In this document: positions 1-64,000 of the stretch, piece after piece
How positions within the stretch are numbered: the stretch's first letter is position 1
Layout of the letters: each line of letters begins with the position of its first letter
NCBI GenBank assembly: GCA_040219515.1
Contig: JAVJSI010000018.1
Span: 124,001 to 188,000 of the forward strand
Reading direction: 5' to 3'
Source: Acidimicrobiales bacterium
GTDB taxonomy: Bacteria > Actinomycetota > Acidimicrobiia > Acidimicrobiales > Aldehydirespiratoraceae
DNA: 64,000 nt
Notes under the pieces: generated by a model
What the model was told of the DNA's origin: nothing
What the model saw: the letters and a program-made list of their open reading frames with translations, nothing else
The model's database searches: none
Program-made: the position numbers and the translations under genes

Positions 1-2
1 CC

Positions 3-854
3 GATCAGGCTGCAGCCGAGCGAGTGGTCGAAGAGGTCACCACGACGACCACGTCCGTCGACGACGTCGTCACGACGACGGTCGTGCCCACGACCCCGAC
101 GACGACCACGGCCGACACCACCTCGACGACGGTCACCGTGACCACCACCACGAGCCCTCCCCGGACCACCGTGCGACCGGCGACCCCGGCAATCGCAGCG
201 GTACCCACGATCCCGGTGACCCCAACCACTGCGGCCCCTCCCCCGTCGACGACGGCCGCGCCGCCGACCACGACCGAGGCCCCCATCGAGTCGACGACCA
301 CGACCACCACGACGCTGGCGCCGTCGACCTTTGCCGGCGGCTTCCTCGGCGGCGGCAGCGGGTCGCCACGAGCGCTCGTCGGTTCGGTGTCCGGGTCCGG
401 GGCGACCAACTGGGACAGTGCCGCCAACACCGACCCCGGGATCACCCTGACATCGGGCCCGTCGGGACTCGCCGAGCTCGACGCCGCGCACGTCGCCGCC
501 TGGTCGCTGCCGATCGCGGCCGACACGCGCCTGGTCGGCACCGGATCACTGCGGCTTCACGTGGCCACCCCTGACTTCGCCACCGGTCCGCCCGGCGGTC
601 TCGCCGCCGGCATCTCCGACTGCGCATCAGGCCTCAGCTCGTGCACCACAATCGCAAGTGGCCAGGTGATCTTCACCCAGGACTCGTTCGGCGCCGACTT
701 CGGCGTCGCAACGGTGAACTTCGGCGCGATCGACTACACGGTCCCCGCGGGACACAGCTTGGTCGTGAGCATGACGGTGCCCCAGGCGATGGCCAACGAC
801 ACCTGGCTCGCGTTCGGCACCGCCGACCACCCCTCGCAGTTCCGTCTCACATGA
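3..854 (+). CDS. C-terminal part of a secreted Thr/Pro-rich protein (5' end outside window)
   Basis: The reading frame is open from the first codon of the window, so the true start is upstream; a GTG at 24 is probably internal. The visible protein has a long Thr/Ser/Pro/Val-rich stretch of about 100 residues made of ACG/ACC codons, typical of an extracellular linker. It is followed by a Gly-rich hinge and a globular C-terminal domain of about 160 residues. That domain (PIAADTRLVGTGSLRLHVA, then alternating hydrophobic strands) resembles the beta-sandwich at the C-terminus of CocE/X-Pro dipeptidyl-peptidase proteins, a family-level impression only. It probably acts outside the cell. Its stop lies 4 bp from the displaced tadE end described below, so the two were convergent neighbours. 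Confidence 0.6.
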   Translation, partial: DQAAAERVVEEVTTTTTSVDDVVTTTVVPTTPTTTTADTTSTTVTVTTTTSPPRTTVRPATPAIAAVPTIPVTPTTAAPPPSTTAAPPTTTEAPIESTTTTTTTLAPSTFAGGFLGGGSGSPRALVGSVSGSGATNWDSAANTDPGITLTSGPSGLAELDAAHVAAWSLPIAADTRLVGTGSLRLHVATPDFATGPPGGLAAGISDCASGLSSCTTIASGQVIFTQDSFGADFGVATVNFGAIDYTVPAGHSLVVSMTVPQAMANDTWLAFGTADHPSQFRLT

Positions 855-858
855 GCGG

Positions 859-1003
859 CTACTCGCGCTGCATGACGGCCACACCGACCAGTTCGACGTC
901 ACCGATCATCGAGCCGACCATGGCCACGTCGGTGGGGTCGCGGTAGCGCACGGTGACCACCACGGTGTCGGCGCGGCGATCGATGGTGACGGCGACCCGA
1001 TCA
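859..1003 (-). pseudogene. Displaced 3' end of tadE (last ~48 codons)
   Basis: This stretch matches the end of the intact tadE gene at an offset of 2310 bp (858-1003 against 3168-3313). There are six mismatches, and all six are third-position changes that leave the protein unchanged. It ends in the same MQRE-stop. Upstream of 1003 the frame diverges into unrelated sequence (STLAVAA) and soon meets a stop, so there is no start and no complete gene. Because it directly abuts the end of the convergent gene at 854, it is probably the original tadE tail, pushed aside when an element integrated into the gene. Confidence 0.75.
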
Positions 1004-1150
1004 GCCGCAGCCACCGCCAGCGTGGACGGCTGGGCGCACGGCTTCGATCTCGACGCTGCTCTGAACCCGCTCGAACCGAGGAGCCTGCTGATCTAGCGAT
1101 CGGCCGCCTGCGCTGGACGGCCTCGCTCACGCCAGGGGGTCGTCGCGTCC

Positions 1151-1534
1151 TTACTCCCCCACTGAGGCCGTACCGCTCCAGAAACTGTCGAACGTCTCAC
1201 ATGTGAACGAAGTGGTGATGTCCGGGCCATCCGAGTATTCGTTCCAGTAAGGAGCCGTGTATCCCCCGTCGTTGTTGTCATTCGACTCTGGACGCACTCT
1301 CGACTGGACCAGATCGCCTTGAGCAGTGACGTTCACAAGACGCAAAGGCGTATCCGCACAGAGGGAGTCCACCCGCAGATACGAAACTAAGTTCTGCTGG
1401 GACCTCTCTCCAGCATCCTCGCGGTAGATGTAGACCTCGACCGGCGGGAGGGATGCTCCTCTATCATCCGACTCATCCGCACAGGCGGGAGCCAGATAGA
1501 CCAAACCGACTCCGATCGCAGTCACGACTCTCAC
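1151..1534 (-). CDS. Small putative exported protein, unknown function
   Basis: 127 residues from a GTG start at 1534. The N-terminus (MRVVTAIGVGLVYLAPACADE) looks like a short signal peptide ending at a Cys, so it may be a lipoprotein, although the lipobox is imperfect (APAC). The rest is acidic and polar with two further Cys residues that could pair (SLCADT, FTCETF). Codon use is less biased than in the flanking genes, consistent with it being cargo of the degraded element. I do not recognise a family. Confidence 0.4.
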   Translation of the reverse strand: MRVVTAIGVGLVYLAPACADESDDRGASLPPVEVYIYREDAGERSQQNLVSYLRVDSLCADTPLRLVNVTAQGDLVQSRVRPESNDNNDGGYTAPYWNEYSDGPDITTSFTCETFDSFWSGTASVGE

Positions 1535-1779
1535 GGCTGACGACGGTAGCCGAAGCAGTCACCAGTTGACCGGGGTCCGCTCCAAGTCCGCATCGATCAA
1601 GGCACGGAAGCCCGAGCGTCAAAGCCAGCGACATCCTCGTCACGCTCGCGGGCAGGGCGCACGTACCACTTTCCCGTCTCGGGGTCCTCCACAGCGGGTG
1701 GAGTCCGAGACGGGGTCGCTGACCTCGATGCCGGCGACACTACCGCCGGGGTCGTGATGCGGGTGTCGCCAGAACCAGC

Positions 1780-2057
1780 CTGATCGGTTCGCCATGCCAC
1801 AACGGTGTCGATCTTCTTCTGGTCGATGTCTTCGAGGAGTTGGTCCCGATCCGGCCGAAACGCATCACGGTCGCAGCCACTGACTGCTGGGTCCGTCTTC
1901 GTCGTCGCGACGACCGATCGCCCTCCTCCGTCCGCTCGTTGATGAGCTTCTCGCACACCGCCTGCTGTCGATCGACCGCGGTGTTCGCACCGCTGGTGCT
2001 CACCTCCTCAGTCGTCGAGCGACGCATGCAGATAGAAAACTTGCGGTCGCTGGCCTT
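1780..2057 (-). pseudogene. Frameshifted N-terminal catalytic domain of a serine recombinase
   Basis: Two overlapping frames together spell a resolvase/invertase-type catalytic domain. The first frame gives KASDRKFSICMRRSTTEE, then VDRQQAVCEKLINE. The reading shifts near 1910 and continues as DPAVSGCDRDAFRPDRDQLL, then KIDTVVAWRTD. These match the usual order of a large serine integrase: the strand carrying the nucleophilic Ser (here RRST), the VDRQ...C helix, and the D-x-V-V-A-W-x-T-D block that precedes the catalytic Arg region. The following Arg-rich part, the recombinase domain and the zinc-ribbon region are missing, so the protein is dead. The open frame upstream (2058-2330) is not recognised. 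It is the likely integrase of the surrounding element. Confidence 0.6.
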
Positions 2058-2330
2058 CACAGCGGCACGACCTCGCCCTTGGCGGACAGCATCGCCTTGG
2101 CAGTTATCTACTCGCGCACCCCGGCTCGTCTCGCCGCCCTCGATGAGGTCAGCGACCTTGGCGTCCTTGCTGCCGGCACGCCGCGCGTCCCAACCCTTGG
2201 ACGCTTCCTCGGCAGCGGCCAAGTAGGCGAACTCCTCCTCCGAGCGCTCCGCCATCGTCAGGACCAGCGGCGTCCCTCCTTGGTGATCTTGAATTAGCAC
2301 CCGACATGCTCGTTGTCGACCTTGTTCCAC

Positions 2331-3167
2331 TTCAGGTTTCCTCCCGGCGCGCGTCTCCGAGATTTAAGGGCGACCGTCTCAGATTCGATCACCCTTGGAG
2401 CCCTCTATCCGAGAGACGGCCCCCCGGGGGGGGACATGCGGACCTGTTCGAACTACGAGAAGGAGCTTTCGCCGAGTTTCGGCGGTTTTGCCAAATTTCT
2501 TGACAGCTACGACCCACACCCAACCGCAAGGCTCTGACCAGCAGGTTTAGCAGTAGACATCGTTATCCACAGGCTGTCCCCACAGGGTCCACTCGGATCC
2601 CCGGTTGACGCATTGGATCTCACCGATGTAATTTGAACGATGTCAAGCGGGCCACACGGCCTGACTTTGCATCTCTTGAACCGTCTCCAAGCGCCAAGCC
2701 CCGAGCGCCCAAAGAACCTTGTTGGACGCGTCGAAAAACGAACAAAGCCGACCCCGGACACCCTCTCCCTGCTGGCACAGAGTTGAGGTACCAAGGCCGG
2801 CTCCCCCGCCGAGACGCTGGCTGCGCCTCCCAAACGGTTCGATTCGTCCGGCCCAACCCGACACGCCGGATGCGTGTGTGGGTTGCGCACACGTAATTAC
2901 AGCCGCGTAACTACGTCCGCGTCAAGCGAAGACGACCGATTCCATGAATCGCTTTGCAGATTTCTGCCGGATCCGAGGGAATGCCACGTGCAGCGCGTAC
3001 CGTCGCGCGGTGAGCGCGCAGCGTGGTCAGAACTCAAACACAGTACGTGCCGAGCCACGATCCGCCGAAGCAAGTCCGGCACCGCATTTCAGGCAATCAG
3101 TAACGCGTTGACGGCGCCTGCGCCTATCTCCGAGTTCCACTTCGGTGTGGTCGAGATGGGCGGTTTC
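2331..3167. other. Gene-free stretch inside the element
   Basis: No frame here has a convincing start, ribosome-binding site or codon bias. Several open frames of 60-130 codons overlap on both strands around 2507-2896, but they look like chance frames: no domain, irregular composition, no operon context. There is one perfect DnaA-box-like TTATCCACA at 2563-2571, on its own. The segment is noticeably more A/T-rich than the rest of the window. Confidence 0.5.
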
Positions 3168-3313
3168 GCTACTCGCGCTGCATGACGGCCACGCCGACCA
3201 GTTCGACGTCGCCGATCATCGAGCCGACCATCGCGACGTCGGTAGGGTCGCGGTAGCGCACGGTGACCACCACGGTGTCGGCGCGGCGATCGATGGTGAC
3301 GGCGACGCGATCG
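3168..3313. repeat. Direct repeat copy B: functional end of tadE
   Basis: This is the second copy of the 146-bp repeat (first copy 858-1003, 140 of 146 positions identical). Here it forms the genuine end of the intact tadE gene. The similarity begins three bases (gct) around the stop codon and ends about 48 codons upstream. The all-synonymous differences show that both copies were kept under coding selection before they came together. Confidence 0.75.
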
Positions 3314-3570
3314 GCCCGTAGCGATCCGCCGGCGAGTACGGCCTCGCGGACGGCGCCGTCGCTCTCGCCCACCGCGGCGACCCGTGCGCCTTCCCGGGCG
3401 GAGTGGGTGACGATCACCCGGGCGCTGGCGACCACAGCGACCTGGCCGACGGCAAGCGCGAGCAACACCACCACCGGCAGCATGAAGGCGGCCTCGACGG
3501 TCGCCTGACCACTGCATGACCGGCCCGCCCGACGTCGATCGCGCCGGACGAGCCGGCCATGCCGGTTCAC
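3169..3570 (-). CDS. tadE: TadE-like pilus assembly protein
   Basis: 133 residues. I chose the GTG at 3570 because it overlaps the stop of the upstream pilin gene by four bases (GTGA), a usual translational coupling; the longer frame reading through the pilin gene is an artefact. A short basic N-terminus leads into the TadE signature GQATVEAAFMLPVVVLLALA, a single membrane helix, and then an extracytoplasmic beta-rich region. TadE proteins are minor pseudopilins of the Tad/Flp secretion system. The last ~48 codons coincide with repeat B, so this gene may be a chimera whose tail came from the integrated element. A second TadE-like gene usually follows in actinobacterial clusters and is absent here. 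Confidence 0.85.
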   Translation of the reverse strand: MNRHGRLVRRDRRRAGRSCSGQATVEAAFMLPVVVLLALAVGQVAVVASARVIVTHSAREGARVAAVGESDGAVREAVLAGGSLRADRVAVTIDRRADTVVVTVRYRDPTDVAMVGSMIGDVELVGVAVMQRE

Positions 3571-3806
3571 GTGATCCGACCGGCGACGCTGTCGACCACC
3601 TTGTTCAGCAGGGTTGACATCTTCCCGGTGCTGGTGGCCCAGGCGATCAACAACATCGCCACCGCGGCCGCGCCGAGCACGACGAGCGCGTACTCGGCAG
3701 TGGCCTGGCCCCGGTCGCCACGGCCCCGGCCGCTGGTACGGGCGGCCGCCTCCATCGTGACCCACATGGTCAGCGCCAGATGGCGCAGACGTTCTTCGGT
3801 TCTCAC
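3567..3806 (-). CDS. Flp pilin-like protein (DUF4244 type)
   Basis: 79 residues from a GTG at 3806 with a GAGAGGGA ribosome-binding site just upstream. After a 30-residue basic leader comes DRGQATAEYALVVLGAAAVA, the Flp/DUF4244 pattern of a Gly followed by an Ala/Thr-x-Glu-Tyr and one hydrophobic helix. A short polar tail follows (MSTLLNKVVDSVAGRIT). It is the candidate major pilin of the Tad system, matching Rv3656c by position in the mycobacterial cluster. Cleavage after the Gly of DRG would be expected from a prepilin peptidase, which is not encoded in this window. Confidence 0.8.
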   Translation of the reverse strand: MRTEERLRHLALTMWVTMEAAARTSGRGRGDRGQATAEYALVVLGAAAVAMLLIAWATSTGKMSTLLNKVVDSVAGRIT

Positions 3807-3862
3807 TGGATTCTCCCTCTCGTTGTCTCATGTGGGGGAAGTTCGGACATCCGGGCGGGCGG

Positions 3863-4573
3863 TCAGAACCCGATCTCGAGACTGCCGAGCGCGCTCAGAA
3901 CCAAGGGTGCGACGGCGACCAATCCGAAGGCGGGCAGCACGCACAACACCAGCGGCAGGAGCATCGTGACCGGCAGCCGGCGGGCCCGGGCCGCCGCCCC
4001 GCTGCGTCGGCGGCGGCGGGCGTCGTCGCCCAGCCGGGTGAGCGCCGTACCGACGGCGCCACCGTCGGTGTCGGCGGCGGCCAACAGGGCTACGAGCGGC
4101 TGCGCCACCGGGTCGAGATCGCCCGCGGCGGCGTCGAGCGCCCGGGCGAACGTCTCACCGGCCTCGGCCCGCCGCAGCGCCTCGGCGAAAACCCCGGCGT
4201 AGGGGTCGTCGGCCCAACGGGCCGCGTGGCTCACCGAGTCTCGCACCGACAGGCCGGCGCCGATGCCGAGTCCGACCAGGTCGGCCGTCTCGGGCAGCGA
4301 CCGCAACGCCTGATCGTGGCGGGCGGTGTGACGGGACCGCGAGGTCGACCAGCGTCGCCACGACGGCCACGCCAACACCACGAGGGCGACCAGCGGATGG
4401 ACGAGGAGCGCGCTCCCGGCGACCCCGGCGCCCCACCACGGTCCCGCGGCGGCGAAGCGGGCCGGTCGAGCGACGACGGTCGCCGTCGGCCGGAGGGAGC
4501 GAGACGGCTGCCGCCAGGGCGCAACGAGCACGAGACACGCCATTGCTGCGGTGACGTAGGCGACGAGGATCAT
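3863..4573 (-). CDS. tadC: Type II/IV secretion membrane protein TadC
   Basis: 236 residues. The ATG at 4573 overlaps the tadB stop (ATGA). Hydrophobic helices at the N-terminus and at residues ~45-65 precede a cytoplasmic T2SSF-like helical domain (LPETADLVGLGIGAGLSVRD...), and a final hydrophobic pair ends the protein (VTMLLPLVLCVLPAFGLVAV). TadC forms the inner-membrane platform of the Flp pilus machine with TadB. It is shorter than proteobacterial TadC, as is usual for actinobacteria. A 56-bp gap separates it from the pilin gene. Confidence 0.85.
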   Translation of the reverse strand: MILVAYVTAAMACLVLVAPWRQPSRSLRPTATVVARPARFAAAGPWWGAGVAGSALLVHPLVALVVLAWPSWRRWSTSRSRHTARHDQALRSLPETADLVGLGIGAGLSVRDSVSHAARWADDPYAGVFAEALRRAEAGETFARALDAAAGDLDPVAQPLVALLAAADTDGGAVGTALTRLGDDARRRRRSGAAARARRLPVTMLLPLVLCVLPAFGLVAVAPLVLSALGSLEIGF

Positions 4574-5139
4574 CGGTCCACCCCCTGGACCTGGTGACGC
4601 ATCCAGGCCCACCCTGCGGCATCGAGCACGACGCCGATGACCAAGGCGATCCGACCGGGCGCGGTGGCCAGCGTGGCCGCGACCACCGAGGGGTCGACCA
4701 TCGCGATCACCATCAGGAACGCGAAGGGGGCGACGGTGAGCAGGAGGGCCGAGGTGCGGGCCTGACTGGTGAGTGCGGCGATCTCGCGCTGCAGATCGGC
4801 TCGTTCCTGGAGGCTGCCGGCCGCCCGATCGAGCGAGGCGGCCAGTGCGCTGCCGGTGGCCGCACCGGTGTTGACCACCGCCCGCACGAGATCGGCGTCG
4901 CGGTGCGCGAGCGACGCGGCCCAACGATCGATCTCGTCGTGCACGCGAGCGCCATCCCGCACTCGCTGGGCGGCCCGTTGCAGCTCCGGGCCGGACACCG
5001 TGGCATCGGCAGCCACCGACTGGAGGGCGGTGGGCAGGGTCTTCCCGGCCCGTACGGCGCGGGCCAGCGCGTGCAGCATCGTCGGCAACTGTTCGATCTG
5101 CCACTGTCGGGCCCGAGCCCGGGCGTCGAACCAACGCAT
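4570..5139 (-). CDS. tadB: Type II/IV secretion membrane protein TadB
   Basis: 189 residues. The ATG at 5139 shares one base with the cpaF stop (TGATG), so I rejected the much longer frame running into cpaF. The T2SSF-type domain (LPTMLHALARAVRAGKTLPT...) occupies the first two thirds, and two C-terminal membrane helices follow (LLLTVAPFAFLMVIAMVDP and IALVIGVVLDAAGWAWM). It pairs with TadC as the pilus platform. The usual N-terminal membrane helices of TadB are absent, again normal for the actinobacterial short form. Confidence 0.85.
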   Translation of the reverse strand: MRWFDARARARQWQIEQLPTMLHALARAVRAGKTLPTALQSVAADATVSGPELQRAAQRVRDGARVHDEIDRWAASLAHRDADLVRAVVNTGAATGSALAASLDRAAGSLQERADLQREIAALTSQARTSALLLTVAPFAFLMVIAMVDPSVVAATLATAPGRIALVIGVVLDAAGWAWMRHQVQGVDR

Positions 5140-6197
5140 CACGCCATCACGCCCAGGGACTCGACCGTGCCCGGGCCGGTCACGCGGGCCACGTCGGTGA
5201 TCCGTCGACTCCCGCCGGTTGCCCGCGCCACCTGCACCACGAGGTCGATCGCCCTCGCCAGCTGCGACTCGACCACCGAGGCGGGCACCCCGGCGTCGGC
5301 CGAGAGCACGAGACCGAGCAGACGATCGAGCGCATCGACCGGCGAGTTGGCGTGGATGGTGGACATGCCACCGCGATGGCCGGTGTTGAGGGCCTGCATC
5401 AGGTCGAACGCCTCGGCCCCGCGCACCTCGCCGACCAGGAGTCGGTCGGGCCGGAGCCGCAGAGCAACCCTGACGAGGTCGCGGGTCTCGACCTGCCCGG
5501 TGCCCTCGAGCCCCGGCGGACGGCACTCGAGCCGCACGACGTTGGCGAGCGGCAGGGCCAGCTCGGCCGCGTCCTCGACGGTGACCACCCGGGTCTCGTC
5601 GGGGAGCTCGCCGGCCAACGCGTTGAGCAGCGTGGTCTTGCCGGCACCGGTGCCGCCGCTCACCAGGATCGTCGCGCCGTCGCTCACGTGGTGGCGCAAC
5701 ACCTCGACCACCCCCGGGGACGCGAACTCGGCCAACGTCGGCCGCCGCACGACGAAGCGCCGGATCGTGACGCAGGGTCCGTCGGGGGCGATGGGCGGAC
5801 CCACGATGTTGACCCGGCTGCCGTCGACCAGACGTCCGTCGACCCACGGACGCAGGGGGTCGAGCCGCCGCCCGATCGGCGCGAGGATCCGCTCGACGAG
5901 GAGCTGCAACTCGTCGGCGTCGATCCGCACCTCGGTGAGTTCGACCTCGCCATCGCGTTCGACCCACACCGGGCCGACACCGTTGAGCATCACCTCGCTC
6001 ACCTCGGGGTCGTGCAGGAGATGGTCGATCGCGCCGAACCCGGAGAACCGGGCCGCGATCTGGCGAGCGAACTCGGCCCGCTGATCCGGCGTCAGCAACG
6101 GCGCCTCGGCGTCGAGCATCTCGCCGGCCAGACGCAGATCGCCACCGTCCTCGACGAGGCGGCGATGGATGCGGGTGACCAGATCGGCGTCGATCAC
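5139..6197 (-). CDS. cpaF: Pilus assembly ATPase CpaF/TadA
   Basis: 352 residues from GTG 6197, which overlaps the stop of the preceding ATPase gene (GTGA). An N-terminal region with the CpaF-typical DPEVSEVMLNG motif (residues 63-73) is followed by Walker A SGGTGAGKTT (180-189), an Asp box (TVEDAAEL), and the Walker B/His region (RPDRLLVGEVRG, GGMSTIHANS). It is the VirB11-like secretion ATPase that powers Flp pilus assembly at the cytoplasmic membrane. The upstream Met at 6308 would overlap the neighbour by over 100 bp and is unlikely. Confidence 0.92.
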   Translation of the reverse strand: MIDADLVTRIHRRLVEDGGDLRLAGEMLDAEAPLLTPDQRAEFARQIAARFSGFGAIDHLLHDPEVSEVMLNGVGPVWVERDGEVELTEVRIDADELQLLVERILAPIGRRLDPLRPWVDGRLVDGSRVNIVGPPIAPDGPCVTIRRFVVRRPTLAEFASPGVVEVLRHHVSDGATILVSGGTGAGKTTLLNALAGELPDETRVVTVEDAAELALPLANVVRLECRPPGLEGTGQVETRDLVRVALRLRPDRLLVGEVRGAEAFDLMQALNTGHRGGMSTIHANSPVDALDRLLGLVLSADAGVPASVVESQLARAIDLVVQVARATGGSRRITDVARVTGPGTVESLGVMA

Positions 6198-6847
6198 GAA
6201 CGGACCCGGCCGCTCGATTCGGCGAGCCGTCGCAACGGCCGCAGTGATCGGGGCACCCGGGTGGCGAGCATGCCGGCATCGACCGCTCGGGCGACCGCCG
6301 GATCCCACGGGATCACGACGTCGATCTCTCCCACTGCCGCGGCGATGTCGCGACGCGACAACGCCCGCCCCGGTTCCTCGATCAGCACCACGTGGGCCGA
6401 GGGATCACGCTCGTCGCGGACCCGCCGGAGCGCGAGGTAGCAGGCCCGGGTGACCATGGTGGTGGCCGCACCGGCCGGGAGCGATCCCAACGGCTCGCGG
6501 CCACAGTCGACCACGACCACGTCGGACCGACCGGCGAAGAGCGTCATCGCCACGGCCATCCGCTCGGCCGACCACTGCCCCGCAGGAGCCGCGCCGCGAC
6601 GGAGCAGGCGCAACCCCGGCACGACCTCGACCTCGAGCGAGCGCAAGGAATCGAGACCGACCTCGTCGGCCGCGGCGAACCAGTCGCCGATGCCCTCTCC
6701 CTCCGCCACCGCGAAGATGGCGCTCTGGTCGCCGGCCAGGTCGACCAACAACGTCTCGTTCCCCGCCGCGGCGGACTGGGCGGCGATCGCGGCGGCGACG
6801 ACCGACGTGCCCGACCCGCCCTTGGGCGACCAACAAACCTGCAACAT
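6194..6847 (-). CDS. ssd: CpaE/Ssd-like MinD-family ATPase of the Tad cluster
   Basis: 217 residues. It opens directly with a deviant Walker A (SPKGGSGTSV, residues 7-16) and has the family's VVVDCG Walker B-like strand. It lacks the N-terminal receiver-like domain of full CpaE, so it is a minimal version. Gene order (this gene, cpaF, tadB, tadC, pilin, tadE) equals the mycobacterial Rv3660c-Rv3655c block, in which the first gene is ssd. CpaE/TadZ proteins place the pilus machine at the pole; Ssd has also been linked to septum regulation. First gene of the operon; the 136 bp to 6984 are a divergent promoter region. Confidence 0.8.
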   Translation of the reverse strand: MLQVCWSPKGGSGTSVVAAAIAAQSAAAGNETLLVDLAGDQSAIFAVAEGEGIGDWFAAADEVGLDSLRSLEVEVVPGLRLLRRGAAPAGQWSAERMAVAMTLFAGRSDVVVVDCGREPLGSLPAGAATTMVTRACYLALRRVRDERDPSAHVVLIEEPGRALSRRDIAAAVGEIDVVIPWDPAVARAVDAGMLATRVPRSLRPLRRLAESSGRVRS

Positions 6848-6983
6848 GACGACTCCCGGAACAGTGCTTCAGAACGAAGCAGCTCGACGGGGGAAGTCGC
6901 TGACCCAGAACATACGGGCACCCACTGACACTGCCAACCCCCTCCGGCCAACCCCCTCGTCGCCCGGTCCGTAGGCTGACGTC

Positions 6984-7811
6984 ATGGCGACCCCCACAGC
7001 CGAGCCGGTCGAAGCCGCCTTCTTCGATCTGGACAAGACGGTCATCGCCAAGGCGGCGATGCTCGCTTTCGGGCCGCGCCTGCAACAGGAAGGCCTGCTG
7101 AACCGTTGGCTGGTGGTGCGCGGGCTCTGGGGGCAGATCGTGTTCCGCTACCTCGGCGCCGACGAGGGCCGCATGCAGAAGATGCGCGAGACCGCGCTGC
7201 GCATCGCCGTGGGTTGGGAGAAGGACAAGATCTCCGCCCTGGTCGACAACGCCCTGACCGAGGTGATCGATCCGCTCGTCTACGCCGAGGCACTCGAACT
7301 CATGGAGTCACATCGTGATGCCGGCCGGCGGGTCTATCTCGTGTCGGCATCACCCGAGGAGATCGTGTTGCCGCTCGCTCGCCACCTCGGGGTCGACGAC
7401 GCGATCGCCACCCGGGCCCGCGTCGATGCCGACGGTCGCTACACGGGTGAGGTCGAGTTCTATTCCGCCGGGGTGCACAAGGTCGAGGCCATCGACCGCG
7501 AGGCCGATCTCCATCACCTCGACCTCTCGCGCTCGTTCGCCTATTCGGACTCGATCACCGATCTGCCGATGCTCGAGGCGGTCGGCCATCCGGTGGCCGT
7601 CAATCCCGACCGGGGGCTGCTCAAGGAAGCCGAGACCCGCGGATGGGAGATCCGTACGTTCGAGAATCCCCGACCGTTGCGCGAGGGGTCGATTCCGACA
7701 CCGAAACCCGCCGTGATCGGCGCCGGCGCGCTCGGCATCGGCCTGGCATCGGGTGCGGCGCTGTTGTGGCGGACCCGCCGTCAGAAGCCGAAGCGGCGCT
7801 GGCCGTTCTGA
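6984..7811 (+). CDS. HAD-IB family phosphatase (SerB-like)
   Basis: 275 residues. HAD motif I FFDLDKTVI places the nucleophile at Asp15 with Asp17; motif II is the VSASPEE region, and motif IV is YSDSITDLPML. The cap domain is helical. A C-terminal hydrophobic helix followed by a basic tail (WRTRRQKPKRRWPF) suggests membrane anchoring. It is divergent from the Tad operon, as the HAD-IB gene Rv3661 is next to ssd in mycobacteria. The substrate is unknown; phosphoserine or a lysophospholipid phosphate are possibilities from the family. Confidence 0.8.
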   Translation: MATPTAEPVEAAFFDLDKTVIAKAAMLAFGPRLQQEGLLNRWLVVRGLWGQIVFRYLGADEGRMQKMRETALRIAVGWEKDKISALVDNALTEVIDPLVYAEALELMESHRDAGRRVYLVSASPEEIVLPLARHLGVDDAIATRARVDADGRYTGEVEFYSAGVHKVEAIDREADLHHLDLSRSFAYSDSITDLPMLEAVGHPVAVNPDRGLLKEAETRGWEIRTFENPRPLREGSIPTPKPAVIGAGALGIGLASGAALLWRTRRQKPKRRWPF

Positions 7812-7817
7812 ACGGGG

Positions 7818-7898
7818 TTAGTCGTCCTGCACCTTCTTGGCGAGCACGCCCAGCAGGGCGAGCAGCACGACGATGAGGATGATGCGGTTCTTCGACAT
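7818..7898 (-). CDS. 26-residue single-helix membrane peptide
   Basis: A Met start at 7898 gives MSKNRIILIVVLLALLGVLA followed by KKVQDD: a short basic head, one hydrophobic helix and a charged tail. It ends six bases from the convergent HAD gene. The compact, orderly layout suggests a real small membrane protein, but there is no strong ribosome-binding site and no recognised family. Confidence 0.4.
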   Translation of the reverse strand: MSKNRIILIVVLLALLGVLAKKVQDD

Positions 7899-7973
7899 GA
7901 CGTCGACGCTAGCGACCGGAACGAGGAATGTCCTCGCGGCCGGAACGCCGACGCAGCCGATAGCTTGCCGAGC

Positions 7974-8069
7974 GGAGGTGTCCGAGCGCCTGGTGGGCTC
8001 CCCCGCCTTCAAAGCGGGTGGGATGGGTGATCCCTGTCCGGCGGGTTCGATTCCCGTCCACCTCCGCCA
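7974..8069 (+). tRNA. selC: tRNA-Sec (anticodon TCA)
   Basis: 96 nt including encoded CCA. The acceptor arms GGAGGTG (7974-7980) and CACCTCC (8059-8065) pair. The anticodon stem CCCGC/GCGGG encloses the loop CTTCAAA with TCA at 8009-8011. A long variable arm (GGGAT/ATCCC, 8020-8034) and T-loop TTCGATT follow; discriminator G, then CCA at 8067-8069. The extended acceptor/T arm, long extra arm and TCA anticodon are diagnostic for selenocysteine tRNA. The eighth acceptor pair appears mismatched. selA and selB lie 23 kb away at 31349-34374. Confidence 0.95.
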
Positions 8070-8084
8070 TCACTGCTCGGGCGG

Positions 8085-9137
8085 TCAGCCGCGCAGTTCC
8101 GCGAGCAGCGCCCACAGCCGTTCGTCGAATCCCGAGAGCGACGCCCGTGTCCCGGCATCGGCTCGGCCGCCCTGGCGAGCGACGACGAGTCCCGTGGCGG
8201 ACGAGATGTAGAGCTTCTGATCGTCCTTGCCGAGCGCGGCGACGGCGTCGGACGGCGCGCTGGGGACCAACGGTCCGGGCCGTTCCCGGCGCTCCCGACC
8301 CGGCAGCCGGAAGGTCGCCTGGCCGTTCAACCACCACAGATAGCCGTAGGACTGGTTCAACGCAGTGGCTGCGAACGATGCCGTGTACCACTCGGCCGGC
8401 ACGCCGGGAATCGATCGATCGCGGACACCGCGACCGATCTCGATCAGGTCGCCGGCCGTGCAGCGCAGCCCGAACCGGGCATACGGCCCACCGAACGGGC
8501 GCTCGTAGAAACCGGCACCGTCGGCGCCGACCAGCGCGAAGAGCCACTCCGAGGCGAGGTCGTTCAGGTCCTTCGCCGTCGACGCTCGCCCCGAGGTTCG
8601 CGTCACCACGTCGAAGAGTCGGGCGAATGCGCCGGAGTACAACCATGCGACGCCCGGCTCGCGTACGACGGCGAGGGCGTCGTCGAGCCCGCTCGTCATC
8701 GTGAGGAGATGCTCGACCGTGATGGACGCGCTCTGACCACCGGGCGTCCAGTCGGTCCCGAGCACGTCGTCGATCCGCGTGTCGAGCGAGAAGAGACCAT
8801 CGGCGATCGCCCGACCGACGAGCAACGAGAGGACGCTCTTCTGCGCCGAGGCGATGTCCTGGGTGTGCGACGTGTCGTCGCGGTACCACTCGTGGATCGT
8901 CCGGTCCCCGTCGACGACGACGAAGGACGCCGTGTCGGTCTCGTCGAGCAAGGCGTCCAACTCGCCGAAGTCGGCCGCCGCCCAGAGTTCGGGCACGGTC
9001 GTCGTGGTGGTGGGCGTGGGCGTCGTGGTCGTCGTCACCGGGGACGACTCGCCAACCTCATCTCGGGTGCACCCTGGGGTGAGGAGCGACCCGCCGAGGG
9101 CGGCGGCACCGACCAGGAAGCTCCGACGACTGACCAT
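8085..9137 (-). CDS. Exported serine beta-lactamase-like hydrolase (class C/PBP family)
   Basis: 350 residues from ATG 9137. The N-terminus MVSRRSFLVGAAALGGSLL is a twin-arginine-like signal peptide ending near a Cys (TPGC), then a Thr/Pro linker. The catalytic SxxK is SAQK at residues 97-100, with a YSG (YxN-like) motif in the middle and a helical beta-lactamase fold pattern around it (VEHLLTMTSGL). Such proteins are D-Ala-D-Ala peptidases, esterases or 6-aminohexanoate hydrolases; the exact substrate cannot be told. The frame continues upstream of 9137 but only through the next gene's shadow. Confidence 0.75.
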   Translation of the reverse strand: MVSRRSFLVGAAALGGSLLTPGCTRDEVGESSPVTTTTTPTPTTTTTVPELWAAADFGELDALLDETDTASFVVVDGDRTIHEWYRDDTSHTQDIASAQKSVLSLLVGRAIADGLFSLDTRIDDVLGTDWTPGGQSASITVEHLLTMTSGLDDALAVVREPGVAWLYSGAFARLFDVVTRTSGRASTAKDLNDLASEWLFALVGADGAGFYERPFGGPYARFGLRCTAGDLIEIGRGVRDRSIPGVPAEWYTASFAATALNQSYGYLWWLNGQATFRLPGRERRERPGPLVPSAPSDAVAALGKDDQKLYISSATGLVVARQGGRADAGTRASLSGFDERLWALLAELRG

Positions 9138-9193
9138 GTGACCGTTGTACACCGGCCGGGTAAGAACGGTGTCAGAACTCGGGCCCGGCGAGT

Positions 9194-10204
9194 TCAGCCG
9201 TCGGAGGACGGACGTGTCGACACTCCGTCGGGCGTCACCAACACACACTGTGTCGGCTCGCTGGTGACCACGTAGTCCGCGGGTCCCGCCGGGAGGTTGA
9301 ACCGGTAGGTGTCGCCTTCTCTCGAGAATCTGAAGATGTTGAACCCGGCGAGGAGTTCCAGATCCTCGGTCGGCTGACCGGTTCCCGGATCGACATACCC
9401 GTATGTGATGTCGGCTCCCGAATAGTTGAATGCCTTCATCGTGTACGGAAAGCTCGGATCGTCGGACTCCTCGATCTCCATGCAATCGGCGTACCGCACG
9501 ACCTCGGCCGATTCCTCGACGACCGGCGCGAAGGTGTCGAGTGCGTCGTTCAGCACCTTCGGGTCGTCGCTCAGTACCGCACCGGCGACCACCAGGACCG
9601 AACCGTCCTCCAGCGGCACGGCGATGCGCCACAGCTCGTAGCCGTTGGCGCAGCCCGAGGCGCGCTCGATCCGCCCGACGAACGAGCCGTGCGCGTAGTC
9701 CTCCCGCGGCTCGATGTCAGGACAACGAGACGACGCGGGGAGCGCATCGAGAGCGGACTCCGGGGTGGTCCCCGACGTGGCGAGGTGATTCACTCCGAGA
9801 CCGCCCGCGGCATAGTAGCCGTCATCCGACGTCGGGTCGGCAATCGCCGAGAGGGTCGGGTTCTCCTGCACCATGAAGTACGTGCTCGTCGCTTCCCAGC
9901 CCTCGGGGACCGCCACCTGGAAGGTCCCGTCGTGGTGTGCGACCAGCACCGTCCCCGGCGGTGGCGTGCCGGCGGGGAGCGTGGTCTCGACCGGAGCGAC
10001 CGTCTCGGGCGGCGCAGTGATCTCCGTCTCCGCCGCCACGTCGTCAGCAGTGTCGTCGTCGATCAGGTCGGGGACGAACCAGCCGACGGCAGCGCCGGCG
10101 AGGAGGCCGACGAGCCCGGTCGCCACGACGATCGGCCATCGCTTCGACTCGGTGGGAACCGGCGTCGATGTGGGCGGCTGGTTCGGGGGAGATTGCGGTT
10201 CCAT
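9194..10204 (-). CDS. Membrane-anchored extracellular protein, unknown function
   Basis: 336 residues. A Pro/Thr-rich cytoplasmic head, one membrane helix at about residues 23-47, an acidic/Pro-rich linker, then an extracellular region of about 230 residues with paired Cys (SRCPD, SGCANG, YADCME, TQCVL). No catalytic motif is recognised. It sits head-to-tail with the DUF6777 protein upstream, which has the same design of N-terminal anchor plus extracellular domain, so the two may act together at the cell surface. Confidence 0.6.
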   Translation of the reverse strand: MEPQSPPNQPPTSTPVPTESKRWPIVVATGLVGLLAGAAVGWFVPDLIDDDTADDVAAETEITAPPETVAPVETTLPAGTPPPGTVLVAHHDGTFQVAVPEGWEATSTYFMVQENPTLSAIADPTSDDGYYAAGGLGVNHLATSGTTPESALDALPASSRCPDIEPREDYAHGSFVGRIERASGCANGYELWRIAVPLEDGSVLVVAGAVLSDDPKVLNDALDTFAPVVEESAEVVRYADCMEIEESDDPSFPYTMKAFNYSGADITYGYVDPGTGQPTEDLELLAGFNIFRFSREGDTYRFNLPAGPADYVVTSEPTQCVLVTPDGVSTRPSSDG

Positions 10205-10257
10205 CGTGGATCCTCTATCGGTCGTTCGGTGAGTGGGGGGACGGGAGGCGCGCGCTG

Positions 10258-11583
10258 CTACGGCATCGCGATTCGGATCTCGTTGCTCCCGTTCCCGAGC
10301 ATGTCACCGAGGATCAGCGCCACCGTGTTGCCCGGCACCGTGCAGATGGTCATCTCGAAGGATCCGCTTCCACCGTCGCCGGTGAACGTCGTGTACGAGC
10401 TCGCATCCTCGTAGCCGTCGCCGTAGTCGGCGGTGAGGACGACACCGGCATCGCCATCAGGATCGGAGTACGAACCGGTGACGATGTAGCCGCGCCACTC
10501 CGGGACCTGGCCCGAACAGTTTCCGTCGTCGCTCGGGTTCGCGCGGACAGCGACATCCGACAACACCGGGTCCGACGCGCCTCCTGAAGGAGCCGTGGAG
10601 GTCGTCGTCGTGGTGGTCGTGCTGGTGGTCGTGCTCGTGCTGGTGGTCGACGAGGAGGTGGTACTGGTCGTCGTGGTCGTGGCTTCGCCGAAGACGCGCA
10701 TGAACTCCGTACACAGGGCCGCATCACTGAAGGGGCACGTCGTGTAAACCGGCGGCGACAACGGGGACAGCGGGCCGTTGGGATTGCCGGGCGGCGTGAC
10801 CTGGAGCGGATCGTTCGACGGAGTGGCGGGCGGACTGATCACCTGGAGATCGGTGGGGATGTTCCAGTCGGGGGAACCGCCCGTGTAGGTCGGGGAGACC
10901 GGCGAGGGCACCGGGGCCGTCAGCGGGTTGCCGCAGTAGCAGCGCGCCCGTGGGATTCCGTTGGCGTCGACGAGAACCGCTGAGCCCTTCTCCAACACCG
11001 CCTGTCGTGGGGTGGGCTTGCCGTCGCGAAAGCCGTTGTTGGTCACCCGGGTGTCGTGGCTGAGGACGACCGGTGTCAGCCCGCCGATGTAGGTCGGCAG
11101 GTCGTCGACGGTCAGCAGCCCACCGTTGAGCGATGTCACATCGGGATCCGTGTTGAGCGCCGCGACCCAGGCGGCGGCCTTGTCCGGATTGGCAACGAGG
11201 AACTCGATCATCGCCGCCGGATCACACACCGTGTTGTCGGTGCTGCCGCCGTAGAGCCCCGGCGTGCGCCCGTCCGACGTCGTGATCTCGGTGGTCGACT
11301 CCTCCGCCGGAGCATCCTGGGCGGTGTGTTCGGGCAGCGGCGCCGACGCGAACGCCGTGGACGCGAAGGGTTCGGGCCCCACTTCGTCGGCCGGTTCCAG
11401 GAAGATCTCGCCCGCTTCCTGCACGAAGACTTCGCCTTCGAACGCGGTCTCGTCGTCGTCGGAGGAACTCAAGGCCCAGGCGCCAACGGCACCGACGAGG
11501 AACAGCACGACGCCGACCCCGAGGGCCAGCGGCCACACCTTTTTCTTCGACGGAATGGAGGCGACAGCGTCAGGGTGGACCAT
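10258..11583 (-). CDS. DUF6777 membrane-anchored surface protein with Thr-rich linker
   Basis: 441 residues. After one membrane helix (~20-40) comes the DUF6777 region: EIFLEPADEVGPEPF, GLYGGSTDNTVCD, the ALNTDPD and LTPVVLSHDTRVTNNGFRDG blocks, and VLVDANGIPRARCYCGNPLT. This order is typical of streptomycete DUF6777 proteins. A tract of about 35 Thr/Ser residues (about 10610-10690) then links to a C-terminal domain of about 100 residues with SDPDGD and ADYGDG, resembling an Ig-like or PKD-type fold. Probably a cell-wall-exposed protein; no enzyme activity can be assigned. Confidence 0.7.
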   Translation of the reverse strand: MVHPDAVASIPSKKKVWPLALGVGVVLFLVGAVGAWALSSSDDDETAFEGEVFVQEAGEIFLEPADEVGPEPFASTAFASAPLPEHTAQDAPAEESTTEITTSDGRTPGLYGGSTDNTVCDPAAMIEFLVANPDKAAAWVAALNTDPDVTSLNGGLLTVDDLPTYIGGLTPVVLSHDTRVTNNGFRDGKPTPRQAVLEKGSAVLVDANGIPRARCYCGNPLTAPVPSPVSPTYTGGSPDWNIPTDLQVISPPATPSNDPLQVTPPGNPNGPLSPLSPPVYTTCPFSDAALCTEFMRVFGEATTTTTSTTSSSTTSTSTTTSTTTTTTTSTAPSGGASDPVLSDVAVRANPSDDGNCSGQVPEWRGYIVTGSYSDPDGDAGVVLTADYGDGYEDASSYTTFTGDGGSGSFEMTICTVPGNTVALILGDMLGNGSNEIRIAMP

Positions 11584-11652
11584 GACCGCGCAGCGTAGCG
11601 ACGTAACCGCTCACTGACGCAGTCCGCGGGTACCGAGATTTGAGAAGATCGC

Positions 11653-12591
11653 TCAGACGCTGAGGAGGTCGCGGGCGCCGGTGTCGCTCGACGGGTGGCG
11701 CAGCTTCGACATGGCGCGAGCTTCGATCTGACGGATGCGCTCGCGGGTGAGGTTGAAGTGCTCGCCGACCTCTTCGAGGGTGCGGGGCTCGCCACGGTCG
11801 AGACCGAAGCGCAGCTTCAGGATCTCGCGTTCGCGCTCGTCGAGCGGTGCCAGCAGGCGGGAGATCTCGTCGGGCAGCAGCGAGGTGGCCGCGCTCTCGA
11901 ACGGAGAGTCGGCGCCCTTGTCCTCGACGACATCGCCGAGTTCGGCGTCGCCGTCTTCACGCAACGGCTCGGACAGCGAGAGCGGCTCGGCCGCGAAGCG
12001 CAGGGCCTCGGTGACCTTTTCCTCGGGCATCTCGACTTCGATGGCCAGCTCGGAGAGCGTGGCCGGGCGGCCGTACTTCAGCTCGAGGCGAGCACGGGCC
12101 TTCTGGAGTCGGGCGAGGGTGTCGCCGGCGTGGACCGGGAGGCGGATGGTGCGGCCGGTGTTGGCGATGCCACGGGTGATCGCCTGACGGATCCACCAGG
12201 TGGCATACGTCGAGAACTTGAAGCCCTTGCGCCAGTCGAACTTCTCGACGGCGTGCATGAGCCCGAGGTTGCCCTCCTGGATGAGATCCAGCAGCGGCAG
12301 ACCGGAGGCCTGATACTTCTTGGCGATCGAGACGACGAGTCGCAGGTTGGACTGCACGAAGGTGCGCTCGGCGGCTTCACCCTTCTGGATGGCACGGCGC
12401 AGTTCGCGCTTCTTGGCCGGTGTGAGCTCACCCTCGGTGGTCTCCATCTCGGTCCGTGCTTCGGTGCCGCCCTCGATCTCTTGTGCGAGGCGGACTTCGT
12501 CCTCCTTCGTGAGAAGGGGGTATTGACCGATATCGGTGAGGTACAGCCGAACCAGGTCTTCTTCGTCCCGCTCGACACGTTCCTTCGCCAC
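11653..12591 (-). CDS. RNA polymerase sigma-70 factor, RpoD/SigB type
   Basis: 312 residues from a GTG at 12591. Region 1.2 (VRLYLTDIGQYPLLTKEDE), region 2 (NLRLVVSIAKKYQASGLPLLDLIQEG, KFSTYATWWIRQAI), region 3, and region 4 (TLEEVGEHFNLTRERIRQIEA) are all intact. The long acidic N-terminal region 1.1 of housekeeping sigma A is absent, so this is either a compact principal sigma or a group 2 sigma like mycobacterial SigB. It is transcribed alone, with 69 bp to the DUF6777 gene downstream. Confidence 0.9.
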   Translation of the reverse strand: MAKERVERDEEDLVRLYLTDIGQYPLLTKEDEVRLAQEIEGGTEARTEMETTEGELTPAKKRELRRAIQKGEAAERTFVQSNLRLVVSIAKKYQASGLPLLDLIQEGNLGLMHAVEKFDWRKGFKFSTYATWWIRQAITRGIANTGRTIRLPVHAGDTLARLQKARARLELKYGRPATLSELAIEVEMPEEKVTEALRFAAEPLSLSEPLREDGDAELGDVVEDKGADSPFESAATSLLPDEISRLLAPLDEREREILKLRFGLDRGEPRTLEEVGEHFNLTRERIRQIEARAMSKLRHPSSDTGARDLLSV

Positions 12592-12798
12592 AGAGTTGCC
12601 CTCTCGTCGCTACCGGCTAGTTGATGCACGATACCCAGCGAACGTGAATCCACCACCGATGAGCTCGCGTTGGGAACGAACCCGCGTTGGCATCGTCGTC
12701 GACGCTGTGCCTCTCAGTGGTCGGCGCGAGCGGCACCGATCATGAGCAAGACTCTCGTCATCGTGACAGTTGGGCCGCACGACCCATGTCCGCCGGCC

Positions 12799-13362
12799 TC
12801 ACCGCTGGATGCGCGCCGGCAGCAGCCCGCCCACGGCGACGAGACGTGACTCTGCCTCGAGCACCCGCACATTGATCTGCTCGACTGCGTCGACATCGAG
12901 GAGCAGCTGACCGAGCAGAGCTTCACCGTCGTCGCGGTCGCGGCGAAGATCGGCGAGAAGAAACGCCAGCACCCGCGCGAACGGCGCGTCGCTGTGATTG
13001 GCGGCGGCGCGCTCGACGGCCACACACCGGGCGGCCACGCGAGGCAACAGCACCCGATTGGCGACCGCGAGACGCTCGATCGAACCGGGAATGGCCCGGA
13101 TCGCCTCGACCGCGTCGGCCACCTCGGGCGCATGCGGACGGCTCTGCGCGTCGTCCTCGAGCAGCACGGACTCGGGCATGAGTTCGAGCAGGTCGTCGGC
13201 GTGCCATCCGAGGTGTCTCGACGAGGTCGCCAGCGACACGGCGATGTCGGGCCGGTCGGCCTCGCCGGCCCAGAGTCCGAGCACCTCGAAGAGTCGCGCC
13301 GCGACCCAGTGGAGTTCGCCCGCGAGCTGCGCGGTCTCCACCGCCGTCAAGCCCTGATGCAC
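12799..13362 (-). CDS. Helical protein of unknown function
   Basis: 187 residues from GTG 13362, chosen because GGGAGG lies seven bases upstream. The very long overlapping frame that reads back into nadE is an artefact. The protein is nearly all alpha-helical, with regularly spaced His, Glu and Arg (ELHWVAARLFEVLGLWAG, SSRHLGWHADDLLELMPE, RCVAVERAAANH). That spacing is reminiscent of ferritin-like folds, but no clear EXXH pair repeats, so this is only a suggestion. It lies 56 bp downstream of nadE on the same strand and could be co-transcribed. Confidence 0.5.
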   Translation of the reverse strand: MHQGLTAVETAQLAGELHWVAARLFEVLGLWAGEADRPDIAVSLATSSRHLGWHADDLLELMPESVLLEDDAQSRPHAPEVADAVEAIRAIPGSIERLAVANRVLLPRVAARCVAVERAAANHSDAPFARVLAFLLADLRRDRDDGEALLGQLLLDVDAVEQINVRVLEAESRLVAVGGLLPARIQR

Positions 13363-13418
13363 CCATCCTCCCGGAACGGTCGTCGATCGGCCGTCCAACC
13401 CACGGCCACCCGGCGAAA

Positions 13419-15209
13419 TTAGCCGCGGTATCGATTGATGATGGGCATGCGTCGATCGCGGCCGAACGCCTTCTTGGTCAGGCGGGCCCCCAGCGGGGTC
13501 TGGCGACGCTTGAATTCGGCCATGTCGACGAGCCGGCAGACACGTTCGACGACCTCTCGATCGGCGAGCTGCATCGCGACGATCTCGGTCACCGTGCGGT
13601 CGTCCTCGACGTAGGCCCGCAGAATCGGGTCGAGCACCTCGTAGGGCGGCAGCGACTGGTCGTCGGTCTGGCCGGGCCGAAGCTCGGCCGAGGGCGCCTT
13701 GGTGAGCACCGACTCGGGGATGACGGGTGCGCCGGTCTCGGCGATGGCCACCTGGTTGCGCCACCGACCCAGTTCGTAGACCATCAGCTTCCACACGTCC
13801 TTGATCACCGCGAACGCGCCGGCGGTGTCGCCGTAGAGCGTGGAGTAGCCGACCGCGGCCTCGGACTTGTTGCCCGCGGTGAGCGCCAGCCAGCCGTGCT
13901 CGTTCGCCATCGCCATCCAGACGACACCGCGGATGCGGGCCTGGAGGTTCTGGTCGGTCAGGTCGCCGACCTCGATCGCGCCGTCGCTGACATGGCCGAC
14001 GAGCATCTCGGTGAGGGCGGCGTGGGCCGGCTCGATCGGCACGGTCGTGGTGGCGATACCGAGGTTGGCCGCCAGCGCTGCAGCATCCGCGAGGGAGTGA
14101 TCGCTCGAGTGACGCGACGGCAACAGGATGCCGTGGACGTTGTCGGGACCGAGGGCGTCGACCGCGATCGCCGCCGTGAGCGACGAGTCGACGCCGCCGG
14201 AGATACCGAGACAGACCTTCTCGAAGCCGGCCTTGTGGACATAGTCGCGCGTGGCGAGCACCAGCGCCTCCCAGCGCTCGGCCAACGGATCGAGGCGCGG
14301 CACCATCGGTGCCGGGATGAGCGGACGGAGGGTCGCGTGCGGCGGGGTGACCGGCACCACGTGATAGGTGTCCATGGTGGTGCGGGCCGGCGGCAGCTCG
14401 ATGTCGAACACATCGACGCCCTCGACGAAGGAGTTGCAGCGGGCGACGACATGGGCACCGTCGCGGTCCTCGGCGACCACGAACGATCCGCCGTCGAAGA
14501 TCAGCTCGTCCTGGGCACCGACCAGGTTGGCGTAGACGACGGGCACGCCCGCTTCGAGCACCCGGTCGGTGATGACCTGCTCTCGCACCGCCTGCTTGCC
14601 TTCGCGAAACGGCGAACCGTTGATGTTGAGCACGAGGCGGGCGCCGCCGCGGGCGAGCTGGCTGACGGGGCCGTCGGGGATCCACGAGTCCTCGCACAGG
14701 GTGACCCCCACGGGAACGCCGGCGAGGTCGAAAAGGGCGAGCGCTTCATCGCCGGGGCGGAAGTGGCGCAGCTCGTCGAAGACGTCGTAGTTCGGCAGAT
14801 GACGCTTGTGGTACGTGCCGAAGACGCGGCCTTCGGCGCAGATCGCCACGGCGTTCCACACGCCGTTGAAGTGCGTGACCCCGGCGACGTCCTGCACCGA
14901 CCGTCCCGGCTCGTCGTCACCGTCGGCGAAACCGATCACGACGGCGCAGCGACCGGTCTGCGCGGCGAACTTCTCGAGCGCAGCCCGGCAGTCGGCCACG
15001 AACCCCGGCTTGAGCAGGAGATCCTCGGGCGGGTAGCCGGTGATGGTCATCTCCGGCATCACCGCAACGTCGGCGCCGGCCTCTCCGGCCTCGGCGAGCG
15101 CGTCGAGCGCGAGCGCAACATTGCCGTCGAGATCGCCGACCGTCGTGTTGATCTGACAGACGGCGACCCGCAGGTGCGTGGGTGCGCTTCTGGCTGTTGC
15201 GGGACTCAT
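13419..15209 (-). CDS. nadE: Glutamine-dependent NAD+ synthetase
   Basis: 596 residues from ATG 15209 (a GTG one codon earlier is possible). The N-terminal nitrilase-type glutaminase domain has Glu in MPEMTITGYPPEDLL, Lys in HKRHLPNY, and the nucleophile in GVTLCEDSW. The C-terminal synthetase has the PP-loop LGISGGVDSSLT, followed by TAGNKSEAAVGYSTLYGD. It converts nicotinate adenine dinucleotide to NAD+ using ammonia channelled from glutamine, the last step of NAD synthesis. It is divergent from the PLP decarboxylase at 15274. Confidence 0.95.
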   Translation of the reverse strand: MSPATARSAPTHLRVAVCQINTTVGDLDGNVALALDALAEAGEAGADVAVMPEMTITGYPPEDLLLKPGFVADCRAALEKFAAQTGRCAVVIGFADGDDEPGRSVQDVAGVTHFNGVWNAVAICAEGRVFGTYHKRHLPNYDVFDELRHFRPGDEALALFDLAGVPVGVTLCEDSWIPDGPVSQLARGGARLVLNINGSPFREGKQAVREQVITDRVLEAGVPVVYANLVGAQDELIFDGGSFVVAEDRDGAHVVARCNSFVEGVDVFDIELPPARTTMDTYHVVPVTPPHATLRPLIPAPMVPRLDPLAERWEALVLATRDYVHKAGFEKVCLGISGGVDSSLTAAIAVDALGPDNVHGILLPSRHSSDHSLADAAALAANLGIATTTVPIEPAHAALTEMLVGHVSDGAIEVGDLTDQNLQARIRGVVWMAMANEHGWLALTAGNKSEAAVGYSTLYGDTAGAFAVIKDVWKLMVYELGRWRNQVAIAETGAPVIPESVLTKAPSAELRPGQTDDQSLPPYEVLDPILRAYVEDDRTVTEIVAMQLADREVVERVCRLVDMAEFKRRQTPLGARLTKKAFGRDRRMPIINRYRG

Positions 15210-15273
15210 CACACCATCGTAAGACCAGACGGGATCACCGGACCTTCTCGGCCGACAGTGCAAGACTTCTGTC

Positions 15274-16638
15274 ATGCACGGTCACGATCCCTCACTCGAG
15301 GCGCTGACCGACGCGATCGTCCGCTACGCCGTCGAACGCATTGCGATGAACCCACCACCGCTCGACGCGCCCCGGGATCAGTCCGAGCTGCGCACCGTCG
15401 TCGACGGCACCATCACGGCCTCCGGTATCGGTGGCCTGAACGCGCTCGAACGGTTCGCCGTCGACCTCGCGCCGGCCTGCATCTCGACGGACCATCCGCG
15501 TTTCCTGTCGTTCGTGCCCGCCGCACCCACCGAGGCCTCCGTGCTGTTCGACCTCGTGGTCGGCGCGTCGAGCATCTACGCGGGTTCGTGGATGGAGGGC
15601 GGCGGCGCCATCGCGGCCGAGAACGCCGCGCTGCGCTGGATCGCCGACCTCGCCGGCATGCCCATGTCGGCCGGCGGCGTGTTCGTCAGCGGCGGCACGG
15701 CCGGGAACCTGAGTGCGCTGATGGCGGCCCGGTGGCGCTGGCGTGCTCGTGCCGGCGGCCGCGTCGACTCCACCCGTGCGCTGATCGTCACCTCGTCGGG
15801 CGCCCACTCGTCGATCGCTCAGGCGGGCATGGTCATGGACGCCGACGTGCTGGCCGTGGCCGCCGAAGACGACGGTCGCCTCGGCGGTGACGCACTGGCC
15901 GCGGCCCTCGAGGCGCTCGACGGCCCCGACCGTGACCGGGTCTGCGCGGTCGTCGCCACCGCGGGCACGACCAACGCGGGCATCGTCGACGACCTCGCCG
16001 GGATCGCCGCGGTGAGCGAGGCCCACGATCTCTGGTTCCACGTCGATGCGGCCTACGGCGGCGCCGCGCTGGCCGCCCCCAGCGTGCGGGCCCGGTTCGA
16101 TGGGGTGGAACGGGCCGACAGCCTCATCGTCGATCCCCACAAGTGGCTCTTCGCCCCGTTCGACTCGTGCGCGCTGCTCTACCGGGATCCAGAGATCGCG
16201 AAGGCCGCCCACACCCAGCACGCCGAGTACCTCGACGTGTTGCACGACGACGATGTCTGGAACGCCAGCGACTACGCGCACCACCTGTCGCGACGCGCTC
16301 GTGGCCTGCCACTGTGGTTCAGCCTGGCGACCTACGGCACCGACGCCTACGTCGCCGCGATCGAACAGACCCTCGCCACCGCCCACGCCGCGGCCGACCT
16401 CATCCGCGACGACCCGTCGTGCGAGCTCGTACTCGAGCCACAACTCTCGGTCGTCGTGTTCCGTCGACTCGGATGGGGGGTCGCCGACTACGCGACGTGG
16501 AGCGCAGCGCTGCTCGACCGCGGACAGGCATTCGTGGTGCCCACCGCATGGCAGGGCGAGACCGTGCTGCGCATCTGCATCGTCAACCCGCTCACCACCA
16601 CCGCCGACATCGCCGACCTCATCGAGTCGTTGCACTGA
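15274..16638 (+). CDS. PLP-dependent amino acid decarboxylase (group II)
   Basis: 454 residues. The fold-type I signature is complete: FVSGGTAGNLSAL near the cofactor phosphate, HVDAAYGGAAL (Asp binding the pyridine nitrogen), and DSLIVDPHKWLF with the Schiff-base Lys in PHK. It belongs to the aromatic-L-amino-acid/glutamate decarboxylase family. Substrate preference cannot be read from these motifs. It is transcribed alone, divergently from nadE. Confidence 0.85.
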   Translation: MHGHDPSLEALTDAIVRYAVERIAMNPPPLDAPRDQSELRTVVDGTITASGIGGLNALERFAVDLAPACISTDHPRFLSFVPAAPTEASVLFDLVVGASSIYAGSWMEGGGAIAAENAALRWIADLAGMPMSAGGVFVSGGTAGNLSALMAARWRWRARAGGRVDSTRALIVTSSGAHSSIAQAGMVMDADVLAVAAEDDGRLGGDALAAALEALDGPDRDRVCAVVATAGTTNAGIVDDLAGIAAVSEAHDLWFHVDAAYGGAALAAPSVRARFDGVERADSLIVDPHKWLFAPFDSCALLYRDPEIAKAAHTQHAEYLDVLHDDDVWNASDYAHHLSRRARGLPLWFSLATYGTDAYVAAIEQTLATAHAAADLIRDDPSCELVLEPQLSVVVFRRLGWGVADYATWSAALLDRGQAFVVPTAWQGETVLRICIVNPLTTTADIADLIESLH

Positions 16639-16691
16639 TCGACCGGCCGACGGACGGGCGGCCGGGGGCCTCGCCGCGCGAAGCTCGCGCC

Positions 16692-17759
16692 ATGACCGAA
16701 CCAGCCCTGTCAGATCTCCCCGAACCGCTCGCGCGGGTCAACCGCCAGGTCGTCCTCCGGCAACGCCCCGACGGGATGTTGACCAACGACGATGTCGAGA
16801 TCGTCGAGGGTGAGATGCCCGAGCTCGGCGATCGTCAGATCCTGCTGCGCATGGTGTATCTCCAGATGGACGCGGCGGTGCGGTCGTGGCTCGACGAGGG
16901 CGAGGGCTACCTGCCGGCGGTGAAGATCGGCGAAGCCGTGCGGGGCGGCGGCATGGGACGCGTGATCGAGAGCAACCATCCCGACATCGAGGTGGGCTCG
17001 TGGTGCGGCGGCGGTCTGCCGGGATGGAGCAGTTGGGTGGTCGCCGATGGTGACAGTCCGCTGGTCAACGCCTTCCCGCCCGAGCACGACGCGGTGTTCC
17101 AGATGGCCGTCATCTCGTCGCCCGCGGCCACGGCCTACTTCGGGCTCACCGACCTCGGCGAGATCGAGGAGGGCGACTCGGTCCTCATCTCGGCGGCCGC
17201 CGGCTCGACCGGGTCGGTCGCCGTGCAGGTCGCCCGCAATCTCGGCGCAACGGTCGTCGGCATCGCCGGATCCGACGAGAAGTGCCGCTGGGTCGAGTCG
17301 CTCGGCGCCGAGGTGTGCCTCAACCGCCGCACCGACGATCTCGCGGCGCGGCTGAAGGAGATCCGACCGAAGGGGTTCGACATCTACTTCGACAATGTCG
17401 GCGGGCCGATCCTCGACGTCGCGCTGCGCCGTCTCGCCATCGGCGCTCGCGTCGTGATCATCGGCGCGATCTCGATGTACAACGAGAAGGGCCGACCGCC
17501 CGGGCCGTCGAACTATCTGAACCTCATCAACAAGCGGGCCAAGATGGCCGGCTTCCAGGGGCTCGCCTATGTCGAGCGCTACCCCGAGGCCTGGGACCAG
17601 ATGTGGGAGTGGGCGGCCGAGGGACGCATGGACTACAAGACCGACCTGAAGTACGGGCTCGAGAGCTGCGTCGGACAACTCAACTCCCTGTTCACCGGCG
17701 CCAACACCGGCAAGGCCATGGTTCAGCTCTGCGAAGACCCCGGCCCCGGCCCCTACTGA
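16692..17759 (+). CDS. Zinc-free medium-chain NADP-dependent oxidoreductase (CurA/PTGR type)
   Basis: 355 residues from ATG 16692; the frame upstream is the shadow of the decarboxylase. An N-terminal GroES-like domain begins ALSDLPEPLARVNRQVVL; the Rossmann part has ISAAAGSTGSVAVQVARNLG, and NVGGPILD is typical of leukotriene B4 12-hydroxydehydrogenase/CurA. There are no structural or catalytic zinc Cys clusters. It probably reduces the double bond of an enone with NADPH. A strong hairpin follows at 17804-17852. Confidence 0.85.
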   Translation: MTEPALSDLPEPLARVNRQVVLRQRPDGMLTNDDVEIVEGEMPELGDRQILLRMVYLQMDAAVRSWLDEGEGYLPAVKIGEAVRGGGMGRVIESNHPDIEVGSWCGGGLPGWSSWVVADGDSPLVNAFPPEHDAVFQMAVISSPAATAYFGLTDLGEIEEGDSVLISAAAGSTGSVAVQVARNLGATVVGIAGSDEKCRWVESLGAEVCLNRRTDDLAARLKEIRPKGFDIYFDNVGGPILDVALRRLAIGARVVIIGAISMYNEKGRPPGPSNYLNLINKRAKMAGFQGLAYVERYPEAWDQMWEWAAEGRMDYKTDLKYGLESCVGQLNSLFTGANTGKAMVQLCEDPGPGPY

Positions 17760-17769
17760 CAGGTCCAAG

Positions 17770-17805
17770 TCCCCCCAAAACCCACAATCCCCCCAAAACC
17801 CGCAA
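17770..17805. repeat. Two tandem 18-bp repeats
   Basis: The unit TCCCCCCAAAACCCACAA (17770-17787) is repeated immediately with one base changed (17788-17805). The second unit's C-run can also pair with the G-run at 17856-17861, extending the adjacent hairpin. It lies between two convergent genes. Confidence 0.7.
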
Positions 17806-17852
17806 ATTGAGGCGAGTTCACCACCGCTGCGGTGGCAAACCCGCCTCAATTT
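17804..17852. terminator. Bidirectional hairpin between oxidoreductase and glnII
   Basis: Arms AAATTGAGGCG (17804-17814) and CGCCTCAATTT (17842-17852) pair perfectly over 11 bp. Inside the loop a second hairpin CCACCG/CGGTGG (17821-17826 with 17830-17835) forms. Each strand ends in a short A or T run, so it can terminate both convergent genes. Confidence 0.75.
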
Positions 17853-17878
17853 GATGGGGGGTTGGGAGGTGTCGCGGG

Positions 17879-18892
17879 TCAGGCGAGGGCGCTGCAGATG
17901 GTGTTGGTCAGCAGCGTGGCGACGACGTAGGGGTCGGCGTTGGCGTTGGGGCGACGATCCTCGATGTAGCCCTTGCCTTCCTTGGCGACCTGCCACGGGA
18001 TGCGAATCGACGCACCGCGGTCGGACACGCCGTAGCTGAACTGGTCGAAGCGCTGGGTTTCGTGGGCGCCGGTCAGGCGGTCCTCGATACCGATGCCGTA
18101 GCCCTCGAGGTGCCTGGCGGGAACTCCCTCGGCACCCATCGCCTCGCACGCCGCAACGATCGGGTCGTAGCTCTCGCGCATCGCCTTGGTCGAGAAGTTG
18201 GTGTGCATGCCGGCGCCGTTCCAGTCGCCCTTCATCGGCTTGGCTTCGATGCTCACCTCGACTTCGTAGTCCTCGGCCAGACGGTAGAGGAGGTAACGCG
18301 CGACCCACAGGTGATCGCCCACGGTGACGGTGTCGGCGGGGCCGATCTGGAACTCCCACTGGCCGGGCATGACCTCGGCGTTGGTGCCGGAGATGGCAAG
18401 GCCGGCGTCGATGCACGCCTGCGTGTGCTCTTCGATCAGGTCACGGCCATGGATCTTCAGCGCGCCGACACCGCAGTAGTACGGGCCCTGCGGAGCAGGG
18501 AAGCCGTTCGGCGGGAAGCCGGCCGGCCAACCGGTGCCCGGGTTGATCAGGGTGTACTCCTGTTCGAGGCCGAACCACGGCTCCTGATCGCCGTACTTGT
18601 CGAGCGCCTCGCGGGCCTTCGCCCGGGTGTTGGTCGGGTGGGGCGACATGTCGCCCGTGAGCAGTGTCTCGCACAAGACGAGGATGTTGTTACCGCCGCG
18701 AATCGGGTCAGGACATTGAAAGACGGGGTTCAGGACGACGTCGGAATTGTCGCCCGTCGCCTGATTCGTGCTGGAGCCGTCGTAGCCCCAGGTGCCGGGC
18801 GTGTCGCCGTCGGCGAGGATCTTGGTCTTGCCGCGGATCTCACGTGTCGGCTCGGTGCCGTCGATCCACAGGTATTCAGCCTGATAGGCCAT
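17879..18892 (-). CDS. glnII: Glutamine synthetase type II (eukaryote-like)
   Basis: 337 residues, the usual type II length (type I enzymes are about 450). Typical motifs are KTKILADGDTPGTWGYDGSS, PWFGLEQEYTL (metal-binding Glu), and KGDWNGAGMHTNFSTKAMRE. GAGGGGAC precedes the ATG at 18892. It forms glutamine from glutamate, ammonia and ATP; type II enzymes are decameric and not adenylylated. It diverges from the type I synthetase at 19105, and the GlnR regulator follows that gene, so joint nitrogen control through the shared 212-bp region is likely. Confidence 0.95.
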   Translation of the reverse strand: MAYQAEYLWIDGTEPTREIRGKTKILADGDTPGTWGYDGSSTNQATGDNSDVVLNPVFQCPDPIRGGNNILVLCETLLTGDMSPHPTNTRAKAREALDKYGDQEPWFGLEQEYTLINPGTGWPAGFPPNGFPAPQGPYYCGVGALKIHGRDLIEEHTQACIDAGLAISGTNAEVMPGQWEFQIGPADTVTVGDHLWVARYLLYRLAEDYEVEVSIEAKPMKGDWNGAGMHTNFSTKAMRESYDPIVAACEAMGAEGVPARHLEGYGIGIEDRLTGAHETQRFDQFSYGVSDRGASIRIPWQVAKEGKGYIEDRRPNANADPYVVATLLTNTICSALA

Positions 18893-18988
18893 TGGTGTCC
18901 CCTCTTTGAGGAAGTCGTAGGAAGCGGCTCGTTCTCATGAGCCGGGCATCACGATTCCAAGACCGGATTTCCCGACCATTTCGCAATT

Positions 18989-19005
18989 GTGAACGCCGTG
19001 TGAAC
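18989..19005 (+). promoter_or_regulatory. Candidate GlnR half-sites
   Basis: GTGAAC occurs at 18989-18994 and 19000-19005, 11 bp apart, between divergent glnII and glnA. GlnR boxes are half-sites of the form gTnAC and GaAAC with the same 11-bp spacing, and a glnR gene sits in this cluster. The match to consensus is partial. Confidence 0.3.
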
Positions 19006-19104
19006 GACCCCGGTTCGCGAGCGACGAACGCCGGCGAGGATGTCACAGTCATGGTCGTCGCCGAATTGCGGCAAGCTACGAGCGACCCGTCGCCGGGAGA
19101 GAAG

Positions 19105-20442
19105 ATGGAACGCGAGCAGGAATACGTACTTCGCACTGTCGAAGAACGCGGGGTGCGGTTGATCCGCCTCTGGTTCACCGATGTCGTCGGTCAACTCAAG
19201 TCGGTGGCGATCACCCCGGCCGAACTCGACACCGCGCTGGCCGACGGCGTGCAGTTCGACGGCACCGCGATCGACGGATTCTCGCGGGTGCACGAATCCG
19301 ATGTGCTCGCCCGGCCCGACGCCCGCTCGTTCGAGCTGCTGCCGTGGGCCAAGGAGGACGAACCGTCGGCCCGCATGTTCTGCGACATCCAGAACCTCGA
19401 CGAGTCGCCCTTCGTCGGCGATCCACGCCAGGTCCTGCGCCGCAATCTCGAGGAGGCCCGCACCCACGGCTACTCGATGTTCGCCGCTCCCGAGGTCGAG
19501 TTCTTCTACTTCGCCTCCGGCGACCCGGCCGACGGCAAGCCCCAACCCCTCGACCGTGCGTCCTACTTCGACCTGACCACGGCCGACGTCTCGAGCGACC
19601 TCCGCAAGCGAACGATCCACATGCTCGAGGCGATGGGCATTCCCGTCGAGTACTCCTTCCACGAGGATTCGCCGAGCCAGCACGAGATCGACCTCCGCTA
19701 CACCGAGGCGCTCGACGTGGCCGACAATCTGATGACGCTGCGTCTCGTGGTGAAGAAGATCGCCCTCGAGCGAGACTGTTACGCCACCTTCATGCCGAAG
19801 CCGCTCAACGGTGTGCAGGGGTCGGGCATGCACACGCACCTCTCGCTGTTCAAGGACGGCGCCAACGCCTTCCACGACGGCGACGATCCCTACGGCTGGT
19901 CGCCGACCGCTCGCCAGTTCACCGCCGGCATCCTGCGCCATGCTCGCGAGATCACGGCCGTCACCAACCAGCTGGTCAACAGCTACAAGCGCATCGCCGA
20001 GACCTCCGAGGCCCCGCCCTACGTCGCATGGGCCCGCAACAACCGCTCGGCGCTGGTCCGGGTCCCGGTGCGCAAGAAGGGAAAGGCCGAGTCGGCCCGT
20101 ATCGAGTACCGGGCGCCCGATCCTGCCTGCAATCCGTACCTGGCCCTCTCGCTCCTGCTCGCCGCCGGCATGCGGGGCATCACCGAGGACTACCAGCTGC
20201 CCGAGGAAACCAAGCTCAACCTGTTCGATCTGTCCGACGAGGAACGTCGCGAACACGGCATCGAACCGCTGCCGCGCTCACTCGACGAAGCGCTCGACGT
20301 GATGGAGGGATCCGACCTGGTCCGCACCGCGCTCGGCGACCACATCTTCGAATGGTTTCTCCGCAACAAACGCCGCGAGTGGAACGACTACCAGTCACAA
20401 GTCACACCCTTCGAGCTGGAGCGCTACCTTCCGAGCACGTGA
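19105..20442 (+). CDS. glnA: Glutamine synthetase type I
   Basis: 445 residues from ATG 19105, preceded by GGGAGAGAAG. N-terminal beta-grasp FTDVVGQLKSVAI, then Glu ligands in APEVEFFYF, the NGVQGSGMHTHLSL block, and RIEYRAPDPACNPYLALS. It has the shorter GSI-alpha form: the Tyr loop that GlnE adenylylates in GSI-beta enzymes is not evident near the C-terminus, so covalent control is unlikely. Size and sequence are closest to actinobacterial GlnA2-type enzymes. Its stop overlaps the start of glnR (TGATG). Confidence 0.93.
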   Translation: MEREQEYVLRTVEERGVRLIRLWFTDVVGQLKSVAITPAELDTALADGVQFDGTAIDGFSRVHESDVLARPDARSFELLPWAKEDEPSARMFCDIQNLDESPFVGDPRQVLRRNLEEARTHGYSMFAAPEVEFFYFASGDPADGKPQPLDRASYFDLTTADVSSDLRKRTIHMLEAMGIPVEYSFHEDSPSQHEIDLRYTEALDVADNLMTLRLVVKKIALERDCYATFMPKPLNGVQGSGMHTHLSLFKDGANAFHDGDDPYGWSPTARQFTAGILRHAREITAVTNQLVNSYKRIAETSEAPPYVAWARNNRSALVRVPVRKKGKAESARIEYRAPDPACNPYLALSLLLAAGMRGITEDYQLPEETKLNLFDLSDEERREHGIEPLPRSLDEALDVMEGSDLVRTALGDHIFEWFLRNKRREWNDYQSQVTPFELERYLPST

Positions 20443-21125
20443 TGGAACCGCTTCTCGTCCACCCCGAGCCGGTGCCACCGGAGCTCGCCCAGGCCCTCGA
20501 CATCGGGGGCTGGGCCTGGAAGGCCGCGTCCGACATCGACGCGGCGCGACGCGACGAACCGGCCGACGGCTGGATCGGCGCGATCGTGATGGCCACCGGC
20601 GGGTCCGATCTCGAGTCGGCCATTCGCTTCTGCCGGGCGATCCGCAACGGTGACGTCAACGTCGATTCGGTGCTGCTGCTCGTCAACGGCGGCCAGCTCA
20701 TGGAGCTCGATCCCCGCGAGGACCTGTTCGACGACTTCTGCGTCCATCCGTTCCATCCGGTCGAGTTCGAGACGCGGCTCAAGCACGTGTTCCGTCGGTC
20801 CGGTCGCAGCGACGACGTCGAGGTCATCGAGTACGGCCCGCTGGCGATGAACCTCGAGACCTACCAGGCGATCATCGAGGGCAAGCCACTCGACCTGACC
20901 TACATGGAGTACGAGCTGCTGAAGTTCCTGGCCGCGCACCCCGGCAAGGTCTTCACCCGCGAGACGCTGCTCAACCGAGTCTGGGGCTACGACTACTACG
21001 GCGGCGCCCGAACCGTCGATGTCCACGTCCGCCGTCTCCGGGCCAAGCTCGGCGAAGAACACGCCAACCTGATCCAGACGATCCGCTCCGTCGGCTACTC
21101 CTTCGGTCGTTCGCGCTGGGCCTGA
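20442..21125 (+). CDS. glnR: GlnR-type orphan OmpR-family regulator of nitrogen metabolism
   Basis: 227 residues; its ATG at 20442 overlaps the glnA stop. The N-terminal ~110 residues follow a receiver fold but lack the usual acidic pocket and phospho-acceptor Asp context (GWIGAIVMATGG in place of the DxxD region), as in actinobacterial GlnR. The C-terminal winged helix is highly conserved (LDLTYMEYELLKFLAAHPG, VWGYDYYGGARTVDVHVRRL). GlnR activates glutamine synthetases and ammonium uptake under nitrogen limitation. The position directly behind a GS gene supports the call; no histidine kinase is nearby. Confidence 0.8.
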   Translation: MEPLLVHPEPVPPELAQALDIGGWAWKAASDIDAARRDEPADGWIGAIVMATGGSDLESAIRFCRAIRNGDVNVDSVLLLVNGGQLMELDPREDLFDDFCVHPFHPVEFETRLKHVFRRSGRSDDVEVIEYGPLAMNLETYQAIIEGKPLDLTYMEYELLKFLAAHPGKVFTRETLLNRVWGYDYYGGARTVDVHVRRLRAKLGEEHANLIQTIRSVGYSFGRSRWA

Positions 21126-21140
21126 TCAGCGCGGTCTTCT

Positions 21141-21674
21141 TCAGCGCGCTGCGCACAGCATGTCGAGCAGCGCGGTGAAGTCGTCGTCGGTGTGCGGGCC
21201 ACCCCCGGTGTGGTGCAGCACGAGGAACCCATGGAGTGCACCGCGCGCGTTGCGCGAGGTGGGCGCGGCATCGGCCACACCGCGGGCGAGATAGATGAGC
21301 TGGAACACCTCGTCGAGTTCGGCGCGCGCCTCACTGATGGCGGCGCCGGTTCCGGCGACGTTCACCATGGCGAGGAACCGTCCGGGAAACATCTCGGCGA
21401 AGTCTCGGTAGGCGTGGCCGACGGCGCGCAAGGCGTCGTCGCCGCTGGTACCGATGGCTGCGTTGCGCACCGCGTGGGTCAGACCACGAGTGGCCTCGGA
21501 CGCCACGAGTTCTCGGAGTCCCGACAAACCGTCCACATGTGTGTAGAGGGCCGAGGGCCCGACACCCAGACCGCTGGCGACGGCCGAGAGACTCAGTTCG
21601 TCGAACCCTCGACGGTCGACGAGATCGATCGCTGCGGCGGTGAGACCGGCCGTGTCGAGGCGGATGCGTGTCAT
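21141..21674 (-). CDS. TetR-family transcriptional regulator
   Basis: 177 residues from ATG 21674. The N-terminal helix-turn-helix is typical: LTAAAIDLVDRRGFDELSLS, then VASGLGVGPSALYTHV. The C-terminal ligand domain is of the TetR_C WHG type (FLVLHHTGGGPHTDDDF). It is divergent from hsp20, and a 41-bp palindrome in between is a likely operator, so it may control its own gene and hsp20. Confidence 0.85.
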   Translation of the reverse strand: MTRIRLDTAGLTAAAIDLVDRRGFDELSLSAVASGLGVGPSALYTHVDGLSGLRELVASEATRGLTHAVRNAAIGTSGDDALRAVGHAYRDFAEMFPGRFLAMVNVAGTGAAISEARAELDEVFQLIYLARGVADAAPTSRNARGALHGFLVLHHTGGGPHTDDDFTALLDMLCAAR

Positions 21675-21701
21675 GTGGCGACCATAGCAAAATAGGTTGT
21701 G

Positions 21702-21742
21702 CCTTTCATTCCGGATTGCTATCTTTCGGAATAACTGAAAGG
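21702..21742. promoter_or_regulatory. Palindromic operator candidate between tetR and hsp20
   Basis: A near-symmetrical inverted repeat: CCTTTCA (21702-21708) with TGAAAGG (21736-21742), and inside it TTCCG (21709-21713) with CGGAA (21727-21731). The stretch is A/T-rich compared with its surroundings, as promoters here would be. It lies between divergent genes, the classical TetR operator setting. Confidence 0.55.
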
Positions 21743-21800
21743 TATTCAGTTGTTGAGAAGGCCATCGATCCAGACCCATCGATCCAGACAAGGAGTTGAC

Positions 21801-22235
21801 ATGTTGTTCCAGAACGATCCCTTCCGCGAACTCGATGCCCTCACCGGTCGCGTGACCGGCCGGTCCGGTGGCAGCAACGTGATGGCGATGGACGCCTACC
21901 GTCGAGATCAGGACCTGTGGGTGCACATCGACGTCCCCGGCGTCTCGCCCGACAGCCTCGACATCAATGTCGAACGCAACGTGCTGACGATCAGCGCCGA
22001 GCGCAATTGGCCCGATCACGAGGGTGACCGGACCTACCTCGCCGAACGCACCCGAGGGAAGTTCCGTCGCCAGGTCCATCTCGGCGACGGTCTCGACGGC
22101 GAGGCCATCGAAGCCAACCTCGACGACGGCGTGCTCACCCTTCGCATTCCCGTCGCCGAACGGGCGAAGCCCCGCAAGATCAGCGTGAGTACCGGCGGAA
22201 CCACAGCCATCGAAGCGGAATCGACGCCCGCCTGA
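21801..22235 (+). CDS. hsp20: Small heat-shock protein Hsp20
   Basis: 144 residues from ATG 21801 after AAGGAG. An N-terminal FRELDALTGRV segment, the alpha-crystallin domain from about residue 28 to 120 (VHIDVPGVSPDSLDINVERN), and a C-terminal extension are present. The GVLTLRIPV strand matches the family's conserved GxLxxxxP. It is an ATP-independent holdase of unfolding proteins. Its stop is followed by a good hairpin at 22246-22281. Confidence 0.92.
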   Translation: MLFQNDPFRELDALTGRVTGRSGGSNVMAMDAYRRDQDLWVHIDVPGVSPDSLDINVERNVLTISAERNWPDHEGDRTYLAERTRGKFRRQVHLGDGLDGEAIEANLDDGVLTLRIPVAERAKPRKISVSTGGTTAIEAESTPA

Positions 22236-22245
22236 CCCACCGTTC

Positions 22246-22281
22246 GTGACGGGGGTGGCCTCCACAGCGCACCCCCGTCAC
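22246..22281 (+). terminator. Hairpin after hsp20
   Basis: Perfect 11-bp arms GTGACGGGGGT (22246-22256) and ACCCCCGTCAC (22271-22281) around a 14-base loop, 10 bp after the hsp20 stop. There is no U-run, as is common in high-GC actinobacteria. Confidence 0.65.
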
Positions 22282-22288
22282 GTCCTAC

Positions 22289-22326
22289 CGTTGCATTCGG
22301 GGTCAGACCCCCGTTGCAGTTCGGGG
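22289..22326. repeat. Palindrome GGGGTCAGACCCC flanked by short direct repeats
   Basis: The 13-bp palindrome (22299-22311) sits between two copies of CGTTGCA-TTCGGGG (22289-22302 and 22312-22326, the second with one extra base). It lies between convergent hsp20 and the small membrane protein gene. Similar GGGGTCAGACCCC palindromes recur between genes in many bacteria; only this one copy was noticed in the window. Confidence 0.5.
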
Positions 22327-22353
22327 CCGGACCGACAGGCGGCGGCCGCCGAG

Positions 22354-22548
22354 TCAGCCGCGGTAGGGGTTCGAGTCGGAGAGCCGCAGGTACTCGTTGG
22401 GCTCACCGTCGTCGGTGACGTTGTCGAGGTCGCTGTTGCGCCCGACCAGGCCCCCGACCACACCGGCCAGCCCCATCATGCTCAACAGGATGCCGACCGG
22501 CATGACGATGACGAGCACGACAACCATGATGATCGCTCCGACGTCCAT
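22354..22548 (-). CDS. Small membrane protein, unknown function
   Basis: 64 residues from the internal ATG at 22548. Residues 5-35 are one or two tight hydrophobic helices (IIMVVVLVIVMPVGILLSMM, GVVGGLVG). A polar tail ends NEYLRLSDSNPYRG. The composition and clean layout indicate a real integral membrane protein. No family is recognised. Confidence 0.55.
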   Translation of the reverse strand: MDVGAIIMVVVLVIVMPVGILLSMMGLAGVVGGLVGRNSDLDNVTDDGEPNEYLRLSDSNPYRG

Positions 22549-22604
22549 GGGGTGCAGTCTGCCAGACCCGTCGGGCCGCCAGCCACACACCGGACCGTTC
22601 CGAC

Positions 22605-22949
22605 TCAGACCGTGGCGATCGCCTCGATCTCGATGCGAGCGCCGAGCGGCAGCGCCGCTACTGCGACGGCCGACCGCGCCGGACGGTGATCGCCGAACTC
22701 CTCGACGTAGATCTCGTTCATCCGGGCGTAGTCGCCCATGTCGGCCAGGAACACGGTGGTCTTCACCACGTCGGCGAGCGACGCTCCCGCAGAGGACAAC
22801 ACCGAGCGCAGGTTCACGAACACCTGACGAAGTTCGGCCTCGACGCCACCCTCGACGAGTCCGTCGGCGGTGATGCCGACCTGACCGGCCGTGAACAGAA
22901 GATCGCCACCACGAACGATGGGTGTGTAGGGACCGACGGGGGTGCTCAT
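22605..22949 (-). CDS. ridA: RidA family enamine/imine deaminase
   Basis: 114 residues. The YjgF/YER057c/UK114 pattern is clear: VGPYTPIVRGGDLLFTAGQVG, VFVNLRSVLSSAGASLADVVKTTVFL, and RSAVAVAALPLGARIEIEAIA with the Arg that binds the substrate carboxylate. RidA hydrolyses reactive 2-aminoacrylate made by PLP enzymes. It starts 5 bp before the end of the Mo-hydroxylase gene's stop on the same strand, so the two are probably one transcript. Confidence 0.93.
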   Translation of the reverse strand: MSTPVGPYTPIVRGGDLLFTAGQVGITADGLVEGGVEAELRQVFVNLRSVLSSAGASLADVVKTTVFLADMGDYARMNEIYVEEFGDHRPARSAVAVAALPLGARIEIEAIATV

Positions 22950-22953
22950 GCCC

Positions 22954-24528
22954 TCACCCTAACGACGAGGCCGGGGTGGTGTCCGACAATCGCGGGTGCG
23001 GCGTGGGCCAGACAGGCGGAAAGCCGATGTGGCGCCACGTGGCGGCGGCGACAGCAGCGAAGACGGCGTCGCTGACCGCCACGGCCGGCCCGCGCGCACC
23101 GGCGGCGTCGATGATGATCTCGATGCGCGGCGTGTCGACGGCGCGGAGGATGCCGAAGCTGCGGATGGTCAGGTCATGGATCCGACCGGCCTCGTCCACG
23201 CCGAGCGACTCGCTCGTGACCCACGACAGGCCCATGTGCGCGGCGCCGACGCAGTACGACCGCAGCACGGTCTCGTCGAGCACCTCGCCCGGTCGCACGG
23301 TGACGGTGATCGCGCCGTCGTCGGCGATCGAGGCCCGAGCCGACCCCCCGGCGGGAGCCGAGATCCAACCCGGCTCGTCGCGCTGCGAGGCGAGTAGCAC
23401 GGCCGCCTCGACCCAACCCGCGCCGCGAATGGCGGCGCTGGTCGGCGGGCCGACGACGTCGACCTCCTCGACCTGCAACTCGGGGGCCACGGACGCGATG
23501 GCCGCGGCGACGCCGGCGGTGCGAGCGACGCGGACGATGCCCGATCCGTCGGCCGCGAGCCCTGCCGCGATCGGCGGCCGCTTCGGACCTCGGCGAACCG
23601 CGTCCTCTCGCGAATAGCGCACCCGCACGGCGCGGCCGTGCTCGTCGGCGAGGCGGCGCGCGACCACTCCCACCTCGCTGGCGGTCTTTCCACCGAACGC
23701 ACCACCGTTCTCCAGCGGTGACGCCGGCTCACCACCCGGTTCACACCACGCGGCGTCGGTCTCCAGATAGCCCGGCTCGACCCACGAGGTGCGCAGCGTC
23801 CGCACCCACTCCCCCGCCGGGAGCTCGATGGGCGGCGCGAAGTCGGCAGTGGTGCGGCGGCCCTGCACCTTGCCCGCCCGGCGGAGCGCCTCGGCGTGGG
23901 TCTCGGCCACTTCCCAACCGTCGTCGGTCGGCACGGCGACCAACGCGTCAGCCGGCGCGGTGTCGTCGGCGAACCCGCCGCGACCCAGGGCGACATGCGG
24001 GCCCACATCCTGGCGGGTGCCACCTTCGAGCGCGGCGCGCACCGCCGCACCCTCGCTGATCGTGGGTGACGCACAACCGAAGGCGACCCACGCGTCGACC
24101 ACCGGTTGCCATCCCGTGCAACGACACAGGTGCGCCTGCAGCGCCTTGGCCGCGGCGTCGCGATCGTCGTGATCGACCCCCTTGGCCCGGAGCCCCTCGA
24201 ACCGGCAGATGATGCCCGGCGTGCAGAAGCCGCACTGGCTCCCGCCCGTGGCCGAGAACGACGCGGCCCACGCGGCGGAAACGTCGTCGGGGAGTCCCTC
24301 GGTGGTCGTGATCTCGCGACCGCGGACCCGACGCACCGGGGTGACACAGGAGACCCGCGGGTGGCCGTCGACGAGCACGGTGCAGCAGCCGCACTGACCC
24401 TGCGGGCTGCACCCGTCCTTCACCGCCGTGACCCCGGCGACCTCGCGCAGGACGTCGAGCAGGGTGGCCGTGTCATCGACCACCTCGACGGTCGAGCCGT
24501 CGACGGAGAGCTGCATCGGTTCCGACAT
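22954..24528 (-). CDS. Compact single-chain molybdenum hydroxylase (xanthine dehydrogenase family)
   Basis: 524 residues from ATG 24528; the earlier start would run 28 codons into the divergent promoter. Residues 1-140 are a complete two-[2Fe-2S] subunit: Cys40, 46, 49 and 61, then Cys99, 102, 135 and 137 (CGFCTPG, CRCTG). The remainder carries pieces of a molybdopterin subunit: a short hammerhead-like part, NGGAFGGK, and a final RSFGILRAVDTPRIEI segment. Together these are only about 370 residues instead of the usual 700 or more, and the catalytic GVGE Glu near the C-terminus is not recognisable. No FAD subunit is adjacent. Either a minimal enzyme or a decayed fusion; the long intact frame favours a working protein. 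Confidence 0.7.
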   Translation of the reverse strand: MSEPMQLSVDGSTVEVVDDTATLLDVLREVAGVTAVKDGCSPQGQCGCCTVLVDGHPRVSCVTPVRRVRGREITTTEGLPDDVSAAWAASFSATGGSQCGFCTPGIICRFEGLRAKGVDHDDRDAAAKALQAHLCRCTGWQPVVDAWVAFGCASPTISEGAAVRAALEGGTRQDVGPHVALGRGGFADDTAPADALVAVPTDDGWEVAETHAEALRRAGKVQGRRTTADFAPPIELPAGEWVRTLRTSWVEPGYLETDAAWCEPGGEPASPLENGGAFGGKTASEVGVVARRLADEHGRAVRVRYSREDAVRRGPKRPPIAAGLAADGSGIVRVARTAGVAAAIASVAPELQVEEVDVVGPPTSAAIRGAGWVEAAVLLASQRDEPGWISAPAGGSARASIADDGAITVTVRPGEVLDETVLRSYCVGAAHMGLSWVTSESLGVDEAGRIHDLTIRSFGILRAVDTPRIEIIIDAAGARGPAVAVSDAVFAAVAAATWRHIGFPPVWPTPHPRLSDTTPASSLG

Positions 24529-24602
24529 CGAGCGAACGCTAGCGCCCGCAACCCGGCCTCCGAGGGGAGGTTGAGGATGGCGACGGGTTAGCGTTTTGGA
24601 CC

Positions 24603-25523
24603 ATGAGCCCACTCGATCGACGGTCCTTCATTCTCGGCGCAGTCGGAGTGGCCGGCGCCGGCCGTCTGCTCGCGGCCTGCGGCGACGACGAGAGCGGCTC
24701 CCCCGCACCGACGTTGACGACGCTCGAGCCGCTCGGCACTCCCGCACTGGTGCCGTCCTTCTCCGATGGGCTGCGGGGGCCATCGCCCTTCGTCCACTCG
24801 GTCGAGCAGCGCCTCGCCTACGTCCTCCACGACGGCAACGACATCATGCGGGCCAACGCACCCGAAACCATTCAGCTCGAGATCTTCGACGAGTCCGGCG
24901 CCCTCATCGCCGGCGGTGACTCGATTCGCCGCGACACCGGCGTGATCACGCCCTACTACTCGATCTTCTTCACGGCCCCCGCGGCCGGCACCTACCAGAC
25001 CGTGTTCACCAACGACGCCGGCACCTACGAGCACCCGTTCCTGGTGCTCGAGCCGGGCGAGACGGCTGTCCCGCAACCCGGCGACCGGCTCCCGGCGGTC
25101 AACACCGCCACCGTGGCCGATGCCCGAGGGGTCGACCCGCTCTGCACCCGAGTCGAACCATGCCCGTTCCACGAGGCCGATCTCGTCGACGTCCTGGCGG
25201 CCGGTGATCGGCCCGCCGTGGTGAGCATCGCCACACCCGGCTTCTGCCAGACGGAGATCTGCGGCCCGGTGATCGAGCTGCTCATCGACACCGTGGCCGA
25301 CCGGACCGATCTCGAGGTGATCCACGCCGAGGTCTATGTCGATCCACACAACGACGAGGGCCTGGCCAGCGGGACCGGCGGCGACACCACCGAGATCGTC
25401 GACGCCTACGAGCTGACGTACGAGCCCGTGCTCTTCGTGGTCGGTGCCGACGGCATCATTCGCCGCCGCCTCGATGCGATCTACGACGGGTCGGAGCTCG
25501 CCGAGGCGCTCGCGCTCGTCTGA
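24603..25523 (+). CDS. Lipoprotein with thioredoxin-like domain
   Basis: 306 residues. The N-terminus (LDRRSFILGAVGVAGAGRLL then AACG) is a signal peptide with a Cys at the lipobox. A middle beta-sandwich of about 100 residues precedes a thioredoxin-fold domain (about 190-306). That domain has PAVVSIATPGFCQTEICGPV, that is, two Cys separated by four residues instead of two, which recalls SCO/TlpA-type proteins. It probably handles thiols or copper outside the membrane. The end overlaps the convergent esterase by 43 bp. Confidence 0.65.
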   Translation: MSPLDRRSFILGAVGVAGAGRLLAACGDDESGSPAPTLTTLEPLGTPALVPSFSDGLRGPSPFVHSVEQRLAYVLHDGNDIMRANAPETIQLEIFDESGALIAGGDSIRRDTGVITPYYSIFFTAPAAGTYQTVFTNDAGTYEHPFLVLEPGETAVPQPGDRLPAVNTATVADARGVDPLCTRVEPCPFHEADLVDVLAAGDRPAVVSIATPGFCQTEICGPVIELLIDTVADRTDLEVIHAEVYVDPHNDEGLASGTGGDTTEIVDAYELTYEPVLFVVGADGIIRRRLDAIYDGSELAEALALV

Positions 25524-26476
25524 GGCACCAGCGCTCGCCGAAGTGCGCCCATGCTGTCGCGGGCGTGCCGCTTCGACACGTCCGCCGTCGTCACCAGGGC
25601 AGAGCCGTGGAACGTGCCGGGATACGCGTGAATCTCGGTCGACACCCCGGCCTCGAGCAGGCGCATCGCATAGACGAGCCCCTCGTCTCGCAGCGGGTCG
25701 AACTCCATCACGGCCACGAACGCCGGCGGGAGTCCGTGCAGGTTCTCGCACCGGGCCGGTGCGGCGTAGTACGACACGTCGTCGGAACCAGGCGCCTCGT
25801 CGTCGCCCAGGTACCAGCTCCAACTCCGGATCGCGTTGGGACGATTCCACAGCGGCGTGTCGGTGAACTGTTGCATCGACGGTGTGGCCAATCGGTCGTC
25901 GAGCTCGGGAATGTCGAGCAGTTGGAAGCAGAGGTCCGGTCCGCCGCGATCACGAGCCAGAAGGGCCGTGGCCGCCGCCAGGCCACCACCCGCGCTCTGA
26001 CCCGACACCGCGATCCGCGCCGGATCGACGCCGAGCTCGGCCGCGTTGTCGGCCAGCCACCGGAGCGCCGCGTAGCAGTCCTCGACGCCGGCGGGGTACG
26101 GGTCCTCCGGGGCGAGTCGATAGTTCACGCTCACGACGACCGCCGGGAACTCGGCCGCCACGACATCGCAGAAACCGTCCATCATCGACAGATCGCCCAT
26201 GATGAATCCGCCGCCGTGGATCTCGACCAGCGCGGGCATCGGTCCGGCCGGTGACGTGACGGGCCGGTAGACGCGCACGACCACGTCGGGGTCGCCGTCG
26301 CGGCCCGGGATCATCCGATCCTCACGCGTCACGTCGGGACGCGGTTCGGGCCGAACGCCCCACGAGGCCATCGAGGCGCGGGCCTCCGCCATCGACTCGG
26401 CCGGACCCCAGTCGATCGTGGTCGGGAGCAGCTCGACGATCTCCGCGAGCTCTGGGTCGAAGTTGCGATCCGTCAT
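25481..26476 (-). CDS. Alpha/beta hydrolase, hormone-sensitive lipase family
   Basis: 331 residues from the ATG at 26476. The oxyanion motif HGGGFIMG, the nucleophile elbow SGQSAGGGLAA, an Asp in FDPLRDEG and a His in GTFHGSAL complete the catalytic triad of HSL/Est family esterases. It probably hydrolyses short-chain esters in the cytoplasm. The Ala/Ser-rich tail reads into the end of the convergent gene; the overlap of 43 bp is unusual but both frames look real. Confidence 0.85.
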   Translation of the reverse strand: MTDRNFDPELAEIVELLPTTIDWGPAESMAEARASMASWGVRPEPRPDVTREDRMIPGRDGDPDVVVRVYRPVTSPAGPMPALVEIHGGGFIMGDLSMMDGFCDVVAAEFPAVVVSVNYRLAPEDPYPAGVEDCYAALRWLADNAAELGVDPARIAVSGQSAGGGLAAATALLARDRGGPDLCFQLLDIPELDDRLATPSMQQFTDTPLWNRPNAIRSWSWYLGDDEAPGSDDVSYYAAPARCENLHGLPPAFVAVMEFDPLRDEGLVYAMRLLEAGVSTEIHAYPGTFHGSALVTTADVSKRHARDSMGALRRALVPQTSASASASSDPS

Positions 26477-26503
26477 GGACCGCAACCTAGTCAGTCAGGT
26501 CGA

Positions 26504-26824
26504 TCAGCTGAAGCTCTGACCGCAACCGCAGGTCTTCTGCGCGTTGGGGTTGTCGATCGCGAAGCCGGCGTCCTGGAGGCCGTCCTTGTAGTCGAGGGTG
26601 GCGCCCTCGAGCAGCTGCGCCGACGAGGGATCGACGACGACCTCGACCTTGCCGAACGCGGTGACCATGTCGTCGGCCGCGCGATCGGTGTCGAAGTACA
26701 TCTCGTAGGAGAAGCCCGAGCAGCCACCGGGACGCACGGCCACTCGCAGTGCGAGACCTTCGTCGCCTTCGGCGCTGATCAGTTCGTCGACCTTGGAAAC
26801 TGCTTGTTCGGTGAGGGTGATCAT
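26504..26824 (-). CDS. erpA: A-type iron-sulfur cluster carrier (IscA/ErpA)
   Basis: 106 residues. The three conserved Cys are present: Cys35 in PGGCSGFSYEM, and Cys99 and Cys101 in KTCGCGQSFS. The protein delivers Fe-S clusters to client enzymes; clients in this window include the molybdo-enzymes and complex I. It has its ordinary Cys, so it is not one of the HesB-like selenoproteins known from other bacteria. Confidence 0.92.
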   Translation of the reverse strand: MITLTEQAVSKVDELISAEGDEGLALRVAVRPGGCSGFSYEMYFDTDRAADDMVTAFGKVEVVVDPSSAQLLEGATLDYKDGLQDAGFAIDNPNAQKTCGCGQSFS

Positions 26825-26942
26825 CTGGCTACTCCAACTATTCGAACGGCTCGAATGGGTGAACCTGAGTGTAGCTGGCGTTATTCCTCAGGCCCCTACG
26901 CGCCCGCCGTGGCCGGGCCGAACCCGCCGGTATCCTTGAACC

Positions 26943-28112
26943 GTGGCCCCCACCGCACCCCCGACCCCCGAGTACGTGATGGGACTCCTGCGCGGAGTGA
27001 TCGATCCCGAACTGGGCAGCGACATCGTCGAACTCGGCATGGCCAAGAGCGCCAAGGTCGACGACGCGGGTCACATCCATCTCGACATCGCGCTGACCAC
27101 CAGCGGCTGTCCTCTCCGTGCCCAGATCCAGAAGGACATCCGTAGCCGGCTCACGAGCCTGCCCGGCGTCACCCGGGTAACGATCAGCTGGGGCGAACTC
27201 ACCCAGGAAGAGCGGTCCGAGGCGATGTCGAAGGCCCGCTTCAACGTGAGCAAGGACGCGCCCGACACCGCCGTCCCACCCACGACCAAGGTGATCATGA
27301 TCGCGTCGGGAAAGGGCGGGGTCGGCAAGTCGTCGATGACCACCAACCTGGCCGCCGCACTCGCCGAATCCGGCTTCGCCGTCGGCGTCATGGACGCCGA
27401 CATCTGGGGCTTCTCGGTCCCGCGCATGCTGGGGGTCGAGGGCGACCTGCTCGCCAAGGAAGGCAAGATCACGCCGCTCATCCGCCACATCGGCGAGGGA
27501 CGTCTGGAGATCGTCTCCATGGGCTTTCTCGTCGCCCAACAGGACTCCGCCCTGATGTGGCGCGGCCTCATGCTCAATCGGGCCGTCCAGCACTTCTGCC
27601 AGGACGTCGCCTGGTCGGACGACCTCGACTATCTCCTGATCGACATGCCGCCCGGCACGGGCGACGTGCAGATGGGCCTCGCCAAGATGCTGCCCCGGGC
27701 CGAGATGATCATCGTCACCACCCCGGCCGGCAACGCGCAGAAGGTGGCGGCGAGGGTCGCCGACATGGGCCGAAAGAACTACCTCCGCATCGTCGGCGTG
27801 ATCGAGAACATGAGCGAGTTCGTCGCCCCCGACGGCTCGCGCCACACCCTCTTCGGCAGCGGCGGCGGCCAGGCGCTGGCCGACGACATCGGCGTGCCGT
27901 TGCTGGGCGCCGTGCCCATCGAGCCCGGCGTGAGCGAGGGCGGCGACATCGGCGAACCGGCTGCGCTGGGCGAAGGAGCGGCGGCCGACGTCCTCCGTTC
28001 GATCGCCCGGGCGCTCGCCGAGGAACACGTGCCGCCGGTCGAGATGGCCGGGTGCAGCGCCCGCATGCTCGACGCCGCAGTGGCCGCCCTCGACGAGCTG
28101 GATCTGGCCTAG
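26943..28112 (+). CDS. mrp: Mrp/ApbC/NBP35 P-loop Fe-S carrier ATPase
   Basis: 389 residues from GTG 26943. The N-terminal MIP18/DUF59 domain (VMGLLRGVIDPELGSDIVELGM, TTSGCPL) spans about 1-90. The ATPase has Walker A SGKGGVGKSS (122-131), MDADIWGFSVPRMLG, and DMPPGTGDVQM. The C-terminal CxxC found in many Mrp proteins is not present; only a single Cys (AGCSARM) remains. It probably loads or transfers Fe-S clusters. It diverges from the erpA gene, so two Fe-S assembly genes share one promoter region. Confidence 0.9.
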   Translation: MAPTAPPTPEYVMGLLRGVIDPELGSDIVELGMAKSAKVDDAGHIHLDIALTTSGCPLRAQIQKDIRSRLTSLPGVTRVTISWGELTQEERSEAMSKARFNVSKDAPDTAVPPTTKVIMIASGKGGVGKSSMTTNLAAALAESGFAVGVMDADIWGFSVPRMLGVEGDLLAKEGKITPLIRHIGEGRLEIVSMGFLVAQQDSALMWRGLMLNRAVQHFCQDVAWSDDLDYLLIDMPPGTGDVQMGLAKMLPRAEMIIVTTPAGNAQKVAARVADMGRKNYLRIVGVIENMSEFVAPDGSRHTLFGSGGGQALADDIGVPLLGAVPIEPGVSEGGDIGEPAALGEGAAADVLRSIARALAEEHVPPVEMAGCSARMLDAAVAALDELDLA

Positions 28113-28181
28113 ACGTCGGCCTCAACTCTCCACCCGGTGGGCCGATTGGACCGTTGTGGAATCAGTTCTGAGTAGTCGCAG

Positions 28182-29744
28182 ATGACAGCCTGGAACCGTC
28201 GCGTCGCCGCCGCCACCCGCGTGCGGGAGGTCGGCGACCCCGAGGCGATCGAAGAGAAGCTGCGGTCGATGGGTCTGCCCACCGGCATGCATCCCGATGA
28301 CATCGTGACCGTTGCGACGATGCTGCGGGTGGCCGAGTCCCGCGGCACCGGCTTCGGCACCACGATCCTCGCCCGCGTCGCCGAGACCGACGGGTCCACC
28401 CGCGACGTCCGCATCGTCATCCTCGGCAACGACGGTGGCGCCACCACGCTCGTGGGCGACTACGACCCCGAGATCACCGTCGACGAGCTCACCGGCCTGC
28501 CCGGACGCCGCTACGCGATGGAGACGCTCGACCGCGCCCTCCAGGGATGCCTCAACGCCGAACACAGCGTCGGTGTGTTCTTTCTCGACGTCGACCGGTT
28601 CAAGACCGTCAACGACTCACGCGGCTTCAGCGCCGGCGACCAGGCCCTGCGGGACCTCGCCGCCAATCTCGGCGGAACCCTTCGGCCCGATGACACCATC
28701 TGCCGGCTCGGCGGTGACGAGTTCGTCGTCGTCTGCCCGGAGATCTTCGGGATCGCGGAGGCCATGTCGGTGGCCGAGCGCCTCCGCCTCGCCTGCGCCG
28801 AGGCGGAGATCGACACCCCGCTGTCGGGACTCACCGTGTCGGTCGGCATCGCGATCGGTCGAGCCGAGCGAGGCGCCGAGGACCTGATGCGCGAGGCAGA
28901 GACTGCCCTGTACCAGGCCAAGGGGCTCGGCCGCGACCGCTGCGAGGTCTTCGACGAGGACCTCCGCACCAAGGTCGAGCGGCGCATCACCGTCGACCAG
29001 CAGCTGCGCCGGGCGCTCGACGACGACGCGATCCTGGTCCACTACCAGCCGATCGTCGACACATCGACACGAAGGATCGTCGGCGTGGAAGCGCTCCTCC
29101 GCATCATCGGTGGCGACGGTGAGCACCTCAACCCGCGTGAGCTGGTCGAGGCGGCCGAGGACGGTGGCCTCATCCGCCGCATCGAGGAAACGGTGCTCGA
29201 ACGAGCCGCCGCGGCGATCCGCGATCTTCCCGAGACCGACGACCCGATCTTCCTGTCGGTGAACGTGTCGGACCGACAGCTCGGCGACAGCCGGTTCCCG
29301 CTGGCCCTCGCTCGCACCCTCAACGCAGCCGACTTCCCGGCCGAGCGTCTCCACCTCGAGATCAACCGCGCCGTTCTCGATCGCAAGGGTGCGGCCGTCC
29401 GGCTCGTCACCCAGCTCCGCGCCCTCGGTGTGGTCGTGGCGATCGACGAGTTCATCGGCGCCAGCGATACCGATCTCGTGGTGCCCGACGGTGTCGATCT
29501 CGTGAAGCTCGACAAGCGGCTGGTGCACGGTGTGCACGGCGACCGGGGTCGGGCGCGGGCCGAGCTGGTCATCAGCGGCATCCTCGACCGGTCACTCGAC
29601 GCCTGCGCGGTCGGTGTGGAAACCGAGCAGGACCTGACGGCCGTGGTGGAGCTCGGCTGCCGCTACGCCCAGGGCTACCTCTTCTCGCCACCCATCGATG
29701 CCGCGCAACTCGAGGCGCTGCTCACCGACGCCGCCGACGCCTGA
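28182..29744 (+). CDS. Diguanylate cyclase/phosphodiesterase (GGDEF-EAL)
   Basis: 520 residues. A short N-terminal PAS-like region (about 1-95) precedes the GGDEF domain, with GGDEF itself at 177-181 and the inhibitory I-site RxxD (168-171) exactly five residues before it. The EAL domain starts near 285 with EAL at 303-305. Its later DFG-type metal loop, usually DDFGTG, reads DEFIGA, so phosphodiesterase activity may be lost. No membrane segment is visible, so the protein is cytoplasmic. It makes, and possibly degrades or senses, cyclic-di-GMP. Confidence 0.9.
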   Translation: MTAWNRRVAAATRVREVGDPEAIEEKLRSMGLPTGMHPDDIVTVATMLRVAESRGTGFGTTILARVAETDGSTRDVRIVILGNDGGATTLVGDYDPEITVDELTGLPGRRYAMETLDRALQGCLNAEHSVGVFFLDVDRFKTVNDSRGFSAGDQALRDLAANLGGTLRPDDTICRLGGDEFVVVCPEIFGIAEAMSVAERLRLACAEAEIDTPLSGLTVSVGIAIGRAERGAEDLMREAETALYQAKGLGRDRCEVFDEDLRTKVERRITVDQQLRRALDDDAILVHYQPIVDTSTRRIVGVEALLRIIGGDGEHLNPRELVEAAEDGGLIRRIEETVLERAAAAIRDLPETDDPIFLSVNVSDRQLGDSRFPLALARTLNAADFPAERLHLEINRAVLDRKGAAVRLVTQLRALGVVVAIDEFIGASDTDLVVPDGVDLVKLDKRLVHGVHGDRGRARAELVISGILDRSLDACAVGVETEQDLTAVVELGCRYAQGYLFSPPIDAAQLEALLTDAADA

Positions 29745-29752
29745 CGGCCAAC

Positions 29753-30268
29753 TCAGTCCGAGATCGGGCCGAGTTCGATCGAGCCCGGCGGGTCGTCGTC
29801 GTCATCATCCACAGTGCTGCCATCGACCGGGCTGCCGTCGACGATGTCGCTGTCGACAGTGGTCCACGGTCGGCGGCCGAAGCCGGCCGGTCCGAAACCG
29901 GCCACCTTGATCGAACCGGTGAAGCGGGACTTCAGGGTGTTGCGGACCACCGCTCGAGTCGGGGGCAACAGCAGCAGGAAGCCGAGGCCGTCGGTGAGGA
30001 AGCCGGGCGTGAGCATCAGCGCGCCCGCGAACAGCACGAGCATGCCGTCGATCAGGTCATTTGTGGGGGCCTCGCCTCTCGAGAGCGAGCCCCGGACGTT
30101 GGCCAGAATCGAGAATCCTTCGCGGCGCACGAGCCACGCGCCGACGACGCTGTCGAACACGAGCAGACCCAGTGTTTCCCATCCACCGATGGCCGCATCG
30201 ACCTGCACGATCAGGTAGATCTCGATGATCGGCACGATGATGAATGCGATCACGAGGAAGCGGAACAC
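29753..30268 (-). CDS. fxsA: FxsA family membrane protein
   Basis: 171 residues from GTG 30268. Opening FRFLVIAFIIVPIIEIYLIV, then VFDSVVGAWLVRREGF and ALMLTPGFLTDGLGFLLLLPPTR are the FxsA signature helices. An acidic tail rich in Asp follows. FxsA in E. coli affects exclusion of phage T7 by the F plasmid; its cellular function is unknown. It converges on the GGDEF-EAL gene and diverges from the phosphotransferase. Confidence 0.85.
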   Translation of the reverse strand: MFRFLVIAFIIVPIIEIYLIVQVDAAIGGWETLGLLVFDSVVGAWLVRREGFSILANVRGSLSRGEAPTNDLIDGMLVLFAGALMLTPGFLTDGLGFLLLLPPTRAVVRNTLKSRFTGSIKVAGFGPAGFGRRPWTTVDSDIVDGSPVDGSTVDDDDDDPPGSIELGPISD

Positions 30269-30291
30269 CCCGTCATCCTAGGCTGACCCCC

Positions 30292-31341
30292 ATGTTCAGC
30301 GACCTCGGCGATCTCCAGGCCGAACCCCTCGGCACGGTCCTGGTCGACGCCGGTGCCGCCACCGGCCGGGTCACCGCGGCGCGAGTCGAGTCGATCGACG
30401 ACGGCGCCGGATTCCTCGGCACGCTCGCCCGTGTCCACCTCACCTGGGTCGACGGTGACGGTCCCGCGTCGGTCGTCGCCAAGCTCCCCACGACGATCCC
30501 GGCCAACCAGGAGATCGTCGACCAGTTCGGTTACGACCGTCGCGAGGCCGGCGTCTACCGCGACCTCCGACCATGGGAGCGCGCACCGTCGCCCCGTGTC
30601 CTCGCCCAGCATTGGGACGACGACGCAGGTCGGGGATGGCTGCTGCTCGAGGATCTTCACGACCACGACGCCGGCGACGGCGTGGCCGGGGCGACCGACG
30701 ACCAGGCGTTCGCGGCCATCACGGCCCTGGCGCAATGGCACGCCGCGTTCTGGAACGACGCCAGCCTCGCGACGCTCGAATGGCTGCCGGCCAGCACCGA
30801 CCCGGTCGTGGCCGGCTACGGGCAGATCTTCGACATGACCTGGGGCATGTGCGTCGACCGCCTCGGCGGCGTCGACGCCGAGATCGACACCGCGGCCCGG
30901 CTCGGTCGTGGCTACTTCGACCGGGCCGTGCACGAGTTCTCGACCGGCGATCGCACCCTCGTGCACGGCGATGCCCGTCTGGACAACCTGCGCTTCGGAC
31001 CCGACCGGGCCGTGTTGCTCGACTTCCAACTCGCCGCCCACGGGCGCGGGATCTACGACGTCGCGTTCTTCTGCGCCGGCTCGTTGCGCACCGAGGACCG
31101 CCGCCGACTCGAACCCGCCCTGATCGACCACTATCGCTCGACCCTCGCCGGACTCGGCATCGACCTCGAAGCCGAAGCCTTGTGGCGTGACTACCGGCTC
31201 GGTCACATGATGAACCTGCCGAACCCGGTCAGCGCGCTGGCCGTGGTCACCCCGGCCGACGAACGCGGCGCCGAGTTCCTCCGCCGCAACGCACAGCGGG
31301 GGCTCGCGGCCGTCGCCGATCACGTCGCCCTCCTAGGCTGA
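30292..31341 (+). CDS. Phosphotransferase (aminoglycoside/ecdysteroid-kinase-like)
   Basis: 349 residues from ATG 30292. The kinase-like fold is clear from LLLEDLHDHDAGDG, the catalytic LVHGDARLDNLRFG (HGD..xxN) and LLDFQLAAHGRGIYDVAFF (metal-binding Asp). This pattern belongs to the small-molecule kinase family used for amino sugars, choline, ecdysteroids or acyl compounds. It ends 7 bp before selA, so it is probably co-transcribed with the selenocysteine genes, though no functional link is known. Confidence 0.8.
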   Translation: MFSDLGDLQAEPLGTVLVDAGAATGRVTAARVESIDDGAGFLGTLARVHLTWVDGDGPASVVAKLPTTIPANQEIVDQFGYDRREAGVYRDLRPWERAPSPRVLAQHWDDDAGRGWLLLEDLHDHDAGDGVAGATDDQAFAAITALAQWHAAFWNDASLATLEWLPASTDPVVAGYGQIFDMTWGMCVDRLGGVDAEIDTAARLGRGYFDRAVHEFSTGDRTLVHGDARLDNLRFGPDRAVLLDFQLAAHGRGIYDVAFFCAGSLRTEDRRRLEPALIDHYRSTLAGLGIDLEAEALWRDYRLGHMMNLPNPVSALAVVTPADERGAEFLRRNAQRGLAAVADHVALLG

Positions 31342-31348
31342 GCCGACC

Positions 31349-32653
31349 GTGTCTGCTGCTTCCGATCCCGTTTCGAATCGTCCACCCTCGGTCGACGCAC
31401 TGGCCCGCTCGATCGCCGACGTCGGCCTCCCCCACCCGTTGCTGGTCGACGCGGCCCGAGCGACGATCGCCGACGAGGCGCCGGATCCCCACGCCGACGC
31501 TCGCCGTCGCGCCGTGGCGATGCAGCGGAAGATGCTCATGCCGGTCATCAACGGCACCGGCACGCTGCTGCACACCAACCTCGGCCGCGCCCCCTTGGCG
31601 TGGAGCCAGGACGCCACCTACTCCAATCTCGAACTCGACCTGACCACCGGCGAACGCGGCTCGCGCATGGGCACCGCGCCGGCGCTCATCGCCCGCGCCT
31701 GCGGGGCCGAGGCGGCCATCGTGGTCAACAACTGTGCGGCGGCCGTCATGCTCGTGCTCGCCGCCCTGGCCGACGGCAAGGGTGTGGTGGTGTCGCGCGG
31801 CGAACTCGTCGAGATCGGCGGTGGCTTCCGCGTGCCCGAGGTGATGGAGCGCTCCGGCGCCCGCCTGATCGAGGTCGGCACCACCAATCGCACCCGGCTC
31901 GCCGATTTCGAGCGGGCCGTCGCCGAACACGGCGACGACGCGCGGATGCTGCTCCAGGTCCACCAGTCCAACTACAAGATCATCGGCTTCACCGAGGCAC
32001 CGCGCATCGCCGAGCTCGCCACGATCGATCGGCCCTTGGTGGCCGACATCGGGTCGGGCCTGCTCGACTCGCGCTGCGGCTGGCTCCGGTCGGGACCCCC
32101 GGGCTGGCTGGCCGAGGAGCCGGCGGCCCGTCAGACCCTCGAAGCGGGCGCCGACCTGGTCACGTTCTCCGGCGACAAGTTGTTCGGCGGCCCCCAGGCC
32201 GGGGTCATCGCCGGCCGGGCCGATCTGGTTGCCACCATCTCGCGGCATCCACTGGCCCGGGCACTGCGGCCCGGATCGCTCGTCCTCGGCGCGCTACAGG
32301 CCACCGCGCTGGCCTATCTGCGCGGCGACGGCGACGCGATCCCGTTCTGGCGCATGGCTGCCCTCTCCGTCGACGAACTGCGGATGCGGGCGACGGCGCT
32401 CGGCGTCGGGGATCCGATCGACACCGAGTCCACGCCCGGCGGCGGCACGCTGCCCGAGGTCGCCATCCCGTCGGCCGGTGTCGCGGTCGACGGTGACCAT
32501 CGCGCCACGCTGCGCCGGCGGGCCCGGCCGCTGATCGGTCGCGTGGCCGACGGTCGAACGATCATCGATCTGCGGACCGTCGAACCCGACGACGATGCCG
32601 AGGTCGCAGCCGCCCTGCGCGAGACCTTCCGCGAGACCCCGCGCGAGCCCTGA
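31349..32653 (+). CDS. selA: L-seryl-tRNA(Sec) selenium transferase
   Basis: 434 residues from GTG 31349. The fold-type I PLP enzyme has INGTGTLLHTNLGRAPL near the N-terminus, VNNCAAAVML, VADIGSGLLDSR, and the Schiff-base Lys277 in TFSGDKLFGGPQAG. All are typical of bacterial SelA. The enzyme converts Ser-tRNA(Sec) to Sec-tRNA(Sec) with selenophosphate. The stop shares a base with the start of selB (TGATG). Confidence 0.96.
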   Translation: MSAASDPVSNRPPSVDALARSIADVGLPHPLLVDAARATIADEAPDPHADARRRAVAMQRKMLMPVINGTGTLLHTNLGRAPLAWSQDATYSNLELDLTTGERGSRMGTAPALIARACGAEAAIVVNNCAAAVMLVLAALADGKGVVVSRGELVEIGGGFRVPEVMERSGARLIEVGTTNRTRLADFERAVAEHGDDARMLLQVHQSNYKIIGFTEAPRIAELATIDRPLVADIGSGLLDSRCGWLRSGPPGWLAEEPAARQTLEAGADLVTFSGDKLFGGPQAGVIAGRADLVATISRHPLARALRPGSLVLGALQATALAYLRGDGDAIPFWRMAALSVDELRMRATALGVGDPIDTESTPGGGTLPEVAIPSAGVAVDGDHRATLRRRARPLIGRVADGRTIIDLRTVEPDDDAEVAAALRETFRETPREP

Positions 32654-34374
32654 TGCACGTCGTCGCCACTGCCGGCCACGTCGACCACGGCAAGTCGACC
32701 CTGGTCAAGGCGCTCACCGGCACCGATCCCGACCGCCTCGCCGAGGAGAAGGAGCGGGGCCTCACCATCGATCTCGGGTTCGCGTCGGCCACGCTCCCGT
32801 CCGGACGCGGTGTGGCCTTCATCGACGTGCCCGGCCACGTTCGTTTCCTGAAGAACATGCTCGCCGGCGTGGGCAGCGTCGATGCCTGTGTCTTCGTCGT
32901 GGCGGCCACCGAGGGATGGAAGCCCCAGTCCGAAGAGCATCTGCGCATCCTGTCGCTGCTCGGTATCACCCACGGCCTGGTCGCGCTCACCAAGGTCGGG
33001 TTGGCCGACGACGAGCTCCGCGAGCTGGCTGCGCTCGAGATCGAGGACCGCGTGGCCGGCACGTTCCTCGAGGGTGCGCCCGTCGTGGAGGTCGACGCAC
33101 TCGACGGGGTCGGCATCGACGCACTCCGAGTGGCGCTCGACGATCTGCTCGACGCCACCCCCACGGCCACCGACCACAAGCGGCCCCGGTTGTGGATCGA
33201 CCGGGTGTTCGCGGCCAAGGGGTCGGGCACCGTCGTCACCGGCACCCTCACCGGCGGGGTGATCCGGGTCGACGACGAACTTCGGGTCTTGCCGTCCGGG
33301 GCCGCGGTCAGGGTCCGAGCGCTCCAGAGTCTCCACGCCGAACGCACCAAGGTCGGCCCCGGCAATCGGGTGGCGGTCAACCTCGGTGGCGTGAGCCATG
33401 ACGACCTGCGACGCGGCGACGTCCTCGTCAAGGCCGGGCAGTGGCACGTCACCGAACGCTTCGACGGCCGCCTCGACGTGCTCGAGGCACTGACCCAGCC
33501 GGTCACCCGGCGGGGTGCGCACGTGGCCTACATCGGCTCGGGCGAGTATCCGGCCCGGGTGCGGGTGCTCGGTCCGACGGAGATCGCACCCGGCACCACC
33601 GGGGCCGTGCGCGTGCACCTCCCCGTCGGCCTTCCGCTGCTCCCCGGCGACCGGTTCATCCTGCGCGAATCCGGCCGGGGCGTCACGCTCGGCGGCGGCG
33701 AGATCCTCGACGTCGATCCCCGAGTGGTCGCCGCGAAAGCGGTGCCCGACCGATCGGTCGATCGGGTGATCGCCGAGCGGGGCCGGGTCGAGGTCGAGCA
33801 GCTCCTCCGCCTCACCGGCGAACGGCGCGAACCCGACGTGGGTCGGTGGGCGGTCGCCCCGGCCGCGCTGGCCGACACCCGGGCCCGTCTGGCCGATGCC
33901 GTCGCCGGCGCGGGCCCGCTCGGCCTCGACGTGGCCGGTCTCGACGACTTCGACCGGGCCGTACTCGACACGCTCGATGGCATCGAGTTCGACGGGGGTC
34001 ATGTGCGTGAGGCCGACGCCGTCGATCCGCTCGCCGACCATCCGTTCGTCGCCCGGCTGGAGGCCGAACCCTTCGCACCGCCGGGTCCCGACGGGGTGGA
34101 CCGGGCCGAGCTACGGGAGCTCGTCCGTCGCGGCGACGTGGTCGACGCGGACGGTGTCTACTTCGCCGCTGCGGCCATCGACGCCGCGGCGCGGGTGGTT
34201 GCCGAGTTGCTCGCGGCCGAACCGGACGGGGTGACCGTCGCCGCCATCCGCGACGCATGGGGCACCTCTCGGAAGTTCGCGATCCCGCTGGTCACCCATC
34301 TCGACGAGAACGGCATCACCCGCCGACGCGACGATCTGCGCATCGCAGGACCCCGACTCCCCGACCTCGGGTAG
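32653..34374 (+). CDS. selB: Selenocysteine-specific elongation factor
   Basis: 573 residues. The GTPase domain has AGHVDHGKST (G1), FIDVPGHVRFLKNM (G3) and a TKVG region replacing NKxD, as usual in SelB. Domains II and III follow (VFAAKGSGTVVTGTL). The last ~200 residues are winged-helix repeats that bind SECIS elements in mRNA; the final one is AIRDAWGTSRKFAIPLVTHL. SelB brings Sec-tRNA to in-frame UGA codons. It is coupled to selA by an overlapping stop/start, and its stop abuts the convergent whiB end by one base. Confidence 0.96.
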   Translation: MHVVATAGHVDHGKSTLVKALTGTDPDRLAEEKERGLTIDLGFASATLPSGRGVAFIDVPGHVRFLKNMLAGVGSVDACVFVVAATEGWKPQSEEHLRILSLLGITHGLVALTKVGLADDELRELAALEIEDRVAGTFLEGAPVVEVDALDGVGIDALRVALDDLLDATPTATDHKRPRLWIDRVFAAKGSGTVVTGTLTGGVIRVDDELRVLPSGAAVRVRALQSLHAERTKVGPGNRVAVNLGGVSHDDLRRGDVLVKAGQWHVTERFDGRLDVLEALTQPVTRRGAHVAYIGSGEYPARVRVLGPTEIAPGTTGAVRVHLPVGLPLLPGDRFILRESGRGVTLGGGEILDVDPRVVAAKAVPDRSVDRVIAERGRVEVEQLLRLTGERREPDVGRWAVAPAALADTRARLADAVAGAGPLGLDVAGLDDFDRAVLDTLDGIEFDGGHVREADAVDPLADHPFVARLEAEPFAPPGPDGVDRAELRELVRRGDVVDADGVYFAAAAIDAAARVVAELLAAEPDGVTVAAIRDAWGTSRKFAIPLVTHLDENGITRRRDDLRIAGPRLPDLG

Positions 34375-34375
34375 G

Positions 34376-34630
34376 TCAAACAGTCAACAGCTCGCGGCGC
34401 TCACTCTCGCTGAGACCGCCCCAGATACCGTGCTGCTCACGGATGGTGAGCGCGTAGGAGAGGCAGTCGTTGCGCACCGAGCAGGTCTCGCAGATGGCCT
34501 TCGCGTTGCGTTCGCGGTAGCGCTTCTCGTCTCGTCGCTCGGGGCTGGGGGGCGGAAAGAAAACCGCCGCCTGAGGTCCGCGGCACGCCGCCTTCAACTG
34601 CCACTGAACCTCGATGCTCTGTACTGCCAT
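34376..34630 (-). CDS. whiB: WhiB-family iron-sulfur transcription factor
   Basis: 84 residues from ATG 34630, with GGAGAAGGGAAG upstream (a GTG two codons earlier is possible). The four cluster Cys are 16, 47, 50 and 56 (ACRG, ICETC, NDCLSYAL), followed by the GIWGG beta-turn and a basic C-terminus (SESERRELL). Such proteins bind [4Fe-4S] and the principal sigma factor. It is nearest in form to the short WhiB1/2-type proteins. An NfeD gene and the ArsA pair follow, partly echoing the mycobacterial whiB4-Rv3679/Rv3680 neighbourhood. Confidence 0.93.
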   Translation of the reverse strand: MAVQSIEVQWQLKAACRGPQAAVFFPPPSPERRDEKRYRERNAKAICETCSVRNDCLSYALTIREQHGIWGGLSESERRELLTV

Positions 34631-34680
34631 GTCCACTTCCCTTCTCCAACCGATGGCTTAGTAGAGATGAGACGGATGTC

Positions 34681-34701
34681 ACAACCGCGCTGCGCGGTTG
34701 T
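34681..34701. promoter_or_regulatory. Hairpin in the 5' region of whiB
   Basis: ACAACCGCG (34681-34689) pairs with CGCGGTTGT (34693-34701) around CTG, and TTT follows on the plus strand. It lies about 50 bp upstream of the whiB start. It could be an operator or a leader hairpin for whiB, or a late terminator for selB. Confidence 0.4.
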
Positions 34702-34804
34702 TTGCCGAAACCGAACGCCGAGCGTGGGATTCGCCCGATTTTCCTTGTATCGGCCGCTGAATTCGGCACCTTGACGCCCGGGGGCAGATTCAGGGCGGCA
34801 CCGC

Positions 34805-36145
34805 TCAGGTCGGGGAATCGACGTCGCCGGGGCGCATCTCGCGATAGTCGCGGGCGCCACCTTCCTCGGGCTCGATCTCGAGCCACAGGCCCTCGATCGC
34901 CACGACGCGCACGGGGTCGCCGGCCAGGATCGGCGTCGTGCGATTGACCATCGCCCGCCAGGGAGCGCCGTCGATCATCACGATGCCGTCCTTCTTCACC
35001 TCGGTGACGGCCTCACCCATCATCCCGATCATCCACTCACGACCGATCGTCGGCGTACCGAAACGAGTGCGCACCATGGCCGGCATCCCGTTCATCATCG
35101 ACAGACCGACCCCGATGATGCCGACGAGCAGCGTGATCCACGAGATGGAAAACCCGTCGTAGAGGAACAGCGATCCCACGACGAGACACAACGTGGCGAT
35201 CGCCGACCACGCCCGGGGCACCCCCGTCTGGACGTCGACCGCGTAGCCGAGCATCGCGATGACCAGCAGGGCGAGGGCCCACGTGCGTACGGGCAGCACA
35301 TCGAGGCCGTAGCAGCCGAGGATGAAACACACGGCACCGACCACACCGGCGATGCCGATGCCCGCGGTGTAGAACTCGAAGATCAGCAGGGCGGCCCCGA
35401 TGAGGAACAAGAGGTAGGCCATCGCCGGGCTGGCCACGCTGTGCATCCAGCCCTTGAAGAGCGACAGCTTGCGAAGCCGCACCGGCGACGCGATCTCGCG
35501 CACGGCTTCTTCGCCGCTGGTCGTGTCGACCACGCTGTCGAAGCCCGGGAGCTCGTCGCCGACCTGCGGACCCAACGCGAACAGGGCGAGCGTGGGCGAT
35601 TCGTGGTCGATCAGGCCGAGGTCGATGGCCTCCAGGTCGTCGATCGTGGTGTTCTCGAGACCGACGAGCAGCTCGGCCACGTCGTCGTCGAGAAACTCGC
35701 CGACGACCAGCTGACCGGTGTTGCCGAACTTCGCGAACGACGCGATGCCCATCTCGTCGGTGACGGCCATGAGCTGCGCGATGCCGCCCTCGGCGGTGGC
35801 ACCGCTGGGGCCGACCCAACCGTAGATCGGCACGGTGGATTCGTGGATGCGGCGGGCCAGCTCGATCAGCCGGGCGTCGTCGACGACGGTGGCCGAGCTG
35901 TTGACCTGGAGGATGACGCCACCCGAATCGGCTTCCTCGGCCTCGGTGATCGACTGCTCGATGAAGTCGGCCACGATCACATCGATGAAGCCGGAGACCT
36001 GCACGATGTCGAACACCGCCGACCCGGGCGCGGGGTCGTCCGTTTCCTGGGCCGGTACATCCTGGGCGTTGGCGGCCGGCGCCAAGGCGAGGATGCCGAA
36101 CGCCATGCCGATCATCGTGAGCGCTAGCGTGATGCGGCGGCGCAC
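34805..36145 (-). CDS. NfeD/SppA-like membrane protein with a degenerate protease domain
   Basis: 446 residues from GTG 36145, which gives a clean signal peptide (MRRRITLALTMIGMAFGILA then LAPAANAQ) and avoids overlap with the divergent ATPase gene. The extracytoplasmic domain resembles the ClpP-class 1510-N protease, but where GARAASAG carries the nucleophilic Ser this protein has PSGATAEGGIAQL, so the catalytic Ser seems to be lost. Four or five membrane helices follow, then the cytoplasmic OB-fold NfeD-C domain (GMMGEAVTEVKKDGIVMIDG). It is likely a scaffold, perhaps partnering a flotillin or stomatin encoded elsewhere. Confidence 0.8.
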   Translation of the reverse strand: MRRRITLALTMIGMAFGILALAPAANAQDVPAQETDDPAPGSAVFDIVQVSGFIDVIVADFIEQSITEAEEADSGGVILQVNSSATVVDDARLIELARRIHESTVPIYGWVGPSGATAEGGIAQLMAVTDEMGIASFAKFGNTGQLVVGEFLDDDVAELLVGLENTTIDDLEAIDLGLIDHESPTLALFALGPQVGDELPGFDSVVDTTSGEEAVREIASPVRLRKLSLFKGWMHSVASPAMAYLLFLIGAALLIFEFYTAGIGIAGVVGAVCFILGCYGLDVLPVRTWALALLVIAMLGYAVDVQTGVPRAWSAIATLCLVVGSLFLYDGFSISWITLLVGIIGVGLSMMNGMPAMVRTRFGTPTIGREWMIGMMGEAVTEVKKDGIVMIDGAPWRAMVNRTTPILAGDPVRVVAIEGLWLEIEPEEGGARDYREMRPGDVDSPT

Positions 36146-36171
36146 GTCGCGTACCCGTCTCGAGGAGGGGA

Positions 36172-37113
36172 ATGGATCCCGGTCAGTTCTTCGCATCGTC
36201 GCGGGTCCTCATCGTGGCAGGGAAGGGCGGAGTCGGGAAGACCACAGCCTCGGCCACCCTGGCCTTGGCCGCAGCGCGCACCGGCCTCTCGGTCCTCCTG
36301 GTGGAGGTGGCCGGTCGGTCGGCGACGGCACCCATGTTCGGTGCCGACGCACCAGGCTACGAGGAGTCGACCGTCTATGACGAGGCGGCCGCCGGCTCGG
36401 TCCGTGCCCGGTCCATCACGCCCGACGATGCGCTGGTCGAATGGCTGAAGAAACACGGCTTCGCCCGTATCGCCAAACGCATGGCCAAGAGCGGCCTGCT
36501 CGAGATCGTGGCGACGGCCACGCCCGGCATCAAGGACCTGCTGGTCCTGGGCCGGATCAAGGCGCTCGAGGCCGAGGGCGTCGCCGACCTGATCATCGTC
36601 GACGCCCCCGCCGCCGGCCACGCCATCCAGTTCCTGCAGGCCCCGGTGGGGGTCCGCGAAGCGGCCCGTACCGGCGTGCTCAACCGTCAGGCCGTGGAGG
36701 TGCTCGAGATGCTCGACGACCCGAGTCGGTGCCGGGCGGTGCTCGTGAGCATCCCCGAGGAGACGCCGATCAACGAACTGGTCGACACGGCGTTCGCGGT
36801 CGAGGACGAGGTCGGCCTGGCGCTCGGACCGGTCGTGATCAACGGCATCCTGCCGACGATCGCCGGGCTCGGCGATGTCGACGGTTTCAGCGATCTCGCC
36901 GACACCGAGGTCGCCGACGTGCGGCTCGCGGCCGACCTTCGTCGTGATCGGTTGTCGTTGCAGGCCGAACAGCTCGAACGGCTCGAAACCCAGCTCCCGC
37001 TCGCCCAGATACGGCTACCCCAGCTCTTCACCACCGAGATCGGTCCGGCCCAGCTCCACGAGTTGGCCGACGCAGCCCTCGCCTCGATCGAGGCGCTCGA
37101 GGAGTGGGCATGA
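36172..37113 (+). CDS. ArsA/GET3-family ATPase, first of a pair
   Basis: 313 residues from ATG 36172, behind a strong GAGGAGGGGA site. The deviant Walker A AGKGGVGKTTAS (residues 16-27) has both Lys, and IIVDAPAAGHAIQFL is the Walker B/switch region. It lacks the arsenite-binding Cys residues of ArsA. Its stop overlaps the start of the next gene (ATGA). In mycobacteria the equivalent pair, Rv3679/Rv3680, forms a complex affecting the cell envelope. Confidence 0.88.
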   Translation: MDPGQFFASSRVLIVAGKGGVGKTTASATLALAAARTGLSVLLVEVAGRSATAPMFGADAPGYEESTVYDEAAAGSVRARSITPDDALVEWLKKHGFARIAKRMAKSGLLEIVATATPGIKDLLVLGRIKALEAEGVADLIIVDAPAAGHAIQFLQAPVGVREAARTGVLNRQAVEVLEMLDDPSRCRAVLVSIPEETPINELVDTAFAVEDEVGLALGPVVINGILPTIAGLGDVDGFSDLADTEVADVRLAADLRRDRLSLQAEQLERLETQLPLAQIRLPQLFTTEIGPAQLHELADAALASIEALEEWA

Positions 37114-38171
37114 CCTATCGCGAGCTCGCGGCCGAGTGTGAGGTCATCGTCTGTTGCGGCACCGGCGGCGTCGGCAAGACCACCACCGCGGCGGCCACGG
37201 CGATGGCGGCGGCCTCGATGGGACGCCGCGCCGCGGTGGTCACGATCGACCCGGCCAAACGCCTCGCCGACGCGCTCGGCATCGGGGAGCTGGGCAACGA
37301 CCCCACCGTGATCGAAGGACCGTGGTCGGGCACGCTGGCCGCGCTCATGCTCGACACCAAAGCCACGTTCGACGACGTCGTCCGTCGACACGCCGGCAAC
37401 GACGAGCAGGCCGACACGATCCTGGCCAACCGCTTCTATCGCAACATCTCCACGAGCCTCTCGGGCACGCAGGACTACATGGCCGTCGAGAAGCTGGCCG
37501 AGCTGCATTCGTCGGGCGATTGGGACCTGGTCGTCGTCGACACGCCGCCGACGCGGGACGCTCTCGCCTTCCTGGAAGCCCCGAAGCTGCTCACCCGGCT
37601 GCTCGACAACGCCATCTACAAGCTGCTGATCTCACCGAGCCAGGGCGTACTGCGGGCCGTCAACCGCGCCGCCGGCGCCGTCGTCCGACAGCTCTCGCGG
37701 GTCGTGGGGGCCGAGGTGGTCGACGACGCCATCGAGTTCTTCCAGGCCTTCCAGGGCATGGAGGACGGGTTCCGCGAACGGGCCGACGCCACCCTTGCGC
37801 TGCTGGGAGCGGACTCGACCGCGTTCGTGCTCGTCGCCTCGCCGCGAGCTGACACCATCGTCGAGGCGAAGTACTTCCTCGACCGACTCGGCAAGGCCGA
37901 TCTCGACGCCGCCGCGATCATCGTCAACCGGGTGCTCCCGGCGCTCACCGTGGATCTCGCTCGGGCCGAGGCCATCAAGGAGGCCCACCCGAGCGGTCCG
38001 GCGCAGGCGCTGGTCGACCACGCGGCCGCAGCCGCAGGCGACGACGACCGCATCGCCGACCTGCTGTCCGCTGCGCCCGACGCAACGGTGGCCCGCGTGC
38101 CGTTGTTGCCGAGCGACGTCCACGACGTCGACACGCTGCGCCACATCGCCGAGATCCTCACGCAGGCGTGA
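37110..38171 (+). CDS. ArsA/GET3-family ATPase, second of a pair
   Basis: 353 residues from ATG 37110, overlapping its neighbour. The P-loop reads CGTGGVGKTTTAAA (residues 16-29): the signature first Lys of GKGGVGKT is replaced by Thr, so its ATPase cycle may depend on the partner. LVVVDTPPTRDALAFLEAP is the switch/Walker B stretch. The C-terminal part has PLLPSDVHDV. It probably forms a heterodimer with the first ATPase; the role in these bacteria is unknown. Confidence 0.88.
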   Translation: MTYRELAAECEVIVCCGTGGVGKTTTAAATAMAAASMGRRAAVVTIDPAKRLADALGIGELGNDPTVIEGPWSGTLAALMLDTKATFDDVVRRHAGNDEQADTILANRFYRNISTSLSGTQDYMAVEKLAELHSSGDWDLVVVDTPPTRDALAFLEAPKLLTRLLDNAIYKLLISPSQGVLRAVNRAAGAVVRQLSRVVGAEVVDDAIEFFQAFQGMEDGFRERADATLALLGADSTAFVLVASPRADTIVEAKYFLDRLGKADLDAAAIIVNRVLPALTVDLARAEAIKEAHPSGPAQALVDHAAAAAGDDDRIADLLSAAPDATVARVPLLPSDVHDVDTLRHIAEILTQA

Positions 38172-38174
38172 GAC

Positions 38175-38528
38175 TCAGGCGTCGGGGTCTTCGTCGAGGG
38201 CGGCGATGGCGCCCTTGTAGTCGTCCTTGACCGGCACGATGCGATCGAAGCCGGTGGTGTGGAGCAGCTTGGTGATGGCTTCGCGATCACTGAAGATCAC
38301 GACCCGGCCCTCGGACTCGCGAATACGACGGATGCCGCCGATGAGTGCACCGAGGCCGGCGGAGTCCATGAACTGCACGCCGGAGAGGTTGACGATCACC
38401 CGCGGTTCGTCGGCGAGTTCGGCGAACGCCTCGCGGAACTGGGCGACGGAATAGGCATCCAGTTCGCCGGCAGGGCACAGATCGACCTGGGTTCCGTCGT
38501 CGGATCGGTTGGCGTTGATCTCCAGCAC
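38175..38528 (-). CDS. STAS-domain anti-sigma factor antagonist
   Basis: I favour the GTG at 38528 (117 residues); a GTG at 38564 would add 12 residues without a good ribosome-binding site. The STAS fold is plain: CPAGELDAYSVAQFREAF, then VIVNLSGVQFMDSAGLGALI with the phosphorylatable Ser in MDSAGL. Such proteins free a sigma factor when unphosphorylated. No anti-sigma kinase is in the window. Convergent with the ArsA-like gene (3 bp apart). Confidence 0.85.
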   Translation of the reverse strand: MLEINANRSDDGTQVDLCPAGELDAYSVAQFREAFAELADEPRVIVNLSGVQFMDSAGLGALIGGIRRIRESEGRVVIFSDREAITKLLHTTGFDRIVPVKDDYKGAIAALDEDPDA

Positions 38529-38617
38529 CGGCGCATCGTAACCCCAACCGTTCGCCGCCCACACGCGGGCCGGCCCAACATGGGCGCCGACCCGCCACCC
38601 GTGTACGATTTCGCCTC

Positions 38618-38998
38618 GTGACGGACATCCTTCTCGCGACCGACGCCGATTGGCTCGTCGACGACATCGAGGCCGCCCTCGGTGGCGTCCACCTCATCCA
38701 TCGGGTGCGGGCCGGAGTCGACGTGGTGCCGGCGATCAACGAGATCGATCCGGCCCTTGTGCTGCTTGATCTCCAGATCGGCAACATGGGTGGCGTGGCC
38801 GCCTGTATCGCCGTGAAACAGCGGGTGACGATGGGTGATATCGAGGACCGACCGGTGCTCCTGCTGCTCGATCGCGACGTCGACGTGTTCCTCGCCAGGG
38901 AAGCCGACGCCGACGGCTGGCTCGTCAAGCCGCTCGACGCCTTCGGCACGCTGCGAGCGGTCGAATCGGCCCTCGCCGGCAATCCCGTCGCCAGCTGA
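38618..38998 (+). CDS. Stand-alone response-regulator receiver domain
   Basis: 126 residues from GTG 38618. A receiver-like fold has acidic residues in TDADW at the start, the phospho-acceptor Asp51 in ALVLLDLQIGNMGG, and Lys in GWLVKPLDAF; no output domain follows. It diverges from the STAS gene. Together they could belong to one signalling route, but that is only an inference from position. Confidence 0.75.
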   Translation: MTDILLATDADWLVDDIEAALGGVHLIHRVRAGVDVVPAINEIDPALVLLDLQIGNMGGVAACIAVKQRVTMGDIEDRPVLLLLDRDVDVFLAREADADGWLVKPLDAFGTLRAVESALAGNPVAS

Positions 38999-39059
38999 TC
39001 CCGGCGAGGATTTCGCGACCATTCAGCGGCGGGCCCCGCTACCCTCGTGTTTCTGCACA

Positions 39060-39136
39060 CGGGCAGTGGCGCAGGTTGGTAGCGCGCCTCGTTCGGGACG
39101 AGGAGGTCGTGGGTTCAAATCCCGCCTGCCCGACCA
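39060..39136 (+). tRNA. tRNA-Pro (anticodon CGG)
   Basis: 77 nt with encoded CCA. Acceptor arms CGGGCAG (39060-39066) and CTGCCCG (39126-39132) pair. The anticodon loop TTCGGGA in the CCTCG/CGAGG stem gives CGG, which reads CCG codons, very common here. T-arm GTGGGTTCAAATCCCGC is canonical. Followed directly by the antiporter gene's end on the other strand. Confidence 0.97.
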
Positions 39137-39156
39137 AGAAACCCCGCCGGCGGCAC

Positions 39157-40356
39157 TCACGCCGCGCCGGCCGGCGACGGCTTCTCTCGGGAGATCCGGT
39201 CGTGGATCTGGTCCGAGAAGCGGGCGGCCAGTGGGCCGAGGACGGCGGTGATCAGCACGTAGCCGGCGGCCAGAGCGCCGAGCTGGGGCCCCTCGGCGAG
39301 ATCGACGCCGAGCGCGGCGATCACGATCGAGAACTCGCCTCGGGCGATGAGCACGGTGCCGGCGCGCAGACGACCCTTGGGGCCGACGTCGCGACGACGC
39401 GCCGCGTACCAGCCGGTCGCCGTCTTGGTGAGGGCGCTGACCACGGCGAGCAGCGCGGCCCAGCCGGCCACGTCCATGAGATCCGCCGGATCGATCTGGA
39501 ACGAGAAGAACACGAAAAACGTGGCCGCGAAGAGATCGCGCAACGGGGCGAGCAACTCGAGGGCCCGCTCCTCGGCTCGGCCCGAGATGGCGAGCCCCAC
39601 GAGGAACGCACCGATGGCACCGGACACGTCGAACAGCTGGGCGGCGCCGGCCACGAGCAGCACGAGGCCGAAGATGGCGAGCAGCACCGCTTCGTTGGAC
39701 CCGTCCCCCAATCGACGACTCAGCGGCTCGCCGTACTTGAGGGCAACGAGGAGGATCAGCGCGACGACCGCGAGGGCCACACCCACGCTGATGAGGGTTT
39801 CGGTGACGGTGCCGCCCACGATCAGCGCGGCGACGACCGGCAGGTAGACGGCCATCGCCAGGTCCTCGATGACGAGCAGGTTGAGCACCACCGGTGTCTC
39901 GCGGTTGCCCAGGCGGCCGAGATCGTCGAGCACCTTCGAGATGACGCCCGATGACGAGACCCAGGTGACGCCGCCGAGCAGCAGGGCGGCGAGCGGTTCC
40001 CAGCCGAGGATCATGCCGACGGCGAATCCGGCGCCCGCGTTGAGAACCATGTCGACCAGGCCCGGGGGCACGCCAGTACGCAGACCGTTGCGGAGTTCCT
40101 CGTCGCTGTACTCGAGACCGAGCGAGAACAGCAGCAACAGCACGCCGATCTCCGCGGCGAGGGCCACGAACTCGGTGCTCACGCTGACCTGGGCGAGACC
40201 GCCGTCGCCGAATGCCAGTCCGGCGATCAGGTAGAGCGGCACCGCGGTGACGCCGAGACGGCTGGCGACCCGCGACAGCAGGCCGAGGCCGAACACGAGC
40301 GCGCCGACTTCGAGGAACGCGGTCGCCGTTTCCGTGGAACCGGCGGCGAGGATCAT
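39157..40356 (-). CDS. khtU: CPA2 cation:proton antiporter (KhtU/KefB type)
   Basis: 399 residues, almost wholly hydrophobic with about 12 membrane helices (ATAFLEVGALVFGLGLLSRV, LLLLFSLGLEYSDEELRNGL). The CPA2 hallmarks are LLLFSLGLE and the double-helix regions. There is no C-terminal TrkA-N domain, unlike Kef proteins, because the regulatory part is the separate gene upstream at 40393-40875. It probably exports K+ or Na+ in exchange for protons. Confidence 0.88.
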   Translation of the reverse strand: MILAAGSTETATAFLEVGALVFGLGLLSRVASRLGVTAVPLYLIAGLAFGDGGLAQVSVSTEFVALAAEIGVLLLLFSLGLEYSDEELRNGLRTGVPPGLVDMVLNAGAGFAVGMILGWEPLAALLLGGVTWVSSSGVISKVLDDLGRLGNRETPVVLNLLVIEDLAMAVYLPVVAALIVGGTVTETLISVGVALAVVALILLVALKYGEPLSRRLGDGSNEAVLLAIFGLVLLVAGAAQLFDVSGAIGAFLVGLAISGRAEERALELLAPLRDLFAATFFVFFSFQIDPADLMDVAGWAALLAVVSALTKTATGWYAARRRDVGPKGRLRAGTVLIARGEFSIVIAALGVDLAEGPQLGALAAGYVLITAVLGPLAARFSDQIHDRISREKPSPAGAA

Positions 40357-40392
40357 GTCGACCTGTTCACGGGGACGTCGCCATGAAGGCGA

Positions 40393-40875
40393 TCAGTCCG
40401 CGAGGAGCGTATGGAGGTGATTCAGACCGGCGTGGGGACCCACCGCGACGACCACATCGCCGCCCGCGAGGACGAAGTCGGCATCCGGGGCCGGCACCGG
40501 CACATGGTCTCGAATGACGGCGACGATCGAAGTGCCGGTGGTGGAGCGGAACTGGCCCTCACCGATCGTGCGACCCGCGAAGGACGACTTCTCCGCCACC
40601 TGGGTCCAGTCGATGGCGATGCCCTCGATGTCCTGGAGGACCTCGGTGACCTTCTCGGTGACGTGACTCACGCCGAGGATCTCGCCCAGCGTGTGGGTGT
40701 CGGACTCTGACAGGCTCACGAGCGAAGTGCATGCGTCGGGATCGTCGGTCCCGTAGGCGATCAGCTCACGACGCCCGTCATGATGAACGATCACCGCGAG
40801 GTCGCGGCCATCCGCCGCCCGGAACTCGTGGCGCACGCCAACGCCGGGAAGCTTCGTTTCCTGAACCTCGGTCAT
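40393..40875 (-). CDS. khtT: Antiporter regulatory subunit (KhtT-like, TrkA-C domain)
   Basis: 160 residues from ATG 40875; the frame continuing upstream is a shadow of SMP-30. The N-terminal half (TKLPGVGVRHEFRAADGRDLAVIVHHDGRRELIAY) is typical of KhtT, and the C-terminal TrkA-C fold is present (GRTIGEGQFRSTTGTSIVAV, FVLAGGDVVVAVG). In Bacillus such proteins gate KhtU in response to c-di-AMP and pH. Operon order regulator then antiporter, 36 bp apart. Confidence 0.88.
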   Translation of the reverse strand: MTEVQETKLPGVGVRHEFRAADGRDLAVIVHHDGRRELIAYGTDDPDACTSLVSLSESDTHTLGEILGVSHVTEKVTEVLQDIEGIAIDWTQVAEKSSFAGRTIGEGQFRSTTGTSIVAVIRDHVPVPAPDADFVLAGGDVVVAVGPHAGLNHLHTLLAD

Positions 40876-40901
40876 CCAGTCAGTGTATGCACTGAGGGGG
40901 T

Positions 40902-41234
40902 TCAGCCGGCCAACGCGGACCGGGCATCGAGGGTGGCCAAGGCGGTGCGTGCCACCTCGCGACCCTTGCCCCGCATGTGGTCCGTGAAGAAGCGGATGTG
41001 GTCGTCGTGCTCGTGGAACTGCTGCGGTGTGAGCACGCAGGAGAACACCGGCACCGCGGTGTCGAGCTGCACCCGCATGAGTCCGCTGATCACGGCGTCG
41101 GCCACGAACTCGTGACGGTAGACGCCACCGTCGACCACGAACCCGGCAGCGACGATGGCGTCGGAGCGGCCGGTTTCGGCCAGCGACCGGACGAACAGCG
41201 GGATCTCGAAGGCACCGCTGTCCCTTGTCGCCAC
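40902..41234 (-). CDS. ribH: N-terminally truncated type II lumazine synthase
   Basis: About 110 residues if started at GTG 41234. It matches the last two thirds of RibH2-type lumazine synthase: SGAFEIPLFVRSLAETGRSD, AAGFVVDGGVYRHEFVADAV, SCVLTPQQFHEHDDH. The first ~50 residues of the family (KIAFIQARWH...) are absent, and upstream of 41234 lies the SMP-30 gene start. Either the gene was cut by a rearrangement or the short protein is used. The standard enzyme would have about 158 residues. The start codon is my estimate; the frame stays open to a Met at 41297. Confidence 0.6.
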   Translation of the reverse strand: MATRDSGAFEIPLFVRSLAETGRSDAIVAAGFVVDGGVYRHEFVADAVISGLMRVQLDTAVPVFSCVLTPQQFHEHDDHIRFFTDHMRGKGREVARTALATLDARSALAG

Positions 41235-41259
41235 GATCGCGCGCCCGTAGCGTCGCGGG

Positions 41260-42168
41260 ATGGAGATCACTCCCGTTCGGGCCGTCAACGGCGACATTCG
41301 CCTCGGCGAATCGCCCGTGTGGAGCGGGCTCGAGCAGGTGCTCTACTGGGTCGACATCGACGGCCATTCCGTGCACCGCTTCGATCCTGCGTCGGGGGTC
41401 GACGAGCTGCGGCCGATCGGGGCTCGACCGGGTGCCTGCGCGCTGACCACCGAGGCCGGCCGCCTTCTGGTGGCCACCGAGCACCAGCTCGTGTGGCTCG
41501 ACTGGGCCTCTGGCGCGGTCGAGCCGTGGGTGGCGCTCGAAGACCCCGCCACCGGCAATCGGTGCAATGACGGTCGCGTCGATCCCACCGGCCACATGGT
41601 CGTCGGGACGATGTGGCCCGACACCAGTGCCAAGAAGGCGACCGGCAGCCTCTACCGGATCGCGCCCGACGGCTCGACACAGACGCTGCTCACCGACCTC
41701 GGCGTGCCCAACGGGCTGGCCTTCGATGCCGACCGGGGCCTCGTCTACTACGCCGACACGGCCCGGTTCACCGTGCTGGTGGCCGACTACGACGCCGACA
41801 CCGGCGAGCGGCACAACGTGCGCCTCTTCATCGACTACGACCAGCTCCCGGGCAAGCCCGACGGCGCCTGCCTCGACGCCGACGGGTGCTACTGGTCGGC
41901 GTCGATCCATGCCTGGTCGATCATCCGGGTGACGCCCGACGGTCGAGTCGATCGCCGGATCGAGCTCCCGGTGAAGAAGCCGACCATGCCCGCGTTCGGT
42001 GGGCCCGACCTGTCGACGCTCTACGTCACCTCGATCGGGCCGAGCGAGCCCGGCGCGACCGACGAGAGCCGCGACGGCTTCACCGCCGGTGATCTACTGG
42101 CGCTGGACGTCGGCGTGCAGGGCCGCCCGGAGACACCGTTCGCGGGCGTGCCGGGCGCGAATCAGTAG
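41260..42168 (+). CDS. SMP-30/gluconolactonase family lactonase
   Basis: 302 residues. A six-bladed propeller with the metal ligands of the family: Glu in LGESPVW, Asn in GVPNGLAFD, Asp in KPDGACLDADG, and NRCNDGRVDPTGHMVVGTM. It hydrolyses a sugar lactone such as gluconolactone, probably in the cytoplasm. Its start region coincides with the missing 5' part of the truncated ribH gene opposite. Confidence 0.9.
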   Translation: MEITPVRAVNGDIRLGESPVWSGLEQVLYWVDIDGHSVHRFDPASGVDELRPIGARPGACALTTEAGRLLVATEHQLVWLDWASGAVEPWVALEDPATGNRCNDGRVDPTGHMVVGTMWPDTSAKKATGSLYRIAPDGSTQTLLTDLGVPNGLAFDADRGLVYYADTARFTVLVADYDADTGERHNVRLFIDYDQLPGKPDGACLDADGCYWSASIHAWSIIRVTPDGRVDRRIELPVKKPTMPAFGGPDLSTLYVTSIGPSEPGATDESRDGFTAGDLLALDVGVQGRPETPFAGVPGANQ

Positions 42169-42200
42169 CTCGCGCCGCCGGCACCGAATAGCGTTTGCCG

Positions 42201-42743
42201 ATGGACTTGCGTTGGCAGGAGGAACAGCGAGCATTCCAGGCTCGCATCCTGATCGATGCCGATCCCGAACTCGGGCTCCGTCCCTACCGCACCTTCGTGG
42301 GTGCACCGACGCGGCCCCCTCCCGATCGTCATCTCGGCCGATGGGAACGACTCATCATCGTGGTCGTCGCCGGCGCCGTCATCGTCGCCCTCGCCCTCGT
42401 CCTCGGCCTCCCTCGAGAGCTCGCCGCGTTGACCGCGAGCGCCGCCGGCGGTATCGCACTGATGGTCGCGCTCGCGCCCGTGTCACACGCCAAGCCGACG
42501 TCCGAATGGACGCCGCTCCTCGCCGTCTACGCCCCGAGCGTGCTCCGGGGCGCGCCGCCGGTCTGCGTCACCCAGATCAGTTTCAACGAGTACCAACGGC
42601 TCGGCACGGAGGGATTCGGCACGGTCGTGGGCAACCCGAGGCCAGGCGCGACCTTCGGTCTTTTCGTGGACGAGTACCTCGTGTGGCCGCGCACGCCCCC
42701 GCGGCCACCACAGGACGACGACCCCGGTTTCGGCTCGTCCTGA
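42201..42743 (+). CDS. Membrane protein, unknown function
   Basis: 180 residues from ATG 42201 (TTG two codons earlier is the alternative). Cytoplasmic head of about 45 residues, then two hydrophobic helices at about 48-95 (RLIIVVVAGAVIVALALVL, AAGGIALMVALAPV), then a folded extracellular or cytoplasmic segment of about 80 residues. No motif is recognised. It converges on the flavin reductase. Confidence 0.5.
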   Translation: MDLRWQEEQRAFQARILIDADPELGLRPYRTFVGAPTRPPPDRHLGRWERLIIVVVAGAVIVALALVLGLPRELAALTASAAGGIALMVALAPVSHAKPTSEWTPLLAVYAPSVLRGAPPVCVTQISFNEYQRLGTEGFGTVVGNPRPGATFGLFVDEYLVWPRTPPRPPQDDDPGFGSS

Positions 42744-42759
42744 TTCGACCCGTCCTCCG

Positions 42760-43257
42760 CTAGTGGCGTTTGACGCCGCCGTACTTCATCCGCGTGTCGT
42801 CCATCGAGGCCGGCCGCTTGTCGTCGTCGTTGATGCCGGCGTCGACCAGCTCGCCGATGAACAGCGTGTGGGTGCCGAGGTCGATCGCCTGTCGCACCTC
42901 GCAGTCGAGCCAGGCAATCGCCTCGTCGAACACCGGCGCGCCGGTGGTGGCGGCCCGTACTGCTCGGCCGTTGAGGGTCTCGCCGTCGTCGTCCGCGGGC
43001 TTGGAGAACTTCACGAACACCCGGGTGTCGTCGCTGTCCCACAGGTTCACGGTGAACGAGCCCCCGTCGGTGATGAGGCGATGGGTGACGGCGGTGTTGT
43101 CGACGCCGATGCCGATCAGCACCGGCTCCATCGAGAGCTGGGTGATCCAGCTGGTGGTCATCGCGTTGCGTTCGTCGCCCGCCTTCGACCCCACGAGCGC
43201 GAGCGCGTTCGGGATCTTCCAGGTGACACGGTTGGTCAGTTCGTCGTCGAGGGCCAT
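42760..43257 (-). CDS. Flavin reductase-like FMN-binding protein
   Basis: 165 residues from ATG 43257. The split-barrel fold of the flavin reductase domain is apparent (NAMTTSWITQLSMEPVLIGI, GSFTVNLWD, EVRQAIDLGTHTLFIGELVDAG). Such proteins supply reduced flavin to monooxygenases or act as NAD(P)H:flavin reductases. It lies 23 bp downstream of the hydantoinase gene on the same strand. Confidence 0.85.
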   Translation of the reverse strand: MALDDELTNRVTWKIPNALALVGSKAGDERNAMTTSWITQLSMEPVLIGIGVDNTAVTHRLITDGGSFTVNLWDSDDTRVFVKFSKPADDDGETLNGRAVRAATTGAPVFDEAIAWLDCEVRQAIDLGTHTLFIGELVDAGINDDDKRPASMDDTRMKYGGVKRH

Positions 43258-43280
43258 GCCCCCGGACCGTAGTCGGGAGA

Positions 43281-45284
43281 TCAGTCGAGCTTGGGGCGGC
43301 CGCTCGCGATGACGGTGGCGGTGCCTTCGACGAACATCTCGCGTCCCTCGACCATCGCCGACTTCGTGTGCCAGTGGGTCTCCAACTCGAACTCCGGCGC
43401 GCCGGCGATCGCCATCTCGGCCTCCGCCACGCGCGTTGCCGCATCGGTGGCCCGCCGGCGGGCATCGTCGAGGTCGTAGACCGTCTCCGGGTCGGGTCCG
43501 GCGTGGACCCTGAAGATGCCCCGTCGCGGCGCGGTGACGGTGACCTGGCGACGGATGCGCACCTTGCCGACCACCGCACCGATCGCGTTGGCGACATCGG
43601 CGTGCGTCGGCACCTCCACGCGGGTGCCGAGCAGCTCGCCGATGGCCGGGTAGTACGTTGCGGCCGGCGCGCCCAGGCCGACGAGCGGCACCCGCAGACC
43701 GATGTCGACGCGGGTCGTGGTGGTCGCCTGGTCCAAGCCGGCGGCCACCAATTCCGAGGTGACGGCATCGGGTGAGAGTCCGTCGCGCACGAAGCCGGCC
43801 GCGAGCAGTGCCTCGGCCGAGCGGCGGGCGAGCGTGACGACCACCGCCCGGGCGACCTCTTCGCCCGACGAGGCGATGGGGTTGCCGTAGCGGTCGCGGC
43901 GCAGAGCGAAGAGCTCGGCCGCGGCGCGGGCGGGTGCCGGGTCGTGGGTCGTCTGCGTGCCGAGCACGTGGCTGGCGTCGGTGGGCGTGAAACCGGCGAC
44001 GCGAACCATCCCGCGTGAGACGAGCCGGCGCAGCGCGGTCGCCTGCACACTCGACGCCACGACCAGATCGGCGGGCATGAGTCCGTCGCCCATCGCGGCG
44101 AGCACCGTGGCCTCGGTGCGGTCGACGGAGGCGGTCCGCGCCCGCTCGGTGACCCACACGAAGGCACCGGTCCAGTCGGTGGGCGGCGTTTCGGCCCGGA
44201 GCTGTCGGGCGATCGTGTGCTCGACGAGTTCGCCGTCGGTCGTGGCGACCAGCACGATCGGGACGACGCGACGCGGGCCGATCACGAGCTGGGCACCGAC
44301 CGCTCGCTCGGCCACCGCCAACTCGCTGTCACCGCCGATGCCGTGGGTGTGCATCAGCACCGCCTCGACCATGGTCTGGTGACCGCCCACGGTCGCGCCC
44401 TGGTCGCCGAACTCGGGAAGCCCGTCGCGCAGCACGGCGATGTCGGTGGTGGTACCGCCGATGTCGGCGATGATCGCGTCGTCGGCGTCGGCCAGGTGGG
44501 CCGCGCCGACGAGGCTCGCGGCGGGACCCGAGAGGATCGTTTCCACCGGCCGGTCGCGCACGAAGGCGCTCGACACGAGCGACCCGTTGCCCCTTACGAC
44601 CATGATCGGCGCATGGATGCCGCGACGGGCGAGGAGGTCCTCGGTGGTCGCCACCAGCGACGAGATCAGGCCGATCAGTCGGGCGTTGAGGAGCGCGGTG
44701 ACCGACCGCTTCGGGCCGTTGAGCCCGTCGGACAGCTCGTGGCTGCACGTGACCGGGAGCCCGGTCGTCGCGCGGATGAGGTCGCGCGCGGCCAGCTCGT
44801 GTTCGGGGTTGCGCACGCCGAACTGGCCCGTGACCGCGAAGCCCTCGATGTCGTCGGGCAGGCCGACGAGGGCGGCGGCCAGTGCCTCGAGGTCGAGGTC
44901 GGCCTCGGGCGTGCCGTGCGACGTGTGGCCACCCGCCACGGAGATCACCGGGTCGGTGCCGAGCGCGGCGCGCAGACCACCCCGATCGAGGGCGTCGTCG
45001 CCGAACCCGATCATCACGAGGCAGGCGGGGCGTCCCATTCCCTCGACCAGCGCATTGGTGGCCAGAGTGGTCGACAGCGACACGAGTCCGATCGACGCCA
45101 CGTCGACCTTCGCCTCATGGAGCACCTGCGCCAATGCGGCGTCGATACCGACCGCCAGATCGTCGTGGGTCGTCGGCGCCTTGGCCTTCGCCAGCACCTT
45201 GCCCCGCACGTCGTCGTAGACGACCGCGTCGGTGTAGGTGCCGCCGGTGTCGACACCGACGAACACCGTGCGGGGCTCGGACAT
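43281..45284 (-). CDS. Hydantoinase/oxoprolinase A-type ATPase (HyuA)
   Basis: 667 residues. The N-terminal ASKHA ATPase signature VFVGVDTGGTYTDAVVYD, then the family's ADIGGTTTDIAVLRDGLPE (phosphate 2), and the C-terminal HyuA-like region are present. Normally HyuA works with a HyuB subunit of about 550 residues; none is adjacent. It may act alone, or the partner lies elsewhere. Neighbours are the flavin reductase (same operon) and the divergent PNPOx protein. Confidence 0.85.
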   Translation of the reverse strand: MSEPRTVFVGVDTGGTYTDAVVYDDVRGKVLAKAKAPTTHDDLAVGIDAALAQVLHEAKVDVASIGLVSLSTTLATNALVEGMGRPACLVMIGFGDDALDRGGLRAALGTDPVISVAGGHTSHGTPEADLDLEALAAALVGLPDDIEGFAVTGQFGVRNPEHELAARDLIRATTGLPVTCSHELSDGLNGPKRSVTALLNARLIGLISSLVATTEDLLARRGIHAPIMVVRGNGSLVSSAFVRDRPVETILSGPAASLVGAAHLADADDAIIADIGGTTTDIAVLRDGLPEFGDQGATVGGHQTMVEAVLMHTHGIGGDSELAVAERAVGAQLVIGPRRVVPIVLVATTDGELVEHTIARQLRAETPPTDWTGAFVWVTERARTASVDRTEATVLAAMGDGLMPADLVVASSVQATALRRLVSRGMVRVAGFTPTDASHVLGTQTTHDPAPARAAAELFALRRDRYGNPIASSGEEVARAVVVTLARRSAEALLAAGFVRDGLSPDAVTSELVAAGLDQATTTTRVDIGLRVPLVGLGAPAATYYPAIGELLGTRVEVPTHADVANAIGAVVGKVRIRRQVTVTAPRRGIFRVHAGPDPETVYDLDDARRRATDAATRVAEAEMAIAGAPEFELETHWHTKSAMVEGREMFVEGTATVIASGRPKLD

Positions 45285-45312
45285 CGTTCCATTGTGCCCC
45301 TACTCTGCGGTC

Positions 45313-45822
45313 ATGCCCCGTATCACTCGTCCTGACATGGCCGACTACGGCGTGCCGGACACGCTCGACGGCACCCTGCCCTGGTCATGGGCCGAAGCCC
45401 GCCTCGCCGAGAGCCGCAACTTCTGGCTGGTCACCGTGAACGCCACCGGACGCCCACACTCCATGCCCGTGTGGGGCGTGTGGATGCCCGATCGCGAGCG
45501 GTTCGGGTTCAGCTGTGCGCGGAGCGCCCGCAAGGTCCGCAACCTGGCCGCCAACCCGCAGGTGGTCGTCACCAACGACGACGCCGTGCACGTCGTGTCC
45601 ATCGAGGGCATCGCCGAACCGCTCGGCGAGGACGGCCTCGAGATCATGGCGGCGCGGTGGGCGGCCAAGTACGCCGATGAGCCCGAAATCGGCGACGCGG
45701 CGGAGATGATCGAATTCCTCCGCCAGAACGCTGCCTTCGAGGTCGTGCCCGACCGCGCCTTCGGCATGATCGAGTCGCCCGAGGACTTCGGGGCGGCCGC
45801 CACCAGGTGGGTGTGGGACTGA
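45313..45822 (+). CDS. Pyridoxamine 5'-phosphate oxidase-like FMN/F420-binding protein
   Basis: 169 residues from ATG 45313. The split-barrel is evident from NFWLVTVNATGRPHSMPVWGVW, RSARKVRNLAANPQVVVTNDD, and VVSIEGIAEPL. Actinobacterial members bind FMN or F420; cofactor cannot be told from sequence. It converges on the nitroreductase. Confidence 0.82.
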   Translation: MPRITRPDMADYGVPDTLDGTLPWSWAEARLAESRNFWLVTVNATGRPHSMPVWGVWMPDRERFGFSCARSARKVRNLAANPQVVVTNDDAVHVVSIEGIAEPLGEDGLEIMAARWAAKYADEPEIGDAAEMIEFLRQNAAFEVVPDRAFGMIESPEDFGAAATRWVWD

Positions 45823-45826
45823 TCCC

Positions 45827-46477
45827 TCAGGGCCAGAGCGGCTCGTCGATCTCGAAGCCGACCGGCGTGCCCCAGGTGTTGCGATAGGACACTTCGTGGG
45901 CAGGGCGTCGTTTGGCGACACCCCACTTGCCGGTCGGATACCCGAACGGCACGCAGCACGCCATGCGCCAGCCCTCGTCCTTGGGCACGCCGAGCACGTC
46001 GAGCGTCTCCTCGTTCTTGAACACGAGCACGCTGGTGAGCGACGAACCCACCTCGTCGGCGCGGGCCTGCAGCATCGCGTTCCACACGGCGGGGAAGATC
46101 GACCCACCGCTCGTGTCGAACTGATCGAAGGCGAACAGGAGCAGCGGGTACGAGGCGAAGTTCTCCTGGGCCCATTTGACCGACTCCATCATCGTGCGGA
46201 ACTTCCTCGCCGCGGCATCGTCGGACGAGTTCGCGTGGTCGACCTGGTCCTTGTAGACGGTGTCCCACAGCATGTCGATGCACTGGGAGTAGAGGTCAGC
46301 GATCTTCGCGACCTGTGCCTTGTCGTCGACGAGCATGAACCGCCAGCCCTGCGCGTTGCCGCCACTGGGGGCCCGAATGGCGGCGTCGAGAATGCGGGCC
46401 TGCACCTCGTCGGGTACCGGGTCGGGCTTCACTCGGCGCATGGCACGGGTGGTGTAGAGCGCTTCTCGGATGTCCAC
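45827..46477 (-). CDS. Nitroreductase family protein
   Basis: 216 residues from GTG 46477 with GAGGAG upstream. FMN-binding Arg/Ser at TTRAMRRVKPDPVPDE and APSGGNAQGWRF, and the C-terminal GVPKDEGWRMACCVPFGYP and AKRRPAHEV (the PxGxPxxKWGxAKRRP form). It probably reduces nitro or enone groups with NAD(P)H. Convergent with the PNPOx protein at 4 bp. Confidence 0.88.
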   Translation of the reverse strand: MDIREALYTTRAMRRVKPDPVPDEVQARILDAAIRAPSGGNAQGWRFMLVDDKAQVAKIADLYSQCIDMLWDTVYKDQVDHANSSDDAAARKFRTMMESVKWAQENFASYPLLLFAFDQFDTSGGSIFPAVWNAMLQARADEVGSSLTSVLVFKNEETLDVLGVPKDEGWRMACCVPFGYPTGKWGVAKRRPAHEVSYRNTWGTPVGFEIDEPLWP

Positions 46478-46560
46478 GGGTTCTCCTCGGGGCCGATGTC
46501 GACGAGCCCGAGTGCAGCACACGGCTACCGGCTTTGCGAGACGTGGCCTAGGTTTTCCCG

Positions 46561-47766
46561 ATGCGTCGTACCCTGCTCATCCCGCTCGTCCTCCTTACCG
46601 TGTTCGCACTCCTCGCCGGCTCGTGCGGCGACGACGGCGACGGCGACTCGGCCCCGGAGCCCGACGACACGACGTCGACGTCGGCCGACGACAGCGACAC
46701 CACGACCACGGCCGATGCCACCACCACCGAGGCGCCACCCATCACGGCAACGACCACCACCGAGGCACTCCCGACCGTGACCGCGGCCGATCTCGCGGAG
46801 ATCGGCCCGTACCCCGTGGGCGTGACGAGTCGCGAGTTGCCGACCGGCAATCTCGTCGAGATCTGGTACCCGGCCGGCCCCGACGCCGAGGGGCAGACCG
46901 ACACCTACGCCGTACGCGACTTCACCCCCGAGGTGATGCGGGCGCTCGTGCCCGCAGACATCGACGACCAGGTGACCGTGGCCGCCGGCCGCGATGCCTC
47001 CACCGCCGAGGACGGGCCGTTCCCGCTCGTGATGTTCAGCCACGGCTCGACCTCGTTCCGCTTCCAGTCGACGAACCTCGCACACCATCTGGCGTCGTGG
47101 GGATTGGTCGTCGCGTCGGCCGACCACCCCAGCCGCTCGTTGGCCAACTTCCTCGAACGACCCGAAGGCGGTCCGTCGTCGGCCGACGACGTCCTCGCCG
47201 CCCTCGAGTTGGTGACGACCGACCCCGAGCTCGGCCCGGCGATCGACGCCGACCGCGTCGGCCTCAGCGGCCACTCCGCCGGCGGCGGCACCACACTCGC
47301 CGTGGCCGCGACCGGCGACTTCGCCGGCTATGTCTCGTACGCGTCCGGCGCGTTCGGCGACGAACCTCTGCCCGACATGCCGTCGATGTTCATGGCCGGT
47401 GCCATCGACACGATCGTCGAACCGAGCCGAACGATCGACGCGTTCGACGAGGCGCCCGCCCCGAGCTGGTATCTCGAGTTCGCCGACTCGGGCCACCTCG
47501 CCTTCAGCGATCTCTGCGCCGTCGGCACCGGGGATGCCACGCTGATCGGCCTCGCCGAAGCGGCCGGGCTCGGCGACTTCCTCGACGACAACATCCGTCG
47601 TCTCGGTACCGATGGGTGCGAGGAACCGAACCGGCCGGTCACCGAGATCTGGCCGGGCGTGCACCAGGCCACGACCGGCTTCTTCCGCTACGTCTTCGGC
47701 ATCGACGCCGAACCCGTCGGGCTCGACGCCTCAGCCGTCGAGGGGGTCACCGCCGACTCGAAGTAG
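46561..47766 (+). CDS. Lipoprotein alpha/beta hydrolase (PAF acetylhydrolase/dienelactone type)
   Basis: 401 residues. The lipobox LLAGSC ends a clear signal peptide, followed by an Asp/Thr-rich linker of about 50 residues (TTTTADATTTEAP). The hydrolase has PLVMFSHGSTSFRFQ (oxyanion), GLSGHSAGGGTT (nucleophile Ser) and SGHLAFSD (His). Surface-attached esterase; substrate unknown. Confidence 0.8.
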   Translation: MRRTLLIPLVLLTVFALLAGSCGDDGDGDSAPEPDDTTSTSADDSDTTTTADATTTEAPPITATTTTEALPTVTAADLAEIGPYPVGVTSRELPTGNLVEIWYPAGPDAEGQTDTYAVRDFTPEVMRALVPADIDDQVTVAAGRDASTAEDGPFPLVMFSHGSTSFRFQSTNLAHHLASWGLVVASADHPSRSLANFLERPEGGPSSADDVLAALELVTTDPELGPAIDADRVGLSGHSAGGGTTLAVAATGDFAGYVSYASGAFGDEPLPDMPSMFMAGAIDTIVEPSRTIDAFDEAPAPSWYLEFADSGHLAFSDLCAVGTGDATLIGLAEAAGLGDFLDDNIRRLGTDGCEEPNRPVTEIWPGVHQATTGFFRYVFGIDAEPVGLDASAVEGVTADSK

Positions 47767-47808
47767 GCAGTTCGCTCAGTTTCGGTCCGTCGACGTCGAT
47801 GGATCGGA

Positions 47809-48009
47809 GTGAGTTCGTTCATCGACACCCTCTTCGAGCCGGAACGCCACTGCTCGTGCGGACACCACGAGGGCTCGCACTGCCACGGATTCAGCAACCA
47901 GGCGTGTATGTGGTGCGACTGCCGCGTCTTCGTCGACCCCGAACGTGTCGCCGCCGCCTCCGGTCGGCGCGAGTCGGCGCCGCTGCGCCACTTCTTCGCC
48001 GGACGCTGA
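47809..48009 (+). CDS. Cys/His-rich mini-protein, likely metal-binding
   Basis: 66 residues from GTG 47809. The core is HCSCGHHEGSHCHGFSNQ followed by ACMWCDCRVF: seven Cys and five His in about 35 residues. The CxCGH...H...CxWCxC pattern recurs in small actinobacterial proteins with a probable zinc site. Function unknown. It follows the hydrolase on the same strand by 42 bp. Confidence 0.55.
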   Translation: MSSFIDTLFEPERHCSCGHHEGSHCHGFSNQACMWCDCRVFVDPERVAAASGRRESAPLRHFFAGR

Positions 48010-48119
48010 CCGACCCAGGCGACCCTTCGCGTTAATTCGTTCGACGTCGCCGACGAGGTTTCGTACGGTGCCCACAGCGAACGACGACGGGTCGTTCCGC
48101 CTGGAAAGGAGCACCGAAA

Positions 48120-48203
48120 ATGATCACCGCACTCGTGTCACCGATGATCACCGTGCCCCGCTGCGTCGCCCCCGGCGATGCCCAGGCCGCCCGGTTCATC
48201 TGA
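48120..48203 (+). CDS. Candidate small ORF (27 residues)
   Basis: ATG at 48120 behind AAAGGAG gives MITALVSPMITVPRCVAPGD and ends QAARFI. The Shine-Dalgarno match is among the best in the window and spacing is good. No similarity is recognised; it may be a leader peptide or a short membrane-active peptide. Confidence 0.3.
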   Translation: MITALVSPMITVPRCVAPGDAQAARFI

Positions 48204-48305
48204 ACCCGCCGCTCTCGTAGCGCGCTGCGACGACGCCACGACACCGCCGCGTCCCCGCCCGTCGTTTGTCCCCCATTCGCATTTCGATGTCACGAAGGAC
48301 CCACC

Positions 48306-48446
48306 ATGCAGGAACTCATCGTTCTCGCCATGATCCACGACAGACGGACGAATCCACCCTGGCGCGAGCGCCAGCGGGCTGGACGTCCGACCCGACCCGC
48401 ACCACGGCCGAACCCCCCACGGCGGGTGCGACCCGGGCGCAAGTAG
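48306..48446 (+). CDS. Candidate small basic ORF (46 residues)
   Basis: ATG at 48306 behind GAAGGA. The first ~10 residues are hydrophobic (MQELIVLAMI) and the rest is Arg/Pro-rich (HDRRTNPPWRERQRAGRPTR...). It lies between the 27-residue ORF and the DUF2236 gene. Translation is plausible from the ribosome-binding site, but the Arg/Pro bias can arise by chance in GC-rich DNA. Confidence 0.3.
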   Translation: MQELIVLAMIHDRRTNPPWRERQRAGRPTRPAPRPNPPRRVRPGRK

Positions 48447-48508
48447 CCGACCGGCCACTTCGCGTCCGCGGTGCCCGGCGGGGGTCACGCATCTACCCTG
48501 GTGGTTGC

Positions 48509-49372
48509 GTGACCCCCGCCCCTGAAACTCTCGAAGCGATCCGAACCCAATTCGGACAGGGAATCCGGCGGGTTCTCGCGGGCACGGCCGAGCCGCCCGA
48601 ACGAGCGCTCACCTTCGACGAGGACCCCGGCCTGTTCGGCCCCGACAGCACCACCTTCCTCGTGCACACCGATGCATCGATGGTCATCGGCGGTCTCCGG
48701 GCCCTGCTGCTGCAGACCATGCACCCCCTGGCCATGGCCGGCGTGGCCGATCACTCCGACTATCGCAACGACCCGCTCGGACGGTTGCACCGCACCGGCG
48801 GCTTCGTCGGCACCACCACCTTCGGCACCACCGACGAGGCCGAGCGGGCGATCCGGGTGGTCCGCAAGGTCCACGAGCGGGTCACCGGCACCGCACCCGA
48901 CGGCCGGCCCTACGCGGCGACCGACCCCCACCTGCTGTTGTTCGTGCACTGCACCGAGGTCGACAGCTTCCTGCGGGCCCGGCAACGCTACGGGGCCACG
49001 GCATTGTCGTCGGGCGACGGCGACCGCTATGTCGAGGAGATGGCCGTGGTCGCCGAGAAGCTCGGCGTTCGCCGGGCACCGCGCAGTCGTGACGAGCTGC
49101 GGGCCGTGCTCGACGGCTATCGGTCCGAGCACCACATCGGCAGCCAGGCCCGCGACACCGTGCGCTTCCTCGCCTGGCCACCCCTGCCGCTCGCAACTCG
49201 CCCGGCCTATGCACTCGTGTTCGCCGCTGCCGTCTCGATGCTGCCTCGCGATGCCCGGTGGAAGCTCCGCCTCCCGATAGCGCCCCTCGCCGAGCCCTTC
49301 GCCATCCGCCCCGCCGCCACCGTGCTCATGCGCACCCTCGGCTGGGCCCTCGCCGAGCCCGCTCCTGCCTAG
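48509..49372 (+). CDS. DUF2236/MpaB-like oxygenase
   Basis: 287 residues from GTG 48509; the longer frame from 48266 covers the small ORF region and is unlikely. Family motifs include LRALLLQTMHPLAMAGVADHSDY and RVHE..LLFVHCTEVDSF, with the His residues that bind haem in latex-clearing and MpaB-type proteins. It probably oxidises a lipid or hydrophobic substrate. It is followed after 9 bp by the MazG-like gene. Confidence 0.8.
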   Translation: MTPAPETLEAIRTQFGQGIRRVLAGTAEPPERALTFDEDPGLFGPDSTTFLVHTDASMVIGGLRALLLQTMHPLAMAGVADHSDYRNDPLGRLHRTGGFVGTTTFGTTDEAERAIRVVRKVHERVTGTAPDGRPYAATDPHLLLFVHCTEVDSFLRARQRYGATALSSGDGDRYVEEMAVVAEKLGVRRAPRSRDELRAVLDGYRSEHHIGSQARDTVRFLAWPPLPLATRPAYALVFAAAVSMLPRDARWKLRLPIAPLAEPFAIRPAATVLMRTLGWALAEPAPA

Positions 49373-49381
49373 GGTCGGGGG

Positions 49382-49633
49382 ATGGAACTCGCCGAGGTGC
49401 AGCAGTTGATGGACGAGCTCTACGGGGCGACCGACCAAGAACGCGGGGTGCCGTCGACGGTGGCGTGGCTGTGCGAGGAACTCGGCGAGCTGGCCCAGGC
49501 GGTGCGCAAGGGCACCCGGGAACAGCAGCTGCACGAGTTCGGCGACGTCCTGGCGTGGTTGGCATCGCTCGCCAACCAGCTCGACATCAGCCTCGACGAC
49601 GCAATGGCGCGCTACGTCGAGAATCCACCCTGA
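49382..49633 (+). CDS. MazG-like nucleotide pyrophosphohydrolase
   Basis: 83 residues, one MazG half-domain. The ExxE...ExxD magnesium motif is present: WLCEELGELAQAVRKG and HEFGDVLAWLASLANQL. It probably hydrolyses a nucleoside triphosphate to the monophosphate. Convergent with asd, 3 bp apart. Confidence 0.88.
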   Translation: MELAEVQQLMDELYGATDQERGVPSTVAWLCEELGELAQAVRKGTREQQLHEFGDVLAWLASLANQLDISLDDAMARYVENPP

Positions 49634-49636
49634 GCG

Positions 49637-51548
<1,912 letters not shown>

Positions 51549-51575
51549 CGCCGTGAAAGTCTACGGTCGCGAACC

Positions 51576-52364
51576 ATGGGACTCGACCAATTCAGACTCG
51601 ACGGCAAGGTAGCGATCGTCACGGGGGCCGGTCGCGGCATCGGTGCGGCAACAGCGACGATGTTCGCCGAGGCCGGAGCCGACGTGGTGATCGGGGCCCG
51701 CACCGAGGATCAGCTGGCGGTCGTCGCGGCCGAGATCGAGGGGCACGGACAGCGCGCCGCCATCGTCGCCGGTGACCTCTCGACCCGCGACGGACTGGCC
51801 ACCCTCGTCGACGCCGCGGTCGAGCAGTTCGGCGGCATCGACGTGATCGTCAACAATGTCGGCGGTTCGATGCCCCAGGCGTTCATGGACACGAGCGAGA
51901 AGGCGTTCGACGGCGCGATGCGCTGGAACGTGACCACCGCGTTCAACCTGAGCCAGCTCGCGGTGCCCCACATGCTCGAGCGACCCGGCGCCAACATCGT
52001 CAACATCGCTTCGACCGCCGGTCTCTTCGCCAGCCGCGGCTTCGCCGCGTACGGCACCGCCAAGGCCGCGCTGATCCACCTGACCCGGGCCCTCGCCCAG
52101 GACCTCGCCCCGAAGATCCGGGTCAATGCGGTGTGTCCCGGCTCGATCGCCACCTCGGCGCTCGACATCGTGCTCCAGAGCCCCGAGCTCGAGAAGGCGA
52201 TGAGCGACGCCACTCCCCTCGGGCGACTCGGCGACCCCGACGAGATCGCCGCCGCCGCGCTCTACCTCGCGTCGCCCGCGTCGGCCTACACGACCGGCCA
52301 GTTCCTCGGTGTCGACGGCGGCATCACCGGCTCCAACCTCGACATGGGGATCGCTGATCTCTGA
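51576..52364 (+). CDS. Short-chain dehydrogenase/reductase
   Basis: 262 residues. Cofactor loop TGAGRGIG, NNVGG, catalytic Ser in NIASTAG, YGTAK (Tyr and Lys), and GVDGGITGSN at the end. Classical SDR of the FabG-like type; the substrate is unknown. It diverges from the HD gene. Confidence 0.9.
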   Translation: MGLDQFRLDGKVAIVTGAGRGIGAATATMFAEAGADVVIGARTEDQLAVVAAEIEGHGQRAAIVAGDLSTRDGLATLVDAAVEQFGGIDVIVNNVGGSMPQAFMDTSEKAFDGAMRWNVTTAFNLSQLAVPHMLERPGANIVNIASTAGLFASRGFAAYGTAKAALIHLTRALAQDLAPKIRVNAVCPGSIATSALDIVLQSPELEKAMSDATPLGRLGDPDEIAAAALYLASPASAYTTGQFLGVDGGITGSNLDMGIADL

Positions 52365-52390
52365 GCTGTCCGTCTCCCTAGGCTGAGGCC

Positions 52391-53128
52391 ATGCCACTGG
52401 CCGACCTCATCCACTCCGTCGACGACTTCGTTCCCTCGAAAGCGCTGATGATCGTCGCCCATCCGGACGACATCGACTTCGGTGCCGCGGGCACCGTCGC
52501 CACACTGACCGACCACGGTGTCGAGGTCGTCTACGGGCTCGTCACCAGCGGGCAGGCCGGCGAACCCGCCCACCTCTCCCCCGCCGAACTCACCGAGATC
52601 CGCCAGAAGGAACAGACGGACGCGGCGGCCATCGTGGGGGTGAGCGAGCTCCACTGGCTCGGCTTTCCCGACGGCCATCTCGTGGCCGACCTCGAACTGC
52701 GCAAGGCGATCGCCCGCCTCATTCGGGTGGTGAAACCCGACCTGGTGCTCACGCAGACCCCGGTGCGCAATCTCGAACGCATCTACGCGGCCCACCCCGA
52801 TCATCTGGCCGCCGGCGAGGCCGCGGTGTGCGCCGTCTACCCCGACGCACGAAACGGACACTCGTTCCCCGAGCTGCTCGCCGAGGGGCACGAGCCCCAC
52901 GCGGTGCCGCGGGTATGGCTGATGGCCGGCACCGACAGCGATCTCCATGTCGACGTCACCGACGCCATGGACCGCAAGATCGAGGCGCTCCTCGCCCACC
53001 ATTCGCAGAACGACGCGCGCGCCGACCAGCTGCCCACGATGATGGGCGAGTGGGCGAAGGCCAACGCCACCGCCGCGGGTCTCCCCGGCCGGGCGATCGA
53101 GTCCTTCAAGGTGATCGTCACCGAGTAG
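52391..53128 (+). CDS. PIG-L/LmbE-family deacetylase
   Basis: 245 residues. The zinc-binding AHPDDIDFG (His, Asp, Asp) and HPDHLAAGEA motif are intact. The family removes N-acetyl groups from GlcNAc-inositol, as in mycothiol synthesis (MshB, Mca), or other glycans. Length and motifs do not distinguish MshB from Mca or LmbE; it is 26 bp downstream of the SDR gene and probably in one transcript. Confidence 0.85.
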   Translation: MPLADLIHSVDDFVPSKALMIVAHPDDIDFGAAGTVATLTDHGVEVVYGLVTSGQAGEPAHLSPAELTEIRQKEQTDAAAIVGVSELHWLGFPDGHLVADLELRKAIARLIRVVKPDLVLTQTPVRNLERIYAAHPDHLAAGEAAVCAVYPDARNGHSFPELLAEGHEPHAVPRVWLMAGTDSDLHVDVTDAMDRKIEALLAHHSQNDARADQLPTMMGEWAKANATAAGLPGRAIESFKVIVTE

Positions 53129-53143
53129 GACGACCCGGCTCGC

Positions 53144-55378
53144 TCAGGCCGGTCCGACCTCCACGGGAATGCCATTCACCGCGGCGTTGCCCGAGGGCAC
53201 GTCGACGAAGGCGCCCGGGGCGAGCACGTTGTTGTTCACCCCTGCGTGCTCGCGGGCCACGGCCATCCGGGTGCCCGGCTTGTCGTGCCCCCAACCGTGG
53301 GGCAGCGAGACGACGCCGGGGCGCATCTCGTCGGACACCTCGACCGGGACCTCCAGCGCGCCGGCCTCGGAGGAGACCCGGGCCGTGCCGCCGTCGACCA
53401 CTCCCGTGGCCGCGGCGTCGTCGGGATGGATCAGGAGCGTGCATCGATCCTTGCCCTTGACCAGCACCTTCACGTTGTGCATCCACGAGTTGTTCGAGCG
53501 GACATGGCGACGACTGGTCAGCACCAGCCCACCCGGCGGCCGCTCGAGGCGGGCTTCGAGGCGAGGGATGTCGGCGAGCACGTAGGCGGGAGCGAGGTCG
53601 ACCATGCCGTCGGCGTGCGCCACGATCTCGTCGATGCGCGGCACCATCGGGCCCATGTCGATGCCGTTGGGTTCAGACCGGAACGAGTCGAGGGTGAGTC
53701 CACCGGGGTTCGCCCCGTAGCGGTCACCCCACGGCCCGGTCCGGATGGCGTTGTCGTTGAGCCGCTCGGGGCCGGGCTCGGGACAGGCGGCCAACGCGAC
53801 CTCGGGATCGGCACCGCCCATCTCCGCGAACGCCGAGAAGTAGCCGTCGTCGATCGCCTTCACGTCGACCTGCTCCTGGGGAATGCCACCCATCATCGCT
53901 CCCAGGCGCAGGAGGATCTCCCACTCCTCGGGGCGGCCGTCGGTCGGGGGGAACAGGGCCGGCGAGAACTTGCCCGCCGATCGCACCGCCCAGGACCACA
54001 GGAGTTCGTCGTAGTGGGGCTGCTCGAGCGGCGAGAGGCCGGGGAAGATCACGTCGGCGTGTCGCGTCGTCTCGTTGAGCGCGTTGTCGATCGAGATCAT
54101 GCAGTCGAGCATCGGCAGGGCCGCGTCGAGTCGATCGGCCTCGGGCGCGGAGATGACGGGGTTGCCGGCCACCGTGACGAGCGCCTTCAGCTGGCCCTCA
54201 CCGGGCGTGGCGATCTCCTCGGCCATGCACGACACGGGGAACTGGCCCATCACCTCCGGCGCGCCACGCACCCGACTGTGGAACTGGCCGAACTCGATCG
54301 GCCGGCCGCGGTCGGCCAGCGTGGCCGACCAGGCGATGGGCTTGCCCCACATCAGACCGCCCTCGGTGTCCAGGTTGGCCGTGAGGGCGTTGAGCACGTC
54401 GGGCAGCCACGACGCCAGGGTGCCGAACTCCTGGTTGCAGGTGCCGATGCGGGCGTACCACACCGCCTTGTCGGCGGCCGCGAACTCACGGGCCAGCGTG
54501 CGGATGTCGTCGGCGTCGATCCCACACGTGGCAGCCACCCGCTCGGGCGGGAACTCGGCGGCGACCCGCTCGACCTCGGCCACGTTCTTCAGCCGGTCGC
54601 CGAGGTGGCCAAGGTCGACCAGGCCCTCGGCGAAGAGCACGTGGGCGACGGCCAGCATCAGGGCGGCATCGGTGCCCGGGATGATGGGCAGCCATTGGTC
54701 GGCATGGTCGACGGTGCCGGTGCGCCGCGGGTCGATGACGACCACCTTGCCGCGCTCACGAATGCGGTCGAGTTCGCCGAGCATGTCCGGACAGGCCAGC
54801 AGCGAGCCCTGGCTGGCATGGGGGTTGGCGCCCATCACCACCATGAAGTCGGTGTTGCGCAGGTCCGGGGCGGGGATGCGCCACTGGTTGCCGTACATCG
54901 TCCAGCACGTGAGGTTCTTGGGCCACTGATCCACGGTGCCGGCTGAGTAGATCGGCCCCGGCAGGCCGGCCAGACCCATCATCAGGCCGGTGTAGCGGCT
55001 GATCGAATAGTTGTGCGCGGCCGGATTGCCGATGTAGACGGTGACGGCTTCCTTGCCGTGCTCGGCGATCACGGCCGACATCAGCTCCTCGGCCCGGGCG
55101 AAGGCCTCGTCCCAGGTCGCCTCGCGATGCACACCGTGCTCATCCTTGACCATGGGGACGCGCAGCCGGTCGGGGTCCTCGTGCAGATGACCGAGCGTGG
55201 TGCCCTTCGGACAGATGTAGCCCTTCGACCACACGTCGTCACGGTTGGGTCGGATCAGGGCGACCTTCTCGTGGCCCTCGTCGTCCTCGGCAACGTGCAG
55301 TTCGAGACCACACATCGCCTCGCAGAGATGGCAGGTGCGGATGTGGATGCGGCGATCAGTGCTGGTGTCGTCGGCCAT
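53144..55378 (-). CDS. Molybdopterin oxidoreductase (formate dehydrogenase-like, DMSO reductase family)
   Basis: 744 residues from ATG 55378 (three codons inside the longest frame). The N-terminal [4Fe-4S] motif is Cys16, 19 and 23 plus Cys55 (CHLCEAMC, ICPKG). The pterin-binding segments (GANPHASQGSLLACPDM, WLPIIPGTDAALM) and the C-terminal molydopterin-binding domain (LTSRRHVRSNNSWMHNV, PHGWGHDKPGT) follow. The frame has no internal UGA, so it is not a selenoprotein. Family members are oxidoreductases of uncertain substrate, like mycobacterial Rv0197. No small Fe-S or membrane subunit is adjacent. Confidence 0.85.
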   Translation of the reverse strand: MADDTSTDRRIHIRTCHLCEAMCGLELHVAEDDEGHEKVALIRPNRDDVWSKGYICPKGTTLGHLHEDPDRLRVPMVKDEHGVHREATWDEAFARAEELMSAVIAEHGKEAVTVYIGNPAAHNYSISRYTGLMMGLAGLPGPIYSAGTVDQWPKNLTCWTMYGNQWRIPAPDLRNTDFMVVMGANPHASQGSLLACPDMLGELDRIRERGKVVVIDPRRTGTVDHADQWLPIIPGTDAALMLAVAHVLFAEGLVDLGHLGDRLKNVAEVERVAAEFPPERVAATCGIDADDIRTLAREFAAADKAVWYARIGTCNQEFGTLASWLPDVLNALTANLDTEGGLMWGKPIAWSATLADRGRPIEFGQFHSRVRGAPEVMGQFPVSCMAEEIATPGEGQLKALVTVAGNPVISAPEADRLDAALPMLDCMISIDNALNETTRHADVIFPGLSPLEQPHYDELLWSWAVRSAGKFSPALFPPTDGRPEEWEILLRLGAMMGGIPQEQVDVKAIDDGYFSAFAEMGGADPEVALAACPEPGPERLNDNAIRTGPWGDRYGANPGGLTLDSFRSEPNGIDMGPMVPRIDEIVAHADGMVDLAPAYVLADIPRLEARLERPPGGLVLTSRRHVRSNNSWMHNVKVLVKGKDRCTLLIHPDDAAATGVVDGGTARVSSEAGALEVPVEVSDEMRPGVVSLPHGWGHDKPGTRMAVAREHAGVNNNVLAPGAFVDVPSGNAAVNGIPVEVGPA

Positions 55379-55482
55379 GGACCACATTACGGCGACGTGA
55401 CGAAGTGATCACATTCCCCGAGACCGGGAACCCGGCGCCGTCGGTGGCCGTCCGAACCGGCGACACACTTCCTGGGGGATCC

Positions 55483-56931
55483 ATGTCTCGACGAATTCTC
55501 GCCCTGTTCGCCATCGCCGTCCTGTTGCTCGCCGGCTGCAGCGACGGTGACGCCGACACCGCCACCGGCGACACCGACACGGGCGCGGACGATGACAGCG
55601 GCGGGGACGAGTCCAGCGGCGCCGCGGACGTCGAGGCGCCGACGCCCGACGTCAGCGACACGGACGACAATGCCATGGCCGAGGACATGGCCGACAGTGG
55701 CTCCGACGGCGAAGCCGGGGAGGGTGACGACACCGGCGCCGGGTTCGCCCCGACCCAGGACAGCGCGGACGAGCCCGGGGAGCGGATGCCGGCGGAGGTG
55801 ACGGCACTGTTCGTCGGACGTCAGATCATCAAGACCGGTGAGGTGGTGGTCGAGGCAGCCGATGTCGCGGCGACGACCGACGAACTCGTCGACGTCGTCT
55901 TCGACAACGGCGGGGCGATCTGGGGTCAGGAGACCGAGTCCGAACCTGCGCCCAGCGCGGTGCTCACCATTCGCGTGCCGCCCGCCGACTTCGACCGACT
56001 GCTGAGCGCCATCACCGATGTGCCGGGTGTCGGTCTCGTCAGCGAACGCACGACGAGTGACGACGTGACCGAGGTCGTCGTGGACCTCGATGCTCGCATC
56101 ACGGCCGCCCAGTCGAGTGTCGCCCGGGTCCAGGTGCTGTTGGACGCGGCGAGCGACCTCAACACGATCTTCCAGCTGGAGGAGGAGCTGGCCGCCCGCC
56201 AGGCCGACCTCGAGCGCCTGCTCGGCCAGCGAAAGACGATCGGCGACCAGGTCGCGCTCTCGACCATCACGCTCACCATTCTCGAACTCGATCCGGACCG
56301 CCTCGAACCGGCGATGGATGTGATTGCCTGGCTGGGCGACGACACCGACGATGCCTGCCCCGGTGCGTCGAACCTCTCGATCGGGGCCGACGACACCGCG
56401 GTGCTCTGCCTCAACATCAGCAACACCGGCGAGGACGACCTGACCGCCGTCGACGTGCAGCTGCCCACGCTGCGGCTCCGCGTCGACGATTTCCTCGCGC
56501 AGGACGGTGTGGTGCAGGACGGCACCGCGTCGCTCGACCGGATCCCCGCCGGCGAAGAGTTGTTGCTCACCGTCGAACTCGACGCCGAGGACGGTGCCAT
56601 CAACCGAGTCGACGTGAGCGGTGGCGTCGACCTCCGCGTCGACGTCACAGCCACGCCGGCGACGTCGGAAACCGTCGAGCTCGACGCGACCGACACCGTC
56701 TTCATCTCGGCCGACGTCGACGATCCGCTGCCCGGCTTCGCCGACGCCTTCTCGAAGGGGTGGGGCGCGATGCTGACAGTGGTCGGCATCCTGATGATCG
56801 TGGTCGGCGCCCTCCTTCCCTTCGTGCCGGTCATCCTCCTGGCACTGTGGCTGGGACGAAGGGTCGTGTGGGGGCCGCGGGCCCGGGGCCGGTCGCTGGA
56901 CCAGGCACCGGTCGGCACTCAGGTGGAGTAG
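55483..56931 (+). CDS. DUF4349 lipoprotein with C-terminal membrane helix
   Basis: 482 residues from ATG 55483. The lipobox LLLAGC ends the signal peptide, then a long acidic/Gly-rich linker (about residues 20-110). The DUF4349 domain follows with its coiled coil (SSVARVQVLLDAASDLNTIF, EEELAARQADLERLLGQRKT), and an Ig-like region leads to a final membrane helix (LTVVGILMIVVGALLPFVPV). Probably an envelope protein; function unknown. Confidence 0.78.
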   Translation: MSRRILALFAIAVLLLAGCSDGDADTATGDTDTGADDDSGGDESSGAADVEAPTPDVSDTDDNAMAEDMADSGSDGEAGEGDDTGAGFAPTQDSADEPGERMPAEVTALFVGRQIIKTGEVVVEAADVAATTDELVDVVFDNGGAIWGQETESEPAPSAVLTIRVPPADFDRLLSAITDVPGVGLVSERTTSDDVTEVVVDLDARITAAQSSVARVQVLLDAASDLNTIFQLEEELAARQADLERLLGQRKTIGDQVALSTITLTILELDPDRLEPAMDVIAWLGDDTDDACPGASNLSIGADDTAVLCLNISNTGEDDLTAVDVQLPTLRLRVDDFLAQDGVVQDGTASLDRIPAGEELLLTVELDAEDGAINRVDVSGGVDLRVDVTATPATSETVELDATDTVFISADVDDPLPGFADAFSKGWGAMLTVVGILMIVVGALLPFVPVILLALWLGRRVVWGPRARGRSLDQAPVGTQVE

Positions 56932-57542
56932 CGCGCCTCGAGCCCGGCCAGGACCGTCTCGAGGCCCTCGTCGAAACGCTCGTCGTCGGTGAGCAACTCG
57001 GATGCGTGCTGGAACTTGCGCACGCCCTCGTCATCGGACTCGTCCTCGTTCGCGGCGGTCGTCGCCATGGGCATGAGGCCGTGGCGTTGCACGATGGTGC
57101 CGATCACCCAGTTGGACACGGTCGCGAAGGCCAACGCACCGATGCGGTCGTCGTCGCTCATCAACCGGGTTGCGGCGACGATCTGGTGGTCGAACGCCTG
57201 GGCCGACGCGGACCGGGTGGGTGGGCTGATCAGCAGCGTGACCGCGTGGGGGTGGGCCGCCGCGACGTCGACGTAGGCATGGCACAACGCCCGGGCATGG
57301 ACCTTCCAGTCACCCGACGGCCGGCCGTAGGCGGACAGCACATCGTGGAAGAGGCGCTCGCCCACCGCGTCGAGCAGATCCGTCTTGTTGGTGACGTGGT
57401 TGTAGAGCGACATCGCCTCGACGCCGAGCTCGGCCCCCAGCTTTCGCATGCTCAAGCCGTCGAGGCCGTACTCGTCGATGACCTCGAGGGCCGCGTCCGC
57501 CACGCGTCGGCGATTGAGGGGTTGGCGGTCGGTGAAGGTCAC
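56919..57542 (-). CDS. TetR-family transcriptional regulator
   Basis: 207 residues from GTG 57542. HTH in LNRRRVADAALEVIDEYGLD, MRKLGAELGVEAMSLYNHV, and a helical C-terminal domain of the TetR_C_1 type. Overlaps the end of the DUF4349 gene by 13 bp. Target unknown. Confidence 0.88.
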   Translation of the reverse strand: MTFTDRQPLNRRRVADAALEVIDEYGLDGLSMRKLGAELGVEAMSLYNHVTNKTDLLDAVGERLFHDVLSAYGRPSGDWKVHARALCHAYVDVAAAHPHAVTLLISPPTRSASAQAFDHQIVAATRLMSDDDRIGALAFATVSNWVIGTIVQRHGLMPMATTAANEDESDDEGVRKFQHASELLTDDERFDEGLETVLAGLEARYST

Positions 57543-57587
57543 GACCGTCGAGTCTAGGGGCGCGGACCGGGAGCCGCGAAAGGGCGA

Positions 57588-57869
57588 CTATCCGGCACCG
57601 AGGGCGCGAAGCCGCCGTAGGACGAAGGCGACATCCGTGCCCGTGGCGATGGCCAGCACCGCGGCATCTTCCTCCGCCGGGCGCACCATCGGCACGGAAC
57701 CGCGCCGGAGCAGATCGACGAGATCGAGGTAGCGCCGATAGAGATCGTCGGCGGTGCGGGCGGGCGGGAGCCCCACCGACAGCGGGCCGATACTCAGGCC
57801 GAAGTGGTCGACCTGCAGCGAGTGACTGTCGGCGACGGTGTCGGAGGTGTCGGTGAGGGCCACGAACAT
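57588..57869 (-). CDS. Small protein downstream of midA, unknown function
   Basis: 93 residues from the Met at 57869. Contains DHFGLSIGPLSVGLPPARTADDLYRRYLDLVDLLRRG and a helical C-terminus. It lies 43 bp after the midA stop on the same strand, so it is probably co-transcribed with the complex I genes. No family recognised. Confidence 0.45.
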   Translation of the reverse strand: MFVALTDTSDTVADSHSLQVDHFGLSIGPLSVGLPPARTADDLYRRYLDLVDLLRRGSVPMVRPAEEDAAVLAIATGTDVAFVLRRLRALGAG

Positions 57870-57912
57870 CCAGGCAATCGCACCGGCGGGCGATCGGCCT
57901 GAGGCAGCCGAC

Positions 57913-58962
57913 TCATTTGTCGATGCGCCACTCGAGAACGTGGAAGGCACCCATCCCATCGGCGTCGGTGAGTGCGTCGGCCTCCCGAATGCGGCTGCGG
58001 GCCGTCAGTGCGGCGAGATCGCCGACGCCGGCCGAGCGTTCCCAGATGGCGCGGCCCTCCTCGACCAGCTGGTCGATGCCGTGACGAGCGAGCCAGACCG
58101 CCTGCTCCTCGTGTACGTCGGCCCGATGGTCCGCCTGGAGCTGGTCGAAGTCGACGTCGCTCGTGATGTCGCACGTGCCGGGCTCGCGCAACCAATCGGC
58201 ACCACCCTCGTGGCCCGCGTGGGTGCGGAGCCAGCCGCCGTTGCGTTCGGCCAGTTCCCGCGTGGTCGCGCCATAGTCGAACACGACCACTCGGCCCCGG
58301 GCGACCAGCGCCCGCGCCTCGGCGAGCCACTCACGAGCCGTTCGCTGCCACGGCAGTCGCACACCGACGGCGATGTCATCGGCGGGGAGTTCCACCGGCA
58401 CCGACGCCGGTTGCCAAATCTCGACGAAGGCGCCGTCGACATCCCCGATGCGGATCTCGGCCCATCCGTCCACGGTGCGCTCGACGATGTCGAAGGCGAG
58501 ATTGTCGAGCAGTTCGTTGGCCAGAACGAGGCCGGCGTCGACCGCCGAGACGTCACCGGGCCCGGCGGACCGGACGGCGTCGTGGACAGGATGCCACTCG
58601 CGCTGGGCTTCCGATCGCTCCACCATGACCCAGCGCAGGGCGCCCGTCGCGAGTACCTCGGGCTCGGCCGCGAGCACGGCCCGAGCGAGGGTGCCCGGTC
58701 CGGCTCCCCATTCGAGCACGGTGTAGACCTCGGGCCGACCCAGGTCTGCCCACCACCCGTCGATGGCCCGGGCGAGCACCGCACCGAAGAGCGGGCCGAC
58801 TTCGGGCGCGGTGAGGAAGTCGCCGCGACGACCGGCCCGACCGCCGTCCATGTAGAAGCCGCCGGGCCCGTAGAGCGAGTGATCGACGAACGTCGACACC
58901 GGGATCGGCCCCTCGGTCGCGATGAGTTCCGCCAGACGAGCAGCGACCGGGCCGCGAGACAC
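57913..58962 (-). CDS. MidA/NDUFAF7-family SAM-dependent methyltransferase
   Basis: 349 residues from GTG 58962. The DUF185/MidA hallmarks are present: GRRGDFLTAPEVGPLFGAVL, and the SAM-binding VLEWGAGPGTLARAVL, then LVLANELLDNLAFDIVE. In mitochondria NDUFAF7 methylates an arginine of the complex I NDUFS2 subunit during assembly. Here the gene begins 13 bp after the nuoN stop on the same strand, which places it in the complex I operon. Confidence 0.9.
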   Translation of the reverse strand: MSRGPVAARLAELIATEGPIPVSTFVDHSLYGPGGFYMDGGRAGRRGDFLTAPEVGPLFGAVLARAIDGWWADLGRPEVYTVLEWGAGPGTLARAVLAAEPEVLATGALRWVMVERSEAQREWHPVHDAVRSAGPGDVSAVDAGLVLANELLDNLAFDIVERTVDGWAEIRIGDVDGAFVEIWQPASVPVELPADDIAVGVRLPWQRTAREWLAEARALVARGRVVVFDYGATTRELAERNGGWLRTHAGHEGGADWLREPGTCDITSDVDFDQLQADHRADVHEEQAVWLARHGIDQLVEEGRAIWERSAGVGDLAALTARSRIREADALTDADGMGAFHVLEWRIDK

Positions 58963-58975
58963 CGACGCCGCCGCG

Positions 58976-60472
58976 TCAGCTGCCGGCGGCGAGCAGGCTG
59001 ACGTCGGTGAAGTCGCCGACGCCCAGGCCGAGACCGAAGAGCACGGTGACGATGGCGGTGATGCCGATCGCGGCCACGAGGGTGACCGGCACGTCGACCC
59101 GGCTGAGGTCGCCGTCGGGCGCCTCTTCGGCCCACATGCCGAGTCCGATGCGGGCGTAGTAATACAGCGCGATCACCGAGTTCACGGCGACGACGACGCC
59201 GAGGATGACGCCGGAGGCGTTGTTGGCATCGATCAGCGCCTCGATGACCCGGAACTTGGCGAACCATCCACCGAGCGGCGGGATACCGGCGAGCGAGAAC
59301 AGGAACATCGTCATGGCGACGGTGAGGCCCGGGGCGTAGTGGAACAAGCCCCGGAAGCTGTCGATCTCGGCTGATCGGGTCTTGCGGGCGACGGCGATGA
59401 CGACGGCGAAGGCGCCCAGGTTCATCGCCGCGTAGATCACGAGATAGGTGACGACAGCGCCGAGGGCGGTGTCGGGCACCTCGCCGATCACGGCCAGCGG
59501 CGCGAGCATGTAGCCGGCCTGTGCGACACCGGAGTAGGCGAGCATGCGCACGATGTTGGTCTGGCGCAGCGCCACCAGGTTGCCCACTGTCATCGACGCG
59601 GCGGCGAGCACCCACATGAGGGGCTCGACCACGTCGTCACGACCCAGCAGGCCCACGAACACGATGTTGAGCAGGGCCACGAAGCCGGCGGCCTTCGACG
59701 CCACCGACAGGAACGCGGTGACCGGGGTGGGTGCACCCTCGTAGGTGTCGGGCGCCCATGTGTGGAACGGGAACGCGGACACCTTGAAGGCGAAGCCGAC
59801 GGCCACGAAGACGATGCCGAGCACGACGACCGCGGACGGCGCGTCGTCGAAGCCCACGGCCAGGTTGATCTCGGTCAGCAGCGTGGAGCCGGTGCTGCCG
59901 TAGAGCAGCGACATGCCGTAGAGCATCACGGCCGACGCGAAGACACCCATGAGGTAGTACTTCATGCCCGCTTCGTTGCTCTTCAGATCGCGCTTCCGCC
60001 AGGTGGCGAGCATGTAGGCCGGAATCGAGAGCAGTTCGAGCGCCACGAAGATGGTGATGAGGTCGCGAGCCGAGGCCATCAGCACCATGCCGAGGATCGA
60101 GCTCAACAGGAGGCCGTAGTACTCGTTCTCCCAGTAGTCGCCCTCGGCGATGTAGTTGGCTGACAGCAGGACGACGACGTAGCCCACGAGGACGAACATC
60201 GCCTTCATGATCAGGGAGTAGTTGTCGACCACGAACGCGCCGTTGAACATCGAACGATCGTTGCCGTCGGCGGCCAGGGTGATGATCGGGATCATCGTGG
60301 CGAGCAGGCCGAGGGATGCCAGCGGTGCCGCCGCCTTGCGACCGCGTTCGAGCCAGCCGATGTCCATCATCGTCAGCAGTGCACCCACGGTGAGCAGCGT
60401 GAGCTCGGGCGCGGCGGCATGCCAATCGATCGGTGGCCGAACGAACTCGGCCTGGGCGAGGAGGGCCAGCAT
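58976..60472 (-). CDS. nuoN: NADH-quinone oxidoreductase subunit N
   Basis: 498 residues, about 14 membrane helices (PELTLLTVGALLTMMDIGW through SVIALYYYARIGLGMW). Conserved Lys/Glu in the proton-channel helices (GMKYYLMGVFASAVMLYG, FKVSAFPFHTWAPDTYEGAP). An antiporter-like proton-pumping subunit of complex I. 2 bp after nuoM. Confidence 0.96.
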   Translation of the reverse strand: MLALLAQAEFVRPPIDWHAAAPELTLLTVGALLTMMDIGWLERGRKAAAPLASLGLLATMIPIITLAADGNDRSMFNGAFVVDNYSLIMKAMFVLVGYVVVLLSANYIAEGDYWENEYYGLLLSSILGMVLMASARDLITIFVALELLSIPAYMLATWRKRDLKSNEAGMKYYLMGVFASAVMLYGMSLLYGSTGSTLLTEINLAVGFDDAPSAVVVLGIVFVAVGFAFKVSAFPFHTWAPDTYEGAPTPVTAFLSVASKAAGFVALLNIVFVGLLGRDDVVEPLMWVLAAASMTVGNLVALRQTNIVRMLAYSGVAQAGYMLAPLAVIGEVPDTALGAVVTYLVIYAAMNLGAFAVVIAVARKTRSAEIDSFRGLFHYAPGLTVAMTMFLFSLAGIPPLGGWFAKFRVIEALIDANNASGVILGVVVAVNSVIALYYYARIGLGMWAEEAPDGDLSRVDVPVTLVAAIGITAIVTVLFGLGLGVGDFTDVSLLAAGS

Positions 60473-60474
60473 GG

Positions 60475-62067
60475 TCAGCCTCCGGCTGCCTCAGCGGCGA
60501 TGCGAGCGGCTTCACAACCGGTCTCGAGGCATCCCTTGAGCGACTCGACGACGGCCGGGTCGGTGACCTCGAAGATCAGACCGGGCGCCACGCCGAAGAC
60601 GACGATCAGGATGAGGAAGGGCGTCCACGAGATCCACTCGATGGTGGAGACGTCGGTGATCTCGGGATCGTCGGCGAACTCCTCGGACGGCTCGCCCATC
60701 GCGGTGCGCTGGAGCAGCCACAGGAGGTAGCCGGCGGCGAGCACCGTGCCGACGGCGGCCACGACCATGTAGGCCCGGAACGTCGCCTCGGACAGTCCGG
60801 CGGCCGGGTTGTAGGCCGACAGGATGGCCGGGAACTCGCCCCAGAAACCGGCGAGACCGGGCAGTCCGAGCGAGGCCATGGCGGTGAAGCCGAGGATCCA
60901 GCCGAGCTTCGGGGCCTGTACGAGCATGCCGCCGAGCCGGCTGATCTCGAGGGTGTGGTAACGGTCCTTCACCGAGCCGGCCACGAAGAAGAGCATGCCG
61001 GTGATGAGACCGTGGGCGACCATGCCGAAGATGGCGGCGTTGATGCCGAAGTCGGTCAGCGTGGCGATGCCGAGCATCACGAAGCCCATGTGGGCCACCG
61101 ATGAGAAGGCGATCAGCCGCTTCATGTCGGTCTGGGCGAGACAGCCCAGCGCGCCGTAGATGATGCCGATGACGGCGAGGAGGCCGATCCACGGGGCCCA
61201 CGCCTCGGCGGCCTCGGGCAGCATCGGGATGGCGATGCGGATGAAGCCGTAGGTGCCGAGCTTGAGCAGGACGGCGGCCAGGATGACCGAGCCCTGGGTG
61301 GGCGCCTGCGTGTGGGCGTCGGGCAGCCAGGTGTGGAAGGGGAACATCGGCACCTTCACACCGAAGCCCATGAACAGACCGCCGAAGATGATCAGCTGGG
61401 TCGAGCGGACGATGCCGTCACCCGCGCTCTCCGACAGGACCAGCATGTTGAAGGTGTGCTCGCCCGTGGCCGGATCGGTGGTGAGGAAGAAGAGCGCCAG
61501 GAACGACAGCAGCATGAGCGCCGAACCGAAGAGGGTGAAGAGGAAGAACTTCAGCGAGGCGTAGCGGCGATCCTCGCCACCCCACACCGCGATCATGAAG
61601 AACATCGGGAGCAGGACGACCTCGAAGAAGACGAAGAAGAGGATCAGGTCCTGGGCCACGAAGGTGCCGATCATGCCCGTCTCGAGGATGAGCATGAGCA
61701 TGAGGAACGCCTTGGGGTTCCCCGGGCTCGGAATGTGGTTCCACGAGTAGATGAAGACCAGCGGCATCACCAGCACCGTGAGGGCGATGAGCGGCAGCGA
61801 CATCCCGTCGACGCCGATCGTGTAGCCGGCCCCGATGACCTCGATCCAGTCCTTGTCGGCGAAGTACTGGAGCGCACCGGCCTGGTCGTAGTCGAAGTCG
61901 ATCAGCAGGTAGATGCCGAGGCCCAACGTGATGAACGAGGTGAGGATCGCCCACTGCTTCTGTGCGTCCTCTTCCTTTTCGGGGATGAGGACCATGAGCA
62001 ACGCGCCGGCGAGCGGAGCGAAGACCAGAGCGGTGAGGAGCCAGTTGTTGGTGTCTAGTGTGTCCAT
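60475..62067 (-). CDS. nuoM: NADH-quinone oxidoreductase subunit M
   Basis: 530 residues. Typical antiporter-like subunit with MFPFHTWLPDAHTQAPTQGS, SSVAHMGFVMLGIA, and LIAFSS. It pumps protons in complex I together with NuoL and NuoN. 13 bp after nuoL. Confidence 0.96.
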   Translation of the reverse strand: MDTLDTNNWLLTALVFAPLAGALLMVLIPEKEEDAQKQWAILTSFITLGLGIYLLIDFDYDQAGALQYFADKDWIEVIGAGYTIGVDGMSLPLIALTVLVMPLVFIYSWNHIPSPGNPKAFLMLMLILETGMIGTFVAQDLILFFVFFEVVLLPMFFMIAVWGGEDRRYASLKFFLFTLFGSALMLLSFLALFFLTTDPATGEHTFNMLVLSESAGDGIVRSTQLIIFGGLFMGFGVKVPMFPFHTWLPDAHTQAPTQGSVILAAVLLKLGTYGFIRIAIPMLPEAAEAWAPWIGLLAVIGIIYGALGCLAQTDMKRLIAFSSVAHMGFVMLGIATLTDFGINAAIFGMVAHGLITGMLFFVAGSVKDRYHTLEISRLGGMLVQAPKLGWILGFTAMASLGLPGLAGFWGEFPAILSAYNPAAGLSEATFRAYMVVAAVGTVLAAGYLLWLLQRTAMGEPSEEFADDPEITDVSTIEWISWTPFLILIVVFGVAPGLIFEVTDPAVVESLKGCLETGCEAARIAAEAAGG

Positions 62068-62080
62068 TGTTCCGGGATTC

Positions 62081-64000
62081 CTAGAGGGCGAGAAGGACGA
62101 TGAAGGCGCCGGCGAGTACCGCTGCGCCGGCGAAGAGGAGCGCCGCGTAGTTCTGCACGCGACCGGTGTTGATGTGGCGTAGTTCCTGGCCCGTGGCGTC
62201 GGAGACCTTGCCCGAGCCGTTGACGAACCCGTCGATCACGCCCTGATCGACCTTGTCGTAGAGGCCACGGCCGATCTTGACCGACGTCTCGCCGACGGTG
62301 TCGACCGTGCCGTCGATGATGTTCTGGTTGACCCAGTAGGTGGCGCGAGCCAGTGGGCCCTTGGTGAAGCCGGCGATGACGCCCGTGTAGAGGTGATCGA
62401 GGTAGTACTTCTCGACGAGCACCTTGTGGGCGGTGCGGGCCAGCTTGTTGGTGGTGACGAGACCGTTGGGCAGCTCGGTGAGGTGCTGTCCGGTCGCCTT
62501 GGCGAGGCCGTCGACCTTCACGAAGTAGTACCAGTAGGCGCCACCGATGCCGAGAACGGCGATGGCGGTGGACACGACGGCGAGCGACCAGCTGGGCGTG
62601 CCGTGGGCGATGGCCGGGAAGTAGGACGCCCCGGCCGGTTCGATGAAGTGCTCGAAGCGCAGCTGCAGCGACTCCGGAACCAGCTGGAACCCCTTGGGAA
62701 GGTTGAGGAATCCCACGAGGATCGCGAAGCCCGACAGGATGTAGAGCGGCCAGAGGATGCGGGGCCCCGACTCGTGCGGGTCATGGCTGTCGCCGGCATG
62801 CGCCGGATCCGCGACCGAATGCGGGTCGTGGGCGTCGTCGTGGGCGTGGTCGTTGCCCCGGTATTCGCCGTGGAAGGTGAGGTAGACGCAGCGGGTCATG
62901 TAGGCCGCCGTCAGGGCGGCGCCGACCATGCCCATCAGCAGATGGAAGGTGTAGGCGCCATTGCCACCGGTGCCGCCGAACAGACCCCAGCCACCGGTGC
63001 CCACGAGGATCTCGTCTTTCGACCAGAAACCGGCGAGCGGCGGCAGACCGGCCAGGGCGATCGAGCCGATGATGAAGGTCACATAGGTGCGCGGCATGAA
63101 CTTCTTCATGCCGCCCATCGACTTCTTCATGTCGAAGCTGTGGACCGCGTGGGCCACCGATCCCGACCCGAGGAACAGGTTGGCCTTGAAGAACGCGTGG
63201 GTGAAGAGGTGGAAGACGGCCGCGGTCCAGGCGCCGACCCCGAGCGCCATCGCCATGTAACCGAGCTGGGAGACCGTCGAGTAGGCGAGCACCTTCTTGA
63301 TGTCGGTCTGCACGAACGCGAGCAGCCCCGCGAAGACCAGGGTGACGGCGCCCACGGTGGAGAGCAGGTTGATGCTCGATCCGCCGATCGACATGCCCTC
63401 GAAGAAGACCGGGTAGAGGCGAGCGACCATGAAGATGCCGGCGACGACCATGGTCGCGGCGTGGATCAGCGCAGAGACGGGCGTGGGACCGGCCATGGCG
63501 TCGGGCAGCCAGGTGTGGAGCACGAACTGACCCGACTTCGACATGACCGCGGCCATCAGCGCGGCGGCCGCCACGACGAGTGCGGTGTGGCTGACGACAC
63601 CCTGGTTGATGGCGTTGTTGATCGCCAGTGTGTCGAAGGTCTGGCCACCACCGGCGGCGAAGAAGAGCGTGATCATGCCGACGAGCAGGCCGACATCGCC
63701 CACACGGTTGGTGAGGAACGCCTTCAGCGCCGCGTCGCTGTTGGGCTTCTCTTCCCACCAGTGGCCGATCAGCGCGAATGAACAGACACCCACGAGCTCC
63801 CAGCCCACGATCATCTGCAGGATGTTGTCGCTGAGCACGAAGAAGAGCATCGACGCGGTGAACAACGACAGGAACGCGAAGTAGTGGGTGTAGCGCCGGT
63901 CGCCACCGACATAGTCGGTGGAGTAGATGTGGACCAGCAGCGAGATGAGGGTGACGACGAAGAGCATCATCACCGACAGGCCGTCGACGAGGATGCCGGC
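62081..64000 (-). CDS. nuoL: NADH-quinone oxidoreductase subunit L (5' end outside window)
   Basis: 640 codons are visible; the frame stays open to the window's edge, and the GTG at 63973 is internal (upstream codons read AGILVDGLS, a normal NuoL segment). Hallmarks are GWELVGVCSFALIGHWWEEKP, HTWLPDAMAGPTPVSALIHA, and AYSTVSQLGYMAMALG. The long lateral amphipathic helix region and final helix are present. About 80-100 N-terminal residues are missing. Confidence 0.95.
   Translation of the reverse strand, partial: AGILVDGLSVMMLFVVTLISLLVHIYSTDYVGGDRRYTHYFAFLSLFTASMLFFVLSDNILQMIVGWELVGVCSFALIGHWWEEKPNSDAALKAFLTNRVGDVGLLVGMITLFFAAGGGQTFDTLAINNAINQGVVSHTALVVAAAALMAAVMSKSGQFVLHTWLPDAMAGPTPVSALIHAATMVVAGIFMVARLYPVFFEGMSIGGSSINLLSTVGAVTLVFAGLLAFVQTDIKKVLAYSTVSQLGYMAMALGVGAWTAAVFHLFTHAFFKANLFLGSGSVAHAVHSFDMKKSMGGMKKFMPRTYVTFIIGSIALAGLPPLAGFWSKDEILVGTGGWGLFGGTGGNGAYTFHLLMGMVGAALTAAYMTRCVYLTFHGEYRGNDHAHDDAHDPHSVADPAHAGDSHDPHESGPRILWPLYILSGFAILVGFLNLPKGFQLVPESLQLRFEHFIEPAGASYFPAIAHGTPSWSLAVVSTAIAVLGIGGAYWYYFVKVDGLAKATGQHLTELPNGLVTTNKLARTAHKVLVEKYYLDHLYTGVIAGFTKGPLARATYWVNQNIIDGTVDTVGETSVKIGRGLYDKVDQGVIDGFVNGSGKVSDATGQELRHINTGRVQNYAALLFAGAAVLAGAFIVLLAL

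Follow-up and report, generated by a model that had tools for sequence, protein, structure and literature searches.

Among the described molybdenum hydroxylases, the selenium-dependent xanthine dehydrogenase family (TIGR03311) shares the one-chain domain order of the 524-residue protein considered here, as does a paralogue of about 880 residues encoded in the same genome. Both have the cluster motif DGCSPxGQCGCCTV and the block NGGAFGGK in common with the short form, which nests among long one-chain proteins in a tree of the FeS part. The short form differs from them in having 332 residues less, missing in nine segments, and in lacking both GQTxxSR and GVGE. The aldehyde oxidoreductase of Desulfovibrio gigas (Mop, 907 aa) has the same fold, aligning over 480 residues at 23% identity with an rmsd of 3.0 A. 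Mop possesses Glu869, Gln807 and a PSGGSR loop, whereas in the short protein Gln807 is replaced by Tyr425 and the others are missing. In human aldehyde oxidase the pterin of the molybdenum cofactor (Moco) is described as held by Gln113, Gln776, Phe807, Arg921 and Gln1203 (PMC6487702). The consulted part of the same report describes a Moco-free variant, G1269R, in which the xanthine oxidase (XO) fold likewise stands without its cofactor; in that variant, however, an active enzyme of full length is altered at one residue, whereas the short form is a natural family from which the cofactor side has been deleted. A survey of orphan molybdoproteins (PMC6147048) likewise describes XO-family-like proteins in genomes without Moco synthesis, and its authors raised Mo-independent forms. 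The consulted sections of that survey report no sequence feature by which the orphans are marked, whereas the short proteins considered here make up a defined family in which binding segments have been deleted.

The gene lies at 22954-24528 on the reverse strand of the window, by which is meant the whole 64,000-nucleotide stretch of DNA that was analysed, and has an ATG start and 524 codons without an internal stop. An upstream GTG, as an alternative start, would yield a protein of 552 aa. The sole GGAGG ends 28 nt upstream and no clear Shine-Dalgarno sequence was found close to the ATG, contrary to the good start signals claimed in the original prediction. Residues 1-150 (24079-24528, reverse strand) contain two [2Fe-2S] domains, Fer2 (residues 9-57) and Fer2_2 (residues 75-146), both scoring over cut-off. 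Residues 151-524 (22957-24078, reverse strand) make up a shortened cofactor half, in which GGAFGGK is retained at residues 275-281 (23686-23706, reverse strand). MoCoBD_1 and MoCoBD_2 matched this half as fragments below the gathering cut-off of 27, the former between residues 275-322 and profile positions 94-142 of 244 (23.4), the latter between residues 414-467 and profile positions 230-283 of 283 (17.8). The protein scored 135.3 bits against TIGR03311, below the curated cut-off of 830.45. The original prediction had thus placed the uninterrupted frame exactly and had correctly described a complete double [2Fe-2S] part, a cofactor part of half length and a kept GGAFGGK block, as well as the missing GVGE, the GVGE of the long paralogue having no counterpart in the 524 residues. 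The full-length one-chain paralogue of the same genome (L148:4266-6908, 881 aa) scored 784 bits against TIGR03311, slightly below the cut-off of 830.

An AlphaFold model of the protein was confident (pLDDT 92.6, pTM 0.92) and predicted the overall XO-family fold, with FeS and cofactor domains, in a shortened form. Approximately 480 residues of the model aligned over the whole length with rat XOR (Z 24.3, rmsd 2.8 A) and similarly with D. gigas aldehyde oxidoreductase (Z 23.6, rmsd 3.0 A); since the alignment spans the whole length of both structures, the core has been retained and pieces have been excised from it. Profile alignment of the short protein with 20 long paralogues (E 8e-106) showed the nine missing segments to be of at least 8 residues each, and the strings TEMGQG and GQTTxSRxT, conserved in the long proteins, fall within the segments lost. 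A GQTxxSR-type segment was present in 20/20 long and 0/138 short proteins. A GxGE-type string occurred in the last 160 aa of all 20 long proteins and of 3/138 short ones, in each of which it lay away from the catalytic position, and one further chance G.GE was seen within the aligned stretch (1/138). The string GQG was found at scattered places in 20/138 short proteins. Tyr425, near-invariant in the short family, stands where the long form has Gln775, the residue aligned with Gln807 of Mop.

Other features of the long enzymes have been kept. The CRCTG cluster motif was present in 138/138 short proteins, the first-cluster motif in 137/138 and GAFGxK in 133/138, and the arginine of the FRGFG block is retained as R368. 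GGAFGGK, R368 and Q98 are counterparts of cofactor-contacting places in the long enzymes. By motif, Q98, F278 and R368 may be read as the counterparts of human Gln113, Phe807 and Arg921, while Gln776 and Gln1203 would have none. The alignments show, at the level of sequence, that the catalytic Glu and the second-half pterin-binding segments have been lost from the short family. We consider it fairly probable that the protein is a former molybdenum hydroxylase, now a cofactor-free two-cluster [2Fe-2S] redox protein in Fe-S and reactive-enamine homeostasis.

A scan of genome contigs yielded 519 relatives, of which the best 80 were kept. All 80 were short (474-569 aa, the shortest clipped by a contig end) and had 54-80% identity to the window protein; full-length homologues, which would have reduced the window gene to a simple deletion, did not occur among these closest sequences. 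Their titles were mostly Acidimicrobiia or Acidimicrobiales, with two named Acidobacteria bacterium and Thermoanaerobacterales bacterium. Within a sample of the class, the short form was patchily distributed, being detected at E <= 1e-60 in 66/198 genomes, some of the matches being fragments. In a wider sample of 396 genomes from the phylum, 42 matched at E <= 1e-50. The short form accounted for 18 of these, every one from the window's class, and in the others the match was confined to the FeS half of long frames. None of 1233 matched plasmid records covered 80% of the short protein. A tree built from the FeS part only (33 short, 20 long and 2 outgroup rows, 153 columns), in which the outgroup branches were long, recovered the short form as a single clade (100/96), itself nested within a larger group (100/96) that also contains 14 long proteins. 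The short form is therefore a family and not a local deletion. No paper on this family was recognised in a literature search, and the part of it that combined RidA, xanthine dehydrogenase, 2Fe-2S and operon gave no papers at all.

Four bp downstream of the short gene, on the same strand, lies ridA (22605-22949, reverse strand), encoding a Rid family enamine/imine deaminase, as the original prediction had stated. The RidA of the window scored 120.7 bits, over the Rid family cut-off of 106.25 but far below the two equivalogs listed. Upstream are genes for an ErpA/HesB-type A-type Fe-S carrier (26504-26824, reverse strand; 123 bits against the ErpA cut-off of 117) and a syntenic Mrp/ApbC-type Fe-S carrier ATPase (26943-28112, forward strand). 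Between them and the short gene, an ORF without Pfam or NCBIfam match (24603-25523, forward strand) is often divergently adjacent in relatives, its counterpart lying upstream on the opposite strand in 41/79 and 12/19 loci; it might be guessed to be TlpA/SCO1-like. A syntenic gene for a GlnR-like winged-helix regulator (20448-21125, forward strand) is found on the ridA side together with two glutamine synthetase-like genes, the glnA names being assigned by inspection of the frames. The order mrp, erpA-like, short gene, ridA, glnR, glnA was common to most homologue loci. Neighbours were counted in two sets of loci, each locus with at least 600 bp available. Homologues of the same length beside ridA, proposed earlier as a check, were found: ridA lay downstream on the same strand in 61/77 and 16/20 loci, within 200 bp in 47 and 14 of these, and was absent or distant in part of the loci. 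A hesB/erpA-like gene was upstream in 70/79 (69 on the same strand) and 19/19 loci, and mrp in 64/79 and 19/19. In all 18 molybdenum-less loci that were read, hesB/erpA upstream and ridA downstream were on the same strand as the short gene, at distances of 15-118 bp and 11-169 bp respectively, the erpA-like gene being contiguous with it.

This arrangement bears on one of the alternatives, a maturation factor, in which the protein would be a two-cluster scaffold or carrier passing on Fe-S clusters or electrons, with the ErpA-like and Mrp-like proteins as its direct partners. The constancy of the same-strand hesB/erpA-like gene, its contiguity in the molybdenum-less loci and the upstream mrp are all consistent with such a role. 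However, all eight cluster cysteines stand in the fixed ferredoxin-like frame of the stable XO-family clusters and gene order by itself is weak evidence; we regard a maturation factor as rather unlikely. Because the synteny is old and vertical, genes may lie side by side without having a function in common. RidA shields PLP enzymes from 2-aminoacrylate, and in Pseudomonas aeruginosa the cysteine desulfurase IscS is among the main targets (PMC9239102). It would thus be reasonable to connect RidA with Fe-S supply.

The window's own genome encodes MoaA, MoaC and MoeA. The relation between Moco genes and the short protein was examined in 100 genomes from one family of the same order, draft or MAG-like as were all genomes used, by counting MoeA_N and MoaA at E <= 1e-50. 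The short protein occurred in 54 genomes, MoeA_N in 51 and MoaA in 50. Among the 54, MoaA and MoeA were both present in 23, one of them in 2 and neither in 29, and MoeA was no commoner with the protein (24/54) than without it (27/46). One of the 29, G649 (64% complete), had a full MoCoBD_1 match elsewhere and was dropped, leaving 28, of which 19 were at least 90% complete. No other MoCoBD_1 over cut-off was found in these 28 genomes, whereas 11/13 Moco-positive controls had one; of the Moco enzyme families this search covered the xanthine-oxidase type, and MoaC was sought in a minority of the 28. In genus g344, 13/14 genomes were without MoaA and MoeA and 14/14 had the short protein, mostly at 705-737 bits, equal to Moco-positive relatives. 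The sole g344 member in the sample with Moco genes, G661, gave three MoeA and three MoaA matches. Both g337 and g338 were mixed, some members having MoeA/MoaA and others not. Assembly gaps may explain some of these cases, and where the MoeA and MoaA genes are close to each other, as in several genomes, a single gap can hide both. Genomes without Moco genes gave weak partial MoaA matches (approximately 70-87 bits against a cut-off of 284, within the first 210 of 336 positions), which were read as other radical-SAM proteins. Genome G087 was without MoaC, MoaA and MoeA but had three full MoCoBD_1 matches; it was read as an assembly gap and left uncounted. An orphan MoaC-like gene (142-165 bits) was observed in seven genomes of family f23 (G058, G113, G121, G125, G154, G157 and G194), none with MoeA or MoaA over cut-off; in G113 and G157, with 142.6 and 145.0 bits, it barely exceeded its own cut-off of 141.5. 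The genomes strongly indicate that the short protein is independent of Moco.

Conservation was counted for 25 of the 28 molybdenum-less proteins (G626, G631 and G663 had no row), near-invariant positions being those at least 95% identical in the 112 other members. Of 77 such positions in the cofactor half, 54 were kept in at least 95% of the 25 proteins, 68 in at least 80% and none in fewer than 50%, and 51/52 were kept in the FeS half. For 12 short genes of g344, dN/dS, by a simple count with dS near saturation, was 0.265 in the cofactor half and 0.22 in the FeS half; for two Moco-positive genera the cofactor-half values were 0.243 and 0.228. The similar dN/dS values and the retention of positions therefore indicate that the cofactor half is similarly constrained with or without Moco genes.

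It is distinctly unlikely that the protein is still a molybdenum enzyme, holding Moco in a shortened pocket to which a second chain or a dimer might supply the missing part, with reduced or altered hydroxylase chemistry. Such an enzyme would account for the retained GAFGxK and FRGFG arginine and for the ability of the window's genome to make Moco. MoaC was found in 61/66 class members with the short protein and, because these are the majority, use of Moco within the class is still allowed for; MoaC is, however, widespread in the class regardless (140/198). The absence of GQTxxSR from all short proteins, the loss of the catalytic Glu, the replacement of Gln775 and an equal conservation in the 28 genomes without MoaA, MoeA or other MoCoBD_1 all argue against a molybdenum enzyme. 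The same losses and the same 28 genomes speak against the earlier suggestion that the protein may, as a molybdenum hydroxylase, oxidise an imine. What had been described as a short one-chain molybdenum hydroxylase is real, undecayed, short, of one chain and next to ridA, but the assignment as a molybdenum hydroxylase is not supported. That the gene is a decaying copy, or carries a deletion unique to the window's genome, has its length as the only point in favour and is scarcely credible given 80 short homologues among the best 80 of 519, purifying selection and shared synteny, in keeping with the original view that it is not decaying.

We return to the favoured reading, a former hydroxylase now acting as a cofactor-free redox protein. 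Its ancestor would have been a one-chain enzyme of about 880 aa whose closest sequence match is the selenium-dependent xanthine dehydrogenase family. Some 330 residues would have been shed, so that the small aldehyde-oxidase domain is largely gone, the first cofactor domain is reduced in part and the second has almost wholly disappeared. The remainder would consist of two [2Fe-2S] clusters, both probably bound to judge from their motifs, and a rigid core left over from the former cofactor half. Moco is presumably absent, so that the protein would be a two-cluster one-electron redox protein, and the old cofactor half may now bind, beside the inner cluster, either a partner protein or some other small ligand. 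As the short gene is intact in relatives without detectable Moco genes, it probably performs an Fe-S job that needs no molybdenum. A physiological role in Fe-S and reactive-enamine homeostasis is suggested by the gene order, because the conserved neighbours are ErpA-like and Mrp-like on one side and RidA on the other. It is tentatively possible that a natural branch of the hydroxylase superfamily has abandoned molybdenum, turned into another kind of [2Fe-2S] redox enzyme or carrier and, in a small system with the ErpA-like carrier and RidA, guards the Fe-S supply against reactive enamines.

Loss of a cofactor pathway is usually held to lead to the loss of large metal enzymes. As far as these genomes show, the emphasis shifts from a tiny molybdenum hydroxylase to a hydroxylase scaffold working where Moco cannot be made. 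Annotation of the short proteins as molybdopterin-binding or xanthine dehydrogenase-like would mislead. The family offers a concrete signature in sequence by which Mo-independent relatives can be told, something that the orphan-molybdoprotein survey, in the sections consulted, had sought and not found (PMC6147048), and it shows which part of the XO fold is dispensable and what stays once the cofactor is gone.
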